From a virus, in the IMG/VR virus record IMGVR_UViG_3300036841_000075, positions 1 to 47,146 of that record: a stretch of DNA of 47,146 nt. One strand, given 5' to 3'. The notes beneath the pieces are model-generated. The model worked only from the letters and a program-made list of their open reading frames with translations. It was not told the origin of the DNA and ran no database searches. The position numbers and the translations under genes were made by a program. Shown here piece after piece: positions 1 through 47,146 of this stretch (its first letter is position 1; each line of letters starts with the position of its first letter).

Positions 1-53
1 AGCGCCTCGAGGACCACCCCGCCGTCCCCATCTTCAAGGACTTGGCCTCATGA
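1..53 (+). CDS. MazG-like protein, C-terminal end (partial)
   Basis: These bases carry the last 16 codons and stop of the gene found whole at 46514-46840, in the same frame and identical in sequence. Its stop overlaps the next start (ATGA at 50-53). The copy is truncated by the window edge, so it is the same gene seen a second time on a circular or repeated map rather than a separate short gene. Confidence 0.8.
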   Translation, partial: RLEDHPAVPIFKDLAS

Positions 54-127
54 TCGAAGTCACCGCCATCGACCTCGCCATCCTCCTCGCCATGCTCGAG
101 GACCATCAACTGGAGAGCCTCACCCCC
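1..127 (+). repeat. exact 127-bp repeat, left copy (right copy 46788-46914)
   Basis: Bases 1-127 match 46788-46914 without a mismatch. At base 128 the copies diverge (C here, A at 46915). They stay alignable for about 50 more bases as the 42-codon gene finishes, then become unrelated methyltransferase genes. A repeat of exactly 127 bases starting at the contig edge fits a 127-base assembly k-mer at a branch. Homology continuing past the exact match argues that both continuations are real DNA. Confidence 0.9.
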
Positions 128-178
128 CGCGAGGAGGGCGCCATCGAAAACCTCCGGGACTGTCTCGCACGCCGATGA
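50..178 (+). CDS. 42-residue conserved small protein, copy A
   Basis: A short acidic, leucine-rich protein starting [13 protein letters not shown], with no recognised domain. ATG at 50 overlaps the stop of the MazG-like gene, and its stop overlaps the start of the methyltransferase gene (ATGA at 175-178), so the three are probably translationally coupled. It is nearly identical to the protein at 46837-46965 for the first 26 residues, then differs (PREEG against PSEEA, end CLARR against CLAAQ). Function unknown. Confidence 0.75.
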   Translation: MIEVTAIDLAILLAMLEDHQLESLTPREEGAIENLRDCLARR

Positions 179-732
179 GCCTCGTCGGCCGCAAGCCCCT
201 CAATCACCCTCGGGACGTCGCCGCCCGGGGAGCCGACGACGAGGTCGATGATCGCGGCACGGAACCGATGTTCTTCCAGGCCCTCTCAAACCGCTTCGGG
301 GGCTTCACTGTCGATGTCGCCGCCGCCTCCCACAACGCCCTCTGCGAACGCTGGTACGGCCGCAAGGAGGACGGCCTCGCTCAGCCTTGGGCCGGCGAGC
401 GGGTCTGGTGCAACCCTCCGTATTCCGACTGCCGGGCGTGGGTGGCGAAGGCGTGGGCCGAGCGGGACGCCGACCTGATCGTCATGCTCCTGCCCGCCAA
501 CCGCACCGAGCAACGCTGGTGGCACGACCTCGTGGAGCCCTACCGAGATCGCCCCGGAAGCCCCCTGCGGGTCGAGTTCCTCCCCGGCCGCATCCGCTTC
601 ATCCGCCCCGGCGCCGGCGGCATCGGTCCCGACGAGCGTCCCCCTTTCGGCTGCTGCCTGCTGATCTGGGAGGGCCCCCGCACCACCGGCCCCAGCTTCG
701 AAGATTTGTCCCAGCAAGCCCGCCTCCTGTAG
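175..732 (+). CDS. phage DNA N6-adenine methyltransferase (Dam, PF05869-type)
   Basis: A 185-residue predicted S-adenosylmethionine-dependent methyltransferase that would methylate adenine in phage DNA, probably against host restriction. Residues 30-51 match the family entry signature (TEPMFFQAL, then FGGFTVDVAAA). The catalytic motif IV is NPPY at residues 80-83, followed by a LIVMLLPANRTE strand. Length is normal for the family. It follows the 42-residue protein with a 4-base overlap. In the homologous position at the other end of the window a D12-class methyltransferase is found instead (46962 onward). The function is well supported; the target sequence is unknown. Confidence 0.88.
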   Translation: MSLVGRKPLNHPRDVAARGADDEVDDRGTEPMFFQALSNRFGGFTVDVAAASHNALCERWYGRKEDGLAQPWAGERVWCNPPYSDCRAWVAKAWAERDADLIVMLLPANRTEQRWWHDLVEPYRDRPGSPLRVEFLPGRIRFIRPGAGGIGPDERPPFGCCLLIWEGPRTTGPSFEDLSQQARLL

Positions 733-741
733 CCTCCCCCG

Positions 742-1167
742 GTGCTCCCAGCACTGGCGACGCTGCTGGCAACACTCGGCGCCCTGGTCGGCTACAGGCC
801 CCCGCCCCCTCCGACCCCTGCACAAATCCCGTCTCCGGCCCCTGAGATGCCCCCAGCCGTGAGCACCCCCTCTGCGAAGGTAATCACCCCAGGAAATCCC
901 CCCGCTGCGGCCTCCGAGGTGGCCTCCACGGCCTACTGCCTCACCGGCCACATGGCCGACGGCACCCCCGCCGAAGTCGGAGCCGTGGCCTCCAACGCCC
1001 ACCCCCTCGGCACCCAGCTCGAGGTCAGCGACTCCCCCTGGGGCCCCGGCATCTTCACCGTCCGGGACCGCATTGGCCACGGCACCCAGCTCGACTTCGC
1101 CACCGCCGGCGACTGCGCCCTCGCCCGCCGCTGGGGCCGCCGCCGGGTCACCGTCGCAGAGCGCTAG
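742..1167 (+). CDS. secreted or membrane-anchored 3D/double-psi beta-barrel protein
   Basis: A 141-residue protein starting at GTG 742. Residues 1-17 are hydrophobic (signal peptide or anchor), followed by a proline-rich stretch to about residue 60. Residues 61-141 form a 3D/RlpA-like double-psi barrel: STAYCLTG, SNAHPLGTQLEV, then FTVRDRIG and LDFA. The three spaced aspartates fit the family seen in lytic transglycosylases and resuscitation factors, so a role in cell-wall cleavage or lysis is likely. It is the last plus-strand gene and ends convergently, sharing 4 bases with the minus-strand gene at 1164-1346. Confidence 0.75.
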   Translation: MLPALATLLATLGALVGYRPPPPPTPAQIPSPAPEMPPAVSTPSAKVITPGNPPAAASEVASTAYCLTGHMADGTPAEVGAVASNAHPLGTQLEVSDSPWGPGIFTVRDRIGHGTQLDFATAGDCALARRWGRRRVTVAER

Positions 1168-1346
1168 GTAGTCGTCGGGAGCCGGAACATCTCGTGGTCG
1201 CAGGGGCATTGCCGGTCCCGATGCTCCGGCAGGAGGCATACCACGAGGTAGACCCGCTCCCGGAGCTCCTGATCGAACCCACAACACTCGTCCGGGATGC
1301 ATTCGTGGCAGTCGCAGGCCCCATTGCAACCCCAGACGCAGGTCAT
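1164..1346 (-). CDS. cysteine-rich microprotein
   Basis: A 60-residue protein with eight cysteines in the first 45 residues or so (MTCVWGCNGACDC, then CIPDECC), plus one CPC near the end. This suggests metal binding or disulphides. I use ATG 1346 rather than the longer open frame because it overlaps the upstream stop (ATGA) and has GAGG five bases before it. It is the last gene of the long leftward operon. No family recognised. Confidence 0.6.
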   Translation of the reverse strand: MTCVWGCNGACDCHECIPDECCGFDQELRERVYLVVCLLPEHRDRQCPCDHEMFRLPTTT

Positions 1347-1483
1347 CGACCTCGCCACCAGGCCCGTAGGTCCCCCGGGAGCCCCACCAGCAGTCGGACC
1401 CACGCCAGCGCCCACGCGCCCATGAACATCGCCAGCGCCCGCAACTTCTCCCCCAGCGGGGTCCGGTCGTAGGGCCGGGTCAT
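1343..1483 (-). CDS. small single-pass membrane protein (46 aa)
   Basis: It reads MTRPYDRTPLGEK, then one hydrophobic segment (about residues 14-37) with a WRGR tail. It overlaps both neighbours by 4 bases (start at 1480-1483, stop at 1343-1346). It is too short for most callers, but the frame is clean and sits exactly between two coupled genes. Function unknown; it may belong to the lysis or envelope set. Confidence 0.6.
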   Translation of the reverse strand: MTRPYDRTPLGEKLRALAMFMGAWALAWVRLLVGLPGDLRAWWRGR

Positions 1484-1644
1484 CCGTCCTTCTTCTCGGC
1501 CCTCGTGAGCACCGCCGTGGCCGCCGCCGTCGCAGCCTCCCGGCCCTTCAGCACGGCTCCCGCCCCGACGGCGAACCCCGTCACCGCAGCCGCCACCACC
1601 TTCGCTCCCCGGGGCAGCCGCCGCTTCACCTTGACCTTCCTCAC
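1480..1644 (-). CDS. small basic protein with hydrophobic core (54 aa)
   Basis: GTG at 1644 overlaps the upstream stop (GTGA), which is why this start is chosen over the longer open frame. The N-terminus is strongly basic (RKVKVKRRLPRG). A glycine/alanine-rich hydrophobic stretch at about residues 16-32 may be one membrane helix, followed by an alanine-rich segment and a charged tail. No family recognised. Confidence 0.55.
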   Translation of the reverse strand: MRKVKVKRRLPRGAKVVAAAVTGFAVGAGAVLKGREAATAAATAVLTRAEKKDG

Positions 1645-2033
1645 GCCTTCCCCCCGATCCACTTCCCGTACTTCGAGGCCCGCACGTACTCCATCACGGC
1701 CGTCTTCACGATGGACAGCAGCGCCCCACCGACGGCCGCCACACCGGCCAGCGCCGCCTGCTTGGCCTGCGACACGGACGTGATCTGCACGGCCGCCAGC
1801 GCCCCCAGAAACGTCTGGAGCGCCGTCCACCCGGCCCGCTCAGCGATGTTCGCCAGCGGGGACTTGACCACCCCGACGAGCGGCTTCCCGTCCGGCGTGG
1901 GGGCCGGCGCGATGACCACGGTCCCCCCCGTCTTTGTCTTCCCCACGCCCTCCATCCGGAGCTCCGACGCCGGCGGCACTGGCGGGATCGGAGGGATGGC
2001 AGGCAGCGGCGGAATCGGCTTCTCAACCATCAC
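1641..2033 (-). CDS. putative holin (phage r1t-type)
   Basis: A 130-residue protein. Residues 1-25 are proline-rich. Residues 60-115 resemble the r1t holin family: an AERAGWTALQTFLGAL segment, a short break (QITSVSQAKQ), then an AALAGVAAVGGALLSIV helix. Two membrane segments with a small turn suit a pore-forming holin that would release the M15 endolysin (10079-10804) or help cell-wall enzymes act. The family match is by eye and the long N-terminal extension is unusual, so the call is moderate. Confidence 0.6.
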   Translation of the reverse strand: MMVEKPIPPLPAIPPIPPVPPASELRMEGVGKTKTGGTVVIAPAPTPDGKPLVGVVKSPLANIAERAGWTALQTFLGALAAVQITSVSQAKQAALAGVAAVGGALLSIVKTAVMEYVRASKYGKWIGGKA

Positions 2034-2039
2034 GGCCTC

Positions 2040-2276
2040 CTATGGTCGGCAGTCGGTGAAGTCCCCACCGAGTACCAGCTTGATCGGCTCCCGGGGGATG
2101 TACCCGCCCGGGATGTTCACCAGCGGCAGGTCGACGAGCGACCCCGGTCCGAACAGCGGCCGCAGGCAGATCCCTGCCACCGGGGCGTAGGCCCCCGGCT
2201 CAGCCATCGCGGGAGCGGCCAGCCCCAGCACCGCCAGCGCCCCCACGATCCCCGCCACGACCCTGCGATACCTCAT
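2040..2276 (-). CDS. small secreted protein (78 aa)
   Basis: Residues 1-26 form a classic signal peptide: MRYRR, a hydrophobic core, and cleavage likely after PAMA. The mature part of about 53 residues has two cysteines (Cys37 and Cys76) that could form a disulphide. ATG 2276 overlaps the upstream stop. Predicted exported; function unknown. Confidence 0.65.
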   Translation of the reverse strand: MRYRRVVAGIVGALAVLGLAAPAMAEPGAYAPVAGICLRPLFGPGSLVDLPLVNIPGGYIPREPIKLVLGGDFTDCRP

Positions 2277-2434
2277 CGGCTCCTCCGATACTCCGGCTTC
2301 CAGAACGGCCCCCAGCGATCCCGGGTCCACTTCCACAGAGTGTCGCACTCCGGGCACTGCCACAGGTACCCCGGCCCCACCCGGTACCGCCGCCGCTGCA
2401 CGAACCCCGGCAGCCGGCACCAGTGATCGCTCAC
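2273..2434 (-). CDS. small zinc-ribbon-like protein (53 aa)
   Basis: GTG at 2434 overlaps the preceding stop (GTGA). It contains one CPEC pair (residues 27-30), a single earlier cysteine at about residue 6, and many tryptophans and arginines (DTLWKWTRDRWGPFW). It is probably a metal-binding or nucleic-acid-binding microprotein. No family recognised. Confidence 0.55.
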   Translation of the reverse strand: MSDHWCRLPGFVQRRRYRVGPGYLWQCPECDTLWKWTRDRWGPFWKPEYRRSR

Positions 2435-2592
2435 GAGTCCGCCACGAAGATGGCGAGCCCGACGGCCACGACCAGCAGCCCCAGCACCAGCAGCCCGGCC
2501 CCGAGCCCCCGCTGGATCCCCCGCCCGAACCCGGCGATGAGGGCGCCCACCAGCATGATCCACGTCCCCCGGTCGAACGGCAGGGGCTTCAC
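2431..2592 (-). CDS. small two-pass membrane protein (53 aa)
   Basis: After the charged start VKPLPFDRG there are two hydrophobic segments (about residues 11-22 and 31-50) separated by GRGIQRG. GTG 2592 overlaps the upstream stop. It is one of at least ten tiny membrane proteins in this operon; specific role unknown. Confidence 0.6.
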   Translation of the reverse strand: MKPLPFDRGTWIMLVGALIAGFGRGIQRGLGAGLLVLGLLVVAVGLAIFVADS

Positions 2593-3185
2593 CGAGGCAG
2601 CGCGCAGGCGCCGATGAGGGGCTCCGCGTGGAGCTCCACCACGCACTCCTGCACGACCGTCGGCCGGCTCGAGGGCGGCGCCCCGGGCGGCAGGGGGGCC
2701 TGCTTCCCCGGTGCCTGCCCCGGGTTCTGGGACCCCACGGAGATGACCTGATCCCCGCCCGGCGTCCGCTCCACGCGGATCACCAGCCGCCCCTGCAGGA
2801 TCCCGAACTTCTCCTCGAGCGCCTTGACGACGGCCGGCACGACGGCGGCGATGAGCCCCGTCTGGAACTCGCCGAGGGCCTGCGCCTGCTGGCGCTGGAG
2901 GTTCATCTGGCACGGCCCCCCCTGCGTCTGCCCCACGCAGTCGGCCACCAGCGTGGCCAGCCCCTTGATGCTCGCCAGTTGGTCGTTGAGCGCCGCCGAC
3001 CGCTCCGACCGAGCGTCCTCCTGCGACTTGAGCAGCGCCCGGATCTGGACGTTGCCCCACAGCGACAGGGCCGCTGTGAAGATGGCGAGCACGCTCACCG
3101 CAACCAGCCCGTTGCGCAGCAGGGGCGTGGCCTTGGCCGACTTCACGACGGCGTCGTGGTCCGCTTGGGAGAACAGGGTCGTCAC
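2589..3185 (-). CDS. single-pass membrane protein with coiled coil
   Basis: A 198-residue protein. One membrane helix lies at about residues 26-44, followed by a heptad-like region (RALLKSQEDARSERSAAL onward) with two cysteines (DCVG, GGPC). A globular segment at about 105-145 ends in a proline-rich linker (about 152-170) and a Cys-containing tail. The topology (inner-membrane anchor plus extended external rod) recalls an inner-membrane spanin, but Gram-positive-type phages usually lack spanins. An envelope assembly component is equally possible. Confidence 0.55.
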   Translation of the reverse strand: MTTLFSQADHDAVVKSAKATPLLRNGLVAVSVLAIFTAALSLWGNVQIRALLKSQEDARSERSAALNDQLASIKGLATLVADCVGQTQGGPCQMNLQRQQAQALGEFQTGLIAAVVPAVVKALEEKFGILQGRLVIRVERTPGGDQVISVGSQNPGQAPGKQAPLPPGAPPSSRPTVVQECVVELHAEPLIGACALPR

Positions 3186-3373
3186 GTCCCCGGCTCCTTG
3201 TAGATGGCCTTGACCTTACGGGCCGAGGCGAAGGCGGGGACCTGTGTGAGGCCCGCAGCGATGCCGAGGAGGGCCAGGAGTGGCACGCCCTCGACCCGGC
3301 CCGTGAGGGCGGCCCAGGTGATCATCGCGAGCCCCCAGACCTGCACCACCACGACCGGAAGAGTCTTCCCCAC
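3182..3373 (-). CDS. small two-pass membrane protein (63 aa)
   Basis: It starts MGKTLPVVVVQVWG. Hydrophobic segments lie at about residues 5-22 and 30-48, with a basic C-terminus (ARKVKAIYKEPGT). Its stop overlaps the start of the coiled-coil membrane protein (ATGA at 3182-3185), which suggests the two are made together. No family recognised. Confidence 0.6.
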   Translation of the reverse strand: MGKTLPVVVVQVWGLAMITWAALTGRVEGVPLLALLGIAAGLTQVPAFASARKVKAIYKEPGT

Positions 3374-3416
3374 ATCAGGTATGACGCCCGAAGGTCATGG
3401 TTGCATTGTCCCACGG

Positions 3417-3641
3417 TCAGGTCCGGGGCACCGCCACAGCCCGCACGTCCGGCCTCCTGAAGGCCCCGCACCGCTCGCAGATCCTGACCGTCGTCCGGTA
3501 GTCGAGGGCCTCCCCCAGCCACCCATACCGGAGTAGCGAGGGCTGGTCCCAGACCACCGCTCGCAGTGCCCCGCCACACCGCAGGCACACCGGCCGGTAC
3601 AGCACGAGGGCGAGAGTCACGACCTCATCGTAGACGCGCAA
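3417..3641 (-). CDS. zinc-ribbon-like protein
   Basis: Two CxxC pairs (CLRCGG and CERCGA) about 36 residues apart form a plausible zinc ribbon. The start is uncertain. TTG at 3641 gives 74 residues. GTG at 3620 gives 67 residues and would overlap (GTGA) the stop of a possible 21-codon frame beginning at 3682. The 43 bases downstream (3374-3416) hold no gene. It may bind nucleic acid or act as a regulator; no family recognised. Confidence 0.5.
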   Translation of the reverse strand: MRVYDEVVTLALVLYRPVCLRCGGALRAVVWDQPSLLRYGWLGEALDYRTTVRICERCGAFRRPDVRAVAVPRT

Positions 3642-3697
3642 GAGGCCCCCGCCACGTAGGCAGAGGCCCCCTGCTCCCCCATCCCGTCGCCGGGAAG

Positions 3698-3808
3698 CTA
3701 CGATTCCTCGTTCTCAGCGAGACACTCTGCGCAGCCCTCGGAACAGCAGCCGGTGCCCTCGTAGCTGGGGCCGTTGAGGGGGGCGCCGCACCACAAGCAC
3801 TCGCTCAT
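3698..3808 (-). CDS. cysteine-rich microprotein (36 aa)
   Basis: It reads MSECLWCGAP, then TGCCSEGCAECLAEN: seven cysteines in 36 residues, in a CxxC plus CCxxxCxxC arrangement typical of a miniature zinc finger. ATG 3808 overlaps the upstream stop (ATGA). About 56 bases with no convincing gene separate it from the next gene. Confidence 0.6.
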   Translation of the reverse strand: MSECLWCGAPLNGPSYEGTGCCSEGCAECLAENEES

Positions 3809-4086
3809 GCCTTCGCCCCCCGGGCCTTCTTGACGGGGCCGACCTGCATTCCGATCTTGGCGAACACGGGGTTGAGCTCGGCCGCGAGGTTGGCCCCGAT
3901 GTCGAACCCCGGCACGTCGAACTTGGCCGCCACGTCGACCGCCAGCCCCAGCTCTGCCACCGCCAGATCGATCCGGTCCATGGCCGCCTCGATCTTCTCC
4001 CGCTTCGTCTTCGGAGCCTTCTTGGTGGCCTTGTCGGCGTATCCGTTGGTGCCCTGGGGGGCCGGGTTCATCGTCTCCACGTCCAT
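3805..4086 (-). CDS. hypothetical protein, 93 aa
   Basis: Start ATG 4086 has a strong ribosome site (GAGGAGG) on its strand. Residues 18-35 are lysine-rich (ATKKAPKTKREK), followed by an amphipathic region of mixed charge and a basic tail (KKARGAKA). No membrane segment is visible, so it is probably cytoplasmic, unlike most neighbours. No family recognised. Confidence 0.6.
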   Translation of the reverse strand: MDVETMNPAPQGTNGYADKATKKAPKTKREKIEAAMDRIDLAVAELGLAVDVAAKFDVPGFDIGANLAAELNPVFAKIGMQVGPVKKARGAKA

Positions 4087-4123
4087 GCCTACTTGCCTCC
4101 TCGTGTCTTCTGGTCTTTCTCCG

Positions 4124-4288
4124 CTAGATGTCGCCGTTGAGCAGACGGTGGGCCATCTCCTCAACCGAGGCGTTGTCGTCCTGAGCAGCGAACTTCTGCA
4201 TGTCCGCGTACAGACGCTGGCGATCACCTCGATATGGTCCTTCGAGCATGTCTCGTAGTTCTTCTTCGCTTAGATCGTCCTGAGCCAT
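4124..4288 (-). CDS. small acidic helical protein (54 aa)
   Basis: The sequence MAQDDLSEEELRDMLEG continues as an amphipathic, acidic protein with no cysteines or membrane segment. Its start shares one base with the upstream stop (TAATG), so it is coupled to the membrane protein at 4288-4461. Function unknown. Confidence 0.6.
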   Translation of the reverse strand: MAQDDLSEEELRDMLEGPYRGDRQRLYADMQKFAAQDDNASVEEMAHRLLNGDI

Positions 4289-4461
4289 TACGGGCGCTCC
4301 TCGTCTCGGTACTGCCCAGTGATCTCCTTCCATGCCTCGTCCTCCAGCATGGCTCGCTCGGCCTCCGGGTGGATCCAGGGCCGGCTGGTGCGCCACACGC
4401 CGGCGATCAGGCTCAGGACCCCGACCACCATCACTGCGGCCCCCACGATCATGAACGTCAT
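4288..4461 (-). CDS. small single-pass membrane protein (57 aa)
   Basis: An N-terminal hydrophobic segment (MTFMIVGAAVMVVGVLSLIAG, about residues 2-22) is followed by a soluble acidic tail of about 35 residues. It is predicted N-out/C-in or the reverse with a cytoplasmic tail. No family recognised. Confidence 0.6.
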   Translation of the reverse strand: MTFMIVGAAVMVVGVLSLIAGVWRTSRPWIHPEAERAMLEDEAWKEITGQYRDEERP

Positions 4462-4472
4462 GGCTCTTCCCC

Positions 4473-4595
4473 CTATCTGCACACGATGCTGCTCACCTGG
4501 TGGCCGGCCTGCTTGAACCCCGACGCGATGGGATCGAGTACCCCCATCACGAGGGCCGCCACGACCAGCACCAGTACCAATGTCGACCTCTTCAC
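4473..4595 (-). CDS. small secreted or membrane protein (40 aa)
   Basis: GTG at 4595 is preceded by GAGGAGG, a strong ribosome site. Residues 5-20 are hydrophobic after a basic start (VKRSTLVLVLVVAALVMG), then a short polar tail ends in IVCR. This is compatible with a signal peptide or one membrane helix. Function unknown. Confidence 0.55.
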   Translation of the reverse strand: MKRSTLVLVLVVAALVMGVLDPIASGFKQAGHQVSSIVCR

Positions 4596-4604
4596 GGGCC
4601 CTCC

Positions 4605-4703
4605 TCAGCCCCCCCGAACGAGATTCCAGTGCGGCCCCACGAGCACGTACAGCACCCCCAGGACCACCACGATCGCTACCGCTACGCTCCTCCACATGAC
4701 CAT
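4605..4703 (-). CDS. very small membrane protein (32 aa)
   Basis: It reads MVMWRSVAVAIVVVLGVL and ends HWNLVRGG: one membrane helix with tiny flanks. ATG could be at 4703 or 4697. It overlaps the 3' end of the transglycosylase gene in another frame, so translation is probably coupled. It is short and therefore tentative, but the neighbouring genes have the same character. Confidence 0.45.
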   Translation of the reverse strand: MVMWRSVAVAIVVVLGVLYVLVGPHWNLVRGG

Positions 4704-5062
4704 GCCCCCCAGTCCGTACCGCCGTTGCTGATCTTGTAGGCCGACTCGGCGTTGAACTGGGGGATCCAGTTGAGGATCGGGGAGCGGTCCCCCAGCAGGT
4801 CCGACCAGAGCGTTCGCACCTGGAACGGCCCCACCGACGGCCCCCACTTCTGCGTCGTGAGCGTGCCGTCCCCGACCGCCTGCGGCTTCAGACCGGACTC
4901 GCACGTCGCCACCCGCAGGGCCTTCTCGGTGGCCGCCGGCGAGAACCCGGCTCGCTCGGCGAGCTTGCGGAACTCGGCCGGGTCCGGGTGCTGGTAGCCC
5001 CCCACGTACCCGACGAGCATGAAGAACAGGAAGGCCAGCACGATCCACTTGAGGAGCTTCAT
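4682..5062 (-). CDS. membrane-anchored lytic transglycosylase-like protein
   Basis: A 126-residue protein. Residues 5-22 are a membrane anchor (LKWIVLAFLFFMLVGYV). The rest has a lysozyme-like fold signature: CESGLKP with the likely catalytic Glu55, then GPSVGPFQV in place of the usual GLFQI. It would cut peptidoglycan locally outside the membrane. Such enzymes accompany type IV secretion or conjugation machines (VirB1-like) and phage entry or exit devices. Here it lies between small membrane proteins and downstream of an FtsK-like translocase, so local wall opening for that system is a fair inference. ATG 5062 overlaps the upstream stop. Confidence 0.7.
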   Translation of the reverse strand: MKLLKWIVLAFLFFMLVGYVGGYQHPDPAEFRKLAERAGFSPAATEKALRVATCESGLKPQAVGDGTLTTQKWGPSVGPFQVRTLWSDLLGDRSPILNWIPQFNAESAYKISNGGTDWGAWSCGGA

Positions 5063-5265
5063 CGCGCCACCAGACCCATCGTCATGGCCACCAGGAACAG
5101 GGCCCCGCCGATGATGGCGAGCTTGACCATGGGCCCCCACAGACCGATGAAGACCGACCCCACGAGGAACCCGAGGGCCCCCACGAGGATCGCCGCGTCG
5201 GCCCGTCCGAAGGCGGCGAAGGTGAGCATGAGGCCGAGCAGGCCGACGCCGAGGCCGACCCTCAT
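5059..5265 (-). CDS. small multi-pass membrane protein (68 aa)
   Basis: Two to three hydrophobic segments fill the protein (about residues 3-18, 24-42 and 46-64). It is joined to both neighbours by 4-base overlaps (ATGA at 5262-5265 and 5059-5062). No family recognised. Confidence 0.62.
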   Translation of the reverse strand: MRVGLGVGLLGLMLTFAAFGRADAAILVGALGFLVGSVFIGLWGPMVKLAIIGGALFLVAMTMGLVAR

Positions 5266-5435
5266 CGCAGCACCTCCGCAGCCCGGCTCGATGCCATCGC
5301 CGCCACGACGACGACCCCCATGAGGAACGCCGCCACGATCATGGACACCCCCCAGCCCTTGAACGACCCCCGGCCCAGAAGGAGCCCGACGAGGGCGGCC
5401 ACGACGACCGCCCCAGCCAGGATTGCGTGGGCCAT
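5262..5435 (-). CDS. small two-pass membrane protein (57 aa)
   Basis: It starts MAHAILAGAVVVAALVG, has a GRGSFKGWG turn, then a second hydrophobic segment and a short charged tail (SSRAAEVLR). A small hairpin membrane protein of this shape could be a structural subunit, but no pilin or coat signature is recognised. The start overlaps nothing but lies one base after the upstream TGA. Confidence 0.6.
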   Translation of the reverse strand: MAHAILAGAVVVAALVGLLLGRGSFKGWGVSMIVAAFLMGVVVVAAMASSRAAEVLR

Positions 5436-5436
5436 C

Positions 5437-5706
5437 TCAGGCCCCCCTCTCCGGCGTGAACGCCTCCCGGACGCCCTCGGCGCCGTACACCAGCAGCGGC
5501 ACGGAGAGGGCCGCCACGATGCTCGCCAGCCACGACAGCGGGTGCGACAGCGGCGCCCCCAGCCACACGAACAGCGCCGGGAACAGCCCCACGCCGGCCC
5601 AGCTCGGACCCCCGAGCACCCGGCCGTGTCGGGCCATGCGGTACGCCACGATGGTCCCCGTCCCGACCAGCACCAGCAGCGTCACGAACACCTTGTCTGC
5701 GATCAT
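5437..5706 (-). CDS. three-pass membrane protein (89 aa)
   Basis: Hydrophobic segments lie at about residues 5-21, 38-52 and 58-75, with a basic loop (RMARHGRV) after the first. The start overlaps the stop of the 140-residue membrane protein (ATGA at 5703-5706). No family recognised; it is part of the translocase-linked membrane set. Confidence 0.62.
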   Translation of the reverse strand: MIADKVFVTLLVLVGTGTIVAYRMARHGRVLGGPSWAGVGLFPALFVWLGAPLSHPLSWLASIVAALSVPLLVYGAEGVREAFTPERGA

Positions 5707-6125
5707 CGTCCCCTCCTGACTCGTGCGAACAGACCCCTGCGACCTGCGCTCTGCGGCCCTCCCGGACCTGCTGTCCTGCCCGATGGACCCCGCAGCAGCG
5801 CCCACGCGCCGCCGATCCCGAGGCCCGTCATGAGCCACTGATCGGCGGCGGCCTTGCTCCCAGCGGCGGCCGTCAGGACCCCCCGCTGCGAGTCCCAGCC
5901 GACCGCCAGCAGGGCCAAGATCCCGAGCGCTACGAGCTTCACCGTGCGGCTCGTGCGGCTCGACAGGTAGAGCGCCAGGAGCCCGAAGACGATGAGCCCC
6001 GCCCACAGCATCGGGTTGCCGAGGATGGGGGCCAGCGCCTCCTTCCCCTTGCTCACCGTGGCCGGGTCCACGCTCGGGATCTTGCCAGTATCGACGGTCG
6101 CCTTGACCGCCAGAACCACGTTCAT
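5703..6125 (-). CDS. membrane protein next to the FtsK-like translocase
   Basis: A 140-residue protein with a soluble N-terminal region of about 35 residues, then hydrophobic segments at about 38-55, 61-76 and possibly 98-112. It ends in a very basic, glycine-rich tail (GRRGLFARVRRGR). ATG 6125 overlaps the translocase stop (ATGA), so it is the closest translational partner of the translocase. A role as membrane platform or channel for it is an inference; no family recognised. Confidence 0.62.
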   Translation of the reverse strand: MNVVLAVKATVDTGKIPSVDPATVSKGKEALAPILGNPMLWAGLIVFGLLALYLSSRTSRTVKLVALGILALLAVGWDSQRGVLTAAAGSKAAADQWLMTGLGIGGAWALLRGPSGRTAGPGGPQSAGRRGLFARVRRGR

Positions 6126-7681
6126 GCGTTCTCCTCTCCCGCCGTCTCGGCGCCTCGTACGACCTGCAGATTCGGCCCCTTGCGCTCCCCGATGGCGAGC
6201 ACGATGGCCTTGTGCCACTGGAGGGCCTCGCCGCTCGCCGGCCAGCCCAGCACGTCCCGGACGACCCGGAACGCGGACCACCCGGCGGCGAGTGCGTTTC
6301 TGACCGCTTCGGACACCGCTTCGGGAGCACTTCGGGCCGCTTCGTGAGCGTCAGAGGTCCACTTCGGGACGGGCCACTGAAGCGGTGCCGAAGCGGTAGG
6401 CGAAGTGATGGGCGAAGCGGTACCCCGGCGGAGGGCCTCGGCCCGCTTCGCTATGTCCCGAATGTCCGAGTCCGAGAGGTAGAACGCCTGGAGCCGGACG
6501 GGTGCGGCTCCCTCGTGCAGCAGGTACCCGACGCCCTTCTCGGTGGCGTCGATGCGATGAGCTGGCGCATCCTTGTCCCACCCGTCGCCGAGGATGATGT
6601 TGACCTGCGTAGGCCGCTGGCACCGCAGCGCCCAGCGGAAGACGAACTTGTTGCGCAGCTTCGGCGGCACGACGTCGTAGCGAGGCTCCTGCGTCGCTGC
6701 GATGGGGATGATGCCGGCCGCACGTCCGAGGCTCGCCAGGCGCGTCGAGCGATCGGAGAAGATCGCACCGCGGGTCGGCGAGAACCGGTCCTCCGGGTCG
6801 TCCTTCGTCTTGTCGTCGGTGAACTCGGCCAGCTCATCACAGAACCACGCCAGCGTCGGGAACTCCTCGGACGGCGCCAGAGCTCGCAGGTTGTTGCGCT
6901 GCATGAAGCGGTACCGCCGCCGCATCTCCTCGAGCAGGTTCGCCAGCACAGCGTTGGCCCGCTCCGTGTCGTCCTCGACGAACTCGGCTGCGCAGCCCCG
7001 CCATGCGTTGAGCTCGACGAGCTTGGCGTCGAACAGGTAGAGCTTCGTGAGCGGGTCGAGCGCAGCGGTGGCGACGAGCATCTGCAGCGCCGTGGACTTC
7101 CCGCCGCCGATCTCCCCGGCGAGCAGAAGGTTGCGCTCCCGCATCGTCAGGTGGACGACCGTCCCGTCCTCGGTGAAGCCGACGGGGATCGGGTCCGTGA
7201 ACACCGTGCGCTGCGCGTGCAGCAGGGGCCACGCTGCCGACTTGCCCGGAGCGACGGTCACCTTCTTCGCTGGGATCGGGTCCGGCAGCGGAGGCATCGG
7301 GATCACTACCTCCGGGTCGTCCACGTCCACCGGGTAGGCCGGCACCGGCTCCATGTGGAACGTGCTCGCCGGGATCTGCGGCACCGGCCGGTGGTTCGGC
7401 TCCACCTCGTACGCACGCACCGGCCGGGAAGGTGCAGCGTCGAGCCCCACCTTCTTCGCTGCGACCTCCCGCATGATCGGCCGGGCGTCCACGGCGGCGA
7501 AGGCGATGGCGGCCCAGATGCACGCCAGTACGAGCGTGAGCAGCGAGCCCAGCACCAGCGTGAGCACGAGGCTGTGGACCACCAGCCACACAGCCACGAA
7601 CACCAGCAGCACCGCGGGGACCGTCAGCGCCACCGGCACGTGCCGAGCGTTCGCCCTGAGCCACTGCATCGCCTTGGTCAT
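6122..7681 (-). CDS. membrane-anchored FtsK/SpoIIIE-type DNA translocase
   Basis: A 519-residue protein. Two membrane helices (about 19-38 and 41-64) precede a linker and a RecA-type motor domain. Walker A is GEIGGGKST at 189-197; Walker B is around LAWFCDELAEF (278-287); an ATQEPRYD segment follows at 329-336. The arrangement matches actinobacterial FtsK/TraB double-stranded DNA pumps. The C-terminal part after residue 420 is a repeat-coded linker, then a small helical region (about 465-500) that may bind DNA. ATG 7681 follows GAGGGAAGGG and overlaps the upstream zinc-ribbon stop. It heads an operon of small membrane proteins. The DNA it moves is unknown. Confidence 0.82.
   Translation of the reverse strand: MTKAMQWLRANARHVPVALTVPAVLLVFVAVWLVVHSLVLTLVLGSLLTLVLACIWAAIAFAAVDARPIMREVAAKKVGLDAAPSRPVRAYEVEPNHRPVPQIPASTFHMEPVPAYPVDVDDPEVVIPMPPLPDPIPAKKVTVAPGKSAAWPLLHAQRTVFTDPIPVGFTEDGTVVHLTMRERNLLLAGEIGGGKSTALQMLVATAALDPLTKLYLFDAKLVELNAWRGCAAEFVEDDTERANAVLANLLEEMRRRYRFMQRNNLRALAPSEEFPTLAWFCDELAEFTDDKTKDDPEDRFSPTRGAIFSDRSTRLASLGRAAGIIPIAATQEPRYDVVPPKLRNKFVFRWALRCQRPTQVNIILGDGWDKDAPAHRIDATEKGVGYLLHEGAAPVRLQAFYLSDSDIRDIAKRAEALRRGTASPITSPTASAPLQWPVPKWTSDAHEAARSAPEAVSEAVRNALAAGWSAFRVVRDVLGWPASGEALQWHKAIVLAIGERKGPNLQVVRGAETAGEENA
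6305..6420. repeat. head-to-head array of CGCTTCGG octamers inside the translocase gene
   Basis: Five units read CRCTTCGG on the plus strand, beginning at 6305, 6317, 6328, 6338 and 6360. Four units in the opposite orientation (YGAAGCGG-like) begin at 6378, 6389, 6401 and 6413. A stray direct unit lies at 6444. Spacings are 10-12 bases or twice that, close to one helical turn. The array encodes the linker and start of the C-terminal region of the FtsK-like protein. Such phased arrays are typical of multi-protein binding sites (iterons, parS or clt loci). Confidence 0.6.
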
Positions 7682-7767
7682 CCGCCCTTCCCTCCACACC
7701 ACGTCTTGTGCTTGCCGTTCTGCCCACCGCACTGCGGGCAGGTTCCGTGCTTGCGGTTCGGGTCCAT
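7678..7767 (-). CDS. zinc-ribbon microprotein leading the translocase operon (29 aa)
   Basis: It reads MDPNRKHGTCPQCGGQNG and has a third cysteine at residue 24: a CxxC-x10-C pattern with many His, Lys and Gly residues. ATG 7767 follows AAAGGGA, and the stop overlaps the translocase start (ATGA at 7678-7681). It is the first gene after the leftward promoter and may act as a leader or regulator. It is too short for ordinary gene calling. Confidence 0.6.
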   Translation of the reverse strand: MDPNRKHGTCPQCGGQNGKHKTWCGGKGG

Positions 7768-7797
7768 CTCGTCCCTTTCGAGTTGCGTGATGGAGAC

Positions 7798-7827
7798 AGC
7801 GTACATCCAAGTTGCAGCAGCTTTCAA
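7798..7827 (-). promoter_or_regulatory. candidate leftward promoter of the translocase/membrane operon
   Basis: On the minus strand TTGAAA (7822-7827) and TACGCT (7798-7803) are spaced by 18 bases, giving a start near 7791 and a leader of about 24 bases with a ribosome site before ATG 7767. It lies back to back with the plus-strand promoter at 7812-7840. Confidence 0.5.
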
Positions 7828-7840
7828 GCCGTGCCATGAT
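7812..7840 (+). promoter_or_regulatory. candidate rightward promoter, probably leaderless
   Basis: TTGCAG (7812-7817) and CATGAT (7835-7840) are spaced by 17 bases. The predicted start falls on or beside GTG 7848, which has no ribosome site, so the RHH gene would be made from a leaderless message, as is common in actinobacteria. It overlaps the opposing promoter, so the two may compete. Confidence 0.45.
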
Positions 7841-7847
7841 CTGACTC

Positions 7848-8096
7848 GTGATCGGGCGGCGAAGACGGAGGCACTGGAAGGGCGTCCGCGTGCTCCTAAG
7901 CGGCCGCGTAACGCCCGAACTCCACGATGAGGTCGTGGCCCGCGCTAAGGAGGCCGAAGTGACGCAGAGCGACTACGTGGCCGCCGTCATGGGCTGGTAC
8001 GTCGAGCAGATCCGTGAAGGTCGACGTGTCGTGTCGCTCGGCAATCAGCCGGACGGATTCGTAGATGAGAGGGAACTGCAGTGGCCCTCCAGCTAG
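7848..8096 (+). CDS. ribbon-helix-helix DNA-binding protein
   Basis: An 82-residue protein with a basic N-terminus (MIGRRRRRHW). It then has a beta strand (VRVLLSGRVT) and two helices (PELHDEVVARAKEAE, QSDYVAAVMGWYVEQI), the Arc/CopG/MetJ fold. It probably binds operators as a dimer. As the first gene after divergent overlapping promoters it is the obvious candidate for regulating itself and the translocase operon. Confidence 0.7.
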   Translation: MIGRRRRRHWKGVRVLLSGRVTPELHDEVVARAKEAEVTQSDYVAAVMGWYVEQIREGRRVVSLGNQPDGFVDERELQWPSS

Positions 8097-8557
8097 ACGG
8101 GCTCGACAAGGTCCGCACCGCTCGCAAGCGGAACCCGGAGGCGGCGCAACGCGCGCAATCGGCGTGGCACCGGAGGTACTTCGCCCGCCACCCGCACGCG
8201 TGCCGGGCCTGCGTCGGCCGCTACGTCCTCGCCTGGCTGCTCTTCTACGTCTTCCGGCACCGGGTCTGGTGGGACTGCGAGCTGAATCACAGGTGCTATC
8301 GGCGCAAGGCCGGGACCGAGCTCGACAAGGACGGCGTGCCGCTGTGCAAGAAGCACCATCCGCGGGCCGACAGATGGCGACGGAGGTGGGAAGGGCCGGA
8401 CGGCAACCAGTACCGCCCGCTCATCACGCTCGCCCGCCTCTGGCTCCTGGGCTACTGGCTCGTCGGCGTGCCCTGCTGGCTGGCCGGTCTGGCGGGGGCC
8501 TACTTCGCCGGCCTGTTCCTCGCCGCACACGTCGCCATCACCGTCACGATTCACTGA
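8081..8557 (+). CDS. Cys/His-rich protein with C-terminal membrane segments
   Basis: A 158-residue protein. GTG 8081 follows GAGAGGGA and overlaps the RHH gene by 16 bases. The first part is basic with a CRAC pair. The middle has CELNHRCYRRKAG and ends LCKKHH, an HNH- or zinc-finger-like pattern. Residues 115-158 contain two hydrophobic helices. A nuclease-like or metal site tied to the membrane is unusual. Family not recognised; an HNH-related origin is only a guess. Confidence 0.6.
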   Translation: MALQLDGLDKVRTARKRNPEAAQRAQSAWHRRYFARHPHACRACVGRYVLAWLLFYVFRHRVWWDCELNHRCYRRKAGTELDKDGVPLCKKHHPRADRWRRRWEGPDGNQYRPLITLARLWLLGYWLVGVPCWLAGLAGAYFAGLFLAAHVAITVTIH

Positions 8558-8567
8558 GGAGGGGACC

Positions 8568-8867
8568 ATGGATGCTTGCTTGCACCCAGCCCGCGAAGGT
8601 ATCGACCCGTTCCCGTCGTGGCGTTGTATGCGCTGTGGCTTCGTATCCGATGGCGCAGAGGAAGAGCACCGGGAGATGTTCCCGGCGGCCGCCGAGGCGA
8701 TCAAGTCGCTTACTGAGACGAACCAGCGGGTCGTCCTGCTGCGCCTCGCTGCGAAGTACAACAACGGCGACGCTCACTTCGATCACAGCCCTGGTGGGTA
8801 TTCGTGGCTCTGCCTGAAGTGCGCCCTTGATGCTTTGGGCCTACCACCTCGCGGCAAGGTCCGATGA
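8568..8867 (+). CDS. hypothetical protein with two CxxC motifs (99 aa)
   Basis: CMRCGF near residue 20 and CLKC near residue 82, with CLHP at the start and several histidines (DAHFDHS), suggest a zinc-binding protein. ATG 8568 has GAGGAGGGG upstream. Its stop overlaps the LuxR-type gene (ATGA). No family recognised. Confidence 0.65.
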   Translation: MDACLHPAREGIDPFPSWRCMRCGFVSDGAEEEHREMFPAAAEAIKSLTETNQRVVLLRLAAKYNNGDAHFDHSPGGYSWLCLKCALDALGLPPRGKVR

Positions 8868-9193
8868 CCGCCGTCCGGCTGGCGGACCGGCCCCCGCTCC
8901 TGACTGAGAGAGAGCAGCGCGTGCTGGCCATGATCGCCGAAGGCCGGGAGGTGCGGGAGATGGCCCGGGAGCTCGCCGTGGCCGAGCGCACCGTCAAGGG
9001 CACCATCTCGATCGTGCTCATGAAGCTGGGGGCCCGCAACCGCCCCCATGCCGTAGCCCTCGGAGTCCGTGCCGGCTACCTCGCCGTCGGGGACCAAACC
9101 TTGATCCTCGCCAAGCACTACACCGAGCAACTGGAGCGGGAGCTGCGCGAGGCCAACGCCAAGATCGCCCGAGCCCGAAAGGATCTGCTGTGA
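8864..9193 (+). CDS. LuxR/GerE-type HTH regulator
   Basis: A 109-residue protein. Residues 13-72 are a LuxR-type helix-turn-helix: LTEREQRVLAMIAEG, then MARELAVAERTVKGTISIV and LGARNRPHAVALG. A C-terminal helical tail (HYTEQLERELREANAKI) may form a coiled coil for dimerisation. There is no receiver or ligand domain, so it resembles small phage and actinobacterial regulators that bind DNA directly. Its targets are probably phage promoters; unproven. Confidence 0.78.
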   Translation: MTAVRLADRPPLLTEREQRVLAMIAEGREVREMARELAVAERTVKGTISIVLMKLGARNRPHAVALGVRAGYLAVGDQTLILAKHYTEQLERELREANAKIARARKDLL

Positions 9194-9279
9194 GCCAGAC
9201 CACTCTCGAACTGCTCGCCAGCTTCATCGGCGTAGTTGTCGTGCGCATGTCCGAACGCGAACGAGAGCGCAAGCAGTGA
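9190..9279 (+). CDS. microprotein (29 aa) with hydrophobic start
   Basis: GTG 9190 overlaps the LuxR-gene stop (GTGA) and its own stop overlaps the next GTG. A hydrophobic stretch (LLASFIGVVVV) is followed by a charged RMSERERERKQ tail, so it may sit in the membrane. It is accepted mainly because of the two exact 4-base overlaps. Confidence 0.45.
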   Translation: MSQTTLELLASFIGVVVVRMSERERERKQ

Positions 9280-9449
9280 AGTGCCCTGACGAGGGATGCG
9301 CCTGCTCTCCATCAGGGCGGGGGATCCTGCTCGAGGAGTTGGAGGCCGACGAGGACGGGCCTTACCTGCTCGAGGTGGCGTACTTCATGGCATGTGGGGC
9401 CGTGCTCTCACCGCAGATGCTGGCAGCCATCAAGAACCAGCAGGCTTGA
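9276..9449 (+). CDS. hypothetical protein (57 aa)
   Basis: It starts VKCPDEGCACSPSGRG, with three cysteines in the first ten residues and one later. The rest is acidic and helical. It overlaps the preceding microprotein by 4 bases. Its last codons overlap, on the opposite strand, the relic of the endolysin end at 9445-9471. Function unknown. Confidence 0.5.
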   Translation: MKCPDEGCACSPSGRGILLEELEADEDGPYLLEVAYFMACGAVLSPQMLAAIKNQQA

Positions 9450-9471
9450 CCGGCTCCAGCGGGAACACGTA
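9445..9471 (-). pseudogene. relic of the endolysin 3' end beyond the homing endonuclease
   Basis: On the minus strand these nine codons read YVFPLEPVK, matching YVYPLEPIK at the end of the endolysin (10085-10111) at 7 of 9 residues and 20 of 27 bases. They start 4 bases past the stop of the homing endonuclease. This looks like the original gene end, pushed aside when the endonuclease arrived with its own version of the last codons. Confidence 0.5.
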
Positions 9472-9475
9472 GGGA

Positions 9476-10069
9476 CTAAGCGCTAGCTCGCTGCTCACGC
9501 TTCCATGCCGTCACTCGATTGATCGTCAACCGACGAGCGCAAAGATCGCTGCACGTCATCCTGTCTCGTCGATAACGGCTTGGGATAGGCCCGTTGCAAA
9601 TCACGCAGGGTCGCTGAGGTCTCTGCTCTCGCTCCCTCGTCGCGTTCGCCTGTCGCGTCTCCCTCGCGCAGGTAAGGCAGTACCGGTGACCGTTGGGACG
9701 GAGCTGACTGTGTTCAGTCGTATACGCGTGACCACGAGGACAATGGGTACGCAGCGCGGCACGAACCTGTCCCCGTTCGTGGACCAACAGATGATGTGTG
9801 ATTTGCTCAAGTCGGCGAGGCGACAGCCAAGGCGAGATCCATACTAGGAATTGGTATGCCTCTTCGCTGAAGAGTTCCCAGCGCGATGAAGCACCGTCGC
9901 TGTTGGATCGAACAGAGCCACCAAGAAGTGACTGCGCTTTCTCAAGAACCCAGCGGTCCTTCTGAATGATGCTGACTCGTAATCCAGCCTTTTGACGACC
10001 GTGGCCAGAAGCAACCGACCCTTCGCCTTCCCACAGCCCAGCAAGCCACGCTAAGTCGGTACGATCCAT
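9476..10069 (-). CDS. LAGLIDADG homing endonuclease
   Basis: A 197-residue protein. Residues 4-17 carry the LAGLIDADG-type motif in the form LAWLAGLWEGEGS. The beta-rich region following it (LRVSIIQKDRWVLEKAQSLL) fits the fold. Residues 105-180 have two Cys/His clusters (CPRGH to CLTC, CVIC to CSDLC) that may be zinc-binding DNA-recognition modules. A single motif suggests a homodimer. It lies directly downstream of the endolysin and would spread itself by cutting endonuclease-free relatives at that site. Fewer C-rich runs and lower GC than its neighbours fit recent arrival. Confidence 0.75.
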   Translation of the reverse strand: MDRTDLAWLAGLWEGEGSVASGHGRQKAGLRVSIIQKDRWVLEKAQSLLGGSVRSNSDGASSRWELFSEEAYQFLVWISPWLSPRRLEQITHHLLVHERGQVRAALRTHCPRGHAYTTEHSQLRPNGHRYCLTCARETRQANATREREQRPQRPCVICNGPIPSRYRRDRMTCSDLCARRLTINRVTAWKREQRASA

Positions 10070-10078
10070 GCATCAATG

Positions 10079-10804
10079 TTACCGCTTAATGGGCTCCAAC
10101 GGATAGACGTAGAGCGCGCCGTCGTCGGCGATGAGGCAGTAGCCGTCGGGGGCGTTCGTGTCGTCGGGCTCGATGCCGACGAACAGGCGGGTCCCCAACC
10201 GCTGCTCCGGCTTGAGCGTGTTGTAGCCGCCGTGATAGGTCGTCTGGTAGGCGAAGACCTCGCCCTTCTCGTTGCACTGCACCGTGCCCTTGCCGATCAG
10301 GCACGCGTGTACGACGTCGCCCGGTGTCCTCGTCACTCCCGCCCCCTCGATCTTGACGGCCCCCGTCCCCGACGGCTTGATGGTCGGCACGTCCTGCGGC
10401 CGGCCCATGAACTCGAAGTGCATCGCATCCTTGCGGCCGGTGTAGTCGCCGCCCCAGGCGAAGCCGTTGTCCTTCCACAACTGAACCATCCAGCGCGGCA
10501 TGTCCGTGGTGAGCGGGGACTTCATGGGGTTCGTCGGAGCGTTGAGGTCCACTGCCAGCCCCCACGAGTGGTTCGACGCCACCGACGTGCCGCGGATGGG
10601 CCGGTTGCAGTAGCCCCAGCACCAGCCCGGCCGGAGCGGGTAGCCACGCCGGATCGTCTCGTCGAGCAACCACCCGACCAGCGGGGCGATGCGCTTGTGG
10701 ACGCCGGCCGGGCACGTCACGCCCTGCACGGTGATCCACGCCATGTCTTTGCGCCGGTCGGTCGGCCACCCGGGACCCCACCCTCGCGCGCTGGCGTCAG
10801 CCAT
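10079..10804 (-). CDS. endolysin, M15 (VanY-type) peptidase
   Basis: A 241-residue protein. Residues 35-135 are a zinc D,D/L,D-carboxypeptidase-like domain: SNHSWGLAVDLN with His79 and Asp86, then AMHFEF with His129 as third ligand. The C-terminal 95 residues contain a possible wall-binding domain (GYCLIADDGALYVYPLEP). It would cut peptidoglycan cross-bridges for lysis. It ends at TAA 10079, ten bases before the homing endonuclease, and a second divergent copy of its last nine codons lies beyond that gene. ATG 10804 overlaps the upstream gene by 8 bases. Confidence 0.82.
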   Translation of the reverse strand: MADASARGWGPGWPTDRRKDMAWITVQGVTCPAGVHKRIAPLVGWLLDETIRRGYPLRPGWCWGYCNRPIRGTSVASNHSWGLAVDLNAPTNPMKSPLTTDMPRWMVQLWKDNGFAWGGDYTGRKDAMHFEFMGRPQDVPTIKPSGTGAVKIEGAGVTRTPGDVVHACLIGKGTVQCNEKGEVFAYQTTYHGGYNTLKPEQRLGTRLFVGIEPDDTNAPDGYCLIADDGALYVYPLEPIKR

Positions 10805-10991
10805 CGGCGCGGCCCTCGAGCCAGGCGTTGTGAACCTCGACGACGTGGGCGGCCACGGTGGGGGAGTCCATCGTCCCGATCAGCACGTCGTCGTCGGTGG
10901 GGGCCTCGCCGGACCGGGCCCAGAGCGTCCGGCCGGTGTGCCGGCCCACGCGCCACATCCGGTGCAGCACGGCCGGGGGCTTGTCGCTCAC
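10797..10991 (-). CDS. hypothetical protein (64 aa)
   Basis: It starts MSDKPPAVLHRMWRVG, with a mixed charged N-terminal half and a helical C-terminal half (HVVEVHNAWLEG). It overlaps the genes on both sides (4 bases upstream, 8 downstream). It is located between tail and lysis genes, so it may be a tail-tip or lysis accessory protein. No family recognised. Confidence 0.55.
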   Translation of the reverse strand: MSDKPPAVLHRMWRVGRHTGRTLWARSGEAPTDDDVLIGTMDSPTVAAHVVEVHNAWLEGRADG

Positions 10992-11122
10992 CGCTGGAGC
11001 TCCCGGCGCAGGATCATCGTCTCCCGCAGGATGCGCAGCCGCTCGGCCTCCGCAGCCACGGCCGCCGGAGACAGGTCCGCAGCTTCCGCCCCCGCCTCGC
11101 TGTCCTCCCGCTCGTCGTTCAC
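10988..11122 (-). CDS. small helical protein (44 aa)
   Basis: GTG 11122 overlaps the stop of the fibre gene (GTGA). An acidic start (VNDEREDSEAGAEAADLS) is followed by an amphipathic helix rich in Ala, Glu and Arg. This is compatible with a chaperone-like or linker role next to the fibre gene. Function unknown. Confidence 0.5.
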   Translation of the reverse strand: MNDEREDSEAGAEAADLSPAAVAAEAERLRILRETMILRRELQR

Positions 11123-11826
11123 GCCACCTCCACGGTCCCGTTCAAGGTCAGCACGTCTCCGTTGGCCCAGGTGAACGGGACCGTGGGCCCGATGCCAAGG
11201 CTCGCATTGGAGAAGACGAACAGAGAGGTCGTCGAAGCCGGAGACGTCACGACGGTGTAGACCGTCGCTACCGACGAGTCGTACGCCAGCCCGTAGGCAA
11301 GACTGAAGGTGGCCGAGCTGGTGAGCGTGGCCGGCAGCGAGAGCGTCCACACACCTGTCCCGAACGTCGTGGTGCTTCCCATCGTAAGGACGATGCGGAA
11401 ATGCATCAGCTTGCCGAGGATGAACGAAGCACCAGCCCGCGTCCCATTGCCGATGGTGGGGGCCGTCCCCGTCGCCCCCCACGTCGGCGTATACGTCGTC
11501 CACGTCATTGCCTGCCACCGCACGCCGGCCGCCTGTGTGGAGTCCGCTACGAGATGCGCTGCGTCGGCCCCCACTGCCACGCGAGCCGGCGTGTTGTCGG
11601 CCGAGGCGGCGATCAGGTCCCCCTTCGCGTCGAGCAGACTCTCGAGCAGGTAGCCCGCGTGCGGATCCGCCGCTGCGACGTGGGAAGCCAGCAGGATCCC
11701 CGGCGCATCCGCCCTCGCGCTCCGCGCGTCGGCCCCCGTTCCCCCGAGCTGGTGCCGCTGCGCCAGCGCGGAGCCAGACGCCACATCGGCCCCGTCGTAG
11801 CCCCGCCGGAAGACGGGGACCGTCAC
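11119..11826 (-). CDS. tail fibre or spike protein
   Basis: A 235-residue protein. Residues 50-100 carry the motif common in phage receptor proteins: LLDAKGDLIAASADNTPAR, then VAVGADAAHLVADST and GVRW. The remaining 130 residues are serine/threonine/glycine-rich beta structure (TYTPTWGATG, LTLNGTVEVA) typical of a receptor-binding tip. It probably trimerises at the distal tail. ATG 11826 overlaps the stop of the propeller protein. Confidence 0.72.
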   Translation of the reverse strand: MTVPVFRRGYDGADVASGSALAQRHQLGGTGADARSARADAPGILLASHVAAADPHAGYLLESLLDAKGDLIAASADNTPARVAVGADAAHLVADSTQAAGVRWQAMTWTTYTPTWGATGTAPTIGNGTRAGASFILGKLMHFRIVLTMGSTTTFGTGVWTLSLPATLTSSATFSLAYGLAYDSSVATVYTVVTSPASTTSLFVFSNASLGIGPTVPFTWANGDVLTLNGTVEVA

Positions 11827-14147
11827 GACCCGACCTCCTTGAGCTCCAGCAGCACGCAGCCCCCCTGTCCCTCACGCCCCAGGTACCCCCAGTCTCCCAC
11901 CCGCTTCACGCCGGTCACCCGCACGTTGAGCGTCGTCGCCGACGCCGGCCAGTCCGGTGCCTGGAACTGCACCGGCAGCGACGCCACCCGCAACGCCTCC
12001 AGCGCGTTGTAGACCCCCCACCCTCGGTCACGTCCGTCGAGGCTCACCCCCGTCCGTTGCGTCTCGTCCGGGTACGCCCGCACCACGAGGCGGTGAATCG
12101 TAAACGGCTTGGTGGCAGCCCAGCCCCCGATCCCCGTCGAGTACAGCGTCGGGCTGGCCCCGTTGGTCCCAAGCGTCGTGCGCAGGTGGACCGACTGCGA
12201 CTTGAAGCCCCGGTACGTGCGCAGGCGCTTGTCTCCGGCGGTGGAGTCCGTCGTGCTCCCGCTCCACGTCGTCCCGCCGTCGGTCGAGTACTCGTGCGTC
12301 ACCGTCTGCCCAGAGACCAGCGATGCGAAAGTGGACTCCTGCTGGAGCCACACCTTGTCGGCCGACACGTTGAGATCGATGAGCGACGACACGACGTACC
12401 CCGACGCCACGACCGCCGAGCCCTCGACCCACACCCCCGACCCGTCGAGCGTGAAGATGCGCCGCCCCTTGAACACCACCGAGTCCACCACGATCTTCGA
12501 GACGGTCCCCTCCAGCCCCCTCGACCAGCCGCCCGTCTCCGGGATGTAGAGCCCGAGCCCGGCCGCACCCGAGTCGGCGTAGCTGTACCCGAAGTAGGCC
12601 CAGTCTCCGTACGCCGTGCAGGTGCGGACCCCGTAGTCCTTCCCATCGTCGCTGCCGATGGTCAGCACCCGTTCCATGTTGAGCGCGCCGGAGGCCGTCG
12701 GGAACGCCCGGTAGACGACGCCGATCCCGCCCGACGACACCGACGTGAGCCGGCGCCCGCCGATCAGCAGGCCGGCTCCGAGGAACGGGAACAGCGAGAG
12801 CACCTGTTCCCCCGGCGGCATGGGCACGGCGGCGAAGGGCGCATTGGTCCCGTCGTAGGCGTACACGACGCCCCGCCGCCCCCGCTTCGCTGCGATGTAG
12901 ACGAAGCCCTGCAGCTCCTGGATGTCGGTGACCTCCCAGCCGTCGGGGAAGGTGTAGATGGACGAGGTCGGCGTGCCGCTCACCACCTCGTAGAACCGCC
13001 ACGTCGTCCCCGACGACACGCCGGCGGCGTAGAGCCGGTCCTTCGCCCACCCGAGCACCCGGGCATCCCAGTCGCAGTAGTGCGCCCCCGCTGCCGTCGT
13101 CACCGTACGGAAGTCGTCGACCGCGATCGTGTGCGACGTGCCCGACCCGTACGTGATGACGATGGCGATGGAGGCGATGGAGGCCCAGTTCGGTGAGCCC
13201 GTCGAGGTGAAGTCCGTGGTCCGGCTCGCCACGTCCTCCACGAAGTCTCCGCCCTGGAACAACCCCAGCCCGGCGAACGAGAAGGTCCGCTCGAAGTAGT
13301 TGCCCGCCGACGTCAGCAGCCGGTACTTGAGCGCGAGCACGTTGGCTCCGTCGTAGCGGACCCAGATCTTGAACTGGTCGACAGCCGAGAAGTTGAGCGG
13401 CCCCCCCGCCAGCGACTTCGTGTCCACCGTCGTGGAACTCGCCGCCGTCGCCGTGATGGACAGCGAGGCCGTCCCCTCCTTGTAGGTAGCCGTGTCGGCC
13501 GTGTGCGTGGCCGCCCCGCCGGAAAGCGTGAACCCGGTTGTAGCGTCGAACGCCTCCCGCTGCGTTGTGGTGGCGGCCCCGTAGCGATGCGTCCCGTCCC
13601 CCGCCAGCGCCACGTAAACCAGCGAGCCGTCCGAGGCGAGGTCGTAGGTGCTGATGCCCGACTCCGTCCCCGTCGAGATGGTGGCCACGTCGGAAGCGTC
13701 GAGCGCGCTGAAGCGCCGGAGGTTGGGCTGAGCCGTCGCCACGAAGACGTAAGAGTCCGTCGCCGTCAGCTTCTGCGGCGCCGTCGGGTCGGTGTTGGTG
13801 AGGGCCAGCGCCAGCGAGCACGCCGGGAGCAGGGTGAGCTGCCCCTTCTCCGTGATGTCCACGCCCTCGGAGTCGAGGTAGCGGTTGGGCGAGGAGAACT
13901 CGGGCTGGTCATGCCGCTTCTGCCCGGCCCCCTCGTGCCAGCTCCGGTTCGAGGCCCACGCCAGCGCGTCAAGCTTGTTGTCGGACAGCTCGTCGGAGAG
14001 CGACTGCCGCTCCACGCCGATGTCCGGCCCGTCCGTCGACCACGCTGGCACGCCGAACAGCGCCTCCGAGTCCGGCTCCAGCATGTAGCCCACGCCGTCG
14101 ATGGCGAAGTCGGTCGCGGTGAACTGGTCGGAGCGGAGCGTGGTCAA
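11823..14147 (-). CDS. large beta-propeller-like tail protein
   Basis: A 774-residue virion protein rich in Ser, Thr, Gly and aromatic residues. The N-terminal 110 residues look like an attachment region (DFAIDGVGYMLEPDSEALFG). From about 120 there are repeated blade-like strands (LTATDSYVFVATAQP, YDLASDGSLVYVALAGDG, RRIFTLDGSGVWVEG). Residues 195-345 resemble an inserted carbohydrate-binding jelly roll (DQFKIWVRYDG to HTIAVDDF). Placed between connector genes and the fibre, it is likely a tail hub or host-surface-binding protein. Exact family not recognised. Confidence 0.62.
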   Translation of the reverse strand: MTTLRSDQFTATDFAIDGVGYMLEPDSEALFGVPAWSTDGPDIGVERQSLSDELSDNKLDALAWASNRSWHEGAGQKRHDQPEFSSPNRYLDSEGVDITEKGQLTLLPACSLALALTNTDPTAPQKLTATDSYVFVATAQPNLRRFSALDASDVATISTGTESGISTYDLASDGSLVYVALAGDGTHRYGAATTTQREAFDATTGFTLSGGAATHTADTATYKEGTASLSITATAASSTTVDTKSLAGGPLNFSAVDQFKIWVRYDGANVLALKYRLLTSAGNYFERTFSFAGLGLFQGGDFVEDVASRTTDFTSTGSPNWASIASIAIVITYGSGTSHTIAVDDFRTVTTAAGAHYCDWDARVLGWAKDRLYAAGVSSGTTWRFYEVVSGTPTSSIYTFPDGWEVTDIQELQGFVYIAAKRGRRGVVYAYDGTNAPFAAVPMPPGEQVLSLFPFLGAGLLIGGRRLTSVSSGGIGVVYRAFPTASGALNMERVLTIGSDDGKDYGVRTCTAYGDWAYFGYSYADSGAAGLGLYIPETGGWSRGLEGTVSKIVVDSVVFKGRRIFTLDGSGVWVEGSAVVASGYVVSSLIDLNVSADKVWLQQESTFASLVSGQTVTHEYSTDGGTTWSGSTTDSTAGDKRLRTYRGFKSQSVHLRTTLGTNGASPTLYSTGIGGWAATKPFTIHRLVVRAYPDETQRTGVSLDGRDRGWGVYNALEALRVASLPVQFQAPDWPASATTLNVRVTGVKRVGDWGYLGREGQGGCVLLELKEVGS

Positions 14148-14464
14148 GCGAGGATGCCCGCCGCCTGCAGTGCGTCGATGATCGTGTTCTGCACCTTGCG
14201 CAGCACGAGGGCGTCGGCAATGAGGGCGTTGATCGCCACCGGGATCGCGTCCGCCTGCGCCTGTGCGTAGCCGTACGGACTGACGTTCGTTGCTGCCGTG
14301 GTCGCCACGTTCGCCGCCGTGGCCGCAGCGACCGTCGTGTCCGCGGTCGAGTAGGTCTGCGTCACCGCCGTCGGCGAGGCCGGGCGCACCGCCACCGATC
14401 CCGTTCGCTGCGTCAGCGACGTCGTGTCGTCCACCAGCACGCCGTCTTTCAAGCTCACCGTCAT
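14144..14464 (-). CDS. virion-associated helical protein (106 aa)
   Basis: It begins MTVSLKDGVLVDDTTSL, close to the start of the protein at 15922-16539 (MSVSIRDGVAVELRTG). The middle is alanine/threonine-rich and the end is helical (AINALIADALVLRKVQNTI). The shared start suggests a common docking tag on the virion. Its stop overlaps the propeller gene start. Function otherwise unknown. Confidence 0.55.
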   Translation of the reverse strand: MTVSLKDGVLVDDTTSLTQRTGSVAVRPASPTAVTQTYSTADTTVAAATAANVATTAATNVSPYGYAQAQADAIPVAINALIADALVLRKVQNTIIDALQAAGILA

Positions 14465-14465
14465 G

Positions 14466-15332
14466 TCAGCCTCCCTTGATCCAGGCGAACTCCGGCGGCT
14501 GCCGGGCCGCAAGCTCCATCCGCCGCTGCAGGAACGTGGCCATCTGTAGCCGGGCCGCCGTCATCAGGTCCGAGGTCCCCGAGCGCGGGCCCGATCCCTC
14601 GACGTGCGGCTTGGTGTAGGCGATCCGGGCGAAGATGTCGGGGTTCTCCAGGTACCGGATCGCCCCCTCCACGATCACGTCCTCAGCGTCGGCGGGGAAC
14701 TCGGCGTCGAGCGTGTCCGTCCATGCCGACAACTGCGTCCAGGCCGTCTCGAAGCCGATGTAGGCCGCGCCGGTCCCCGGGTTGTACGACGAGAGCCGGA
14801 CGGCCTTCCCGCTCGCCACGAGCGACGTGGGCACGTCCACAAGGGATCCGGCGACGGGGGAGAGCGACGTGTCGGTGCTCGGCTTCTCCTGCACGGCGAA
14901 GACGGCGAGCGTCCCGGCCGGTACCGACACCAGCCGCCCGGTGGACGAGTAGCTCACCGACGTCTGCCACTGGCGCCGGCGGAACTGCACACCGATGGCC
15001 CGCAGGGCGTTGTTGATGGCGAGCCGGTACTGCGACAGCAGGTAACGCGGCGAGGCCAGCACCACGGCCCCCGTCGAGTGTGAGGCCGCCGTCGTGCCCT
15101 TCCACCCCCGCACGAGTGTCCCCGTCGTGACCCCGCCCTTGGCCGAGAGGTAGGAGGCCTCGAACGTCTGGTCGTACCAATCCACGACCGCCCCGGCCGG
15201 GAAGCGGGTCCCGTCGGCGAAGGTGACGGCCGTGGTCGAGGTCGTGTAGCTGCCGCTCACGGTGTCGTAGGCCGGGTCGTCCCGGGCTGCGGTGCGCACC
15301 TGCTCGATCAGTGCCCCGAGCGTGGTGGACAT
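14466..15332 (-). CDS. head-to-tail adaptor-like protein
   Basis: A 288-residue protein. The opening TLGALIEQVRTAARD and the later YLLSQYRLAINNALRAIG and ADAEDVIVEGAIRYLEN helices, around a beta-rich centre, resemble the adaptor or tail-completion proteins that sit under the portal in short-tailed phages. Its place downstream of the capsid genes and before the tail proteins agrees. The family assignment is by pattern only. The start shares a base with the upstream stop (TGATG). Confidence 0.58.
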   Translation of the reverse strand: MSTTLGALIEQVRTAARDDPAYDTVSGSYTTSTTAVTFADGTRFPAGAVVDWYDQTFEASYLSAKGGVTTGTLVRGWKGTTAASHSTGAVVLASPRYLLSQYRLAINNALRAIGVQFRRRQWQTSVSYSSTGRLVSVPAGTLAVFAVQEKPSTDTSLSPVAGSLVDVPTSLVASGKAVRLSSYNPGTGAAYIGFETAWTQLSAWTDTLDAEFPADAEDVIVEGAIRYLENPDIFARIAYTKPHVEGSGPRSGTSDLMTAARLQMATFLQRRMELAARQPPEFAWIKGG

Positions 15333-15922
15333 CAGACGAGCTCCAGTACCCCGGAGTTCGCCCGGTAAGAGATGTTGGCGTGCTGCTGGCCGTGCTGCAC
15401 CGTGACAACGAGGTCGGCAGCGGCCGTCGTGTCGATGGTAAGCCCAGTGTTGCCGATGGCCGTTTGCGCGTCGATCTCGTCGTCACCGTATTCACCAATG
15501 CCCGTCGTGGACGGCGAGCCCCCCAGCGTGATCCAGCCGCCGAGGCTCTGAGAGTTCGCCGCCCCCAAGTTCGTGATGTTCACCCGCATGAACCACGGCT
15601 TCCGGTTCGACGAGTTGGCATGCAGCTTGCCATCGTCCTGCCAGATCGTCGTACCCCCGAACTTGATTCGCAGCGTCTCCGAGGTGGTGAGCGTCCCGCC
15701 GGAGTTGTTGAGGTAGTCGCCGCCGAGCTCCAAGCGCAGACGTCGGGTGGTCCCCAGCGTGTTCGCCGGGACGGTGTAGGTGAACAGCGTCGTCTCCGTC
15801 AGCGTGTTCACGACGTCGACCGGCGTCGTGAGACGAGCGAGCACGACAGGCACGGCGAAGCCCCCAATGGTGGCGCCAGACCCCAGCACTGTCGGCTGTC
15901 CTCCCGACACGACGCCGGCCAT
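15332..15922 (-). CDS. beta-rich virion protein (196 aa)
   Basis: The N-terminal 30 residues are glycine-rich (GGQPTVLGSGATIGG). The body is a beta-sandwich-like sequence (TLFTYTVPANTLG, LRIKFGGTTIWQDDG, DLVVTVQHGQQ). This pattern is frequent in head fibres and tail appendages. It is coupled to both neighbours by TGATG junctions. Function inferred only from context. Confidence 0.55.
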   Translation of the reverse strand: MAGVVSGGQPTVLGSGATIGGFAVPVVLARLTTPVDVVNTLTETTLFTYTVPANTLGTTRRLRLELGGDYLNNSGGTLTTSETLRIKFGGTTIWQDDGKLHANSSNRKPWFMRVNITNLGAANSQSLGGWITLGGSPSTTGIGEYGDDEIDAQTAIGNTGLTIDTTAAADLVVTVQHGQQHANISYRANSGVLELV

Positions 15923-16539
15923 CAGGCGGCCCTCACGTAGATCTTCGGCTGCCGGGTGGAGTTCTCCGTGGCGGGGAACGTCGCCGGCAGAGCCCCCGTC
16001 GTCGCCTGCGTGTTCTCCTTGAACCCGCCGGAAAAGGTGTTGACGAGGTCCGAGTACAGCCCCGCCGCCCCGGGCGTGTAGCCCGATGTCATCTTGATCT
16101 CGGTTGCCGGAGTGCCCGAGTTGTTCTGCACGCACACCACGGCCCAGTAGAGCCCGACCGGAAGCCGCTGACTGATCGTGATGTCCTTGCGGCCCGTCGA
16201 GTCCGCCGCTGCCGTCCCGGCGTCGAGGAGCAGCGCGCCGGGGTAGCACCCCTGGATCGTCTCGTCGGAGTAGATGCCGAGCCGCACCGTGGCCCCCGAC
16301 TCTCCCGCCGTGATGACCTCGACGCCGATCAGATTGAGCGTCACCGCCCGCCACACCGGCAGGCGCACGGCGTACATGGTGTTGTTGAGCGGGCTCTGCG
16401 TGGAATCCCCGCCCTCGCACAGCACGTAGTAGCACCCCGAGCGGTAGACGCCCTCCCGGGGCATGGGGATCGCCACCTCACGCTGGCTGGCCCCCGTCCG
16501 CAACTCCACGGCGACGCCGTCCCTGATGCTCACGCTCAT
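15922..16539 (-). CDS. beta-rich virion protein with docking-like N-terminus (205 aa)
   Basis: It starts MSVSIRDGVAVELRTG, shared with the protein at 14144-14464. Then follow beta strands reminiscent of a jelly roll (LIGVEVITAGESG, RKDITISQRLPVGLYWAVV). It probably decorates the head or tail surface. The start overlaps the stop of the glycosyltransferase gene, suggesting one could modify the other; inference only. Confidence 0.55.
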   Translation of the reverse strand: MSVSIRDGVAVELRTGASQREVAIPMPREGVYRSGCYYVLCEGGDSTQSPLNNTMYAVRLPVWRAVTLNLIGVEVITAGESGATVRLGIYSDETIQGCYPGALLLDAGTAAADSTGRKDITISQRLPVGLYWAVVCVQNNSGTPATEIKMTSGYTPGAAGLYSDLVNTFSGGFKENTQATTGALPATFPATENSTRQPKIYVRAA

Positions 16540-17264
16540 CGGATCTCGACCTTCTGGAGCTCGTCGCCGTGGCCGTGCTCAGCGACCCACCGCTCGTACT
16601 CGGCTTCGTTGAGCGCGTGTGTCTTCATGTGGCCGATCTTGACCCCGGTGTGGACGTAGATCGGGATGCCCAGCGTCTTGCACCGCAGGCAGAACGGCAC
16701 GTCCTCCCCGAACTGGCGGCGACCCTGGTAGGCGTAGCGGAACCACGGTGCCGGGGAGTCGGGATCCGAGGCCCGCATCTGCTCGAACACCCGCCGGTGA
16801 CAGAGCAGGAACGCCGCCCCCGTCGCGTCGACCTTGCAGAGCGTGTCCTTGGGGTAGCCCCGCACCTGCTGAAGCGTGAAGCCGTCCTCGTCGTCGCTGG
16901 GCCGCATGACGAGCATGACCGGCCAGATCCCCTTTGGCCCCCCGGCGAAACACAGCCCACCGACCACCGGGCGCTCCCGCTCGTCCGCCATCGTCAGCAG
17001 GTGGTAGAAGTCCGGGGGCGTGAACGTCATGTCCGTGTCCACCATCAGCAGCCACTCCGGCCGGTCGGGGTGCTCGAGGAATGCCTCGACGAGCTGGTTG
17101 CGGGCGCAGTCGAGCATCGGCCCCGAGAACAGGCCGAGGTAGCGGCCGGCGATCCGCTTCGGCCCCAGCATGTCGTCGAGCAGGAGCCCCAGCAGCGAGT
17201 GGACGAACCAGGAGTCCATCTGCTCGTCGTGGATGAACCCGACCGCCACGGATTTCTCGCTCAC
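16536..17264 (-). CDS. GT-A-fold glycosyltransferase in the virion operon
   Basis: A 242-residue protein. GTG 17264 overlaps the previous stop. It has the nucleotide-sugar signature: ARNQLVEAFLEHP, then WLLMVDTDMTF with a DxD at residues 76-78. Next come VVGGLCFAGGP, a DATGAAFLLCHRRVF acceptor-side segment and a closing FGEDVPFCLRC motif, all as in family-2-like transferases. It would transfer a sugar from a nucleotide donor, most simply to virion surface proteins given its position between capsid and tail genes. Host glycan or DNA targets cannot be excluded. Confidence 0.72.
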   Translation of the reverse strand: MSEKSVAVGFIHDEQMDSWFVHSLLGLLLDDMLGPKRIAGRYLGLFSGPMLDCARNQLVEAFLEHPDRPEWLLMVDTDMTFTPPDFYHLLTMADERERPVVGGLCFAGGPKGIWPVMLVMRPSDDEDGFTLQQVRGYPKDTLCKVDATGAAFLLCHRRVFEQMRASDPDSPAPWFRYAYQGRRQFGEDVPFCLRCKTLGIPIYVHTGVKIGHMKTHALNEAEYERWVAEHGHGDELQKVEIR

Positions 17265-17551
17265 TCGAAGTAGATGACCCCCTCGGTCGTGCCGGCCACC
17301 CGGTCCACGTAGATGCCGGTGTTGCACTGGATGCCCTGGGGGCCGAACCACATGGTCGCCGACTGGTCCCCCAGCAGCTCCAGCGCAACCCGGATGTCTC
17401 CCGTGGCCCCCGATCCGTCCCGGAGGTAGAGCGACGCCACGGCGGCCGACGCTGCGCTCTCGTGGATCGAGAAGCCGAGCAGCTTGCAGGGGAACCCGAC
17501 CGCGGCCGTGTCGGCGGTCCCACTCGCCAGTACGTAGCAGGAGGCGGCCAC
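17261..17551 (-). CDS. small head-associated protein (96 aa)
   Basis: A beta-rich 96-residue protein (ASLYLRDGSG, TMWFGPQGIQCNTGIYVD, GVIYFE) directly after the major capsid gene, three bases from its stop. Size, position and composition suit a capsid decoration or head-fibre protein. Start GTG 17551 follows GGAGG. No family recognised. Confidence 0.55.
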   Translation of the reverse strand: MAASCYVLASGTADTAAVGFPCKLLGFSIHESAASAAVASLYLRDGSGATGDIRVALELLGDQSATMWFGPQGIQCNTGIYVDRVAGTTEGVIYFE

Positions 17552-17554
17552 GGC

Positions 17555-18700
17555 CTACGTCAGCGCCGTGAACTTGAAGTGCCTGGTCTCGAGGCGCACC
17601 TTCATGGACTTCTCTGCCACCACCTCGCCCCGGCGGGAGTCGCCCGTCTTGGCGAGCATCTCGAACACCAGGGGCCGGAGCGTGACCGTCGAGATGTACT
17701 GGGAGTCGAGCCCGAAGGCGTCGGTCGACCGGAGCCAGCGGTCCATGAGAATGTCCATGACCCCGAAGTCCGTTTCCAGCTCGCCGACGATGGAGCCCCG
17801 GGTGCGGCCCTCCCGGGTGAGCCGGACGAGCGTGGAGTCGATGTCGCTGATGCGCGTCTTCTGCGTGGGCGGCACGAGGAGCAGGTCGACCATGCCCCCG
17901 TTGTTGTAGCTCGCCTGCGCCTGCGTGCGGACGGCCGACAGCCCGATGGTGTTCGTGGTCGTGGAGTCCACGTTGGTCGTGATGAAGTAGGCGAGGCCGC
18001 CCATCGAGCGCCACTCGTTCGTAGTGTCGTCGACCCGGACGCCGTAGATGATGGCCTGCTCCATCGCCACCATGATCTCCTTCATCCGGTTCGCCACCTG
18101 GTGGTCGAACTCGGACGAGAGGCCGTACTTCCCGCCCTTGCCGGCGATCGTCTCTTCCGTCTCCGAGACCTTGACCTCCCACGGCCCGAAGATCTCCGTG
18201 AGGTTGTAGCGGGCCGTGCGGTCCTGGAAGCGGTGCGCCGACGGATCCGAGCCCTCGGCCGCCGCCGACCCCACGCCGATGACCTGGCTGGCGTTGGAAT
18301 GCTGCGCGTCCGAGCCCCCGAACGCACGCGTGATGAGCAGGGTGTCCGTCGTGGTCCCGTACCCGGCGATGCGGATGATCTCCGAGTCGATGCGGATGAT
18401 GTCGGCCGTGGCGAACTTGATCCGGGCGCCGGAGGCGACGGTGAGCACGGTATCTGCGGTCGTGAGCGTGGCCGCCAGCGTGGTCCGAGGCGTCAGCAGC
18501 TCCTCGTCCATCCACTCGACCTTCTTGGCCATGGCAGGCTCCTGCGCGAAGACGGCCCGCTCGGGGCCGGGTGGCGTGTTGGTGCCGTTGCGTGCGCCGA
18601 GCAGGGGCACGTCCACGGCCGTCAGCGTGTAGATGAAGTCCTCGAAGTCGAGCTTGACCCCGACCGTGAGGTCGTACGTGCTCACCGTGCCCGTTGCCAT
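17555..18700 (-). CDS. major capsid protein, SU10-type (DUF5309-like)
   Basis: A 381-residue protein. The N-terminal pattern (VGVKLDFEDFIYTL, VDVPLLG) and an internal domain with ADIIRIDSEIIRIAG are typical of the SU10-like HK97-fold capsid family found in many short-tailed phages. The C-terminal LETRHFKFTAL closes the A-domain. Start ATG 18700 has AAGGGGGAG upstream. It is preceded by a scaffold-like gene, the usual order. The HK97-fold capsid role is well supported; the exact family name is from memory. Confidence 0.78.
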   Translation of the reverse strand: MATGTVSTYDLTVGVKLDFEDFIYTLTAVDVPLLGARNGTNTPPGPERAVFAQEPAMAKKVEWMDEELLTPRTTLAATLTTADTVLTVASGARIKFATADIIRIDSEIIRIAGYGTTTDTLLITRAFGGSDAQHSNASQVIGVGSAAAEGSDPSAHRFQDRTARYNLTEIFGPWEVKVSETEETIAGKGGKYGLSSEFDHQVANRMKEIMVAMEQAIIYGVRVDDTTNEWRSMGGLAYFITTNVDSTTTNTIGLSAVRTQAQASYNNGGMVDLLLVPPTQKTRISDIDSTLVRLTREGRTRGSIVGELETDFGVMDILMDRWLRSTDAFGLDSQYISTVTLRPLVFEMLAKTGDSRRGEVVAEKSMKVRLETRHFKFTALT

Positions 18701-18709
18701 CGCTCCCCC

Positions 18710-18814
18710 TTAGCTCGATACCTGCTTGCCCGGATGGTCCCAGCGGCCGAGATTGCGGGTCTCGGCGAACTCCTTGACGCCGACGAGGCCCCCCGTCTCC
18801 GACAGGTAGGGCAT
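18710..18814 (-). CDS. small protein before the capsid gene (34 aa)
   Basis: It reads MPYLSETGGLVGVKEFAET and ends DHPGKQVSS. ATG 18814 has a strong GGGGAGG site; the frame is open upstream to ATG 18868 or 18889, but those lack ribosome sites. It could be a small head component. The rest of the gap between scaffold and capsid (18815-18936) shows nothing else. Confidence 0.45.
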   Translation of the reverse strand: MPYLSETGGLVGVKEFAETRNLGRWDHPGKQVSS

Positions 18815-18936
18815 GACCTCCCCGCCCCCCCTGTCCTCGACGGCGATCCCCCGCTCCCAGGAGTTCATGGACGTGCGCCGGCCGGTCATCGGCCGCTGGG
18901 TGCCGTGGGGCGGAACGCAGATCGAGCGGAGCACTG

Positions 18937-19518
18937 CTAGGTTTGCCCGCCCGTCAGGCCCGAACGCTCCATCGCTGCGCGGGCCTTGGCCCCCACGAAG
19001 TCCGCCTGCGCCAGATCCGCTGGCCGGCCTGACTTCACAGACTCCTCCCACGTCCGGTACGCCACGACCCCCGGCGAATCCGGCTCCGGCTCCCGGCCCG
19101 CTCCGGTCATCGCTGCCGCCGTCCCCGCCTGCCGCTGCGCCGTCAGCTCGGCCTTCCGCTCCTGCGCGATCCGAAGCACGTCCCGGTACTCGTCCAAGGA
19201 GTCGAAACCGAGGGCCTTCGCCTGCGCCTCTTCCGCCTTCCGTCGCTGGTCCTCCTTCTCCGCTGCCTTCGCCCGGACGAGGGCCGGGGTGATCTGGTCT
19301 GCCGGGAGATCGCCGACGTCCTCGAGCGAGACTCCCTCGACCTTGGCCTCGGCCAGTGCGGTGCCGAATGCCCGCTCACGCCGGAACCTCTGGAGCTCCG
19401 CGGCGTCCCGCTCCTGCGCTGCCCGCAGCTCTCCAAGCTCCTTCTCGAGCTGCTTCGCGTGCTTGCGAAGCCCCGACGGTCCCTCAGTGCCCTCCGTCCC
19501 TTCGTCGTCCTCTGCCAC
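18937..19518 (-). CDS. capsid scaffold protein
   Basis: A 193-residue, highly charged, helical protein. It has an acidic start (VAEDDEGTEGTEG), a long coiled-coil-like stretch (LEKELGELRAAQERDAAELQRF) and another helix (IAQERKAELTAQRQAG). It contains no cysteines or hydrophobic core, which suits a transient scaffold for procapsid assembly. GTG 19518 follows GAGGAGA. It lies two genes before the capsid protein. No protease is recognised nearby, so removal may not need cleavage. Confidence 0.65.
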   Translation of the reverse strand: MAEDDEGTEGTEGPSGLRKHAKQLEKELGELRAAQERDAAELQRFRRERAFGTALAEAKVEGVSLEDVGDLPADQITPALVRAKAAEKEDQRRKAEEAQAKALGFDSLDEYRDVLRIAQERKAELTAQRQAGTAAAMTGAGREPEPDSPGVVAYRTWEESVKSGRPADLAQADFVGAKARAAMERSGLTGGQT

Positions 19519-19564
19519 TGCCGTCTCCTCTCGTCCCCGGGGCCGAGGGCGGCCCCATGCACGC

Positions 19565-19591
19565 AAAAAGGCGCAGCCGAATGGCTACGCC
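19565..19591 (-). terminator. intrinsic terminator between ejection and scaffold/capsid genes
   Basis: On the minus strand a 9-bp stem (GGCGTAGCC paired with GGCTGCGCC, one GU pair) has a 4-base loop and is followed at once by TTTTT. It is the most convincing rho-independent terminator in the window. A second GC hairpin (GGGGCC/GGCCCC) follows before the scaffold ribosome site. Confidence 0.75.
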
Positions 19592-19667
19592 CCTGTGGCG
19601 GAAGGCTGTCTCTCGGTCGGTCGGGGAGGGGGCCCCCGGTTGGCCGGACCTTGCCGCTGCCCAGAGT

Positions 19668-20447
19668 CTAGAACGAGTAGGGCTTCGGCGTCGAGGGACC
19701 GCCGGGGAGCGTGCTCACGGCCCCCCCGCTCACGAACTGCGCCTTGTTGGCGAGCTCGGCCTTCTGGAGCGCCCGGAGCCGGTCCATGCGGGCAAGGCCC
19801 TGCCGGTAGACGTTGACCGCCGGGGCAGCCGGCACGCCCGACGTGTTGCCCGGCGGGGCCTGCGGCAGCGTCTCGGGGAGGAACTGCGAGCCGACCGTGG
19901 CCGTGGCCTGATTCTCCGGGGAGATACCCAGCCGGAGGTCGTAGACCTGCTGGGGGACCCCGGCGCTGAGCGCCTGTTCGTAGGTCTGCCGCAGGCTCGC
20001 CGCCGACGGGAGGCCGAGCGCCAGGGCGAACAGCCCCTCCGGGCCGGGATCCACGCCGGTGTAGGCGTAGAACTGGCGCTGCACGTACGGGTTGTTGCGC
20101 AGCTCGTCGTAGGCGGCGAGATCCTGCGCCACCTCGTCGGCCGACCGGCCCGACTGCACGATCGCCCCCAGCTCTGAGCGGGTGAGGGGAGCGTGGCCGT
20201 ACTGCGCGAGCTGAGATTGGATGGTCCGCTCGTAATTCACGTAGTCGGCGGGCTTCATGATGAGCTGCCCCTGCGCGTCCCGGATGCCGGGGAACCGGGC
20301 CTGGAACGTCGGAGTGTTCTCCTGCGTGAGCAGAAGGTAGTCCGGGTCCGTGATGCCGGTGTTGAGGTAGGTCTGATAGACGGCGTCCGAGAGCTCCCCG
20401 ATCCCGAAGGCCGAGAGGATGGAGCGGAACACGTCGGAGCCGGCCAT
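19668..20447 (-). CDS. putative ejection/internal virion protein (259 aa)
   Basis: A mostly helical, Gln/Ala-rich protein (ADEVAQDLAAYDELRN, SLRQTYEQALSAG) with a proline-rich C-terminus. It follows the transglycosylase gene with a TGATG junction and precedes the terminator. In short-tailed phages two or three such proteins beside a transglycosylase form the DNA-ejection conduit, so that role is proposed from context. No family recognised. Confidence 0.55.
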   Translation of the reverse strand: MAGSDVFRSILSAFGIGELSDAVYQTYLNTGITDPDYLLLTQENTPTFQARFPGIRDAQGQLIMKPADYVNYERTIQSQLAQYGHAPLTRSELGAIVQSGRSADEVAQDLAAYDELRNNPYVQRQFYAYTGVDPGPEGLFALALGLPSAASLRQTYEQALSAGVPQQVYDLRLGISPENQATATVGSQFLPETLPQAPPGNTSGVPAAPAVNVYRQGLARMDRLRALQKAELANKAQFVSGGAVSTLPGGPSTPKPYSF

Positions 20448-21709
20448 CAGGCGAACCCCATCCGCTGCAAGAAGCCGAACCCGACGGTGCGGGCGTCCGT
20501 CTCGGAGCGGGCTGTGTTGTCGTAGCCGTAGGTCGGGTCGGTGCGGAGCACCTTCTGGAAGTCGGTCCCCGTCCACGCCTGCCCCGTCTCCGGGTTGGGG
20601 AACAAGAACCGCTGCCACTTCGGGTCGCGCAGGTCGATGCTCGCCTGGTTGAGCTCCAGCAGGTTCGCCCCGTCGCCGACGAACTGGGAGGCGTACTGCT
20701 GCGTGGTGAGCCCTTGATCGAGCGCCGCCGTCAGGCCGGGGTTGTTGTAGTAGGCCTTCGCCACGCCGGCCCATGTCGCCTTGAAGGCATCCTCGGTCGA
20801 GTCCCCGGACGTGATGGCCTGGGCCCACGAGGTCAGCTCATCCGGCGGGATCCACACGGCGTAGGAGTTGCCGATCTGCTGCAGCTTGTCCTTGAGCGCG
20901 CCGACATCGGACGAGACGGGGGCGTTGGCGAAGTCGACCTCGGCGAGGATGGCGCTCTTGATCTGCTGGGGGGACCAGCCGAGCTGCTGCGCCGACATGG
21001 CGATGCGGTCGATGCGGTCGGCCGCCAGCGGCGTGCCCATCTGCCGGGCCTGCTCCCGGATGGCGGCTTTCTGCGTCTCGAGCTGGGCGGCGGCCTCGGC
21101 CGGGTCCTGCGCCTGCAGGGCCTCCCACGTCCGCATTGACTCCGAGGACCGCTTCCACCAGTCGGTCGCGTAGATAGCCCCCTGGAGCCGGGCGAGGTCC
21201 CATCCCTCCTGCGCCGCCTTGAGCAGGATGGGGCCCACCTCCGGATCGTCGAGGAACGCCGCCAGGTAGCCGTAGGTCTGCCTGGCATAGGCAACAGGGT
21301 CGGTGGGGGCCGCGCTCGTCTCCTGAGCCACTACAGACCCCTTAGACGACGACGTGGAGGGTTGGCCCATCTTGGAGAGCACCTGCGCGGCGTAGTCGTT
21401 GATGCTCGGATAGTCCCCCTGCTTGGCCGTGAGGTTCTTCGAGGCGAAACCGGGGCCCGCGTACCACGCCTTTGCCACGTCCCCCCAGTTGCCGAATTGG
21501 CTGTAGTACTGCTGGGCCAACTGGCGGGCTCGCTCGTCCTGCACGGCCGGAGGGGCATCGGCGGCGGTGGCGTAACCCTTGTAGTTGGCCCAGGTCCCCG
21601 GCATGAACTGGTAGGCGCCGGACGCACCGGATGCGTTGCGGGCGAGGTAGTTCCCGCCCGACTCCTGCAGCTTGAGGGCGTTGAGGAACGTATCGAGGTC
21701 ACTGGCCAC
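20447..21709 (-). CDS. virion lytic transglycosylase (ejection protein)
   Basis: A 420-residue protein. Residues 4-110 are a lysozyme-like transglycosylase: LKLQESGGNYLARN with catalytic Glu16, then ASGAYQFMPGTW and AWYAGPGF. The remaining 300 residues are helical, rich in Ala and Gln, and presumably virion-structural. It probably travels with the particle and opens peptidoglycan during DNA entry. GTG 21709 overlaps the upstream gene by 11 bases. Confidence 0.78.
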   Translation of the reverse strand: MASDLDTFLNALKLQESGGNYLARNASGASGAYQFMPGTWANYKGYATAADAPPAVQDERARQLAQQYYSQFGNWGDVAKAWYAGPGFASKNLTAKQGDYPSINDYAAQVLSKMGQPSTSSSKGSVVAQETSAAPTDPVAYARQTYGYLAAFLDDPEVGPILLKAAQEGWDLARLQGAIYATDWWKRSSESMRTWEALQAQDPAEAAAQLETQKAAIREQARQMGTPLAADRIDRIAMSAQQLGWSPQQIKSAILAEVDFANAPVSSDVGALKDKLQQIGNSYAVWIPPDELTSWAQAITSGDSTEDAFKATWAGVAKAYYNNPGLTAALDQGLTTQQYASQFVGDGANLLELNQASIDLRDPKWQRFLFPNPETGQAWTGTDFQKVLRTDPTYGYDNTARSETDARTVGFGFLQRMGFA

Positions 21710-22523
21710 CCCCGCCCCCCATTCCCGCGATGATCTGCTGGAACAGCTTGAACGTCCCGGCGATGTCATGCCCGCCCGTCGCCGTCGGCTGCTCGGCTCG
21801 GATCAGCTCCTGCGCGGCGGCCGTCGGGTCCGGAGGCTGCGTGACTGTGCCGCCCGGGCCACCCGGGAGCCCGGAGCCCCCGGCGGTGTAGAGGGCCTCC
21901 TGCGCCTGCCGCTCGGCCGCCTGCTGGTCGGAGACGAACTTCGCCACCCGGGCCTCGTCCATGTCCCGGCTCCCGGTGAGGGCCACGGCCGCCGCCTGGT
22001 AGATCTTGCGCAGGTCGGTGGGCGAGGTGAGCTGCACCACCAGCGGCTGCCGGGTCTGCGCCTTCTCCCCCGCCCCCGACTTGATCGCCTCGTCGAGGAT
22101 CTCCGGGACCGCCTTGCCAGACCGGGCCGCCCGCGTGATCGCCCGGCGATAGGCAGCGTACGAGTCGTCGTCGGCGACGCCGAACTGGGGCGTCTTGCCG
22201 GAGGCCGTGTAGTACGAGTCGTCGTAGAACCCGCCCGAGAGGAGCTTCGACTGCAGCTCGGCCACCTGGTCTTCCGGGAGCTGGTAGAAACCCTGCGCCG
22301 CCTCGATCAGCTTGGACGTGACCGCCACGGGCTTCGGGGGCCCCATGAGCCCGGACACGGACGGGGCCGGAGGGCCGGCGTACGGGGATCCGGTCATCCC
22401 GACCGGCTGCTGGTAGCCGAGCGTGACGGGGGCCTCGCCGACCGCGGCGTCGATGCCGAACAGGCCGGACGTGAACAGCGAGTCGTCCGTCGCCAGCCCG
22501 GCGTTCGGGTCGTAGCCCGCCAT
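21699..22523 (-). CDS. putative internal virion protein (274 aa)
   Basis: It starts MAGYDPNAGLATDDSLF, has a helical middle (FYQLPEDQVAELQSKLL, SYAAYRRAITRAARSG) and a glycine-rich tail. It is coupled by TGATG to the giant protein upstream and overlaps the transglycosylase gene downstream. Position suggests it is part of the ejection assembly. No family recognised. Confidence 0.55.
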   Translation of the reverse strand: MAGYDPNAGLATDDSLFTSGLFGIDAAVGEAPVTLGYQQPVGMTGSPYAGPPAPSVSGLMGPPKPVAVTSKLIEAAQGFYQLPEDQVAELQSKLLSGGFYDDSYYTASGKTPQFGVADDDSYAAYRRAITRAARSGKAVPEILDEAIKSGAGEKAQTRQPLVVQLTSPTDLRKIYQAAAVALTGSRDMDEARVAKFVSDQQAAERQAQEALYTAGGSGLPGGPGGTVTQPPDPTAAAQELIRAEQPTATGGHDIAGTFKLFQQIIAGMGGGGGQ

Positions 22524-25500
22524 CAGTCCACCTCCTCCCGCATAAGCCGGTCGTACATGGCCTTCACGTCGGGGTTTGTCTTCACGTAGTCGTCGGCCCA
22601 CGACGCGAAGCTCTTGGATTCAGCCTTCTTGCGGATGGACGCTATCTGTGAGTTCTGGCCCGAGAATCGCTGCTGGAAGGCAAGGTGATTGTCGTAGGCG
22701 GCGAGCAGCTCCCGCATCTGGTCCGTCTGGGTGTTCTTCGGCACGCGGGGATCGGAGAGCGCCAAGCGGGCCTCGTCGAGCGTCTGCTGCTTCTTGGTGG
22801 CGTTGGCCCCCGACTCGGCCAACATCATCTCGAAGGTTGGATGGGCGGCCATGAACCCCTCCTTCCACTGCGCCCACGTCTGGCGGATCCTGGCCGCCCG
22901 GGGCGTGCCCTTGTATTTCTGGAGCGCCGCCTCCTTGGCGTCCCGGCTGGTGAAGTACTCGTCGGCGGCCGAGGCGTAGAGCACGTCGTCGAGGAACTCC
23001 TGCGGCGTCTTGCGCTCCCGCATGGCGGTGGCGAGCTGCTCCCGGTAGGCGAGCTGGGAGTACGCCCCGTCCTTGCTCGCCTGCGGGAGGAACAGGCCCC
23101 CGGCCTGGTGGTAGGAGTTGAGGAAGTCCCGATTGGCGTCCATGAAGGCGAAGGTGCCTTCCGTCGCCGGGAGCGGCACGCCCGCCTTGGCCTGCGACTG
23201 GAAGACGGTGTAGGCCGTGGCGTCGGGGTGGCGGGCGATGAACTCCTTGGTGGCCTCTTCGATCGGCAGCGTACGCAGCAGGTCCCGGTACTCTTTGTGC
23301 AGGTCGTTCGGGTCGAGCTGCAACTCGGGGGCGGCGGGGGCCGAGTAGCCGTAGATGGCCCGATTGAGCAGCAGGATCCGAGCCCAGTTCTTCGTCCGGT
23401 CGATGAACGCTTCCTTCTCGGCCGTCGTCGCCTGGTCCGGGAGCCCGTTCCCGCTGGCTTCGAGATAGGCCATCGCCTGCATCATGGCCGAGCCCATCTG
23501 CGCCGACGTCTCGGGGTTGTCGGCGAGGACGTGCCAGATGCGAGCCACGGACGTGGGTGTGACCTGCTCCCAGTAGGGCCGGCCGGCGCCACGCTCCCCC
23601 AGCGTCTTCTCCTCGAGCGCCTCGAGCTCGGGGAACCGGGAGCGCAGGGCGTGCATCCCGACGGCGACGAAGGGTCCGAACGACGGGAGACCGAGGCGCT
23701 CGAGGCCCGGCGTGGCGAATTTGACGTGACCGGAGAACCCCACCGGCAGGGGGAGCTTCGCCCTCTCACCCGTCACCAGCTCCATCCCCCGCGTGAGCAC
23801 GTCCTGTACGACGGAGACGGCCGGGTACAGGAAGTAGTCGTCCCCGTTTTCGTCCTGCTTGAGGAAGCCCGAGTGCCGCAGGCCCATCATGACGAGCTGC
23901 GCCTGTCGGAACGCTTCGGGGGAGTGCGACAGCACCTTGGCCCACCGCTTGTAGAACTGCTCCTGGGCGAACCAGAACGGCGCCACGTTGCGGGCGATGA
24001 CCGCCATCTGCGAGCGGATCTCCGGGTCGTGGATGTAGGGGACCGTCTTGTTCACCGCTCGCTCGACCGCCACATCCCGGAGCTGCGCGTCGACGCGGTC
24101 CCCCAAGGCGGCGATGTCGGATGCGCCCCGGACCTCCTTGACCGCCAAGCGACGGGCCATCTCGGCACGGACCTGGTGGGCGGCGTCGGTCATCGTCTCC
24201 GGCTGCGGGAGCTTCAGGGCCTCCTCGAACGCCCGGTCCCCGGCCTTGCCGGCCGCAACCTCCACCTTCGCCAGCACTTCCCGCTCGGCCTGGTCCATGA
24301 GCAGCGACCGCAGGCCCTCGACCTCGCGCTTGGCGAGGACGTAGTTGTGGACGAACAAAGGCTGGCGCACCATCCAGTCCATCGGGCGGCCGACCACCTC
24401 CGTGAATCCCTTGTCGACCATCTTCTTGAACGGAGAAGCGGGGATCGGCACGACCTCGGCACCTTTGACCGCCGTGGGCCGGGCGTCGGTGGGGACGGCT
24501 TCGAGCCGGCGCATCGTGGGCGCCTGGTGCGTGGAGAGCAGGTCGCCGGCGAGCTCGGGGTAGACCATCTCGCCGGAGGGCCCTTGCAGGTGGGCGTTGA
24601 CGTGGTCGACCACCGCAGAGGCCCAGTCCCGCAGAGCCTCTTCCTCGGTAGCCGTCTCCCCTACGATCCGCCCGTCACGCGTCTGGGTGGCTCTCAGGGC
24701 CTTCTCCCGGAGGCTGGAAGAGGCGGGGGCCTTGATCGTGTCGTAGACGGCCTGGACCTGCGCCTCCCGGCCGTCGGCGGCGTGCTCCAGTGCCGGGCGG
24801 GCGAGCTTGGACGTGGCGATCTCCCCGAGCGAGTCCTGCCATGCCTGGTTGTAGAGCCCCTCCGTCGGGGCGTACTCCCGGTAGGCCCCCGTCCGGCTGA
24901 AGTAGATGGGGCGCATCTTGGAGCCGTCGCGGGTCATGCGGGCCGCGGTGTCCGGGTCGGCGAGGTAGCCCCCGCCGGGCGTGTGGGCGGCCGAGATCTC
25001 GTCGGCGAACGAGGTCTGCATGACGCCGTGGTCCCACAGCTCCTGCGCGCCCTGCACATAGTCCCGGCCGGCGAGCTTGCCTTCCACGTAGCGGAACGCA
25101 TGGGCGGTGCGGCCCCCGATGTACTGCGCCGCCGCCTCGGCCGGATCGGTCACCCCCTCCGGAAGGTACTCGCTCATCCGGTTCCAGACGCCCCGGAGCG
25201 GGTTCCACGGCAAGATGCGGGCCACGCCCTCGATGCTCTCCCGCTCGGCGGCTTTGGCCACGCCAGCGGCGAGCCCGCCCCGGAGAATGGGCACGAGGCC
25301 CTCCCGCATGACGGCCCCCACCAGCTCTTCGCCGCCGGCCCGGACGGGGAAGCCCAGCCGCAGCAGCGTCGTCGGCTTCCACGCCGCCTGCATGAAGCGG
25401 TCGGCCTTCTCGGTCAGGTCGATGCCAGAAACCTTGTACAACCCTCGCATCAGCGAGAGTCGCTTACTCTGCGCCCACAGCACCTTGTAGGAGGGCATCG

Positions 25501-27220
25501 ACCATTGCGAGGTGAGCTGGCCTTCGAGGATGCCGGCCGCTACCTGCTTCCCGCCCGTCAAGACCTGGTCGATGTCGCCGACGGAGTAGGCCCGCTTCGC
25601 CACGCCGTCCTCCAGCTTGCCCAGGAAGTTGGCGACGAACTGGCGCCCCTCGACGGTGGAGTCGACGCCAGCCGCCCGGAACACCTCGGACAGCAGGCCC
25701 TTGTAGATCCCGAACCGGGCGCCGAGATCCCCCGACGCGCCGACCCAGGCGTCCACGAGGTCCCGGACCCGGGCGGCCGGCAGGGCGGTGGCGGCCATGC
25801 GCTGCACGGCGGTCACGGCCTCCGGCGAGGAGGCGTCGAACTCCAGTCCCTTCGGGATGAGCGTGGTGAATCGGCGGGCAAGCTTGCCGGCGGAGACCAC
25901 GAGGCGGCCGAGCCCGGACTTCGGCATGTCGGCGGCGAAGTCGATGGCGTGCTTGGTGGCCACCTTGAGATCGAGCTTCAGCAGCCCCACCTCGCCGACG
26001 TGTGGCATGAGCGGGGCGGCCTTGGCCACGCCGGACACGGTGCCATCGAGCAGGGCCGTGAGCCCCTGCGAGGTCTGGAACCACTTCCCGAGCCCCTCGG
26101 CGGTCGTCACGCCCTCGTCGGCGAGGTGCTCGACCACGCCCGCGTAGGCCGGGTACCGCTCCACCAGTGCGCCGAACCGCCCGTCGGCGAGGTAGGCGGC
26201 CACGTCTTCCAAGTGGCGGGCCACGGAGGGGCGGGTAATCAGGCGCTCGACGTCGGAGGCGTCCCGGACGAGGTAGCGGACCTGGTTGAGCCCCTTCGCC
26301 GCCTCCAGGCCGGAGATGGTCGGGTCCCCGTACCACGAGGCGATGGCGTCGGTGGTGCCCGACACGACGGTCCACGCCTTGCCGGACTTCGTGGGGTCGA
26401 GCCCGACGGTGTGGGCCAGCCGACGGCCGAGCGAGTACTTCTGCCCGTCGAGGAACACGGCGGCCTTGGCGACGTCGGGGTCCTTGCCCATCCGGTCCAC
26501 GATGCGAGCCTTGTCCTCGTCGGGGACACCCTCGACGGCCTGGTCGATGCCGGCCTGCGGGTTGGCCCGGTTCGCGCTCACGAGCTTCGCCAGCCGCACG
26601 CCCTCGTCGTCGAGCTTCGGGAGCCCGGAGCGCACGTCGTCAGGAAGCTGGGCCAGCGTGTCGGGGTCCCCCTGGAGCGCCTTGATCCCCAGCGGCGAGA
26701 AGGTGTCCTCTTCGCCCTGCGTGCGGTCCCAGGCATCTGCCCACTCCGACGGCGTGAAGCTGCGCTTGAACGCCTCGGCCCCGAAGCCGCTGTAGCCCTG
26801 TCCCCGCAGCTCGTCGGTGATCGAGGCCGCGGCCCGGTAGGCGTGCTTCACGGCCCGCAGCGGGGCGCCGAGAGCGTGCAGGACCGTCCCGATGGGGCCT
26901 TGGTGGGGCTGAGATGCCTGCTCGGCCGCGGCCTGCGCCTCCAGGTGGTCCGGGTCGGCCATGGCAGGGGGCTTGTAGCCAGCGCCGGTGAGCATCTTCT
27001 GCTCGGCTGCCGACAGGCGGGACCAGATGGACACCTGCACGGTGGCGGGGTTGCGCTCCACGTAGGCCCGGAGCTGAGAGGCCGAGGCGAACCCGCCGAC
27101 GGCCTTGGCAGCGACGTCGACCTGATCGTCGGGGGTGGTGGAGGCGACCCCATAGAGCGTGGCCGGGTCGAGGTGGGGCGCGGCCCGGGTGGCCACGATG
27201 AGGTTGTCCTCCAGGCTCAC
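22523..27220 (-). CDS. giant internal virion/ejection protein (1565 aa)
   Basis: The largest gene of the window. GTG 27220 overlaps the upstream stop. It is predominantly helical throughout, with no enzymatic motif that I recognise. Segments such as PFWFAQEQFYKRWAKVL (about residue 1090) and HKEYRDLLRTLPIEEATK recall the giant internal-core proteins of marine and environmental short-tailed phages. Those exceed 1000 residues and leave the head before the DNA. There is no tape-measure-like heptad repeat, which supports a short-tailed particle. It may carry amphipathic or membrane-active stretches near the N-terminus (residues 105-135). Confidence 0.6.
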   Translation of the reverse strand: MSLEDNLIVATRAAPHLDPATLYGVASTTPDDQVDVAAKAVGGFASASQLRAYVERNPATVQVSIWSRLSAAEQKMLTGAGYKPPAMADPDHLEAQAAAEQASQPHQGPIGTVLHALGAPLRAVKHAYRAAASITDELRGQGYSGFGAEAFKRSFTPSEWADAWDRTQGEEDTFSPLGIKALQGDPDTLAQLPDDVRSGLPKLDDEGVRLAKLVSANRANPQAGIDQAVEGVPDEDKARIVDRMGKDPDVAKAAVFLDGQKYSLGRRLAHTVGLDPTKSGKAWTVVSGTTDAIASWYGDPTISGLEAAKGLNQVRYLVRDASDVERLITRPSVARHLEDVAAYLADGRFGALVERYPAYAGVVEHLADEGVTTAEGLGKWFQTSQGLTALLDGTVSGVAKAAPLMPHVGEVGLLKLDLKVATKHAIDFAADMPKSGLGRLVVSAGKLARRFTTLIPKGLEFDASSPEAVTAVQRMAATALPAARVRDLVDAWVGASGDLGARFGIYKGLLSEVFRAAGVDSTVEGRQFVANFLGKLEDGVAKRAYSVGDIDQVLTGGKQVAAGILEGQLTSQWSMPSYKVLWAQSKRLSLMRGLYKVSGIDLTEKADRFMQAAWKPTTLLRLGFPVRAGGEELVGAVMREGLVPILRGGLAAGVAKAAERESIEGVARILPWNPLRGVWNRMSEYLPEGVTDPAEAAAQYIGGRTAHAFRYVEGKLAGRDYVQGAQELWDHGVMQTSFADEISAAHTPGGGYLADPDTAARMTRDGSKMRPIYFSRTGAYREYAPTEGLYNQAWQDSLGEIATSKLARPALEHAADGREAQVQAVYDTIKAPASSSLREKALRATQTRDGRIVGETATEEEALRDWASAVVDHVNAHLQGPSGEMVYPELAGDLLSTHQAPTMRRLEAVPTDARPTAVKGAEVVPIPASPFKKMVDKGFTEVVGRPMDWMVRQPLFVHNYVLAKREVEGLRSLLMDQAEREVLAKVEVAAGKAGDRAFEEALKLPQPETMTDAAHQVRAEMARRLAVKEVRGASDIAALGDRVDAQLRDVAVERAVNKTVPYIHDPEIRSQMAVIARNVAPFWFAQEQFYKRWAKVLSHSPEAFRQAQLVMMGLRHSGFLKQDENGDDYFLYPAVSVVQDVLTRGMELVTGERAKLPLPVGFSGHVKFATPGLERLGLPSFGPFVAVGMHALRSRFPELEALEEKTLGERGAGRPYWEQVTPTSVARIWHVLADNPETSAQMGSAMMQAMAYLEASGNGLPDQATTAEKEAFIDRTKNWARILLLNRAIYGYSAPAAPELQLDPNDLHKEYRDLLRTLPIEEATKEFIARHPDATAYTVFQSQAKAGVPLPATEGTFAFMDANRDFLNSYHQAGGLFLPQASKDGAYSQLAYREQLATAMRERKTPQEFLDDVLYASAADEYFTSRDAKEAALQKYKGTPRAARIRQTWAQWKEGFMAAHPTFEMMLAESGANATKKQQTLDEARLALSDPRVPKNTQTDQMRELLAAYDNHLAFQQRFSGQNSQIASIRKKAESKSFASWADDYVKTNPDVKAMYDRLMREEVD

Positions 27221-27684
27221 TGCCCTGCTGCCTGCGCCCGCTGCGCCAACTCGCGCAGGGTGTCGGAGCCGGACGCCTGCGCGGCCCGGTCGAGGATGGC
27301 CGAGATGGAGCCCTGCGACGGGGCGCTCGTGATGACGTTGGGCCCGGGCCCGGTGGGGACGCCGGCCGTAACCGGCTCGTCCGGGCGGTTGGTGGGGCGA
27401 GCGAGGATCTGTGCCAGCGTCGGGATGGCGAGAGGGCCCCCGGGCCCGGGCCGGCCTTGCTGCGGCGGTGGCTGAGGCGTGGGGTTCGTGCGCAGCGCCG
27501 GGGCGGGGACGGACGCCTGCGCCTGCTCCATCGCCTGCCGGGTGCCGTACGGGAGCCCCGGCGGCACGTAGGTGCCCTGCCCCCTGGGCGTGCCCATGTC
27601 CTGCCGGTTGGCGTACTTGCCGGGCCCGGCTGGGGGCCGGGGCTTGTTGTCGGGGACCTGGTACCCGCCCCTACCGTCGGCCAC
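27217..27684 (-). CDS. proline-rich virion-region protein (155 aa)
   Basis: GTG 27684 follows GGGAAGG. The first 100 residues are disordered and Pro/Gly/Gln-rich (NKPRPPAGPG, PQPPPQQGRPGPGG). The last 30 form a helix (SISAILDRAAQASGSDTLREL). It may be a flexible head-interior or assembly factor. The gene is coupled to the giant protein (GTGA). No family recognised. Confidence 0.5.
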   Translation of the reverse strand: MADGRGGYQVPDNKPRPPAGPGKYANRQDMGTPRGQGTYVPPGLPYGTRQAMEQAQASVPAPALRTNPTPQPPPQQGRPGPGGPLAIPTLAQILARPTNRPDEPVTAGVPTGPGPNVITSAPSQGSISAILDRAAQASGSDTLRELAQRAQAAGQ

Positions 27685-27811
27685 GTTTGCGCGCCTTCCC
27701 GGCCTTGCGCAGCGCGATGGCGATAGCCTGCTTGCGGGGCTTGCCCGCCTTGATCTCGGTGCGGATGTTGGCACTGATCGTCTTGCGGCTCGATCCTCGC
27801 TTCAGCGGCAT
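27671..27811 (-). CDS. small basic phage protein (46 aa)
   Basis: It reads MPLKRGSSRKTISANIRTE, then AGKPRKQAIAIALRKAGK. Very similar short basic proteins are common beside portal genes in many unrelated phages, where their role is unknown. Its arginine/lysine content suggests contact with DNA or RNA. It follows the portal stop by 1 base and overlaps the next gene by 14. Confidence 0.7.
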   Translation of the reverse strand: MPLKRGSSRKTISANIRTEIKAGKPRKQAIAIALRKAGKARKRGRR

Positions 27812-27812
27812 A

Positions 27813-29483
27813 TCAGCCTCCTTGTCCCATGAGCGCGGCGAGGCCGGGGGGCGGCGGGGCCATCGGGCCGGGGGGCGGCGCGGCGCCGGGGGGGACCGGG
27901 GGCACCGTCTCGGGCGTGGCCTGCGCCTGCATGGGTGGGTTGTCGGCCATCCACTTGCGGTAGTCCCGGCCGCTCTCGGCCTCCTCGATGGCGGACAGGA
28001 TCCAGTCCACCGGCACGGCCGCCTGCCCGGAGAATGCCTCCTCCAGCAGGAACTTCTCCATCTTGCCGACGAAGATGCGGCGCTTCTCGGCCGAGAGCGA
28101 GCGGATCCAGGGCAGGCCCTCCATGACCGTGTCCACGCTGATGGCGTCGGCGCCGAGCACCTGCAGCATCGAGAGACGGTCCTCGAAGCCGCCGAGCCCG
28201 GGGCCGTACTCCACCTCGACCATGCCAAACCGCTCCCCGATGTCCTTGGCCGGCCGGTAAGACTCCAGGAACGTCTCGCCATGCCCGCGGGCCGAGATGA
28301 CCTTCTCCCGGTCCCCGTAGATCTCCCGATCCATGACCAGCGCCGACGTGTAGACCTTGGGGAGCCAGAACGAGAAGTCGTCGAAGAACGCCTGCACCGT
28401 CTCGACCGTGACCCGGGAGAGCTCGACGAGGCCCCGGCCGGTGATCGGCCCCCCCGTCACCTCGCCCCGGCCGGCCTCCGTCTCGTTGTGCATGGTGCGG
28501 ATGAGCTGCTGCACCAGCGTCATGTCCCGATCCACCTGGAACGTCGCCGGGGGAGAGACGAGCTTCGCGTCGGCGTCGGGCGTCTCGGCCATGAGCAGGC
28601 GCTTCTCGGGGACCGGCCGGACGCCCTTGGCGAACATCCACGGCCAGACCACGGAGTCGTTGAGCGCAAGCTTCTGGTCGAGCAGGCGCATGAAGGCGAT
28701 CTCGAGCCCGATGGTCTGCTCGAACGTGGAGGTGCCGGCGGGGGCGCCGATGGCGAAGGTGGTCGGGAACTGCCAGGGGCACCAGTCGCAGCCGTGCTCG
28801 TAGGATCCGACGGCGTTGCCCTCCCACACCGTCATGCACACCTCGTCGTCGTACCACTGGTAGATGAGCTGCATCCCCCGGTCGCCCCGCAGCTGCTCGG
28901 TGACGGGGCCGGGAAACATCCTCCACAGCTGGTGGCCGGTCATGGACTTGCGCACGATCATGTCCTCCAGCGTGCCGCCGGCGTCGCTCATGGGACTCGG
29001 GGGGTTCCAGGCGTAGGTCGAGGTGGAGTCCCAGCCGGGGCCGGGCAGGCAGTTGCGGGGGTCCTCGACGAGCAGGATGGGGGCCTCGGCGGCATCGTGG
29101 GGGATGAGCCCGATGCCGAAGGCCCCCATGCCGACGGCGAAGTCGGCGATCACCCGGGCCTTGCGCCGGTAGTCCCAGAGCCGGTTGTACCAGAAGCAGA
29201 TCTTCTCGAGCTTGTCGGAGCGGTCCTGCTCGCGGGTGCCGAGGCGCAGCGGCGTGACCCGGATGTCGGGGACCTTGCCCACCATGCGGGCGAAGGCGTC
29301 CCAGTCCCGCCGGATGAAGTTGGCCGTCTTGGGGACTTCGCCGGCTCGGAACTCCTGCGGCCACAGTTCGGCGAACCTGCCGTGGTAGACCTTCTCCAGC
29401 ACGTCCCAGCGGGTCCGGTCGTTCTGCATGGCCGTCTCGCGCTCGTGGGCGATGTCAGGGACCTCTTGGGGGTCAGGAGCCAT
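27813..29483 (-). CDS. portal protein
   Basis: A 556-residue protein located right after the terminase, with features of dodecameric portals. There is a helical stem-like region (FEQTIGLEIAFMRLLDQKLALNDS) and a clip/crown region. A long C-terminal tail rich in proline and glycine (PGAAPPPGPMAPPPPG) probably points into the head. It forms the DNA channel for packaging and the base for tail attachment. No Mu-F or protease domain is fused. ATG 29483 overlaps the upstream gene by 11 bases. Confidence 0.75.
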   Translation of the reverse strand: MAPDPQEVPDIAHERETAMQNDRTRWDVLEKVYHGRFAELWPQEFRAGEVPKTANFIRRDWDAFARMVGKVPDIRVTPLRLGTREQDRSDKLEKICFWYNRLWDYRRKARVIADFAVGMGAFGIGLIPHDAAEAPILLVEDPRNCLPGPGWDSTSTYAWNPPSPMSDAGGTLEDMIVRKSMTGHQLWRMFPGPVTEQLRGDRGMQLIYQWYDDEVCMTVWEGNAVGSYEHGCDWCPWQFPTTFAIGAPAGTSTFEQTIGLEIAFMRLLDQKLALNDSVVWPWMFAKGVRPVPEKRLLMAETPDADAKLVSPPATFQVDRDMTLVQQLIRTMHNETEAGRGEVTGGPITGRGLVELSRVTVETVQAFFDDFSFWLPKVYTSALVMDREIYGDREKVISARGHGETFLESYRPAKDIGERFGMVEVEYGPGLGGFEDRLSMLQVLGADAISVDTVMEGLPWIRSLSAEKRRIFVGKMEKFLLEEAFSGQAAVPVDWILSAIEEAESGRDYRKWMADNPPMQAQATPETVPPVPPGAAPPPGPMAPPPPGLAALMGQGG

Positions 29484-29727
29484 TGTGCGTCCACCCCCTC
29501 CGGCGTAGGAGCTGCACGAACGTTCGACACCAGCGCCAGACGCCGAGTGATCCGTGCTCCCACCGCTCCCGGCCGTCGAGGGAATGGTGTATGTAGAGCC
29601 ACCCGAACGTTCCGTCGTCGCGCTTGACCGGCTCCACAGTGACGCCGCAGGGGCAACCGTCGCCCTCCAACTCGTGCTCGATGAGATCGCCCACCGGATA
29701 GGTGTGGATCACGTCGGGATCGTTCAT
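29473..29727 (-). CDS. hypothetical protein between terminase and portal (84 aa)
   Basis: It starts MNDPDVIHTYPVGDLIEH, has a CPCG motif and strands (GWLYIHHSLDGRERWEHG), and ends with a basic helix. The His/Cys pattern could bind a metal. It overlaps terminase by 4 bases and portal by 11, so it is probably a head-assembly accessory. No family recognised. Confidence 0.6.
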   Translation of the reverse strand: MNDPDVIHTYPVGDLIEHELEGDGCPCGVTVEPVKRDDGTFGWLYIHHSLDGRERWEHGSLGVWRWCRTFVQLLRRRGWTHNGS

Positions 29728-31571
29728 CCGACACTCGCCAGTCTCGGGGGCGGAGTGGGCATGGCCCCCGGCACGGTGCGGTCGAACCCGTCGATCTCGT
29801 CGAGGGAGCGCAGCGCGGGCAGCCACCACTTCGGGAACCACAGAGCCAGCAGCAGGTCGTCGGTGGGCAGGCGCTTGAGCATCTCGTCCACCAGCGGCTG
29901 GAAGGCGTAGCGAGCATCGTAGTCGCCCCAGGGGATCCGGATGTTGCCGTTCTCGACGTCGGGGCCGAGCGTGTCGAAACCCATCTCCTTGTGGCCTTTG
30001 TTCGGTCCGTCGGTGTGGTGGTAGAAGACCCGGATGCCGAGCTGCTGGCGCCACTCGTTGAAGTCCTCGGTCTGGATGAAGAAGTCCGCCGAGTTCTTCT
30101 CGATGGTGAGTGCCCTTGGCCGGTAACGCTCCCCCCACTGGCGCAGCAGCCCCAGCATGTCCGGCGTCTGCAAGCGCGCCCGGCGGATGTCGAGCAGGCG
30201 GGGAGCGTACGTCCTGCCCTGCTGCGGGATGTCCATGACCAGCGCCCCGCAGAACTTCGTCGGCGACGGGTCGATCGAGATGACCCGGACGGTGGGGATC
30301 TCCTTGCCGTCGCGCATGACGGGGGACCGGACGCCGAGGCCCCGGTCCTTGTCGACGCAGCCGGGGAACCCGTTGCGGCCGTGGATCCAGTCCTCCCGGA
30401 ACCGGGCGATGCCCGACCCCGCCGCGTTCTGCTGGTGGACGCACTCGAAGATTTGCTCGCCGAGCAGCGACCGCTGCGCCATGACCCGGCGCCAGGGCCA
30501 CTTCTCCGGGCAGAGCACGACCCGGTTGCCCCGGTCGAGGATGGTCGGCTCCCGGACCGTGGCGAAGATCGGCCGCACCTCGTCGGCCTCCTCGGGGTCC
30601 TCCTCCTCGAGCGACGGCATGGTCTCGAGCTGCATGTAGGGCGAGTTCTCGACGGGGAGCTCGGCGCCGGTGGCCGATATCTCGGCGTAGGTGTCATCGA
30701 GCCGACTGAAGATGTGGACCCGCAGCCACCGGATGATGTCGTCGGCGTCCTCCGGGGTCCGGCAGTTGTCGAGGTCGGCGACGTCGTCGAGCTTCAGCCG
30801 GTTGAACCCACGGCCGAGGGCCTTGGACCGCTCCCCCATCGCCGTGAGCGAGTAGTCCCCCGACAGGATGGCCCGCTGCCGGCCGGCGACGGTGAGCGAG
30901 TACGTGGACGACTGCCAGATCGCCGTGGAGTCCTTGAAGCGCCCGTAGGCGGCGATCAGCTTGTCGTTGAACTCCAGCCGGTTGGCGACGGCGTACCAGT
31001 TCTTGCCGGCCTGCTGCTTGGAGGCGGCCACCATCCCCACCTGCAGGTCCCGCAGCGGATTGGCCGGGTTCTCGTAGTACTCCCAGGGGTAGCCCCCGCC
31101 GCACATGTGCCAGACGGTTCGAAGCGTGGTGATCGACTCCGTCTTGCCGTGCCGGGGGCCAGCCATGATGAGGGCGAACTGGTGCTCGTCGACGAACTTG
31201 GACCACCGCACCTGGCAGTCGAACAGGTCCCGCTCCTCGAAGCGGCGGCACCAGAACACGAAGTCCCGCAGAGCCTCCAGATCGTCGGTGTTGTGGATGT
31301 CACCCACGAAGCACTTCGGTGGCGGCCGGTCCCGCTCGTAGTCCTGGAGGGCCTCGACGTTGGTGGCGGGCCGGGAGCCGGTACGAGACGACGGGGCATC
31401 CGGGGAGAGGGTGAGGCCTGCCACGATCCGCATGACCGTCCGGCGGTCCGGGGGCCGTTCCCGGCCTTTCCAGAGGGTCGGATGTGACCGGATTTCCTCG
31501 GTTGTCCACCCGTCGTTGGCGAGTGCGCCGATCCTGCGGCGCTGCGCAGTGGTGACCCGCTCTCCCGGCAT
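29724..31571 (-). CDS. terL: terminase large subunit
   Basis: A 615-residue DNA-packaging motor and nuclease. Residues 5-50 form an HTH-like segment (AQRRRIGALANDGWTTEEI, DRRTVMRIV) not usual in large subunits. The ATPase has Walker A GPRHGKTES at 138-146 and Walker B LKLDDV at 259-264. The C-terminal nuclease includes VISIDPSPTKFCG and later acidic residues. There is no separate small-subunit gene nearby, so the N-terminal segment might recognise DNA. Start ATG 31571 lacks a ribosome site and lies 7 bases after a TACAAT box, implying a leaderless message. Confidence 0.85.
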   Translation of the reverse strand: MPGERVTTAQRRRIGALANDGWTTEEIRSHPTLWKGRERPPDRRTVMRIVAGLTLSPDAPSSRTGSRPATNVEALQDYERDRPPPKCFVGDIHNTDDLEALRDFVFWCRRFEERDLFDCQVRWSKFVDEHQFALIMAGPRHGKTESITTLRTVWHMCGGGYPWEYYENPANPLRDLQVGMVAASKQQAGKNWYAVANRLEFNDKLIAAYGRFKDSTAIWQSSTYSLTVAGRQRAILSGDYSLTAMGERSKALGRGFNRLKLDDVADLDNCRTPEDADDIIRWLRVHIFSRLDDTYAEISATGAELPVENSPYMQLETMPSLEEEDPEEADEVRPIFATVREPTILDRGNRVVLCPEKWPWRRVMAQRSLLGEQIFECVHQQNAAGSGIARFREDWIHGRNGFPGCVDKDRGLGVRSPVMRDGKEIPTVRVISIDPSPTKFCGALVMDIPQQGRTYAPRLLDIRRARLQTPDMLGLLRQWGERYRPRALTIEKNSADFFIQTEDFNEWRQQLGIRVFYHHTDGPNKGHKEMGFDTLGPDVENGNIRIPWGDYDARYAFQPLVDEMLKRLPTDDLLLALWFPKWWLPALRSLDEIDGFDRTVPGAMPTPPPRLASVG

Positions 31572-31578
31572 GGCACCG

Positions 31579-31608
31579 ATTGTAGGGCAGTCGACCTACG
31601 GATGTCGC
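31579..31608 (-). promoter_or_regulatory. candidate leaderless late promoter of terminase
   Basis: On the minus strand TACAAT (31579-31584) stands 7 bases before ATG 31571; GCGACA (31603-31608) is a possible -35 at 18 bases. Transcription would start at or next to the start codon. Confidence 0.5.
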
Positions 31609-31621
31609 AGTCTTGCCCTAC
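31582..31621. promoter_or_regulatory. inverted repeat overlapping the terminase promoter (operator candidate)
   Basis: GTAGGGCA at 31582-31589 is repeated inverted as TGCCCTAC at 31614-31621. One arm covers part of the -10 box and the other lies just upstream of the -35. Two-site occupancy by one dimer per arm, or a loop, would block the promoter. Confidence 0.4.
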
Positions 31622-31687
31622 GTGCCCCGTGCTGTTGCAGTGTTGTCCAAAGGGTTGGGGGGGCATAGTCACAACCTATCCCGTAGC

Positions 31688-31719
31688 CCACTAAACACCC
31701 CCGGGTCGAACGTCAACCC
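31688..31719 (-). promoter_or_regulatory. second candidate late promoter with inverted repeat
   Basis: On the minus strand TTGACG (31711-31716) and TAGTGG (31688-31693) are 17 bases apart. The -35 lies inside an imperfect palindrome GGGTYGA-CGT-TCRACCC (31703-31719). A perfect 6-bp hairpin (CGTAGG, AAA loop, CCTACG; 31728-31742) spans the stop of the gene before it. Confidence 0.35.
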
Positions 31720-31737
31720 TCAGACGCCGTAGGTTTC

Positions 31738-31959
31738 CTACGCTCCTTCCAACTCGGCCGCCACATCCTTGGGCTTGGGCGTAGCAGCCCCGCCCCGTTC
31801 GGGGTGGTCCACGATGAGCACACCATGGTCGGGGGCCACGACCACCAGGCCCTTGAACGACTGGACCACCGAGGCGGTACGCCGGTCATCCTGCAGATCC
31901 ACCTCGTCAGGCTCCGGCTCCCGGGCATCCACCACGCGGACGAGCTTGCGGCCGCTCAC
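31738..31959 (-). CDS. small paralogue B of tandem pair (73 aa)
   Basis: It begins VSGRKLVRVVDAREPEPDE and contains SFKGLVVV. The gene just upstream (31956-32216) has DRKLVKMLVAREPEPGE and GFKGQVVE at matching places, so the two are diverged tandem duplicates. It may be a small beta-barrel virion or regulatory protein. GTG 31959 overlaps the paralogue stop. Confidence 0.6.
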   Translation of the reverse strand: MSGRKLVRVVDAREPEPDEVDLQDDRRTASVVQSFKGLVVVAPDHGVLIVDHPERGGAATPKPKDVAAELEGA

Positions 31960-32216
31960 GGTTCCAGGATCCAGTAGGAGCCCCCGGCCTCCACGACCTG
32001 ACCCTTGAAGCCCTTGGGCACCGAGACCATGCCCACGTCCTCGAGCGGCCAGTCGGGGGAGTCCGAGCCGGGGGCCTTGGAGGCCACGCGAAAGGGAAGG
32101 TCGGCGCTGGCGGGGTCCTCCCCCAGCACGAGCTCGCCGGGCTCCGGCTCCCGGGCGACGAGCATCTTGACGAGCTTGCGGTCGGCGGCTGGTCCTGCAT
32201 CGGTGGCGGTGGCCAT
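31956..32216 (-). CDS. small paralogue A of tandem pair (86 aa)
   Basis: It starts MATATDAGPAADRKLV, with an ATG preceded by AAGGAGA. Shared blocks with paralogue B are RKLV, AREPEP and FKGxVV. A longer central segment (SKAPGSDSPDWPLEDVG) is absent in B. No domain is recognised; position upstream of the terminase does not settle a role. Confidence 0.6.
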   Translation of the reverse strand: MATATDAGPAADRKLVKMLVAREPEPGELVLGEDPASADLPFRVASKAPGSDSPDWPLEDVGMVSVPKGFKGQVVEAGGSYWILEP

Positions 32217-32266
32217 GGTGTCTCCTTCGGTCGGGGCCGGCCCCCAGTCTACCGAGCGCGCGAAGA

Positions 32267-32284
32267 GGGGGCCCGAAGGCCCCC
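32267..32284 (-). terminator. TTCG-loop hairpin (terminator candidate)
   Basis: On the minus strand GGGGGCC, loop TTCG, GGCCCCC: a 7-bp all-GC stem with an extra-stable tetraloop, in the 88-base gap after the gene at 32305-32496. There is no T run, so it may be an actinobacterial-type terminator or an RNA-stability element. Confidence 0.45.
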
Positions 32285-32304
32285 AGGTTCGCCGCCTCGA
32301 GCTG

Positions 32305-32496
32305 CTACCAGCCGCCGAGCCCGCTCGAGGGGTCGACGCAGACCTCGGCGTGCGTGGAGAGGGCGACCACGCCCTCGGCGTCCTTGAGGACCGTGCGGAC
32401 GTAGCGATCGCCGGGCTGGATGCCGGCCTCACACTCGGTGCAGACGTGGGCGGTGCGGGCGACGTGGGAGCTCATGGCGACGATCTGGGCGGTCAT
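32305..32496 (-). CDS. zinc-binding-like small protein (63 aa)
   Basis: It reads MTAQIVAMSSHVARTAHVC, then TECEAGIQPGDRYVR. A CxxC with later histidine and cysteine (STHAEVCVD) suggests a treble-clef or ribbon zinc site as in small phage proteins of this shape. Start ATG 32496 follows GGAGGGA. Function unknown. Confidence 0.6.
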   Translation of the reverse strand: MTAQIVAMSSHVARTAHVCTECEAGIQPGDRYVRTVLKDAEGVVALSTHAEVCVDPSSGLGGW

Positions 32497-32524
32497 GGCG
32501 GGTTCCCTCCAGGGCTGAGGTGGG

Positions 32525-32626
32525 CTAGCGGGACAGGGCCTCGAGGAGGCTGGCGATGCCGGCGACGAGGCCGATGAGGAGCAGGGCTGCGAAGGTGACG
32601 ATGAAGGCGACGGTCAGGCTGTCCAT
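32525..32626 (-). CDS. very small membrane protein (33 aa)
   Basis: It starts MDSLTVAFIVTFAALLLIG and ends EALSR: one membrane helix occupying most of the protein. ATG 32626 has AAGGAG seven bases upstream. The 87 bases before it hold a small palindrome (GCAC-ATC-GTGC near 32676) but no other gene. Confidence 0.5.
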   Translation of the reverse strand: MDSLTVAFIVTFAALLLIGLVAGIASLLEALSR

Positions 32627-32713
32627 CTGGGGCTCCTTGGTTGGTGTAGGACCATTGTGCGCCTCGGCCCCCTTGCGCACATCGTGCAGAGTGCGTAGTT
32701 CTGGTGCGCCGAG

Positions 32714-32857
32714 CTACGGAACCAGCCGGGCGACGGCGAGGCCCACGATCAGGACCAGCAGCAGGGGCACGGAGATCCAGGACTGGAACAGCGCCAGGGC
32801 CAGGAGGGCGGTCACGGCGACGGCCAGAGCGATCCATTGGCCTGCGGTCAGGTGCAT
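32714..32857 (-). CDS. small two-pass membrane protein (47 aa)
   Basis: It starts MHLTAGQWIALAVAVTALL; a second hydrophobic stretch follows and it ends LAVARLVP. No clear ribosome site precedes ATG 32857, so the start is less certain. It is the last gene before the noncoding repeat region. Confidence 0.45.
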   Translation of the reverse strand: MHLTAGQWIALAVAVTALLALALFQSWISVPLLLVLIVGLAVARLVP

Positions 32858-33187
32858 TGCCCCAGTGTGACGGGTTTCGTCGATTCTGGGGCCAAGGAGG
32901 GGGCTCTGAGGGCAACGTACGGGGACCGAGGGCACGCACGCGGCGAGTCAGGCCCCCCCGTACACCGTTACGCCAGATGAGTCCTGCGCCCGACAAGCTG
33001 ACCTACGGGGGCTGGCTCACACCCTCGACCAACGGTTGAGGCTGGACGCTTTCCGTCCTCTTCCCGTCTGGAAGAATTTCCCCTCATGCGCGCGCACGCG
33101 TAGCCATCTGACCTTCTATCCCTTCCTTCCCCTTCCATCCCCCATTAACTTACCTTCCATCCTTGTTGTGATGCACTAAGTGCCCTT
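32858..33187. other. 330-bp noncoding region, candidate replication origin
   Basis: No convincing gene on either strand. The right half is pyrimidine-rich on the plus strand and locally AT-richer than the genome (for example CATTAACTTA near 33142 and TTGTTGTGATG near 33163). It carries four direct CCTTCYATC units. It lies immediately downstream of the helicase gene, whose last codons carry three more units in inverted orientation. Confidence 0.5.
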
Positions 33188-33256
33188 CTATCTCTCTTCC
33201 CACCATGTCCCACCCCATCCGTTTTCGTCGATAGAAGGGATAGAAGGGTTGGAAGG
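33112..33256. repeat. iteron-like 9-mers CCTTCYATC
   Basis: Direct units lie at 33112-33120, 33131-33139, 33153-33161 and 33184-33192. Inverted units lie at 33230-33238 and 33239-33247 (GATAGAAGG), with a variant at 33248-33256 (GTTGGAAGG). The last three abut exactly and encode PSN-PSI-PSI (residues 471-479) of the helicase. GC-rich palindromic arms (GCGCGCGCACGC at about 33088-33099 and its inverse within 33266-33285) flank the whole set. Confidence 0.65.
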
Positions 33257-34666
33257 GTGTCCCCCCACGCGTGCGTGCGCGCGCGAGGCCACGGAGTACA
33301 GAAGCCGGGGCTTGCCGGAGAGCCTCGGCTCGGCAACGACGAGGGCACGCCCGGTGTCCGCCAGCGCCCGAAGGGCCTCCCCGGCGGTCTGGGGAGTCAC
33401 GTCCATGTACTCGGCCACCTGGTTGCGGTCGGCTGGCCCCAGCTCCTTGAGGCAGTCGAGATACCGCACCTGCGCCGCTGTCCTGCCCACGTCTTCCGCC
33501 GATCCGACGAGCTGCCAGGCCCGGGGCATCGTCTCGAAGTCAAGGACCAGCTCGGCGTCCTCGAGGTCCCGGCCAGTGATGGAGAGCTCCCCTCGCCGCT
33601 CGCCCTTCTTGCGGTAGAGCCCCCAGATCGTGTCTGCCACGCCCACCTTCGCCGTCGACCCCATGACCTCGGTGATGGGGTTCTTGTCGCTCATGGGCCC
33701 GTCAGGCTTGCGCAGGTGGTCTACCAGCATCATGCAGAGGTGCCGCTCCAGGGCCAGCTGCTGCAGCGGCCCGAGCGCGGCCGTCATGTCGGCGTTCTTG
33801 TCCTGGTCCGTCCGGGCCCCCAGCGCCCGGCTCACGGTGTCGATGCCGACGAGGGCCGGCTGAATCTCGTCCACCAGCTGCGTGAGGTACTCCAGCCCCC
33901 CGTCGCCGAGCGGAGGCATCCCGAACTGGAAGTGCAGGCCCTCGACGCTGTGGGGGCACTCCAGGGCTTGCAGACGCTTCGCCAGCCTCCGGTCGCCGTC
34001 CTCGAGCGCGAGGATGAGCACGGGGGCCCGCTCGAGGTGGTGCCCCAGGAACCGGCCGCCCGTCGCCAGCGCCACGGCGAGCTCGAGCAGGAGCCAGCTC
34101 TTGCCCGTCTTGGGCCTCGCCGCGAACATGCAGAGCCCCTCCGGCAGGATGTCTGGCACCAACCAGCGGGGTTCCTCGTAGACCGCCGAGAGCAGCTGCG
34201 CAGCAGACATCCGCCGCCACCCGTTGCGCGACGGTTCCGGCGCCACCAGCGTGCGCGCGAGGTGCAGCACCACCTCCGGGTCCTCACTCTCGGCCGCCTT
34301 GGCGAGCAGCTCCGAAGCGTCGAGGGCCTGCCGGCGGGCCCGGACCTGCAGCATGTCCTCAACGAGCGCCAGCCCGTGCCGGGGCGATGCCACCTCGTGT
34401 ACCAGCGTGTGCACGTAGGGCGCCACGTCCCCCGGGTCCCCCGGCCACCGCTCCCGGGCCTTGCGGCTCACCCGCAGCGCGTCGACGTCGCTCCCGAGCT
34501 CCCGCACCACCCCGAACAGGCAGCGCGTCCGCTCCGACCCGAAGTCCTCCGTCGTCAGCGCCTCGAGCGCCTTGGCGCACACCTCGGCCGACAGCATCAT
34601 CGACCCCAGCAGCCCTTCCTCGAGCGCCAGGTCGTACAGGACCGCCGCCCTGCGTGTCGGTGCCAC
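33188..34666 (-). CDS. replicative helicase: DnaB-N domain fused to RepA-like ATPase
   Basis: A 492-residue protein. Residues 10-115 resemble the DnaB N-terminal domain (LEEGLLGSMMLSAEVCAKAL). Residues 170-375 are a hexameric RecA-type motor of the RepA/AAA_25 kind: Walker A ARPKTGKS (183-190), LEDGDRRL (221-228), Walker B ALVGIDTVSR, then VDHLRKP. The C-terminal part has an HTH-like segment (DRNQVAEYMDVTPQTAGEAL). It likely unwinds phage DNA at replication. No primase or polymerase gene is visible, so host enzymes are presumed. Its last codons carry iteron-like repeats. Start GTG 34666 lacks a clear ribosome site. Confidence 0.75.
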   Translation of the reverse strand: MAPTRRAAVLYDLALEEGLLGSMMLSAEVCAKALEALTTEDFGSERTRCLFGVVRELGSDVDALRVSRKARERWPGDPGDVAPYVHTLVHEVASPRHGLALVEDMLQVRARRQALDASELLAKAAESEDPEVVLHLARTLVAPEPSRNGWRRMSAAQLLSAVYEEPRWLVPDILPEGLCMFAARPKTGKSWLLLELAVALATGGRFLGHHLERAPVLILALEDGDRRLAKRLQALECPHSVEGLHFQFGMPPLGDGGLEYLTQLVDEIQPALVGIDTVSRALGARTDQDKNADMTAALGPLQQLALERHLCMMLVDHLRKPDGPMSDKNPITEVMGSTAKVGVADTIWGLYRKKGERRGELSITGRDLEDAELVLDFETMPRAWQLVGSAEDVGRTAAQVRYLDCLKELGPADRNQVAEYMDVTPQTAGEALRALADTGRALVVAEPRLSGKPRLLYSVASRAHARVGGHPSNPSIPSIDENGWGGTWWEER

Positions 34667-34670
34667 CGGC

Positions 34671-34850
34671 CTACGCGCTGCGCTGTGTAGCGGCCCTGGC
34701 CACGTACACGTAGTCCCGGCACGCCTGCTTGACCAGATGCGTGATCGACACGTCCTGAGCAGCGGCGACGTCCTTCATCGCAGCATAGAGATCCTCCGGA
34801 AACACGATGGTGGTGCGCTGGCGCTTGGTGACAGGTCGTGGAGAGGGCAC
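34671..34850 (-). CDS. ribbon-helix-helix regulator (59 aa)
   Basis: It starts VPSPRPVTKRQRTTIVF, then PEDLYAAMKDVAAAQDVS and HLVKQACRDYV: strand-helix-helix as in Arc/ParD-type repressors. GTG 34850 follows AGGAGGA. It is the first gene of the helicase operon and ends 4 bases before the helicase start, so it may autoregulate that operon. The 130 bases before it hold its promoter region, with TGTGG/CCACA half sites but no clear hexamers. Confidence 0.68.
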   Translation of the reverse strand: MPSPRPVTKRQRTTIVFPEDLYAAMKDVAAAQDVSITHLVKQACRDYVYVARAATQRSA

Positions 34851-34982
34851 GGGATTCCTCCTAGAGTGGTGGTTGCCAGGTAGGACAATACCACACATAC
34901 ACCACCATGAATGCACATTTGATGTGGCACGGGAAGAGCAGCCACCCAGCGCGAGCGAGCCCCAGGGCCGCCTCAGCCCGGC

Positions 34983-35501
34983 TCATGGGATCAGCTTTCC
35001 GGCCGCTCGAGCCTTGCGCATCGTGTACGCGGTGCCGCGACTCGTCCCATCGTGGAAAGCCGCTACCCGGTTAGCCACCCGCACCATCTCGTAGTTCCGC
35101 CAAAACGCTGCCGCGACAAACCGGGGGAAGACGGGAGGTAGAAGTTCCTGCGAGACGACATTGCCCCGAGCATCGAAGACGATGAGCCGGACCCGCCATG
35201 TCCCGTCCCCCTGTCTCTCGGGCCGGTATGACTCGATCGGCCGGCGGCAGATGGCGGCCCGCTCTGCGATCGTGTCCACACCCCGAGCCCCGCCAGAGAC
35301 GAGGATGATGTCGGCCGGCAAGTCACGGACGAATGCCCGGACTGCCTGCTTGCGGGCGACGTACGCCTCTTGGGCTTCGTCTGGTGCGTCCCACTTAGGC
35401 GGCCTCGACCCTACGACCGCCACTCGCTGCACTGCTGAATGCGACATGTCTTCATGCGAGCGGTCATCCTCGCGCCCCCCGCTTGCGTTACAATCCGGCA
35501 T
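34983..35501 (-). CDS. SLOG/DprA-like nucleotide-binding protein
   Basis: A 172-residue protein. Residues 26-85 show the SLOG pattern: RVAVVGSRPP, then IILVSGGARGVDTIAERAA. The ending has NYEMVRVANRVAAFHDGTSRG, where the glycine-rich turn completes a Rossmann-like pocket. YspA/DUF2493-like members are common in phages. Proposed roles include sensing nucleotide signals or processing DNA ends, but none is proven here. ATG 35501 lies behind AGGGGGA in a small hairpin. An alternative start is the ATG of MSHSAVQRV. Confidence 0.68.
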   Translation of the reverse strand: MPDCNASGGREDDRSHEDMSHSAVQRVAVVGSRPPKWDAPDEAQEAYVARKQAVRAFVRDLPADIILVSGGARGVDTIAERAAICRRPIESYRPERQGDGTWRVRLIVFDARGNVVSQELLPPVFPRFVAAAFWRNYEMVRVANRVAAFHDGTSRGTAYTMRKARAAGKLIP

Positions 35502-35518
35502 AGAGTCCCCCTGACTCT
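35502..35518 (-). promoter_or_regulatory. hairpin presenting the ribosome site of the SLOG gene
   Basis: On the minus strand AGAGTC, AGGGG, GACTCT: a perfect 6-bp stem immediately before ATG 35501 with the ribosome site in the 5-base loop. This could tune translation or be the binding site of a protein. Confidence 0.35.
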
Positions 35519-35530
35519 GCACATGACCTA

Positions 35531-35555
35531 GCGGCCCCCGGATGCTGGGGGCCGC
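35531..35555 (-). terminator. GC-rich hairpin after the HNH gene
   Basis: GCGGCCCCC pairs with GGGGGCCGC across a 7-base loop. It lies between the HNH gene and the SLOG gene. No T run follows on the minus strand, so it is a terminator or processing hairpin of moderate certainty. Confidence 0.5.
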
Positions 35556-35577
35556 GCCGCGTCTGGACAGTGTGCGC

Positions 35578-35982
35578 TCAGGCGCTGCGCCGAGCCAAGG
35601 CTCGCTTCCGCTTGGCTTCGTCACGCTTGAGGCGGTCCACGATGGCCTCGGAGATCCAGGAGGACGTGGAGTATCGCTCCCTCTTGGCAGCCCATGCCGC
35701 AGCGACGTAAACCGAGTCCAGCAGATGAATGGTCCGTTGCCGGATCTGGTCTTCCTCGCCTTCCGGGATGGCTGTGAGGCGAGTCGCCCGTATGCCGCCC
35801 TTCGCGCTGTTGCACCGCTTGCAGAGCGTCTGCAGGTTACTGAGGTCATCAGTGCCCCCGGCAGACTGCGGAACGATGTGGTCGACGGAGAGGCCGCTGA
35901 AGGACCCGCACCCAAGACAGCGGTTGTTGTCGCGGGCAAAGACGAGCCATCTGAGGTCGTCCCTGATCTGCGCCATCGTCAC
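35578..35982 (-). CDS. HNH endonuclease
   Basis: About 134 residues from GTG 35982 (GTGA overlap with the RHH gene) or 132 from ATG 35976. It contains CLGCG, then LSVDHIVPQSAGG, LSNLQTLCKRCNSAKG: a complete HNH signature with two CxxC pairs for zinc and the catalytic His in VDHIVP. The C-terminal 50 residues are basic helices. Near terminases such nucleases aid packaging; here it is in an early/regulatory cluster, so homing, recombination or host DNA attack are alternatives. Confidence 0.82.
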   Translation of the reverse strand: MTMAQIRDDLRWLVFARDNNRCLGCGSFSGLSVDHIVPQSAGGTDDLSNLQTLCKRCNSAKGGIRATRLTAIPEGEEDQIRQRTIHLLDSVYVAAAWAAKRERYSTSSWISEAIVDRLKRDEAKRKRALARRSA

Positions 35983-36143
35983 GCGCTCCGCTTCGCTCGC
36001 CGATCGATCTTGGCGAAGTAGTCCTGGAGCGCCCAGAGCACGATGAGCCGGATGCTCGCCGACTGGCGCCGTGCTTCCTCGCGGACCCGCCGATGTACGT
36101 CCTCCGGCATGTGGACGGTGGTGCGGACCTCGTCTTTGAGCAT
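35979..36143 (-). CDS. ribbon-helix-helix regulator (54 aa)
   Basis: It starts MLKDEVRTTVHMPED, then VHRRVREEARRQSASIR and LIVLWALQDYFAK: a compact Arc-type RHH protein. ATG 36143 follows GGGAGG. It is transcribed away from the early plus-strand operon, sharing the control region at 36144-36241, so it is a good candidate repressor of early transcription. It resembles the RHH protein at 34671-34850. Confidence 0.7.
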   Translation of the reverse strand: MLKDEVRTTVHMPEDVHRRVREEARRQSASIRLIVLWALQDYFAKIDRRAKRSA

Positions 36144-36185
36144 GTGGGCCTCCCGAGTTCGGTGGAATCTGGCACAACTCTACCA

Positions 36186-36214
36186 TAGACATGCCGGAAG
36201 GTTGGTGGTATCGT
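36186..36214 (+). promoter_or_regulatory. candidate early rightward promoter
   Basis: TAGACA (36186-36191) and TATCGT (36209-36214) are spaced by 17 bases. A leader of about 20 bases carries GGAG before ATG 36242. It lies back to back with the RHH gene at 35979-36143. A second box, TACCAT at 36181-36186, could serve an alternative start. Confidence 0.5.
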
Positions 36215-36241
36215 GAGGACACACACCGAACGGAGCACGAC

Positions 36242-36496
36242 ATGACCACCGAGACCTACCGAGGCGTCAAGATCCGCACCAAGCTGGGCAAGGGCAATGA
36301 CTGGGGCTACACCCTCATCACCATCAACGGTCATGACATGCGCTACATGGAGCGAGACCAAGAGCGTCTTGCTCGGGTCCTCCACGGGATCATCGACGAC
36401 GCTATCGAGCGACCCGACAGCTACGGCCCTGAATGGCGCCCAGGTCACAAAGGCGTGCGAGACACGTCCTGCTGGCAGAACCACCGCTGTACCTGA
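36242..36496 (+). CDS. first early protein (84 aa)
   Basis: It starts MTTETYRGVKIRTKLGKG, then has beta-strand-like segments and a helix (RDQERLARVLHGIIDDAIE). I choose ATG 36242 because of its GGAG site and the promoter ahead, although the frame is open to ATG 36191. It is small, polar and cytoplasmic. As the first early gene it may be a host-takeover factor; no family recognised. Confidence 0.6.
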   Translation: MTTETYRGVKIRTKLGKGNDWGYTLITINGHDMRYMERDQERLARVLHGIIDDAIERPDSYGPEWRPGHKGVRDTSCWQNHRCT

Positions 36497-36561
36497 CCAC
36501 CCAAAGCGGCCCCCAGCGGCACCACCCGCCGAGGGCCCACGACCCCCAAGGAGGTAACCCA

Positions 36562-36804
36562 ATGGGGACGCAGGAACACCCTACGCCGTTCCGCCCCGAT
36601 ATCGGCACCGTCTGGCACGAACGCCGACGGCAGTACCGGAGACGTACCGTCAAGGTGCTTCGGGTCGACAGCGGCTTCGTCTACATCCAGACCCTGACCC
36701 TTGACGACGGCCGACGGCCTTCCCGCGTCGTCCGGACCCGCGTCCGCCGGGACCTCTGGCTCAAGACGTTCGACGTGGAGGACGAAGGGAGTGATGCCCG
36801 ATGA
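36562..36804 (+). CDS. small basic beta-rich protein (80 aa)
   Basis: It starts MGTQEHPTPFRPDIGTVWH, followed by RRRQYRRRTVKVLRVDSG and several strands (FVYIQTLTLDDG). The basic, strand-rich sequence suggests a small nucleic-acid-binding barrel. ATG 36562 has an excellent AAGGAGG site. Its stop overlaps the next start (ATGA). Family not recognised. Confidence 0.6.
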   Translation: MGTQEHPTPFRPDIGTVWHERRRQYRRRTVKVLRVDSGFVYIQTLTLDDGRRPSRVVRTRVRRDLWLKTFDVEDEGSDAR

Positions 36805-37079
36805 CCGCCCCCGTCCTCGAAGCCCTGATCTTCGACGCCCTCGCCGACTCCCCCATCCTCCGGGAATGGGACGACGAGCAGTTGCACGAGGCCGCTCGTC
36901 TCACCGCCGAGGCGATCGAGGGGGCCGGCACCAAGGACATCGTCCGCACCTGGATAGAGCCCTACGACCTCGGTAGCGGGGACTACGTAGACACACTGGC
37001 CCTCGGTGTCCCGCTGGGCTCCTACCGCTACCAATACCTGCTCAGGCTGGCTCAAGCGCTCCGCGAGGTGTCCTCATGA
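36801..37079 (+). CDS. hypothetical helical protein (92 aa)
   Basis: It starts MTAPVLEALIFDALADSP and is largely helical and acidic (WDDEQLHEAARLTAEAIEG, RYQYLLRLAQALREV). It is coupled by ATGA overlaps to genes on both sides. No family recognised. Confidence 0.6.
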   Translation: MTAPVLEALIFDALADSPILREWDDEQLHEAARLTAEAIEGAGTKDIVRTWIEPYDLGSGDYVDTLALGVPLGSYRYQYLLRLAQALREVSS

Positions 37080-37246
37080 CCCTCACCGGAGTCCCCGCCC
37101 ACAACCCCGCAACTGGCGCCCGCCGCTACACCGGGGCCGAGTTCGTCATCCGCCTGCGGGAGGTCAACCGCACCAGCTCCATCGACCTCCAGCCTGCCCC
37201 CGCCAAGCCCACCACCAAACGAGCCCGAAGGAAGCCCCGCCGATGA
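37076..37246 (+). CDS. small basic protein (56 aa)
   Basis: It starts MTLTGVPAHNPATGARRYT; a helix (EFVIRLREVNR) is followed by a proline/lysine/arginine tail (KRARRKPRR) that probably contacts DNA or RNA. Both ends overlap neighbours by 4 bases, directly leading into the WhiB gene. Function unknown. Confidence 0.55.
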   Translation: MTLTGVPAHNPATGARRYTGAEFVIRLREVNRTSSIDLQPAPAKPTTKRARRKPRR

Positions 37247-37803
37247 AGCGCCCTCTCTACACCGCCAACCTCTCGAGCACCAACGACCTCCCCGACTGGC
37301 GGGCCAAGGCCCGCTGCGCCACCCTGCCCGACAAGGTCCTCGAAGCCATCTTCTGGGTCGACCAGGGCGAGTCCGTACGCGAAGCCAAGCAGACCTGCGA
37401 AGCCTGCCCCGTCCGCGCTCAATGCCTCGAATGGGCCCTCTCGCTCCCCGCCCGCCAGACCGAGTTCGGTGTCTGGGGCGGCTACAGCGGCCGGGAGCTC
37501 CGGCGCCTTCGTGCCGGAGAGGAAGTGCGTGGCCACCGCCGCCAGATCGTCGGCAAGCGCACGCTCGTCCCGGCCGAGGCCTTCCGGTCCGTCCTCGCCG
37601 CCCAGATCGGCACACGGTTCCCCAACCGCTGGCAGCTCTGCCTGTACGTCCAGCGCCACTCCGGCAGCCCAGCTACCAGCGTCGAGAGCTTCATCGCCGG
37701 CGACGGGCCCCGCGTCTCCTACGAGTGGGCCTCCGAGATCGCCCGAGCCCTCGGCTGGCACGACCTTCCCTCCCAGCTCTGGCCGGAGGTGGTGGCGGCA
37801 TGA
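37243..37803 (+). CDS. WhiB-family iron-sulphur regulator with C-terminal extension
   Basis: A 186-residue protein. The WhiB domain (residues 14-90) has all four cluster cysteines (Cys25, Cys52, Cys55, Cys61), the GVWGG turn at 76-80 and a basic RELRRLR tail. Such proteins hold a [4Fe-4S] cluster, bind the primary sigma factor and steer transcription; they are restricted to actinobacteria and their phages. About 95 extra residues follow (FRSVLAAQIGTRFPNRWQL, VSYEWASEIARALGWHDL), an HTH-like region absent from typical WhiB proteins. It probably redirects host RNA polymerase. Confidence 0.85.
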   Translation: MKRPLYTANLSSTNDLPDWRAKARCATLPDKVLEAIFWVDQGESVREAKQTCEACPVRAQCLEWALSLPARQTEFGVWGGYSGRELRRLRAGEEVRGHRRQIVGKRTLVPAEAFRSVLAAQIGTRFPNRWQLCLYVQRHSGSPATSVESFIAGDGPRVSYEWASEIARALGWHDLPSQLWPEVVAA

Positions 37804-38189
37804 GGCACGAGTTCCCCACCGACAACCCCGAGATGTGGGCCGAGCTCTGGGAGCGCCCCCGGGACCGCCAGCTCGTCCTGTGGCTCTGGCAGCTCCCCGA
37901 CGACTGCTCCCTCGACGCCTACCGGGAGAGCAAGCGCCGCCTCGCCGCCCAGCGCCCGCGGACCCCGTGCCGCTACGGCCACACCTGCGGGCGCAACCCC
38001 TCCGGCGAGTGCATTGAGTGCCGCCGGATCAAGGACACCGTGCGCTACCGCACGGCCCGGGGGATCCCCCTCGACGCCCCCCTGATGCGCCACGGCTGCA
38101 CCCACGGCCGCCTCGTCCGGGACTGCTCCGAGTGCCGCAACGAGCGCCGGCGGGCCCGCTACGCAGCGAAGAAGGAGCACGCCGCATGA
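37800..38189 (+). CDS. double zinc-ribbon-like protein (129 aa)
   Basis: The N-terminal half is helical (LVLWLWQLPDDCSLDAYRE). Two similar modules follow: CRYGHTCGRNPSGECIECRR and CTHGRLVRDCSECRNERRR. Each has four cysteines and a basic end, as in small HNH-like or zinc-ribbon phage proteins. It is coupled to the WhiB gene (ATGA). Likely nucleic-acid binding; no family recognised. Confidence 0.65.
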   Translation: MRHEFPTDNPEMWAELWERPRDRQLVLWLWQLPDDCSLDAYRESKRRLAAQRPRTPCRYGHTCGRNPSGECIECRRIKDTVRYRTARGIPLDAPLMRHGCTHGRLVRDCSECRNERRRARYAAKKEHAA

Positions 38190-38413
38190 CCTACCTCTGC
38201 ACCGGCTCCCGCACCACCAAGGCGGCCAACCGCCGGCCCGCCCCGGACCCGTCCCTGCCCCACCTCGAGCAGGTGAACTGGCGCTACACCTCCGGGGTCT
38301 GCATGGACTGCGGCCACCGCTTCGACTTCGCCGACGACCCCAACCGCCACAAGACCAGTCTTGTCCTGCCTGCCCACCTCACCGACGGCACCCTGAAGGA
38401 GCCCCCGCAATGA
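38186..38413 (+). CDS. small zinc-ribbon-like protein (75 aa)
   Basis: It starts MTYLCTGSRTTKAANRRP and has CMDCGHRFDF, one clear CxxC that may pair with Cys5 or with histidines later. ATGA overlaps both ends. It is one of six consecutive early microproteins with cysteine pairs. Function unknown. Confidence 0.58.
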   Translation: MTYLCTGSRTTKAANRRPAPDPSLPHLEQVNWRYTSGVCMDCGHRFDFADDPNRHKTSLVLPAHLTDGTLKEPPQ

Positions 38414-38670
38414 CCTACGTCCTCATGTCCGGCCCCGACGTCATCGGCACCGGCCCCACCACCAAGACCTGCCGGACCTGCGGCCCCACCGGCCGGGCCC
38501 TCGGCGGCTTCGACGCCCGCGCCATCGCCGACCCCTCCGGCGAGTGGGCAGCCCTGGAGTTCACCAGCCCCGAGTCCGCCCGCGCCTTCCTCGCCAACCG
38601 CCCCGGCCGCTTCACCACCTACGCCCCCGTCCCCCTGTCCGCCCTCCACCTCTGCGCAGGCCTCGCATGA
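38410..38670 (+). CDS. small zinc-ribbon-like protein (86 aa)
   Basis: It starts MTYVLMSGPDVIGTGPTT. CRTCGPTGR is followed by an acidic stretch and a helix (SPESARAFLANRPG), ending LHLCAGLA. The opening resembles the neighbouring protein at 38186 only in MTY. No family recognised. Confidence 0.58.
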   Translation: MTYVLMSGPDVIGTGPTTKTCRTCGPTGRALGGFDARAIADPSGEWAALEFTSPESARAFLANRPGRFTTYAPVPLSALHLCAGLA

Positions 38671-38909
38671 TCGACCGCCTCTATCGCGTCGAACGGGACC
38701 ACCGCTGTGTCGTCCACCTGCCCGCTTGTCGCCACCTCCAGCACGCCACGGCGGCCCACCCCTGGCTGTGGGCCGAGGGCCGCACCGTCGCCGAGCTGCT
38801 GCGCCAACCGTGGAACATCCCTTGCAGGACCTGCCTGCAGCCCGTCCTCGACGCCCTCGGCCTCGCCGCTCCCCGGGCCCGCATCGTGGGCGGCTCGGTG
38901 GTCGCATGA
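38667..38909 (+). CDS. Cys/His-rich microprotein (80 aa)
   Basis: It starts MIDRLYRVERDHRCVVHL and has PACRHLQHATAAHP and IPCRTCLQPVLDAL. Four cysteines and five histidines suggest one zinc site. A C-terminal glycine/valine tail follows. ATGA overlaps both ends. Function unknown. Confidence 0.58.
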   Translation: MIDRLYRVERDHRCVVHLPACRHLQHATAAHPWLWAEGRTVAELLRQPWNIPCRTCLQPVLDALGLAAPRARIVGGSVVA

Positions 38910-39244
38910 GCCCCGTCGAGTCGTACCCGGCGACCATCTACCGGGCCCGCTGCGACGGCTGCTGGGCGCTCCTGACCGACGACGAGGGCCGCTTCGAGTG
39001 GCTCAACGAGTGTGACCTGCGCTCGTGGCTCGACCAGTCCTGGGACTGGCTCAAGCTCGCCGACGGCCGCCTCATCTGCGCCCGCTGCCGGGTCGTCTGC
39101 GAGGAGTGCGGCGAGGACTTCCCCGGCACCCGCGAGCAGGCCACGGCCGTCGGCTGGGCCGAGTCCGTGGACAAGCAGTTCATCGTCTGCCCCGGCTGCC
39201 AAGAGGGCCCCGACTGGTTGCCCGAGCACGAAAGGCCATCATGA
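38906..39244 (+). CDS. zinc-ribbon protein with three CxxC pairs (112 aa)
   Basis: It contains CDGCWALL, CARCRVVCEECGEDF and CPGCQEG, separated by acidic and tryptophan-rich parts (RSWLDQSWDWLKLADG). This could hold two zinc ions in a rubredoxin-like or ribbon arrangement. Function unknown; nucleic-acid or RNA polymerase binding is typical for early phage proteins of this sort. Confidence 0.62.
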   Translation: MSPVESYPATIYRARCDGCWALLTDDEGRFEWLNECDLRSWLDQSWDWLKLADGRLICARCRVVCEECGEDFPGTREQATAVGWAESVDKQFIVCPGCQEGPDWLPEHERPS

Positions 39245-39435
39245 GCGAGCGCATCTGCCCCGAGGCCGATCTCTCCATGGCTGCCGAGGCTGCCGGCGAG
39301 CTCCCGCCCTTCGAGGGCCCCGCCATCCGAGACTTCGAGGGCCGCTGGCACCCAGCCTGTCTCGTCGCCCACCGCGAGCGCCCCGGCGAGTGGTGCTGGC
39401 AGCCCCTCCCGCAGTCGGAGCCCAAACCCTCTTGA
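39241..39435 (+). CDS. small Cys/His-containing protein (64 aa)
   Basis: It starts MSERICPEADLSMAAEAAG and ends after RWHPACLVAHRERPGEWCW. ATG overlaps the previous stop. Its own stop codon (TGA 39433-39435) lies inside the -35 box of the next promoter. No family recognised. Confidence 0.55.
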   Translation: MSERICPEADLSMAAEAAGELPPFEGPAIRDFEGRWHPACLVAHRERPGEWCWQPLPQSEPKPS

Positions 39436-39471
39436 CCCCACCACGATCTGAGCCTACTATGGACTCAGATC
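39432..39471 (+). promoter_or_regulatory. strong promoter with perfect operator palindrome (cassette 1)
   Basis: TTGACC (39432-39437), 17-base spacer, TACTAT (39455-39460). The -10 is enclosed by a perfect inverted repeat GATCTGAG-N11-CTCAGATC (39445-39471). The same design recurs at 43557-43595. It drives the gene at 39494 and RecT. Confidence 0.75.
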
Positions 39472-39493
39472 CCACGACCGAGGAGAGCAGGAC

Positions 39494-39745
39494 GTGAATG
39501 CAGTTACCGAGCAGAGCCCCCGGCACTTCGGCAAGGATGTCGAGTATGGCGAGGTCGAGCGGTTCGCCGACCAGTGGGCAGGCGACACGGAGCAGGAGAT
39601 CGTGGTCGTCGAGGTGTTCGATACTCCCGATGCCGAGCGTGGTAGGTGGGTCGTCGGTACCCCCGCCGTGGTCGAGAGCTACCTGAGCAGCCGTCACGTC
39701 ACCGACTACGAGACGCAGTACGAGGCAGGAGGTGTGTACGCGTGA
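39494..39745 (+). CDS. hypothetical acidic protein before RecT (83 aa)
   Basis: GTG 39494 follows GAGGAGAGCAGG. The sequence is acidic with beta-like segments (QEIVVVEVFDTPDAERG, GTPAVVESYLSSRH). Being first behind a strong regulated promoter and coupled to RecT (GTGA), it may assist recombination or annealing. No family recognised. Confidence 0.6.
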   Translation: MNAVTEQSPRHFGKDVEYGEVERFADQWAGDTEQEIVVVEVFDTPDAERGRWVVGTPAVVESYLSSRHVTDYETQYEAGGVYA

Positions 39746-41187
39746 CCGCCGACCTCGAGCCCTACCAGGCCCCCACCACCCCAGCCCTGCGCGCTGGCGC
39801 CCTCGACTACCCGACCATGCTTCAGCTCGGTGCGGCCTTCGCCGCCAGCGGCCTGTTCCCCGGCGTCAAGGACCAGGGCGTCGCCGTCGTCAAGATCCTC
39901 GCGGGGGCCGAGATGGGCCTCGAACCCGTCGCCGCCATGAACGGCATCGATATTATCGCCATGCCCGGCCGGCCCCCCCGCATGCGCCCCAACGCCGACG
40001 TGCAGGCCCTTCTCGCCCGCCGTGCCGGCTACGACTTCACCCCCATCGAGCACACCGCCGAGAAGTGCGTCCTGGAGTGGCGCCACAACGGCAAGGTGCT
40101 CGGCACCAGCGAGTTCTCCGTGTCTCAGGCCCGGACCGCCCGCCTCGTCCGCGACGGTGGCGCATGGCAGGCATGGCCTGAGAACATGACCCTCGCCCGG
40201 GCCATCACGCAGGGCGTCAAGCTTTTCTGTCGGCACATCCTTGCTGGCTCCGTCGGCGGCATGCAGATCGTCACCACCGACGAGTTGGAGCAGGAGTACC
40301 CCGACCCCCGCGAGGACTGCATGCGGGCACTCTTTGCCACGCTACGGGAGAAATTACCCCGGGATAAGGGCGAGTCCAAAGAGGACTATGACCGTGTCCG
40401 TCACGAATGGGCCACTCGTGTCCTCGGCCGTCCGGTCAGTACCTTCAACGGTCCCGAAGGCCCTGAGACGCTGACTCGCAACGACGTGTCGATCCTGCTC
40501 GACGCGGCCGAAGCAATCGTGACGGCCGAGGTCGTTGATGATGACGAAGACACCCAACCCGCTCCCGCCCGGGAGCTGGCGACCCCCGTCTCTCCAGGCA
40601 CGTCGCTGCCGGGGGCCGAGTCCATGCAAGGTTCGGCAGGGCGAGAGGCTGGTCACTCCTTCCCGGCCTCTCCAGGTGGGCTAACACCTGTGGTGGTCCC
40701 TGCCGAGCACCACACCGCCGAGGTTCTTGGGGAAGTGGCCCCGGCGGATGGGACGGCCCCCGGAGGGCCAAGCCGGAGTGATACCGGACAACCCTCCGGG
40801 CCCGCCCCTACCCCCGAAGAGTTCTTCGCCAAGGTCGAGGGTGCCGCCGTGCAGGCTCTTGTTGGCAGACCCGCCCCTACCCCCCGCAAGCGCCGCAAGA
40901 CGGACCCCACCGGGGCCCCCGGCGCCGCCGAAGCCATCAAGGCGGCCCAGCAGTTCCGGGACGAGCGCAAGGCCCAGACCGAGGTGGAGCGCTCCGGCTG
41001 GCTCGAGGACCTACCCCCGGAGGCCGTCTACAACCTCATGACCTACTTCCAGGACACCGAGAACCCAGAGCAGGTGTCCGAGTCCGTCGTCCGTGTCTTT
41101 GCCCGCCGTAACGGCCTCGAGAAGGGCACCGAGTGGACCGCCGAACAGATCGACAAGCTCGCCGCCGAGACATGGAGGAAGCAGTGA
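39742..41187 (+). CDS. recT: RecT-family single-strand annealing recombinase
   Basis: A 481-residue protein. Residues 20-190 follow the RecT pattern of actinophages: KILAGAEMGLEPVAAMNGI, then RMRPNADVQALLARRAGYD, EWRHNGKVLGTSEFSVSQA and MTLARAITQGVKLFCRHIL. The C-terminal half is acidic, then proline/alanine-rich, ending with a small helical segment. It would anneal single strands for recombination and replication repair. No partner exonuclease is recognised nearby, though RusA follows. GTG 39742 overlaps the previous stop. Confidence 0.75.
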   Translation: MTADLEPYQAPTTPALRAGALDYPTMLQLGAAFAASGLFPGVKDQGVAVVKILAGAEMGLEPVAAMNGIDIIAMPGRPPRMRPNADVQALLARRAGYDFTPIEHTAEKCVLEWRHNGKVLGTSEFSVSQARTARLVRDGGAWQAWPENMTLARAITQGVKLFCRHILAGSVGGMQIVTTDELEQEYPDPREDCMRALFATLREKLPRDKGESKEDYDRVRHEWATRVLGRPVSTFNGPEGPETLTRNDVSILLDAAEAIVTAEVVDDDEDTQPAPARELATPVSPGTSLPGAESMQGSAGREAGHSFPASPGGLTPVVVPAEHHTAEVLGEVAPADGTAPGGPSRSDTGQPSGPAPTPEEFFAKVEGAAVQALVGRPAPTPRKRRKTDPTGAPGAAEAIKAAQQFRDERKAQTEVERSGWLEDLPPEAVYNLMTYFQDTENPEQVSESVVRVFARRNGLEKGTEWTAEQIDKLAAETWRKQ

Positions 41188-41357
41188 AGCCACGGAAGAG
41201 GGATACCAAGCAGGACCGGCTCTTTGAGCGAACCGAGGAGGAAGAGGAAGGGCAGCGCCGGGTTGAGCGCGCCACGGTCCCCATCCCCGAGAGGAAGGTC
41301 CCACCCTCCGGCGGCGAGCAGAGCAGCCGGGAGTCCCAGCCCTGGTGGTCACGATGA
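41184..41357 (+). CDS. small highly charged protein (57 aa)
   Basis: GTG 41184 overlaps the RecT stop and follows GGAGG. It reads VKPRKRDTKQDRLFERTEEE, then a basic and proline-rich tail ending QPWWSR. It is probably disordered and may bind DNA or a protein partner of RecT. No family recognised. Confidence 0.55.
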   Translation: MKPRKRDTKQDRLFERTEEEEEGQRRVERATVPIPERKVPPSGGEQSSRESQPWWSR

Positions 41358-42130
41358 ACGTCGTCGCCGAGCCGTTCGACAAGCCCGACGAAGAAGACGA
41401 GGTCATGGCCCTCGCCGAAGCCCGAGGTTGGCCGACCATCCGTGGCCTCGTGGGTGGAGGCGACGATGGCCTCCACTGGCGCCGCCGGATCCGCTGGTTC
41501 ACCACAAGCCAGCTCCAGGAGGCTCTGGCGTTGCTGGCGGACGGTACCCCACCGCTGATGCTGAAAGGAGTCACGGATGAGCTGGTGGCACCGGGATCAG
41601 GAAGCGCAGGAGCGCGGCGAGACGCTGCCCATGCCTCGAGAGCTGACGGACGAGGAGCTGGAAGCCCAGCAGCGCCGGGAGAGCCTGTATCCGGCGAGCT
41701 CGGACCCCGACCTGCCGTGGTGGGACCGGTAGCCGCTACGCCCGCATCGTGGGCCTACGAGGCCCGTCAGGCGTACCTCGCCCGGGTCCTCAAGCACATG
41801 CCATTCCTCGCCGACGCCCTCCGCACCGGCGGCGTGCGGACGACCAAGGACGGCGAGCCCTTCACCATCACAGCCCCGCTTTGGACCGGCGAGCTCGACT
41901 CCGAAGGCCTCCCGATCCCCGCCGAGAACCCCGCCTGGCTCCACGAGGTGTGGCCCGTCTACAGCGGCCCCGACCCCCAGGAGAACAAGCGCCGCAGCCT
42001 CCGGGACACCCTGATCGTGAGCCCCGAGTCCGGCCCCCGCCTCGTCGCCGCCGGCCTCTGGACCGGTGAGTACGACGATGCCGGCCTGCCCATCCCTACC
42101 CCACCCGCACCCGACAGGAGCCGCCGATGA
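41354..42130 (+). CDS. composite open frame (258 aa), probably two genes
   Basis: The frame runs from ATG 41354 to TGA 42128-42130. Residues 1-75 (MNVVAEPFDKPDEEDEVMA, SQLQEALALLADG) and 122-258 (WAYEARQAYLARVLKHMPF onward) look like protein. The intervening part is Gly/Ala/Arg-rich with poor third-base GC, and it coincides with the 51-codon gene in another frame (41577-41732). The last part contains two similar blocks, TAPLWTGELDSEGLPIP and AGLWTGEYDDAGLPIP, an internal repeat. An independent start at GTG 41717 is possible. Function unknown. Confidence 0.5.
   Translation: MNVVAEPFDKPDEEDEVMALAEARGWPTIRGLVGGGDDGLHWRRRIRWFTTSQLQEALALLADGTPPLMLKGVTDELVAPGSGSAGARRDAAHASRADGRGAGSPAAPGEPVSGELGPRPAVVGPVAATPASWAYEARQAYLARVLKHMPFLADALRTGGVRTTKDGEPFTITAPLWTGELDSEGLPIPAENPAWLHEVWPVYSGPDPQENKRRSLRDTLIVSPESGPRLVAAGLWTGEYDDAGLPIPTPPAPDRSRR
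41577..41732 (+). CDS. small charged protein nested in a longer frame (51 aa)
   Basis: It reads MSWWHRDQEAQERGETLPM, then RELTDEELEAQQRRES, and ends DLPWWDR. ATG 41577 has AAAGGAG at ideal spacing. About 90 percent of codons end in G or C, as in the other genes here, whereas the overlapping longer frame does not. This supports it as the real coding frame in this stretch. It shares its WW-ended style with the protein at 41184. No family recognised. Confidence 0.58.
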   Translation: MSWWHRDQEAQERGETLPMPRELTDEELEAQQRRESLYPASSDPDLPWWDR

Positions 42131-42405
42131 TCCCCAAGCTCCCACGCCCTGGCGCCCACAACCACATCGAGGGCGCCCCCCCGGACTCGCTCGACTTCGT
42201 CCGCGAGGTGGGCGAGTCCCCGATCGGCACCCCCGCCAGCGAGGCCCGCGAGCGCCGGATGCAGAACCCCGAGTACGCCCGGGAAGCTCGGACCCTCACC
42301 GTCCGCTTCACCTACCTGCGCAAGGGCCACCCCCGGGCCGCCCTCGAAGCCGTCCTGGCGAGCATCTCCAAAGCCGTGTTCGAGACGGAGATCCTCGATG
42401 CCTGA
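42127..42405 (+). CDS. hypothetical protein before RusA (92 aa)
   Basis: It starts MIPKLPRPGAHNHIEGAPP. An acidic middle and a helical C-terminus (RAALEAVLASISKAVFETEI) show no known motif. It overlaps the RusA gene by 8 bases and the upstream frame by 4, so it may be a recombination accessory. Confidence 0.6.
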   Translation: MIPKLPRPGAHNHIEGAPPDSLDFVREVGESPIGTPASEARERRMQNPEYAREARTLTVRFTYLRKGHPRAALEAVLASISKAVFETEILDA

Positions 42406-42856
42406 GCCCTGGCCCGGCCCCCGCACGACCCGGTTCTTTGTGGCCGGCCAGCCCGTCACGCAAGGCCACAAGACGGCTGGGGTCAACCCTCACACCGGCA
42501 AGGCGTTCATGCGCGAGACGGGCGGGAGCCGCCTCAAGCTGTGGCGCCACGCCATCAACGACGAGGCCCGCCAGCAATGCAACGGCGAGCCCCCGTCCGA
42601 GGGCGCCATCGACGTCGAGCTCGTCTTCTGGCTCCCCAAGCCGAAGAGCGCCCCCAAACGCACGCGCACCCTGCCGATCAAGCGCGGCCTCGACGTCGAC
42701 ACCGCTGCCCGAGCGGCCCTCGACGCCATGACCGGCGTCCTGTTCCGAGACGACGCCCAGGTGGTCCGCCTCGAAGTCCGCAAGCTCTACGCCGAGGACG
42801 CCGGCCGCACGCAGGCCCCCGGCGTAGCCGTCACCGTCAGGGAGGTTCCCGCATGA
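42398..42856 (+). CDS. rusA: RusA-type Holliday junction resolvase
   Basis: A 152-residue protein. The fold begins with RFFVAGQPVTQGHK. The catalytic region reads RGLDVDTAARAALDAMTG, then FRDDAQVVRLEVRK, with acidic residues Asp99, Asp101, Asp109 and Asp118/119 in family positions and Lys129 in the basic strand. It would cut four-way junctions before packaging, acting after RecT. Length is normal. Confidence 0.82.
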   Translation: MPEPWPGPRTTRFFVAGQPVTQGHKTAGVNPHTGKAFMRETGGSRLKLWRHAINDEARQQCNGEPPSEGAIDVELVFWLPKPKSAPKRTRTLPIKRGLDVDTAARAALDAMTGVLFRDDAQVVRLEVRKLYAEDAGRTQAPGVAVTVREVPA

Positions 42857-43014
42857 TCGAACTCCACATCGACCCTTCCGAGTTTGGGCCCGAAGAATAC
42901 ATGGCCCGCATCGAGGATTTAGCGGTTGCTCTACAGCGTCTCGTCGATGCCGCCGATCACGATCCCGGCGACCTGCCAGAAGCTCTCAAGTTCGCAAAGG
43001 ACTGTCTCCGATGA
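42853..43014 (+). CDS. small acidic protein (53 aa)
   Basis: It starts MIELHIDPSEFGPEEYMAR and continues as an amphipathic helical protein with many acidic residues. ATGA overlaps both ends. No family recognised. Confidence 0.55.
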   Translation: MIELHIDPSEFGPEEYMARIEDLAVALQRLVDAADHDPGDLPEALKFAKDCLR

Positions 43015-43334
43015 AAACCGCCGCCGAGTACGCCAAGATGGCCCAGGAGAACATCATTTCGGGCACGCTGTGCCGCAAGCGCCGTGACGCCGAGGCATGT
43101 CAACGTAGAGCTATCGCGTGGGCCACCCTCGCCAACGCCGCCGCCACGCTCGAGGCCGCCCGCCTGATGGGCCCCACCCCTCAAGAGCAGGTCGTCCTCG
43201 ACGCACTTACGGCCCCCATGGGCACCTTCGAAGCGGCCGAGGACAACCCCGACGAAGGCGAGTTTGAGGACCCCACCGATGAGGAACTGACGGCTTTCGA
43301 GCGCACTCTCATGGACGACCCTGATGCCCGCTGA
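43011..43334 (+). CDS. hypothetical helical protein (107 aa)
   Basis: It starts MKTAAEYAKMAQENIISG. Helices rich in Ala and Arg (RRDAEACQRRAIAWATLAN) are followed by a strongly acidic tail (EAAEDNPDEGEFEDPTDEE) reminiscent of DNA mimicry or disordered partners. No known family. It overlaps the HTH gene by 11 bases. Confidence 0.6.
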   Translation: MKTAAEYAKMAQENIISGTLCRKRRDAEACQRRAIAWATLANAAATLEAARLMGPTPQEQVVLDALTAPMGTFEAAEDNPDEGEFEDPTDEELTAFERTLMDDPDAR

Positions 43335-43560
43335 CGGCCTCCTCACGACCGCCGAAGCCGAGGAAGCCCTCGGCGTCAAGCGCCCCCAGCTCTACCGCTG
43401 GCTGAAGGCCGGCCACCTCACCTCGATCAAGCTCCCCACGGCGGGAAGGGGCTACCGCCTCTGGCACCCCGAGCCCGTCGAGCGCCTCGCCAAGGCCCTC
43501 CCCCCCAAGCGCCCCGGCCACACCCGCCACGCCCGCACAGCTCTCCGCAGTTCCTCTTGA
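43324..43560 (+). CDS. excisionase/MerR-like helix-turn-helix protein (78 aa)
   Basis: It has LLTTAEAEEALGVKRPQLY, then RWLKAGHLTSIKLPTAGRG and RLWHPEPVERLAKAL, the winged helix layout of Xis/HTH_17 proteins. A basic tail follows. With no integrase in the window it more likely regulates transcription than excision. Its stop codon lies inside the -35 box of the next promoter, as at 39433. Confidence 0.75.
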   Translation: MPADGLLTTAEAEEALGVKRPQLYRWLKAGHLTSIKLPTAGRGYRLWHPEPVERLAKALPPKRPGHTRHARTALRSSS

Positions 43561-43595
43561 CCCCTCCTCAATCTGCGTCTACCATGGACTCAGAT
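43557..43595 (+). promoter_or_regulatory. strong promoter with operator palindrome (cassette 2)
   Basis: TTGACC (43557-43562), 17-base spacer, TACCAT (43580-43585). The half sites ATCTGCG (43571-43577) and CTCAGAT (43589-43595) sit at the same positions as in cassette 1, with one changed base in the left arm. It drives the modification arm from 43615 on. Confidence 0.72.
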
Positions 43596-43614
43596 ACCCA
43601 CCACGGAGGACCCC

Positions 43615-43812
43615 ATGGACGAACTGATCCGAGAACTTGAGGAGCGGTCGGCGTCGCTTCGAGCGGATGCTACCGCATGTAACCCCGAGAACCTGACAGC
43701 GTGGATTGCACTCGATGCTGCCGCATCCAGCTACCACAACGCTGCGGTTCTCGCCGTAGAGGCCAAGCGTCGCATGGCCGACCGCGAGCCCGCTTGGGAG
43801 CTGGACCGATGA
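43615..43812 (+). CDS. small helical protein (65 aa)
   Basis: It starts MDELIRELEERSASLRADA: an N-terminal acidic helix, one cysteine, and a second helix (SSYHNAAVLAVEAKRRMAD). ATG 43615 follows GGAGG. It is first behind cassette 2 and coupled to the next gene. No family recognised. Confidence 0.58.
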   Translation: MDELIRELEERSASLRADATACNPENLTAWIALDAAASSYHNAAVLAVEAKRRMADREPAWELDR

Positions 43813-43982
43813 CCCCCGAGCAGCGCCGGCGCATCTGGGAGGAGATCCGGCGCCGCCTCGACGCTGCAACCGACCGGACCCACCTCAACGACCTCGCCCA
43901 GCCCGGCTTCAGCACCGCCGATCTCGCCGCCTACTGGCAGGACCCCGCGGCCCTCGACCCCCACGAAAGGCAGACCCCATGA
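43809..43982 (+). CDS. small helical protein (57 aa)
   Basis: It starts MTPEQRRRIWEEIRRRLDA, with a tryptophan-containing helix and an acidic C-terminus (YWQDPAALDPHERQTP). ATGA overlaps both sides. Function unknown. Confidence 0.55.
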   Translation: MTPEQRRRIWEEIRRRLDAATDRTHLNDLAQPGFSTADLAAYWQDPAALDPHERQTP

Positions 43983-44461
43983 CCATCCGCTCCACGCCCG
44001 AAGTAGAGGCCATCCGGGAGGCCACCGATGTCAGCGTCAGCCCGGAGGCCGAGGCAGAGCACCTCGAGCTGATCCGGGAAAAGGTCCGGCTCTTCAACTA
44101 CGAGCGCCGCATCAAGGACCTGGAGGTTCAGACGTTCCAGCTCACCGAGCAGGTCCGCATCCTCACCGCCCAGATGGCCTGCGTCGTGGGAGCTCAGAAG
44201 GCCGAGGAGTCCGAGTACATCCATGAGCTGCGCCGGGCCATCGTGGTCATCGGCCTCGGGGACATCATGGCTGAGTGGGGTTGGGACGACACGACACCGG
44301 CCGAAGACTGGGATTGGGAGCCTGCCTGCGAACGTCTTTTCGCTCGCTACGGCCACCTCACGGCCGGGGGCCGGCCCCTCTGGACCAAGCCCCCGAAGGC
44401 CCCCAGCGAGGCCACCAAGCAGCTCATCGCTGAGTCCCTCAAGCGCCGACAGGAGTCCTGA
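43979..44461 (+). CDS. coiled-coil protein (160 aa)
   Basis: Residues 25-75 look like a coiled coil (EAEHLELIREKVRLFNYERR, KDLEVQTFQLTEQVRIL). A globular, tryptophan-rich C-terminal part follows (MAEWGWDDTTPAEDWDWEP) and ends basic. It is a likely oligomeric scaffold or regulator. No family recognised. Confidence 0.6.
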   Translation: MTIRSTPEVEAIREATDVSVSPEAEAEHLELIREKVRLFNYERRIKDLEVQTFQLTEQVRILTAQMACVVGAQKAEESEYIHELRRAIVVIGLGDIMAEWGWDDTTPAEDWDWEPACERLFARYGHLTAGGRPLWTKPPKAPSEATKQLIAESLKRRQES

Positions 44462-44463
44462 CC

Positions 44464-44865
44464 ATGCCTCGCTACCGCCCACCCGCAGCCATCATCGCAG
44501 CGTTCGTGCTCCTCCTCGTCGTGATCGCCCAGGGCATCGCCCACTCCGCGGGCTCTGTGCAGACCCCCGCCCACCTCGAAGTGCATCCCGCCCCGCCCTA
44601 CGTCCGCACCGCTGCGACCCTCTCCCCAGGCACCACGGCCACCGTCAGCGAGGCCGCATGGGTCGCCCGGGTCGATTGCTCGACCGGCGCCACGATCGCC
44701 ACCCTCGGCCTAGCCACGCTCAACGAGTCCGGCAACGCAGGCCCCCGCACCATCCGCAGCCACGACGTCCAGGCCCGCGCCGGCGACTGCCTCGTCCCCG
44801 CCGCCTTCATTGCCCAGGGCAGCACCGTCCTCGTCTCCTCCGTCGGTCCCACCTACCGCTTCTAA
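44464..44865 (+). CDS. secreted or membrane-anchored protein (133 aa)
   Basis: Residues 1-25 form a signal peptide or anchor (RPPAAIIAAFVLLLVVIAQG). The mature part is a beta-rich Thr/Ala/Val sequence with two cysteines (VDCSTG, GDCLVP) likely joined by a disulphide. It may alter the cell surface during infection (superinfection exclusion is one option). No family recognised. Confidence 0.6.
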   Translation: MPRYRPPAAIIAAFVLLLVVIAQGIAHSAGSVQTPAHLEVHPAPPYVRTAATLSPGTTATVSEAAWVARVDCSTGATIATLGLATLNESGNAGPRTIRSHDVQARAGDCLVPAAFIAQGSTVLVSSVGPTYRF

Positions 44866-44875
44866 GGAGCCCCCA

Positions 44876-45046
44876 ATGCCCATCCGCGAACCCGAAGAGA
44901 CTGTCCTCTCCGAGGAGTTGAAAGCCGCTTACGCCCTCATCCGCACCCTGCACCGCGACATCCTCAGGCTGGGCTTCTACAGGCGTGCTCTCACCGAGCA
45001 GGAGCAGATCACCCTCAAGGCCGCCATCGAGGCAGGCGCCCGATGA
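44876..45046 (+). CDS. small helical protein (56 aa)
   Basis: It starts MPIREPEETVLSEELKAAY and is helical throughout (ALIRTLHRDILRLGFYRRAL). ATG 44876 follows AAGGAG. Its stop overlaps the transporter start (ATGA), so its product level is tied to the transporter. No family recognised. Confidence 0.58.
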   Translation: MPIREPEETVLSEELKAAYALIRTLHRDILRLGFYRRALTEQEQITLKAAIEAGAR

Positions 45047-45546
45047 AGCCCCGGCATCTCCTGTTCCCCGCCTACGTGGGCACCATCGTGGGGGCCAACT
45101 GGGCCATAGCTACCTTCGGCGCCGTGCCCGTCGGGTTCGGGCTCTTGGCCCCTGCAGGCGTTTACTGCGCCGGACTGGCATTCACGCTCCGGGATTTACT
45201 GCACGATGCGTTCGGCCGCCGAGCCGCAGTTATCGCCATCGGCGCAGGAGCCTTGCTGTCGGTTACGACCGGGGGGCGGCTGGCCCTCGCCAGCGGCGTT
45301 GCATTCCTGCTCAGCGAGCTGGCGGACCTCGCCGTCTATGAGCCCCTGCGGCGGCGCGGATGGCTCCGTGCGGTGTTCGCAAGCAACGTGGTTGGGCTGA
45401 TCGTGGACTCGGCTCTGTTCCTCTGGTTGGCATTCGGAAGCCTCTCGTTTCTCGCCGGTCAGGTCGTCGGCAAGACCTGGATGACCCTTCTCGCCATCGT
45501 CGTACTGGGGGCACTGCGCCGTGGAGTTTCTGCTCGGTACGCATGA
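45043..45546 (+). CDS. VUT-family transporter (YhhQ-like, 7-deazaguanine precursor uptake)
   Basis: A 167-residue membrane protein with five to six helices. The family signature is visible: TIVGANWAIATFG near the start, then CAGLAFTLRDLLHDAFGRR, AFLLSELADLAVYEPLRRR and VGLIVDSALFLWLAFG. YhhQ/VUT proteins import preQ0 or preQ1, bases for queuosine. Its 3' end overlaps the DpdA-like gene by 26 bases, so the two are almost certainly made together. The inferred job is to bring a deazaguanine base into the infected cell for DNA modification. Substrate is inferred, not seen. Confidence 0.78.
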   Translation: MKPRHLLFPAYVGTIVGANWAIATFGAVPVGFGLLAPAGVYCAGLAFTLRDLLHDAFGRRAAVIAIGAGALLSVTTGGRLALASGVAFLLSELADLAVYEPLRRRGWLRAVFASNVVGLIVDSALFLWLAFGSLSFLAGQVVGKTWMTLLAIVVLGALRRGVSARYA

Positions 45547-46294
45547 GGTGTCGTGGCTGAGAAGAACAACCGTTCCTCTCTTCGTCAGCCACCGGCGTTT
45601 GGCCAAGCGCAAGTATTTGCCCCGTGCCTTAGGACCATGGGCGCTCGACAGCGGAGGCTACACGGAGCTCAATATGCACGGCCAGTGGGTCACGACAGAA
45701 CCCGAATACGTGGACGCGGTCCGGCGCTACACCGCTGACATTGGCGTTTTGCAGTGGGCTGCGCCGATGGACTGGATGTGCGAACCGTGGGTGGTAAGCA
45801 AGACAGGCTTTAGTGTTGTTGAGCACCAGCACCGGACTGTGGACAACTACTGCCGGCTGCGCCAGATGGCCCCCGATCTGCCTTTCATTCCCGTGCTGCA
45901 GGGTTACGAGCGGGCCGACTATGACCGCTGCATCGGGTTCTACGAAGAGGCTGGCGTTGACCTCTGGAGGGTGCCTCTGGTGGGACTCGGGACCATGTGC
46001 CGGCGCCAAGGCGAGAAGGACATCGAGCGCATCGTGACCGACCTGGCCCTCCTGAATCTGCCGCTTCACGGGTTCGGTATAAAGATCCGGGGGCTCAAGC
46101 AGTACGGGTGGGCGCTTGTCTCGGCCGATTCGATGGCATGGTCGTTGCGAGCCCGCCGACACGAGGCCCCCATGCTTCCCGGCTGCACCCACAAGACGTG
46201 TGCCAACTGCTTCGACTACGCCCACCATTGGCGTCTGCACGACGTCCTGCCCACGCTCGTCAACCAGCAACCCCGGATGCTCCGGGCCGGATAA
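45521..46294 (+). CDS. dpdA: DpdA-family DNA-guanine transglycosylase (deazapurine insertion)
   Basis: A 257-residue relative of tRNA-guanine transglycosylase. It has ALDSGGYTEL with Asp43, then WAAPMDWMCEP (80-89), FIPVLQGYERADYDR, VGLGTMCRRQ (154-163), LHGFGIK (182-188) and VSADSMAWS (200-208). A zinc-type cluster follows (Cys222, Cys227, Cys230, then His). This order matches phage DpdA proteins, which exchange guanine in DNA for a 7-deazaguanine such as preQ0 and so resist restriction. No synthesis genes (folE, queD, queE, queC) are present; the overlapping VUT transporter suggests salvage. GTG 45521 is the only reasonable start. Confidence 0.82.
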   Translation: MEFLLGTHEVSWLRRTTVPLFVSHRRLAKRKYLPRALGPWALDSGGYTELNMHGQWVTTEPEYVDAVRRYTADIGVLQWAAPMDWMCEPWVVSKTGFSVVEHQHRTVDNYCRLRQMAPDLPFIPVLQGYERADYDRCIGFYEEAGVDLWRVPLVGLGTMCRRQGEKDIERIVTDLALLNLPLHGFGIKIRGLKQYGWALVSADSMAWSLRARRHEAPMLPGCTHKTCANCFDYAHHWRLHDVLPTLVNQQPRMLRAG

Positions 46295-46304
46295 GGAGTC
46301 CGAG

Positions 46305-46517
46305 ATGACCTGCCCCAACCACCGCCCCGTCCCCTGCCGCCAGCTCGACTACCAGATGGTCGAGGACACGACCTATGGGCTGCGCGGCCACATGACCCGA
46401 GCCATCAACCCGGCGAACCATCAGCAGATTGTCGTCGGCCACACCGACGGCCTCGGCTGCCCCGCCTGCGGATCCTTCATGCCCGTCGGCCTCTACGTCC
46501 CCCGGGAGCCACGATGA
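46305..46517 (+). CDS. small Cys-containing protein (70 aa)
   Basis: It starts MTCPNHRPVPCRQLDYQM and ends after LGCPACGSFMPVG. Two cysteine pairs at the two ends suggest one zinc site. ATG 46305 has AAGGAG. It lies between DpdA and MazG-like genes, so it may assist modification. No family recognised. Confidence 0.58.
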   Translation: MTCPNHRPVPCRQLDYQMVEDTTYGLRGHMTRAINPANHQQIVVGHTDGLGCPACGSFMPVGLYVPREPR

Positions 46518-46840
46518 CCGTCCCCGAGCTGCTCGCCGCCGTCCTCGATGAGCGCCTGCGGCAGGAGCGCATCTACGGCCCCCAGGCCGGCGTCCTGTCC
46601 CCGATGGAGTGGGCCTCCGTTCTCGCGCAAGAGGGGGCCGAGCTCATGGAGCAGCTCGCCGGGGCCGTCAAGCGGGTCCAGCAGGCCGCTGCCAACGAGC
46701 AGGGCTACCGCCTCAAGCCCCCCACCGATCTCCGGCTCGAAGCCATTCAGACCGCCGCCACCGCCATCCGCGTGGCCGAGTTCGCCAAGCGCCTCGAGGA
46801 CCACCCCGCCGTCCCCATCTTCAAGGACTTGGCCTCATGA
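46514..46840 (+). CDS. MazG-like nucleotide pyrophosphohydrolase-type protein
   Basis: A 108-residue helical protein. It reads [14 protein letters not shown], then [20 protein letters not shown] and [20 protein letters not shown]. Acidic residues in the first helical pair (EGAELMEQ) and a closing helix match small phage MazG/DUF550-like proteins that hydrolyse nucleoside triphosphates. The strict EExxE set is not perfectly kept, so activity is uncertain. It could clean the nucleotide pool for modified-DNA synthesis. The same gene end reappears at bases 1-53. Confidence 0.62.
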
Positions 46841-46914
46841 TCGAAGTCACCGCCATCGACCTCGCCATCCTCCTCGCCATGCTCGAGGACCATCAACTGG
46901 AGAGCCTCACCCCC
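46788..46914 (+). repeat. exact 127-bp repeat, right copy (left copy 1-127)
   Basis: Identical to bases 1-127, covering the end of the MazG-like gene and the first 26 codons of the 42-residue protein. From 46915 on it leads to a D12-class methyltransferase gene instead of the Dam-type gene at 175-732. Confidence 0.9.
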
Positions 46915-46965
46915 AGCGAGGAGGCCGCCATCGAGAACCTCCGAGACTGCTTGGCTGCCCAGTGA
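46837..46965 (+). CDS. 42-residue conserved small protein, copy B
   Basis: [13 protein letters not shown] as in copy A (50-178). The last 16 residues differ at five places (PSEEA for PREEG, CLAAQ for CLARR). Both copies end in an overlap with a methyltransferase start (GTGA here), so each version of the tail travels with its own enzyme. Function unknown. Confidence 0.75.
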
Positions 46966-47146
46966 AAGCTCCTTTCGCCTACTTCGGCGGGAAGGCAGGA
47001 ATGGCCCAACGGATCATCTCGCTCATGCCGCCGCACCGGGTTTACATCGAACCCTTCTTTGGTTCCGGCGCCGTGTTCTTCGCCAAACCCCCGGCCGTCC
47101 ATGAGATCCTCAACGACCTTGATGACGCCGTGGTCACGTTCTTTCG
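46962..47146 (+). CDS. D12-class DNA adenine methyltransferase, N-terminal part (partial)
   Basis: Sixty-one codons before the window ends. They read [19 protein letters not shown], with the FGGK loop (8-11) that binds S-adenosylmethionine. [14 protein letters not shown] follows at 28-40 (motif I, PFFGSG), then [11 protein letters not shown], the typical NDLD acidic strand. This is the Dam/M.DpnII class (PF02086), unrelated in fold order to the PF05869 enzyme at 175-732. GTG 46962 overlaps the previous stop. The catalytic DPPY motif lies beyond the edge. Confidence 0.85.

Follow-up and report, generated by a model that had tools for sequence, protein, structure and literature searches.

Background

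FtsK and SpoIIIE read short oriented motifs, KOPS in the case of FtsK (through its gamma domain) and SRS in the case of SpoIIIE, by means of a C-terminal DNA-reading domain. TraB recognises repeated 8-bp motifs via its C-terminal domain (PMC3583192), parS of SCP2 is positioned inside the coding sequence of parT, the gene of its own binder (PMC12260392), and the AICEs of Actinobacteria have an integrase, a replication gene and an FtsK-type translocase in one element (PMC3218068).

We report that a phage gene for an FtsK/SpoIIIE-type translocase has an array of nine short units between the parts encoding the motor and the C-terminal domain, that other translocase genes have arrays at the equivalent position, and that their presence is linked to this domain. 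Our data make it likely that the array is a cis-acting recognition/loading site of the translocase whose gene holds it, which would be bound by the encoded protein. The locus shares with the Streptomyces TraB/clt systems (TRS octamers; pSVH1, pJV1 and pWTY27) an FtsK/SpoIIIE-type motor, an array of short repeats that adjoins the motor's own gene or is at its 3' end, a C-terminal DNA-reading domain (putative in our case) and a motif that varies, between plasmids there and between elements here. It differs in that the array is part of the coding sequence, where it separates motor from reader domain, and forms two mirror blocks, that the models of the reader show three helices and lack a wing, and that the host record is that of a tailed phage. 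FtsK gamma/KOPS and SpoIIIE/SRS likewise combine a translocase having a C-terminal reader with short motifs, but KOPS and SRS are dispersed along the chromosome and not clustered in the translocase gene. ParT-parS resembles our locus in that the site is embedded in the gene of its binder (presumed, here), while the protein is ParB-like, the site is one 18-bp inverted repeat and there is no motor. The three parts of the AICEs are also present in several array-bearing regions in our sample from the phylum of a Chloroflexota MAG, which differ from AICEs in phylum and motor family. The best reading is that the array works like Streptomyces TraB/clt, yet it is not a clear member of that group.

Methods

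The window, i.e. the whole stretch of DNA analysed, is an IMG/VR record of 47,146 bases, taken whole. Motif scans covered 2.9 million viral contigs, and the first pattern (two units at a step of 12) gave at least 120 stretches from viral contigs. In a forward test the array word of L274, a locus found by protein homology, was used in convergent arrangement as a pattern on all viral contigs. Homologues were retrieved using a profile of L008 and L223 and then a wider one (301 and 400 genomes sampled), the sampled genomes being those of the phylum of the Chloroflexota MAG used as centre, with the phylum as given in the title of the MAG. For synonymous shuffles the protein was kept fixed and the codons were redrawn from the gene's own usage; in the blind test we scored any 6-mer recurring beyond such shuffles in the last 390 bases of the gene.

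Results

The translocase gene (6122-7837, minus strand) encodes 571 amino acids and matches Pfam PF01580 (FtsK_SpoIIIE; 8.5e-14) and phrog_1358 (8e-38, residues 216-472). According to the PHROG match range and the sequence, the motor domain covers residues 216-472 (6422-7192, minus strand) with the Walker A motif GEIGGGKS. The short C-terminal domain, about residues 503-555 (6173-6331, minus strand) as judged from an AF2 model and a profile, is predicted to be HTH-like and is presumed to be the reader of the array. The first-pass annotation had asked whether the C-terminal 50 residues model as a winged helix, which the AF2 models do not support: they give three helices, zero strands and no wing, with a pLDDT of 62 (low confidence) for the window and 83.7 for the corresponding domain of L223, a viral contig described below. 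Sequence searches with the C-terminal domain gave weak HTH matches and nothing stronger, and Foldseek with the L223 domain model gave zero significant matches. Across the family the domain follows the pattern xxVxxxLxxGxSxxxIxxxxxGxxGGxxYQxA; the window core scored 11.7 bits on a ten-member profile built without it, more than all 2,000 of its own shuffles, which lends modest support to homology with the family domain.

The array (6305-6420) consists of nine CRCTTC units, consensus CCRCTTCGG, five in plus and four in minus orientation, arranged mirror-symmetrically about 6362. The first half-array (6305-6367, plus strand; GAAG-type on the coding strand) has units at 6305, 6317, 6328, 6338 and 6360, i.e. 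at steps of 12, 11, 10 and 22 bases, and the second (6377-6420, minus strand; CTTC-type on the coding strand) has units at 6379, 6390, 6402 and 6414, at steps of 11, 12 and 12 bases; the junction between them is 19 bases, start to start. The symmetry noted in the first-pass annotation is borne out, with mirror pairs centred at 6362.0, 6362.0, 6361.5 and 6361.0 and the fifth unit on the centre at 6362.5. Its nine CRCTTCGG units hold in number, orientation and spacing (10-12 bases, one step of 22) for the shorter CRCTTC, while the full octamer is present in only five of the nine (plus strand at 6305, 6317, 6328 and 6360; minus strand at 6388-6395), the deviating units being CGCTTCGT, CGCTTCAG, CACTTCGC and CGCTTCGC. 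Its "one turn per unit" is approximate, the prevailing spacing in the arrays of relatives being 12 bases (four codons), and its placement of the array in the translocase linker was nearly right: about residues 473-512 are encoded, which is the linker and, of the C-terminal domain, the beginning of the first predicted helix. A tenth CRCTTC (6444-6449, plus strand) is outside the symmetric block, in a KRAEALR segment conserved in relatives, and is probably incidental. As a control, the GACCCGGA octamers of pSVH1 were located; they follow the stop codon of traB at a distance of no more than about 110 bases.

The core word formed clusters of up to four within 125 bases in 300 order-2 Markov genomes, compared to nine observed, and among all 130-base tiles of the window the tile at 6301 had the top count of any 6-mer. 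Synonymous shuffles (20,000 trials) averaged near 1.5 units and reached six at most, versus ten observed in the 180-base region; in line with the DNA-site reading of the first-pass annotation, codon-preserving shuffling thus does not reproduce the cluster. Since the nine units occupy all three codon frames, neither the amino acid sequence nor codon choice accounts for the array, which is under selection at the DNA level. A two-orientation k-mer statistic based on 4- and 5-mers did not discriminate in GC-rich genes.

Among the listed matches to the first pattern, only L008 had a comparable array, with nine CACTTCG-type units (five plus, four minus), and a second DNA pattern applied to the viral contigs gave L223, which also has an array in two orientations. 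Both arrays are inside FtsK/HerA-type ATPase genes, between the motor and a C-terminal domain. As these two were retrieved via the motif, the common word is not independent evidence; the gene context is. Where they align, the two proteins share 39% identity; their linkers cannot be aligned, and still the nucleotide units persist in both. BLAST of either protein against the window protein revealed no similarity at 1e-3; the L008 protein had no match among phages and the L223 protein none among plasmids. L008, where by sequence a ParA-like gene lies immediately upstream of that for the translocase, looks like a plasmid or an integrative element; it is labelled viral in IMG/VR, as are L223 and L367-L373. 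The forward test with the L274 pattern, CACTTCC, matched eight contigs, and in six of these the match is in a translocase linker preceding a C-terminal domain of the same kind. The six represent three distinct elements (L367, L368 and L373 being the same, as are L369 and L370, with L371 as the third) with mutual identities of 26-43%.

Other repeats were also seen in the scans. In L372, seven GGGAAGTGCG-type repeats in both orientations (1110-1260), with no ORF over 200 amino acids across them, may represent a similar site in an intergenic region. L122 (5034-5073), L124 (5805-6190) and L125 (9665-9795) have inverted CACTTCG-type repeats that are not in translocase genes, and the L122-L125 repeats were rejected as relatives of the array because translocase genes are not involved; the L122 repeat occupies the end of a long ORF, VapE-type helicase-like by eye. 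The one-orientation arrays in L107, L131-L133, L135, L140 and L144 were rejected as sites since they look like protein repeats. A strict three-unit scan of genome contigs listed 22 matches, none of them a two-orientation array in a translocase gene.

For the homologues found by protein that reach into the C-terminal domain, the array words are RCTTCCA (L271), CCCACTTCC (L274), CCCCTTC (L276), CGGCTAC (L325) and GAAACC (L328). The motif drifts across the family as CTTCGG, ACTTCC, CCCTTC, GGCTAC and GGAAAC; in agreement with the first-pass annotation's DNA-level reading, the units persist or drift in concert next to the same kind of C-terminal domain while the linker protein is unalignable. Distant relatives with other C-terminal ends have arrays too, GGAAAC in both orientations in L339 and GGAACG/CGTTCC in L349. 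The blind test was significant in five of the eight domain-bearing members found independently of the motif (L271, L274, L276, L325 and L328), L325 being borderline with p 0.0525 for 6-mers and 0.0075 for 7-mers. The remaining three (L272, L275 and L326) did not reach significance, and repeats seen in them by eye are unsupported by this k-mer test. None of the 22 translocases grouped as having no such linker and domain reached 0.05 on 6-mers; one of them, L348, has a one-orientation 7-mer repeat (p 0.0175). The co-occurrence of array and domain (5/8 versus 0/22) gives a Fisher p of 0.0004, with groups formed by eye from the C-termini, unblinded.

The proteins closest to the window protein in the motor, from Actinomycetota and up to 45% identical to it, stop where the motor ends, and their genes are devoid of an array. 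Searching the viral contigs by exact peptides gave no relatives of the window protein with a single-sequence query and seven with an alignment query, none of the seven having the array or the domain; the last 390 bases of the Mycobacteriophage Baka FtsK gene likewise have no array. As judged from these comparisons the array accompanies the C-terminal domain and not the motor.

In the sample from the Chloroflexota-MAG phylum several array-bearing regions have an integrase nearby, and a replication gene (D5_N, Prim-Pol or G2P-type Rep) was found in three array-bearing regions examined. This AICE-like make-up would fit conjugal transfer. Regions of AICE-like appearance are L357, L358, L359 and L361, in which an integrase is near an FtsK/HerA translocase gene, with a replication gene in L357, L358 and L361. 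In the translocase linker of L344 there are CACGAAGGG direct repeats coding for HEGHEGHEG (7-mer p 0.06), and these have the look of a repeat at the protein level or a mobile repeat, not of a site.

Discussion

By analogy with TraB/clt, the array may serve as the site where the translocase is loaded on the phage's own genome. The C-terminal helical domain of each subunit would bind one CCRCTTCGG unit, and the two opposed blocks with their 10-12 base steps would bring the subunits to approximately the same side of the double helix. We infer loading and direction: motor rings could assemble at the array and so be loaded on their own genome and not on others, and the motor would then pump this DNA, either into another cell (TraB does so for Streptomyces plasmids) or through a septum. 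With the site between motor and reader domain, reader and address would be inherited and exchanged as one cassette. The first-pass annotation had already compared the array to clt, and its idea of a recognition site is upheld by the shuffles and the homologues; for the winged helix and the role in packaging no support was found.

The array might instead be a site of another function, be it partition (parS-like), replication iterons or a repressor operator, which by chance is in the translocase gene and is bound by a different protein. The origin iterons of lambda, inside gene O, are a precedent for a gene-embedded site. The position of parS inside parT of SCP2 (PMC12260392) is a second precedent, and partition stays a rival because of the ParA-like gene in L008. 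We nevertheless consider such a site unlikely, since the array tracks the C-terminal domain across elements with differing replication genes and is absent from the 22 translocases grouped as lacking it. That the translocase instead blocks transcription of its own gene, the array being an autoregulatory operator with no role in loading, would agree with a site inside the gene of the presumed reader; a 3' position far away from the likely promoter speaks against it, however, as does the function of the known counterpart, clt, in transfer (PMC3583192), making this very unlikely.

One-orientation repeats at a step of 12 that resemble protein repeats (L107, L131 and L132) do contain CTTC/GAAG words, as expected if the array were only a linker rich in repetitive Ala/Ser/Pro/Glu with biased codons. 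This explanation is highly improbable given the two orientations, the units persisting in L008 and L223 despite their unalignable linkers, and the count reached by 0 of 20,000 synonymous shuffles, which together with the three reading frames refutes it for the window. Next to no weight can be given to a packaging-control site for the phage terminase, which the first-pass annotation had listed: a gene for the terminase large subunit is present in the record (29724-31571), but no evidence for such a role was found, and like arrays occur in elements that have an integrase and in bacterial genomes, where packaging genes were not seen nearby.

If the array is the loading site of its translocase, self-recognition of the clt type is not confined to Streptomyces plasmids but extends to phages and elements in Chloroflexota genomes, and a site inside the reader's own gene would explain how reader and address stay matched upon exchange. 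Reader domains and their DNA motifs, in many naturally occurring pairs, would then constitute a readable code, from which specificity could be learned from sequence, and transfer elements would be recognisable in metagenomes by DNA pattern alone. We tentatively propose a principle of self-addressing for FtsK/HerA translocases of phages and integrative elements, where the gene carries, as coding DNA between motor and reader, the address that its protein reads; reader and address might drift together and move as a cassette between unrelated motors, and one such cassette might give a tailed phage its own route of transfer or partition.

In the tailed phage the role of the array may be DNA transfer or partition. 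The record has tail and endolysin-like genes; no Phage_integrase or Resolvase match was found in it, so that a need for transfer is not evident, and the window proteins scanned, a part of all ORFs, gave no ParA/ParB match. Small ORFs on the same strand downstream of the translocase gene (4682-6125, minus strand), membrane-protein-like by eye at least at about 5704-6125, appear by eye to resemble tra-spd clusters. Megablast of the first 25 kb of the record against phages matched nothing. Elsewhere in the window (45043-46294, plus strand) a Vut_1-type transporter gene adjoins a queuine tRNA-ribosyltransferase gene, and this region is probably a queuosine module of the phage.

Follow-up and report, generated by a model that had tools for sequence, protein, structure and literature searches.

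The window analysed here, that is, the whole stretch of 47,146 nt, is the IMG/VR virus record IMGVR_UViG_3300036841_000075. Genes for a large terminase subunit and for a major capsid protein of the SU10 type set it apart from phage-inducible islands that lack a full structural set. Its minus strand carries a gene for a replicative helicase whose end lies within a cluster of short opposed repeats. The features of this locus are listed below.

33088 to 33101, + strand: left GC-rich arm GCGCGCGCACGCGT, also beside the array of the relative L001, not general
33112 to 33120, + strand: iteron D1, CCTTCTATC
33121 to 33129, + strand: degenerate iteron CCTTCCTTC, one mismatch
33131 to 33139, + strand: iteron D2, CCTTCCATC
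33143 to 33242, no strand: lowest-GC 100 bp of the contig (47% versus 69% overall), candidate unwinding region
33153 to 33161, + strand: iteron D3, CCTTCCATC
33184 to 33192, + strand: iteron D4, CCTTCTATC, holding the helicase stop codon TAG (33188-33190)
33188 to 34666, - strand: RepA/DnaB-type replicative helicase gene (P0001, 492 aa), from Pfam, AlphaFold and Foldseek
33230 to 33238, - strand: iteron R3, CCTTCTATC, within helicase codons, adjoining R2
33239 to 33247, - strand: iteron R2, CCTTCTATC, within helicase codons
33248 to 33256, - strand: iteron R1, CCTTCCAAC, one mismatch, within helicase codons
33266 to 33285, + strand: right GC-rich arm CACGCGTGCGTGCGCGCGCG, alternating purine/pyrimidine, within helicase codons
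33290 to 33478, - strand: winged-helix codons (residues 397-459, conserved Tyr457), proposed iteron-binding domain
34671 to 34916, - strand: small ribbon-helix-helix (CopG/ParG-like) protein directly upstream of the helicase, from Pfam matches below curated cut-offs

Three domains can be distinguished in the helicase: a DnaB-N-like domain (about residues 11-96; Pfam DnaB_N, E 6e-6, a weak match), an AAA_25 RecA-fold ATPase (residues 159-322; Pfam, E 1.4e-29) and a winged helix (residues 397-459), where Pfam gives a sub-threshold match to a MarR-type helix-turn-helix (residues 396-439). In an AlphaFold model of the helicase, built on 30 window and locus proteins, the ATPase core and the winged helix are mostly above 90 pLDDT; the repeat-encoded tail (residues 463-492) is predicted to be disordered, with residues 463-486 and 490-492 below 50 pLDDT. 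Foldseek matched the helicase to DnaB (E 7e-12) and to RSF1010 RepA (E 6e-11, TM about 0.7 normalised to RepA), and a profile of the helicase family also matched RSF1010 RepA (1g8y/1nlf, E 1.4e-11), several winged-helix proteins at the C-terminus and, weakly, Zalpha folds at the winged helix. No D5_N or DUF927 match was found for this helicase, which matches AAA_25, DnaB_C and RepA instead. According to these models, the protein is a RecA-fold hexameric helicase core plus a C-terminal winged helix, in agreement with the original prediction of a RepA-type helicase with a C-terminal helix-turn-helix. The ribbon-helix-helix protein encoded upstream is a possible regulator, of copy number or of transcription.

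Elsewhere on the contig, matches to a WhiB-like regulator (37006-37803, + strand) and to a queuine tRNA-ribosyltransferase (45521-46294, + strand) point to an actinobacterial host and to queuosine-related modification. A second opposed array, made of CCGCTTCGG and near copies, is found at 6304-6451 inside an FtsK/SpoIIIE-like gene (6122-7837, - strand), where 7-8 copies follow each other in 150 bp at steps of about 12 nt, in the part of the gene that codes for the linker joining the FtsK-like motor domain to a short C-terminal segment. It may give the FtsK-like motor its address, as transfer sites do in Streptomyces TraB plasmids.

The repeats at the end of the helicase gene are confined to this one place. 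Exact copies of CCTTCYATC occur six times in the whole contig, all within 33112-33247 (+ strand starts at 33112, 33131, 33153 and 33184; - strand starts at 33230 and 33239), compared with an expectation of 0.48 per whole 47 kb, and six copies were reached in none of 100 shuffles. With two near copies of one mismatch each, at 33121-33129 (+ strand) and 33248-33256 (- strand), the array consists of six exact and two near copies over 33112-33256. The set of seven 9-mers originally described is thus real, with six exact copies and a seventh, at 33248-33256, that carries a mismatch. The copies form two opposed sets that are 37 bp apart: the three inverted ones adjoin at exactly 9 nt, while the direct ones have start-to-start distances of 9, 10, 22 and 31 nt. 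Read in the sense of the helicase gene, CCTTCCAAC CCTTCTATC CCTTCTATC (33256-33230) lie within the last codons and, past the 37 bp, are followed by GATAGAAGG (33192-33184), GATGGAAGG (33161), GATGGAAGG (33139), the degenerate GAAGGAAGG (33129) and finally GATAGAAGG (33120-33112). That three inverted copies abut within helicase codons was therefore correctly described, but the four direct copies are not all in noncoding DNA, since D4 contains the stop codon. The in-frame copies encode the tripeptide repeats PSN-PSI-PSI. As for the AT-richer stretch noted between the repeats, it turned out to be the minimum of the entire contig, enclosed by the two opposed sets: the lowest-GC segments of 30, 40, 60 and 100 bp all begin at 33142-33144, that of 40 bp being 33142-33183. 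The GC-skew inflection sought as an origin signal is ambiguous: the cumulative skew has its maximum at 32952, with a sign opposite to the one that origins usually show, and it is confounded by a change of gene orientation close by.

A close relative, L001 (IMG/VR contig 3300036861_000374), encodes a Prim-Pol/AAA_25 fusion that is 54% identical to the window helicase from residue 128 on. It keeps repeats in the same place with a diverged word: AATCTTCTAAA ... TTTAGAAGAT ... ATTTAGAAGG, opposed, of the TTTAGAAG type and past the stop codon. Both proteins end with a W-G-WW-E tail, before which the window repeats lie in frame, and the two loci have a common 3' flank (TAGAAGGTCA.A.GGCT ... GCGCGCATGAGGG). 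Searches by sequence pattern found little else: TAGAAGGTCANANGGCT gave 77 matches, of which the sole genuine one (L145) is on the same contig as L001, and an exact 18-mer of the window repeat gave three matches in viral contigs, all in unrelated genes and attributable to chance. A first scan of genome contigs with a narrow two-sequence alignment gave no matches.

Distant relatives were surveyed in two sets, with a total of 178 helicase clusters below 70% identity. The discovery set comprised 92 AAA_25 helicase loci from viral contigs and from named phages and plasmids, grouped into 76 clusters at 70% identity. The region from -600 to +300 of each stop codon was scored for exact 7-mer copies, tandem pairs at 8-11 nt and presence of both orientations, and other 900-bp stretches of the same loci served as controls. 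A score of at least 7 was reached by 39 of the 76 clusters, compared with 10 of 603 control stretches and none of 228 shuffles; by a simpler statistic, at least five copies lay near the stop codon in 40 of 78 loci, compared with 2 of 780 random anchors. The test was then applied unchanged to an independent set, obtained with a different query and a second alignment from viral contigs and GTDB genomes (160 loci, 102 new clusters). There, 56 of the 102 clusters (27/42 viral and 29/60 cellular) had arrays, compared with 6 of 881 control stretches, and all 47 arrays with at least five copies had both orientations. The words are specific to each element (GAGTGAA, CGTGACA, ACCATTGA, GGTAACA, CGGACAC and others), the number of opposed copies goes up to 16 per array, and the spacer is AT-richer than its locus in 28 of 33 arrays. 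According to record titles, the bacterial hosts with arrays include Alphaproteobacteria, Actinomycetota, Bacillota, Chloroflexi, Planctomycetes and the Vampirovibrio lineage. The arrays expected in relatives of the window phage are thus found, with other words, in L001 as well as in both survey sets.

Around half of the clusters did not reach the threshold for exact words. Nor did the window, whose word alternates C and T and therefore scores no more than 6 by this strict measure. When one mismatch is allowed, nine copies are found in 230 bp of the window, a number reached by 12 of 680 control stretches. More generally, a mismatch-tolerant count separated the stretches following the last conserved tyrosine of the winged helix from control stretches with an AUC of 0.83, and about 10 of 15 'negative' winged-helix loci had degenerate opposed repeats right after this tyrosine, as judged by eye and after the fact. 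The winged-helix HMM score did not differ significantly between array-bearing and array-less helicases (P=0.19), partly because of a gut-phage winged-helix subfamily and because exact words miss degenerate arrays. Indeed, gut-phage helicases with ACCATTGA arrays have a C-terminal domain that the winged-helix profile misses, and its model (a helix-strand-helix-helix-helix-strand-strand unit, around 89 pLDDT) is consistent with another winged helix. No array was found for the AAA_25 RepA-type proteins of Gordonia phage Agatha and of Microbacterium phages Juanyo and HerculesXL, and some RecA-like or RepA-like proteins of Gordonia and Microbacterium phages have neither winged helix nor array. Relatives that have the helicase and lack the repeats, the finding named as speaking against the original prediction, do exist in several cases, mostly helicases without this winged helix; most distant relatives have arrays.

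The position of the arrays is tied to the winged helix more closely than to the end of the gene. Arrays start a median of 29 bp after the last conserved winged-helix tyrosine in the first set (IQR 13-45, n=39) and of 25 bp in the second (IQR 10-46, n=54), while the distance from this tyrosine to the stop codon varies between 9 and about 700 nt. The scatter of the array start (MAD) in the second set is 17.5 bp relative to the tyrosine and 62.5 bp relative to the stop codon. Among 95 arrays, 34 straddle the stop codon as in the window, 28 are contained entirely in the gene and 33 are wholly past it. In-gene arrays encode tripeptide repeats, for example SIHSIHSIHSIH in the C. bescii plasmid pATHE01. 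With the word chosen by copy number in the second set, the most frequent same-strand spacing is 9 nt in coding (42) and in noncoding DNA (45), the noncoding runners-up being 8 (18), 12 (9) and 10 nt (6). A codon artefact was rejected as the source of this period, as it is equally strong past stop codons. In five loci (L038, L042, L048, L052 and L053), arrays or palindromic remnants were seen between the winged helix and a further C-terminal segment with a CxxC motif, e.g. TPSGWTCDACYPE, so that iteron DNA encodes an inter-domain linker.

The GC-rich arms that were said to bracket the array do exist in the window, where 33088-33101 and 33267-33280 (14 nt) are 93% complementary, but they recur in few loci. 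Alternating GC runs were enriched beside arrays in the discovery set only; in the second set they numbered 7 per 117 kb near arrays and 19 per 525 kb elsewhere, which is no enrichment, and we therefore do not claim them as a general feature. Long alternating CG runs bracket or flank the arrays of a few high-GC elements, namely L026 (at -17 and +226 of the helicase stop codon), L001 (4214-4231) and the window. To connect such runs with the weak matches of the winged helix to Zalpha folds would be speculation.

If the winged helix reads the array, the two should change together. Pairwise similarities of the winged helix (in the first set, of the C-terminal region), of the ATPase core and of the words were compared by partial Mantel tests. 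Winged-helix similarity predicted word similarity given the core in the first set (partial r 0.13, 2/1000 permutations) and in the second (0.14, 4/1000), whereas core similarity given the winged helix did not do so significantly (66/1000 and 190/1000 permutations reached the observed value). Individual pairs illustrate this: L287 and L202 have similar cores (0.77), dissimilar winged helices (0.39) and unrelated words, while L330 and L308 have a core similarity of only 0.47, a winged-helix similarity of 0.57 and the common word CGATAAGAA; L284 and L212, with the common word CGATAACC, show a pattern like that of L330 and L308. These comparisons suggest in both sets that the word follows the winged helix rather than the ATPase core, which we take as support and not as proof, since the effect is small.

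Arrays of this type were also found on two named elements. In the C. bescii plasmid pATHE01 (L169; 8.3 kb), 11 copies of GAGTGAA, mostly at a pitch of 9 nt, occupy 6382-6555, directly after the winged helix of a Prim-Pol/AAA_25 protein and inside its gene, where they encode an (SIH)n tail; this gene is the sole annotated replication-type gene of the plasmid. A CopG-family protein is also encoded on pATHE01, a plasmid from a thermophile amenable to laboratory work; its GC skew gave no usable signal. In Rhizobium phage 16-3 (L337), at least ten opposed copies of CGTGACA lie in a 357-bp gap (56250-56606) after p101, and this gap is a candidate for the origin of the phage.

Several known replication systems resemble the window in part. 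SaPI Rep and SCCmec Cch2 use their C-terminal domain to bind iterons that lie immediately 3' of the helicase gene, and may do so as two hexamers (PMC7581432). In the PICI origin, for which there is a plasmid test in E. coli, two iteron sets flank an AT-rich region (PMC6092414, which also mentions P4 alpha and its origin). The window has the same layout, with short iterons at the 3' end of the helicase gene, here straddling the stop codon, and two sets around the AT minimum of the contig; the counterpart of the iteron-binding C-terminal domain is predicted from model and sequence. In contrast, the SaPI/PICI and Cch2 ATPases are of the DUF927 or D5_N/Primase_Cterm types and that of the window is an AAA_25/RepA-DnaB RecA-fold with a winged helix, so that a machine of the same kind would here be driven by another motor. 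Moreover, the present arrays are tied to winged-helix codons and may sit inside the gene. The anchoring to these codons and a 9-nt pitch independent of the reading frame are what our sequence comparison would add to the papers on island origins. RSF1010 RepA has the same helicase fold as the window protein; to our knowledge, it is not fused to a DNA-binding domain and depends on RepC together with longer oriV iterons (about 20 bp), unlike the 9-mers of the window. In phage lambda, iterons lie inside the gene of the initiator O, in the linker beside its DNA-binding domain, much as three copies in the window code for the tail that follows the winged helix directly. Lambda O is an initiator without ATPase and not a helicase, needs P to load the host DnaB and has longer iterons, whereas the window protein itself carries a helicase ATPase and is proposed to be initiator and helicase in one. 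P4 alpha likewise combines a helicase with an iteron-binding C-terminal domain, as proposed here; it belongs to a different helicase superfamily and P4 has two separated sites (ori and crr). In the open-access literature, we found no paper tying RepA-like helicases to iterons.

Considering this evidence together, we think it likely that the repeats are the replication origin of the phage and that the adjoining helicase, which would be its initiator, binds them in cis through its winged helix. The original prediction of an iteron origin read by the helicase's own C-terminal helix-turn-helix is thereby supported by a comparative test at the level of sequence. Several winged helices would dock on the repeats at intervals of 9 bp, probably with one helicase assembly per repeat set, and since the two sets are opposed, we propose that two rings are placed facing opposite directions. 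The AT-rich middle would then melt, each ring would load on one strand with no separate loader and bidirectional replication would start. The two facing rings and the dispensable loader are steps that we infer. As the tail that the array encodes or directly follows is disordered, the DNA would be free to evolve as iterons and the protein would tolerate the tripeptide repeats, and because the array lies beside or in the initiator gene, that gene and its target would move together as a cassette.

The array could instead be an origin that is read by another protein, such as a separate initiator or the host DnaA, with the helicase merely recruited. RSF1010-type plasmids divide the work in this manner between the initiator RepC and the helicase RepA, and the ribbon-helix-helix protein encoded just upstream of the window helicase could be such a reader. 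We consider this division unlikely, considering that in two sets the words go with the winged helix of the helicase more than with its core, that arrays adjoin winged-helix codons, that no DnaA boxes were found near the window array and that pATHE01 has no other annotated replication gene. It appears even less probable that the helicase regulates transcription of its own or a downstream operon by way of the array, which would then be an operator or other regulatory site: winged helices are commonly repressors and a third of the arrays lie wholly past the stop codon (33/95), but arrays sit at the 3' end of genes and often wholly inside (28/95), no promoter-like site was found near the window array and as many as 16 opposed copies enclosing an AT-rich stretch are what an origin looks like.

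Partition systems also use opposed repeat arrays and the contig has its second one inside the FtsK-like gene, so that a partition, packaging or recombination site (centromere-like) that just lies beside the helicase has to be considered; it is very improbable, as arrays go with the helicase and its winged helix in phages, plasmids and integrated elements alike and as the ParG-like match is weak. Finally, what we see in the DNA could reflect a protein or an RNA, either a low-complexity tail of tripeptide repeats, 9 nt being three codons as in the (SIH)n tail of pATHE01, or a 3' hairpin or terminator, the single-stranded DNA of the window element folding better than shuffled sequences do (z -5.1). 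To this we give the least credence of all, since 33 of 95 arrays are wholly past the stop codon and 34 straddle it, and since neither a T-run terminator nor an Rfam match was found for the window element. An origin read by the winged helix of the adjoining helicase is therefore the explanation that we retain.

Beyond this phage, we lean slightly towards the existence of a very widespread class of phages, plasmids and integrated elements, spread over many phyla, in which a RecA-fold helicase would be its own initiator, with an array of 9-bp pitch, a word that co-changes with the winged helix and two rings that need no loader. If this class is real, the origins of phages and plasmids with RepA/AAA_25 or Prim-Pol-AAA_25 helicases would be locatable from sequence alone, about 25 bp after the last conserved tyrosine of the winged helix. 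The self-loading initiator helicases, so far described for other ATPase types, would also gain a RecA-fold class. It has been stated in print that no bacterial replicon other than the islands has their origin layout, and our survey weakens this. As the arrays start after the winged helix or inside the codons that follow it, origin and initiator would form a portable, self-addressed cassette, and the element-specific words suggest a compatibility code.

Follow-up and report, generated by a model that had tools for sequence, protein, structure and literature searches.

The VUT and DpdA genes

The window, which is the whole of IMG/VR record IMGVR_UViG_3300036841_000075 (positions 1 to 47,146; 47,146 nt), carries two overlapping genes on its plus strand. 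The upstream gene (45043..45546, ATG start) encodes a 167-aa membrane transporter of the VUT family (QPTR/YhhQ-like), with six helices, that belongs to a short phage subfamily. The downstream gene (45521..46294, GTG start) encodes a predicted DpdA-family (TGT-like) DNA 7-deazaguanine transglycosylase of 257 aa. The two reading frames share 26 nt (45521..45546), exactly as the sequence-only reading had described, and the overlap probably reflects translational coupling.

Profile searches place both proteins in the families that had been proposed for them, PF02592 and PF23859. The transporter matches PF02592 (Vut_1) with an E-value of 3.8e-13 and 50.5 bits against a cut-off of 27.2, over profile positions 65-148 of 152 only, and phrog_4899 at 3.6e-40. 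Its scores fall under the cut-offs of the curated models, with 38.5 bits (1e-9) against the equivalog cut-off of 50.95 for TIGR00697 (queuosine precursor transporter) and 29.2 bits against 252 for PRK11212. Judged by these scores, the protein is therefore related to the curated preQ0/preQ1 transporter (QPTR/YhhQ equivalog) and not a member of it. An AF2 model (pLDDT 90.5) has six helices, and the nearest solved folds in a Foldseek search, at weak E-values, are the ECF S-components RibU and BioY; a PDB sequence search with the VUT and DpdA proteins returned nothing relevant. The E. coli homologue YhhQ is a preQ0 transporter (PMC5372724). From the function of the family and the genome context, we infer on good grounds that the window's VUT imports a 7-deazaguanine.

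The DpdA protein matches PF23859 at 7.6e-91 (304.5 bits against a cut-off of 27; profile positions 5-248 of 291) and phrog_1279, which PHROGs labels a queuine tRNA-ribosyltransferase, at 7e-97. The GTG start is supported by the homologues, whose conserved N-terminus, M-x-F-Y-L-G-T-H, aligns with it. The AF2 model (pLDDT 92.5) is a TGT-like TIM-barrel, and Foldseek ranks a TGT (4q8p, 4.2e-6) and a solved DpdA (7ui4, 1.3e-5) ahead of the first non-TGT fold (2.4e-4). A DSG motif (codons 45647..45655) contains the putative catalytic residue D43, and D43, S44 and G45 are invariant in an alignment of 16 homologues (alignment A3). A second putative catalytic Asp, D203, lies in an ADS motif (codons for D203-S204, 46127..46132) that is likewise invariant in the 16 homologues. 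When the motif order is set beside host TGT sequences, D43 and D203 would correspond to the two catalytic Asp residues of TGT; a profile comparison of the window's DpdA family with host TGT is not significant. A zinc-site-like Cys cluster, C-x4-C-x2-C (C222, C227, C230; 46184..46210), is found in the window and in many homologues, is incomplete in loci L015 and L019 and is absent from L004; the corresponding host TGT pattern is C-x-C-x2-C. The sequence-only reading had named the Asp pair and a zinc site for checking: the putative Asp pair is invariant among the 16 homologues, and a zinc-type Cys cluster occurs in the window and is not shared by every homologue. What is known of the family, taken with the genomic setting, makes insertion of a 7-deazaguanine into DNA by this protein a well-founded expectation.

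The third-position GC contents of the two genes (0.77 for VUT and 0.78 for DpdA) lie below those of the other window genes (mean 0.90, sd 0.05), which fits a recent acquisition. Neither a preQ1 riboswitch nor any other credible Rfam match was found near the pair.

Genome completeness and host

The previous claim that the window lacks genes for preQ0 synthesis agrees with our Pfam profile searches, which gave no match for QueC, FolE, QueF, PTPS/QueD, radical SAM/QueE or TGT in the whole record. The record carries no completeness estimate, and completeness is judged here only from a repeat at its ends: positions 1-127 recur exactly at 46788-46914, with 97.5% identity across 162 positions (1-162 against 46788-46949). 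This repeat suggests a nearly complete contig that closes on itself around a circular or permuted genome, which makes preQ0 genes on missing sequence unlikely. Beyond the repeat the two copies run into different methyltransferase genes, which may reflect strain variation at the circular junction. PADLOC returned only methyltransferase matches.

The host is probably an actinobacterium, given a GC content of 68.8%, a gene for a WhiB-family regulator (37243-37803) and the finding that DpdA relatives located in genomes by a search with the window's DpdA family are almost all actinobacterial. Such a GC content and a WhiB gene fit actinobacteria and their phages.

VUT is linked to DpdA genes of distant families

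We searched IMG/VR phage contigs by the VUT sequence alone, which gave 278 places, and kept the best 80; locus L012 was left out as bacterial rather than phage on the basis of its glnE/hemH-like neighbours, judged by eye. Among these best 80 of 278, a DpdA-family gene lies within 700 bp of VUT at 74 of the 80 loci (56 of 62 after dereplication), and at 50 of the 74 linked loci the distance is at most 60 bp. In each of the ten named phages with this VUT that we examined, no more than about 510 bp separates the transporter gene from a DpdA-family gene. The survey for such pairs in other phages that the sequence-only reading had called for shows that VUT is near-obligately linked to DpdA-family genes in phages. 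Five VUT loci of the best 80 gave no DpdA match by the models used: L068 and L064 are truncated by the end of the contig, no such neighbour was detected in L032 or L081, and in L021 a TGT-like protein with IIDSGAFQEL and FSTDSS motifs and no Pfam or PHROG match (L021:1276-2139) overlaps the VUT gene. From its motifs, the L021 protein possibly represents a further DpdA family.

The partners belong to at least three distant DpdA families, phrog_1279 (that of the window), phrog_887 and phrog_15826, and occur in both gene orders. In the best 80 of 278 VUT loci, VUT precedes DpdA for phrog_1279 and mostly does so for phrog_15826, and mostly follows it for phrog_887. The phrog_887 and phrog_15826 families are mutually related (hhalign 91%), and profile comparison of the window's family with either is not significant. 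The depositors of the Bhagsy and Aoka genomes call the phrog_15826 proteins DpdA-like, but these proteins do not match the DpdA family in Pfam, which makes their activity less certain. VUT proteins that share 82-92% identity have DpdA partners from different families (for example L007/L083 and L015/L017), and on a weakly supported VUT tree the partner family must have switched at least 17 times. VUT stays in place while the DpdA beside it is exchanged for one from a distant family, and at the genomic level this argues strongly that supply and insertion form a single function.

The reading-frame overlap varies within this arrangement. In 37 of 48 VUT-first pairs of the window's DpdA family the genes overlap by 4 nt, a layout typical of translationally coupled genes. 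The 26-nt overlap of the window is an outlier and has a different reading-frame relation from its 4-nt relatives.

Nearby MazG-like and methyltransferase genes, which the sequence-only reading had joined to the pair as a modification island, lie outside the conserved unit. In the other VUT-DpdA loci we found relatives of the window's methyltransferases in only two or three cases, and none of its MazG-like gene or remaining flanking genes. A clustering of neighbouring genes, compromised by antisense reading frames of the GC-rich DNA, listed no cluster containing the window beyond the VUT and DpdA chains.

A proposed cassette for import and insertion of a 7-deazaguanine

We consider it likely that VUT and DpdA form a portable cassette that imports a 7-deazaguanine and inserts it into DNA, in place of synthesis by the phage itself. 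The identity of the pair and its linkage come from sequence and model, and from these we infer the substrate, the product and the import step. During infection, the VUT protein would enter the host inner membrane and bring preQ0 or preQ1, both of them 7-deazaguanine bases, into the cell from its surroundings. DpdA would then exchange the imported base for guanine in the phage DNA, and the modified DNA would be guarded against host restriction. Related cassettes encode a QueF-like enzyme that may first convert imported preQ0 to preQ1; the window has no QueF-like gene, so that here preQ0 or preQ1 would most likely be inserted directly. It is plausible that the precursors come from the microbial community.

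When VUT and DpdA are not direct neighbours, the intervening gene is often QueF-like. This holds at six distinct loci, all with phrog_15826-type partners: those of Aoka (gp39), L037/L039, L044/L045, L047, L073 and, weakly, L070. The QueF-like genes are small, at L006 6525-6854, L037 10626-11018, L044 3888-4244 and L070 9735-9980 (the weak case), with approximate positions of L047 6766-7053 and L073 8190-8498. For Aoka gp39, the match to the preQ1 synthase model TIGR03139 (6e-9) does not reach the cut-off of that model. In all of the QueF-like proteins a Cys and an Asp stand seven residues apart (CPxxxxxD), which we take to be the spacing of the QueF active site. The presence of these genes within the cassette points to preQ0 as the base that would be imported there. 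Short phrog_37496 proteins with a CxCP motif also occur between VUT and DpdA (L005:6775-7008 and L070:9735-9980). The idea that the phage salvages its precursor gains weight from the near-obligate linkage across distant families together with the QueF-like genes inside the pair.

Distribution of VUT, synthesis genes and host pathways

A second survey, conducted with the window's DpdA family, covered 79 further viral loci and 80 bacterial loci. VUT is present in 24 of the viral loci (within 700 bp in 23) and in 28 of the bacterial loci; in the positive loci it precedes DpdA on one strand and is nearly always directly upstream. Most DpdA loci of this family in the survey have neither VUT nor a nearby synthesis gene. 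Among the viral loci, preQ0 genes accompany none of the 24 with VUT and 3 of the 55 without it, numbers too small for a conclusion about mutual exclusion.

We then compared 50 bacterial genomes that carry such an element, 25 with VUT and 25 without. A tRNA-TGT is missing from 45 of the 50, is matched in five and is full-length in three; these three are the same genomes that have a full-length host-type YhhQ, whose gene adjoins tgt in two of them. Because most carrier genomes have no tRNA-TGT, VUT is unlikely to serve tRNA queuosine. Strong host QueC matches do not predict VUT, occurring in 9 of the 25 VUT-positive and 11 of the 25 VUT-negative genomes, and missing host synthesis therefore does not explain which elements have VUT. 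In three actinobacterial genomes, a QueC gene is found no more than about 2-3 kb from a short VUT (G051:C34, G053:C253 and G060:C56), which suggests another type of element with its own preQ0 synthesis plus VUT.

These distributions bear on the best placed of the alternatives, in which the host makes the preQ0 pool on which DpdA draws and VUT raises its level without any true salvage. Such a boosting role, proposed for EC151, fits the occurrence of VUT beside complete preQ0 pathways in CAjan, which has FolE, QueD, QueE and QueC, and in EC151 (PMC8310023), and it means that VUT alone is not a marker of salvage-only modification. The strong QueC matches in nine VUT-positive bacterial genomes also fit. 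However, the other 16 of these 25 genomes have no strong match, and among 51 whole phage records (the window and 50 others that bear VUT) four contain QueC, which leaves 47 without it, and two contain a full FolE. We regard a purely boosting role as improbable.

We think it quite unlikely that VUT instead carries some other purine analogue or a vitamin and that DpdA inserts a base not yet described. VUT proteins do vary in specificity (PMC11130926), and the window's subfamily lies outside the curated equivalog, but the QueF-like genes in the cassette point to preQ0 and the known products of DpdA enzymes are 7-deazaguanines (PMC6884629). Slightly less likely still is modification of RNA, with preQ0 or preQ1 placed into host or phage tRNA during infection: the DpdA protein is TGT-like, bears a tRNA-ribosyltransferase label in PHROGs and has a tRNA TGT as its top structural match, but it matches the Pfam DpdA family and not TGT, genetic evidence from phages 9g and CAjan connects DpdA with the modification of DNA (PMC6884629), and the window has no tRNA gene.

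Relation to known systems

Among the systems closest to the proposed import-and-insert cassette is the third group of Hutinet et al. 2019, the DpdA-only phages such as Orion and Salmonella phage 7-11 (PMC6884629), which, like the window, have DpdA without genes for preQ0 or G+ synthesis. They differ from the window in that its VUT overlaps dpdA. For these phages, uptake of an exogenous precursor was suggested, and YhhQ homologues were noted in some phages with no correlation to any group (PMC6884629). Mycobacterium phage Orion, which has DpdA only, has unmodified DNA (PMC6884629), and this counts against our preferred reading. Pantoea phage MED16, also with DpdA only, contains dADG at about 0.13% of G (PMC8306585).

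The clusters of CAjan/Seuratvirus and EC151 resemble the window in that a phage-encoded preQ0 transporter accompanies DpdA, and in EC151 this transporter sits inside a full pathway (PMC8310023). Unlike the window, they encode FolE, QueD, QueE and QueC and a CAjan-type DpdA, and their transporter is a distant VUT, 27% identical to that of the window and not adjacent to dpdA. Bacterial QPTR/YhhQ genes beside or fused with a tRNA-TGT, as in Nocardia, where yhhQ adjoins tgt, show the same coupling of importer and transglycosylase; QPTR is fused to the bacterial TGT (QPTR-bTGT) in some species (PMC11130926). In contrast to the window's VUT, the host proteins serve tRNA queuosine, are longer and cover the whole of PF02592 in their matches (E-values of about 1e-45 to 1e-50). 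VUT also adjoins a DpdA-family gene in Pectobacterium phage PEAT2, Mycobacterium phage Bhagsy, Arthrobacter phage Aoka and Sinorhizobium phage phiLM21, which differ from the window in DpdA family or gene order and, in Aoka, in the QueF-like gene between the two. Mycobacterium phage StevieRay is another phage with VUT and DpdA; the genus Mycobacterium is reported to have no preQ0 pathway (PMC6884629). We found no description of the VUT-DpdA linkage, or of the version with a QueF-like gene, in literature that was incompletely covered, and both provisionally look new.

Hundreds of phages, Orion with its unmodified DNA among them, encode a DpdA without the means to make its substrate. A broader picture, which we offer more tentatively than the cassette itself, is that VUT, an interchangeable DpdA and sometimes a small QueF make up a mobile module that spreads among phages whose bacterial hosts have no tRNA queuosine; the phage DNA would then be modified with a base supplied by the community. 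If this is correct, protection of these phages from restriction would hang on the metabolism of their neighbours, through a metabolite shared between microbes.

PAPS-reductase-like genes also occur near VUT-DpdA pairs (L009:7203-8120 and L007:165-965), in Rhodococcus phage ReqiPine5 and, within this same region, in Rhizobium phage RHph_N3_2.
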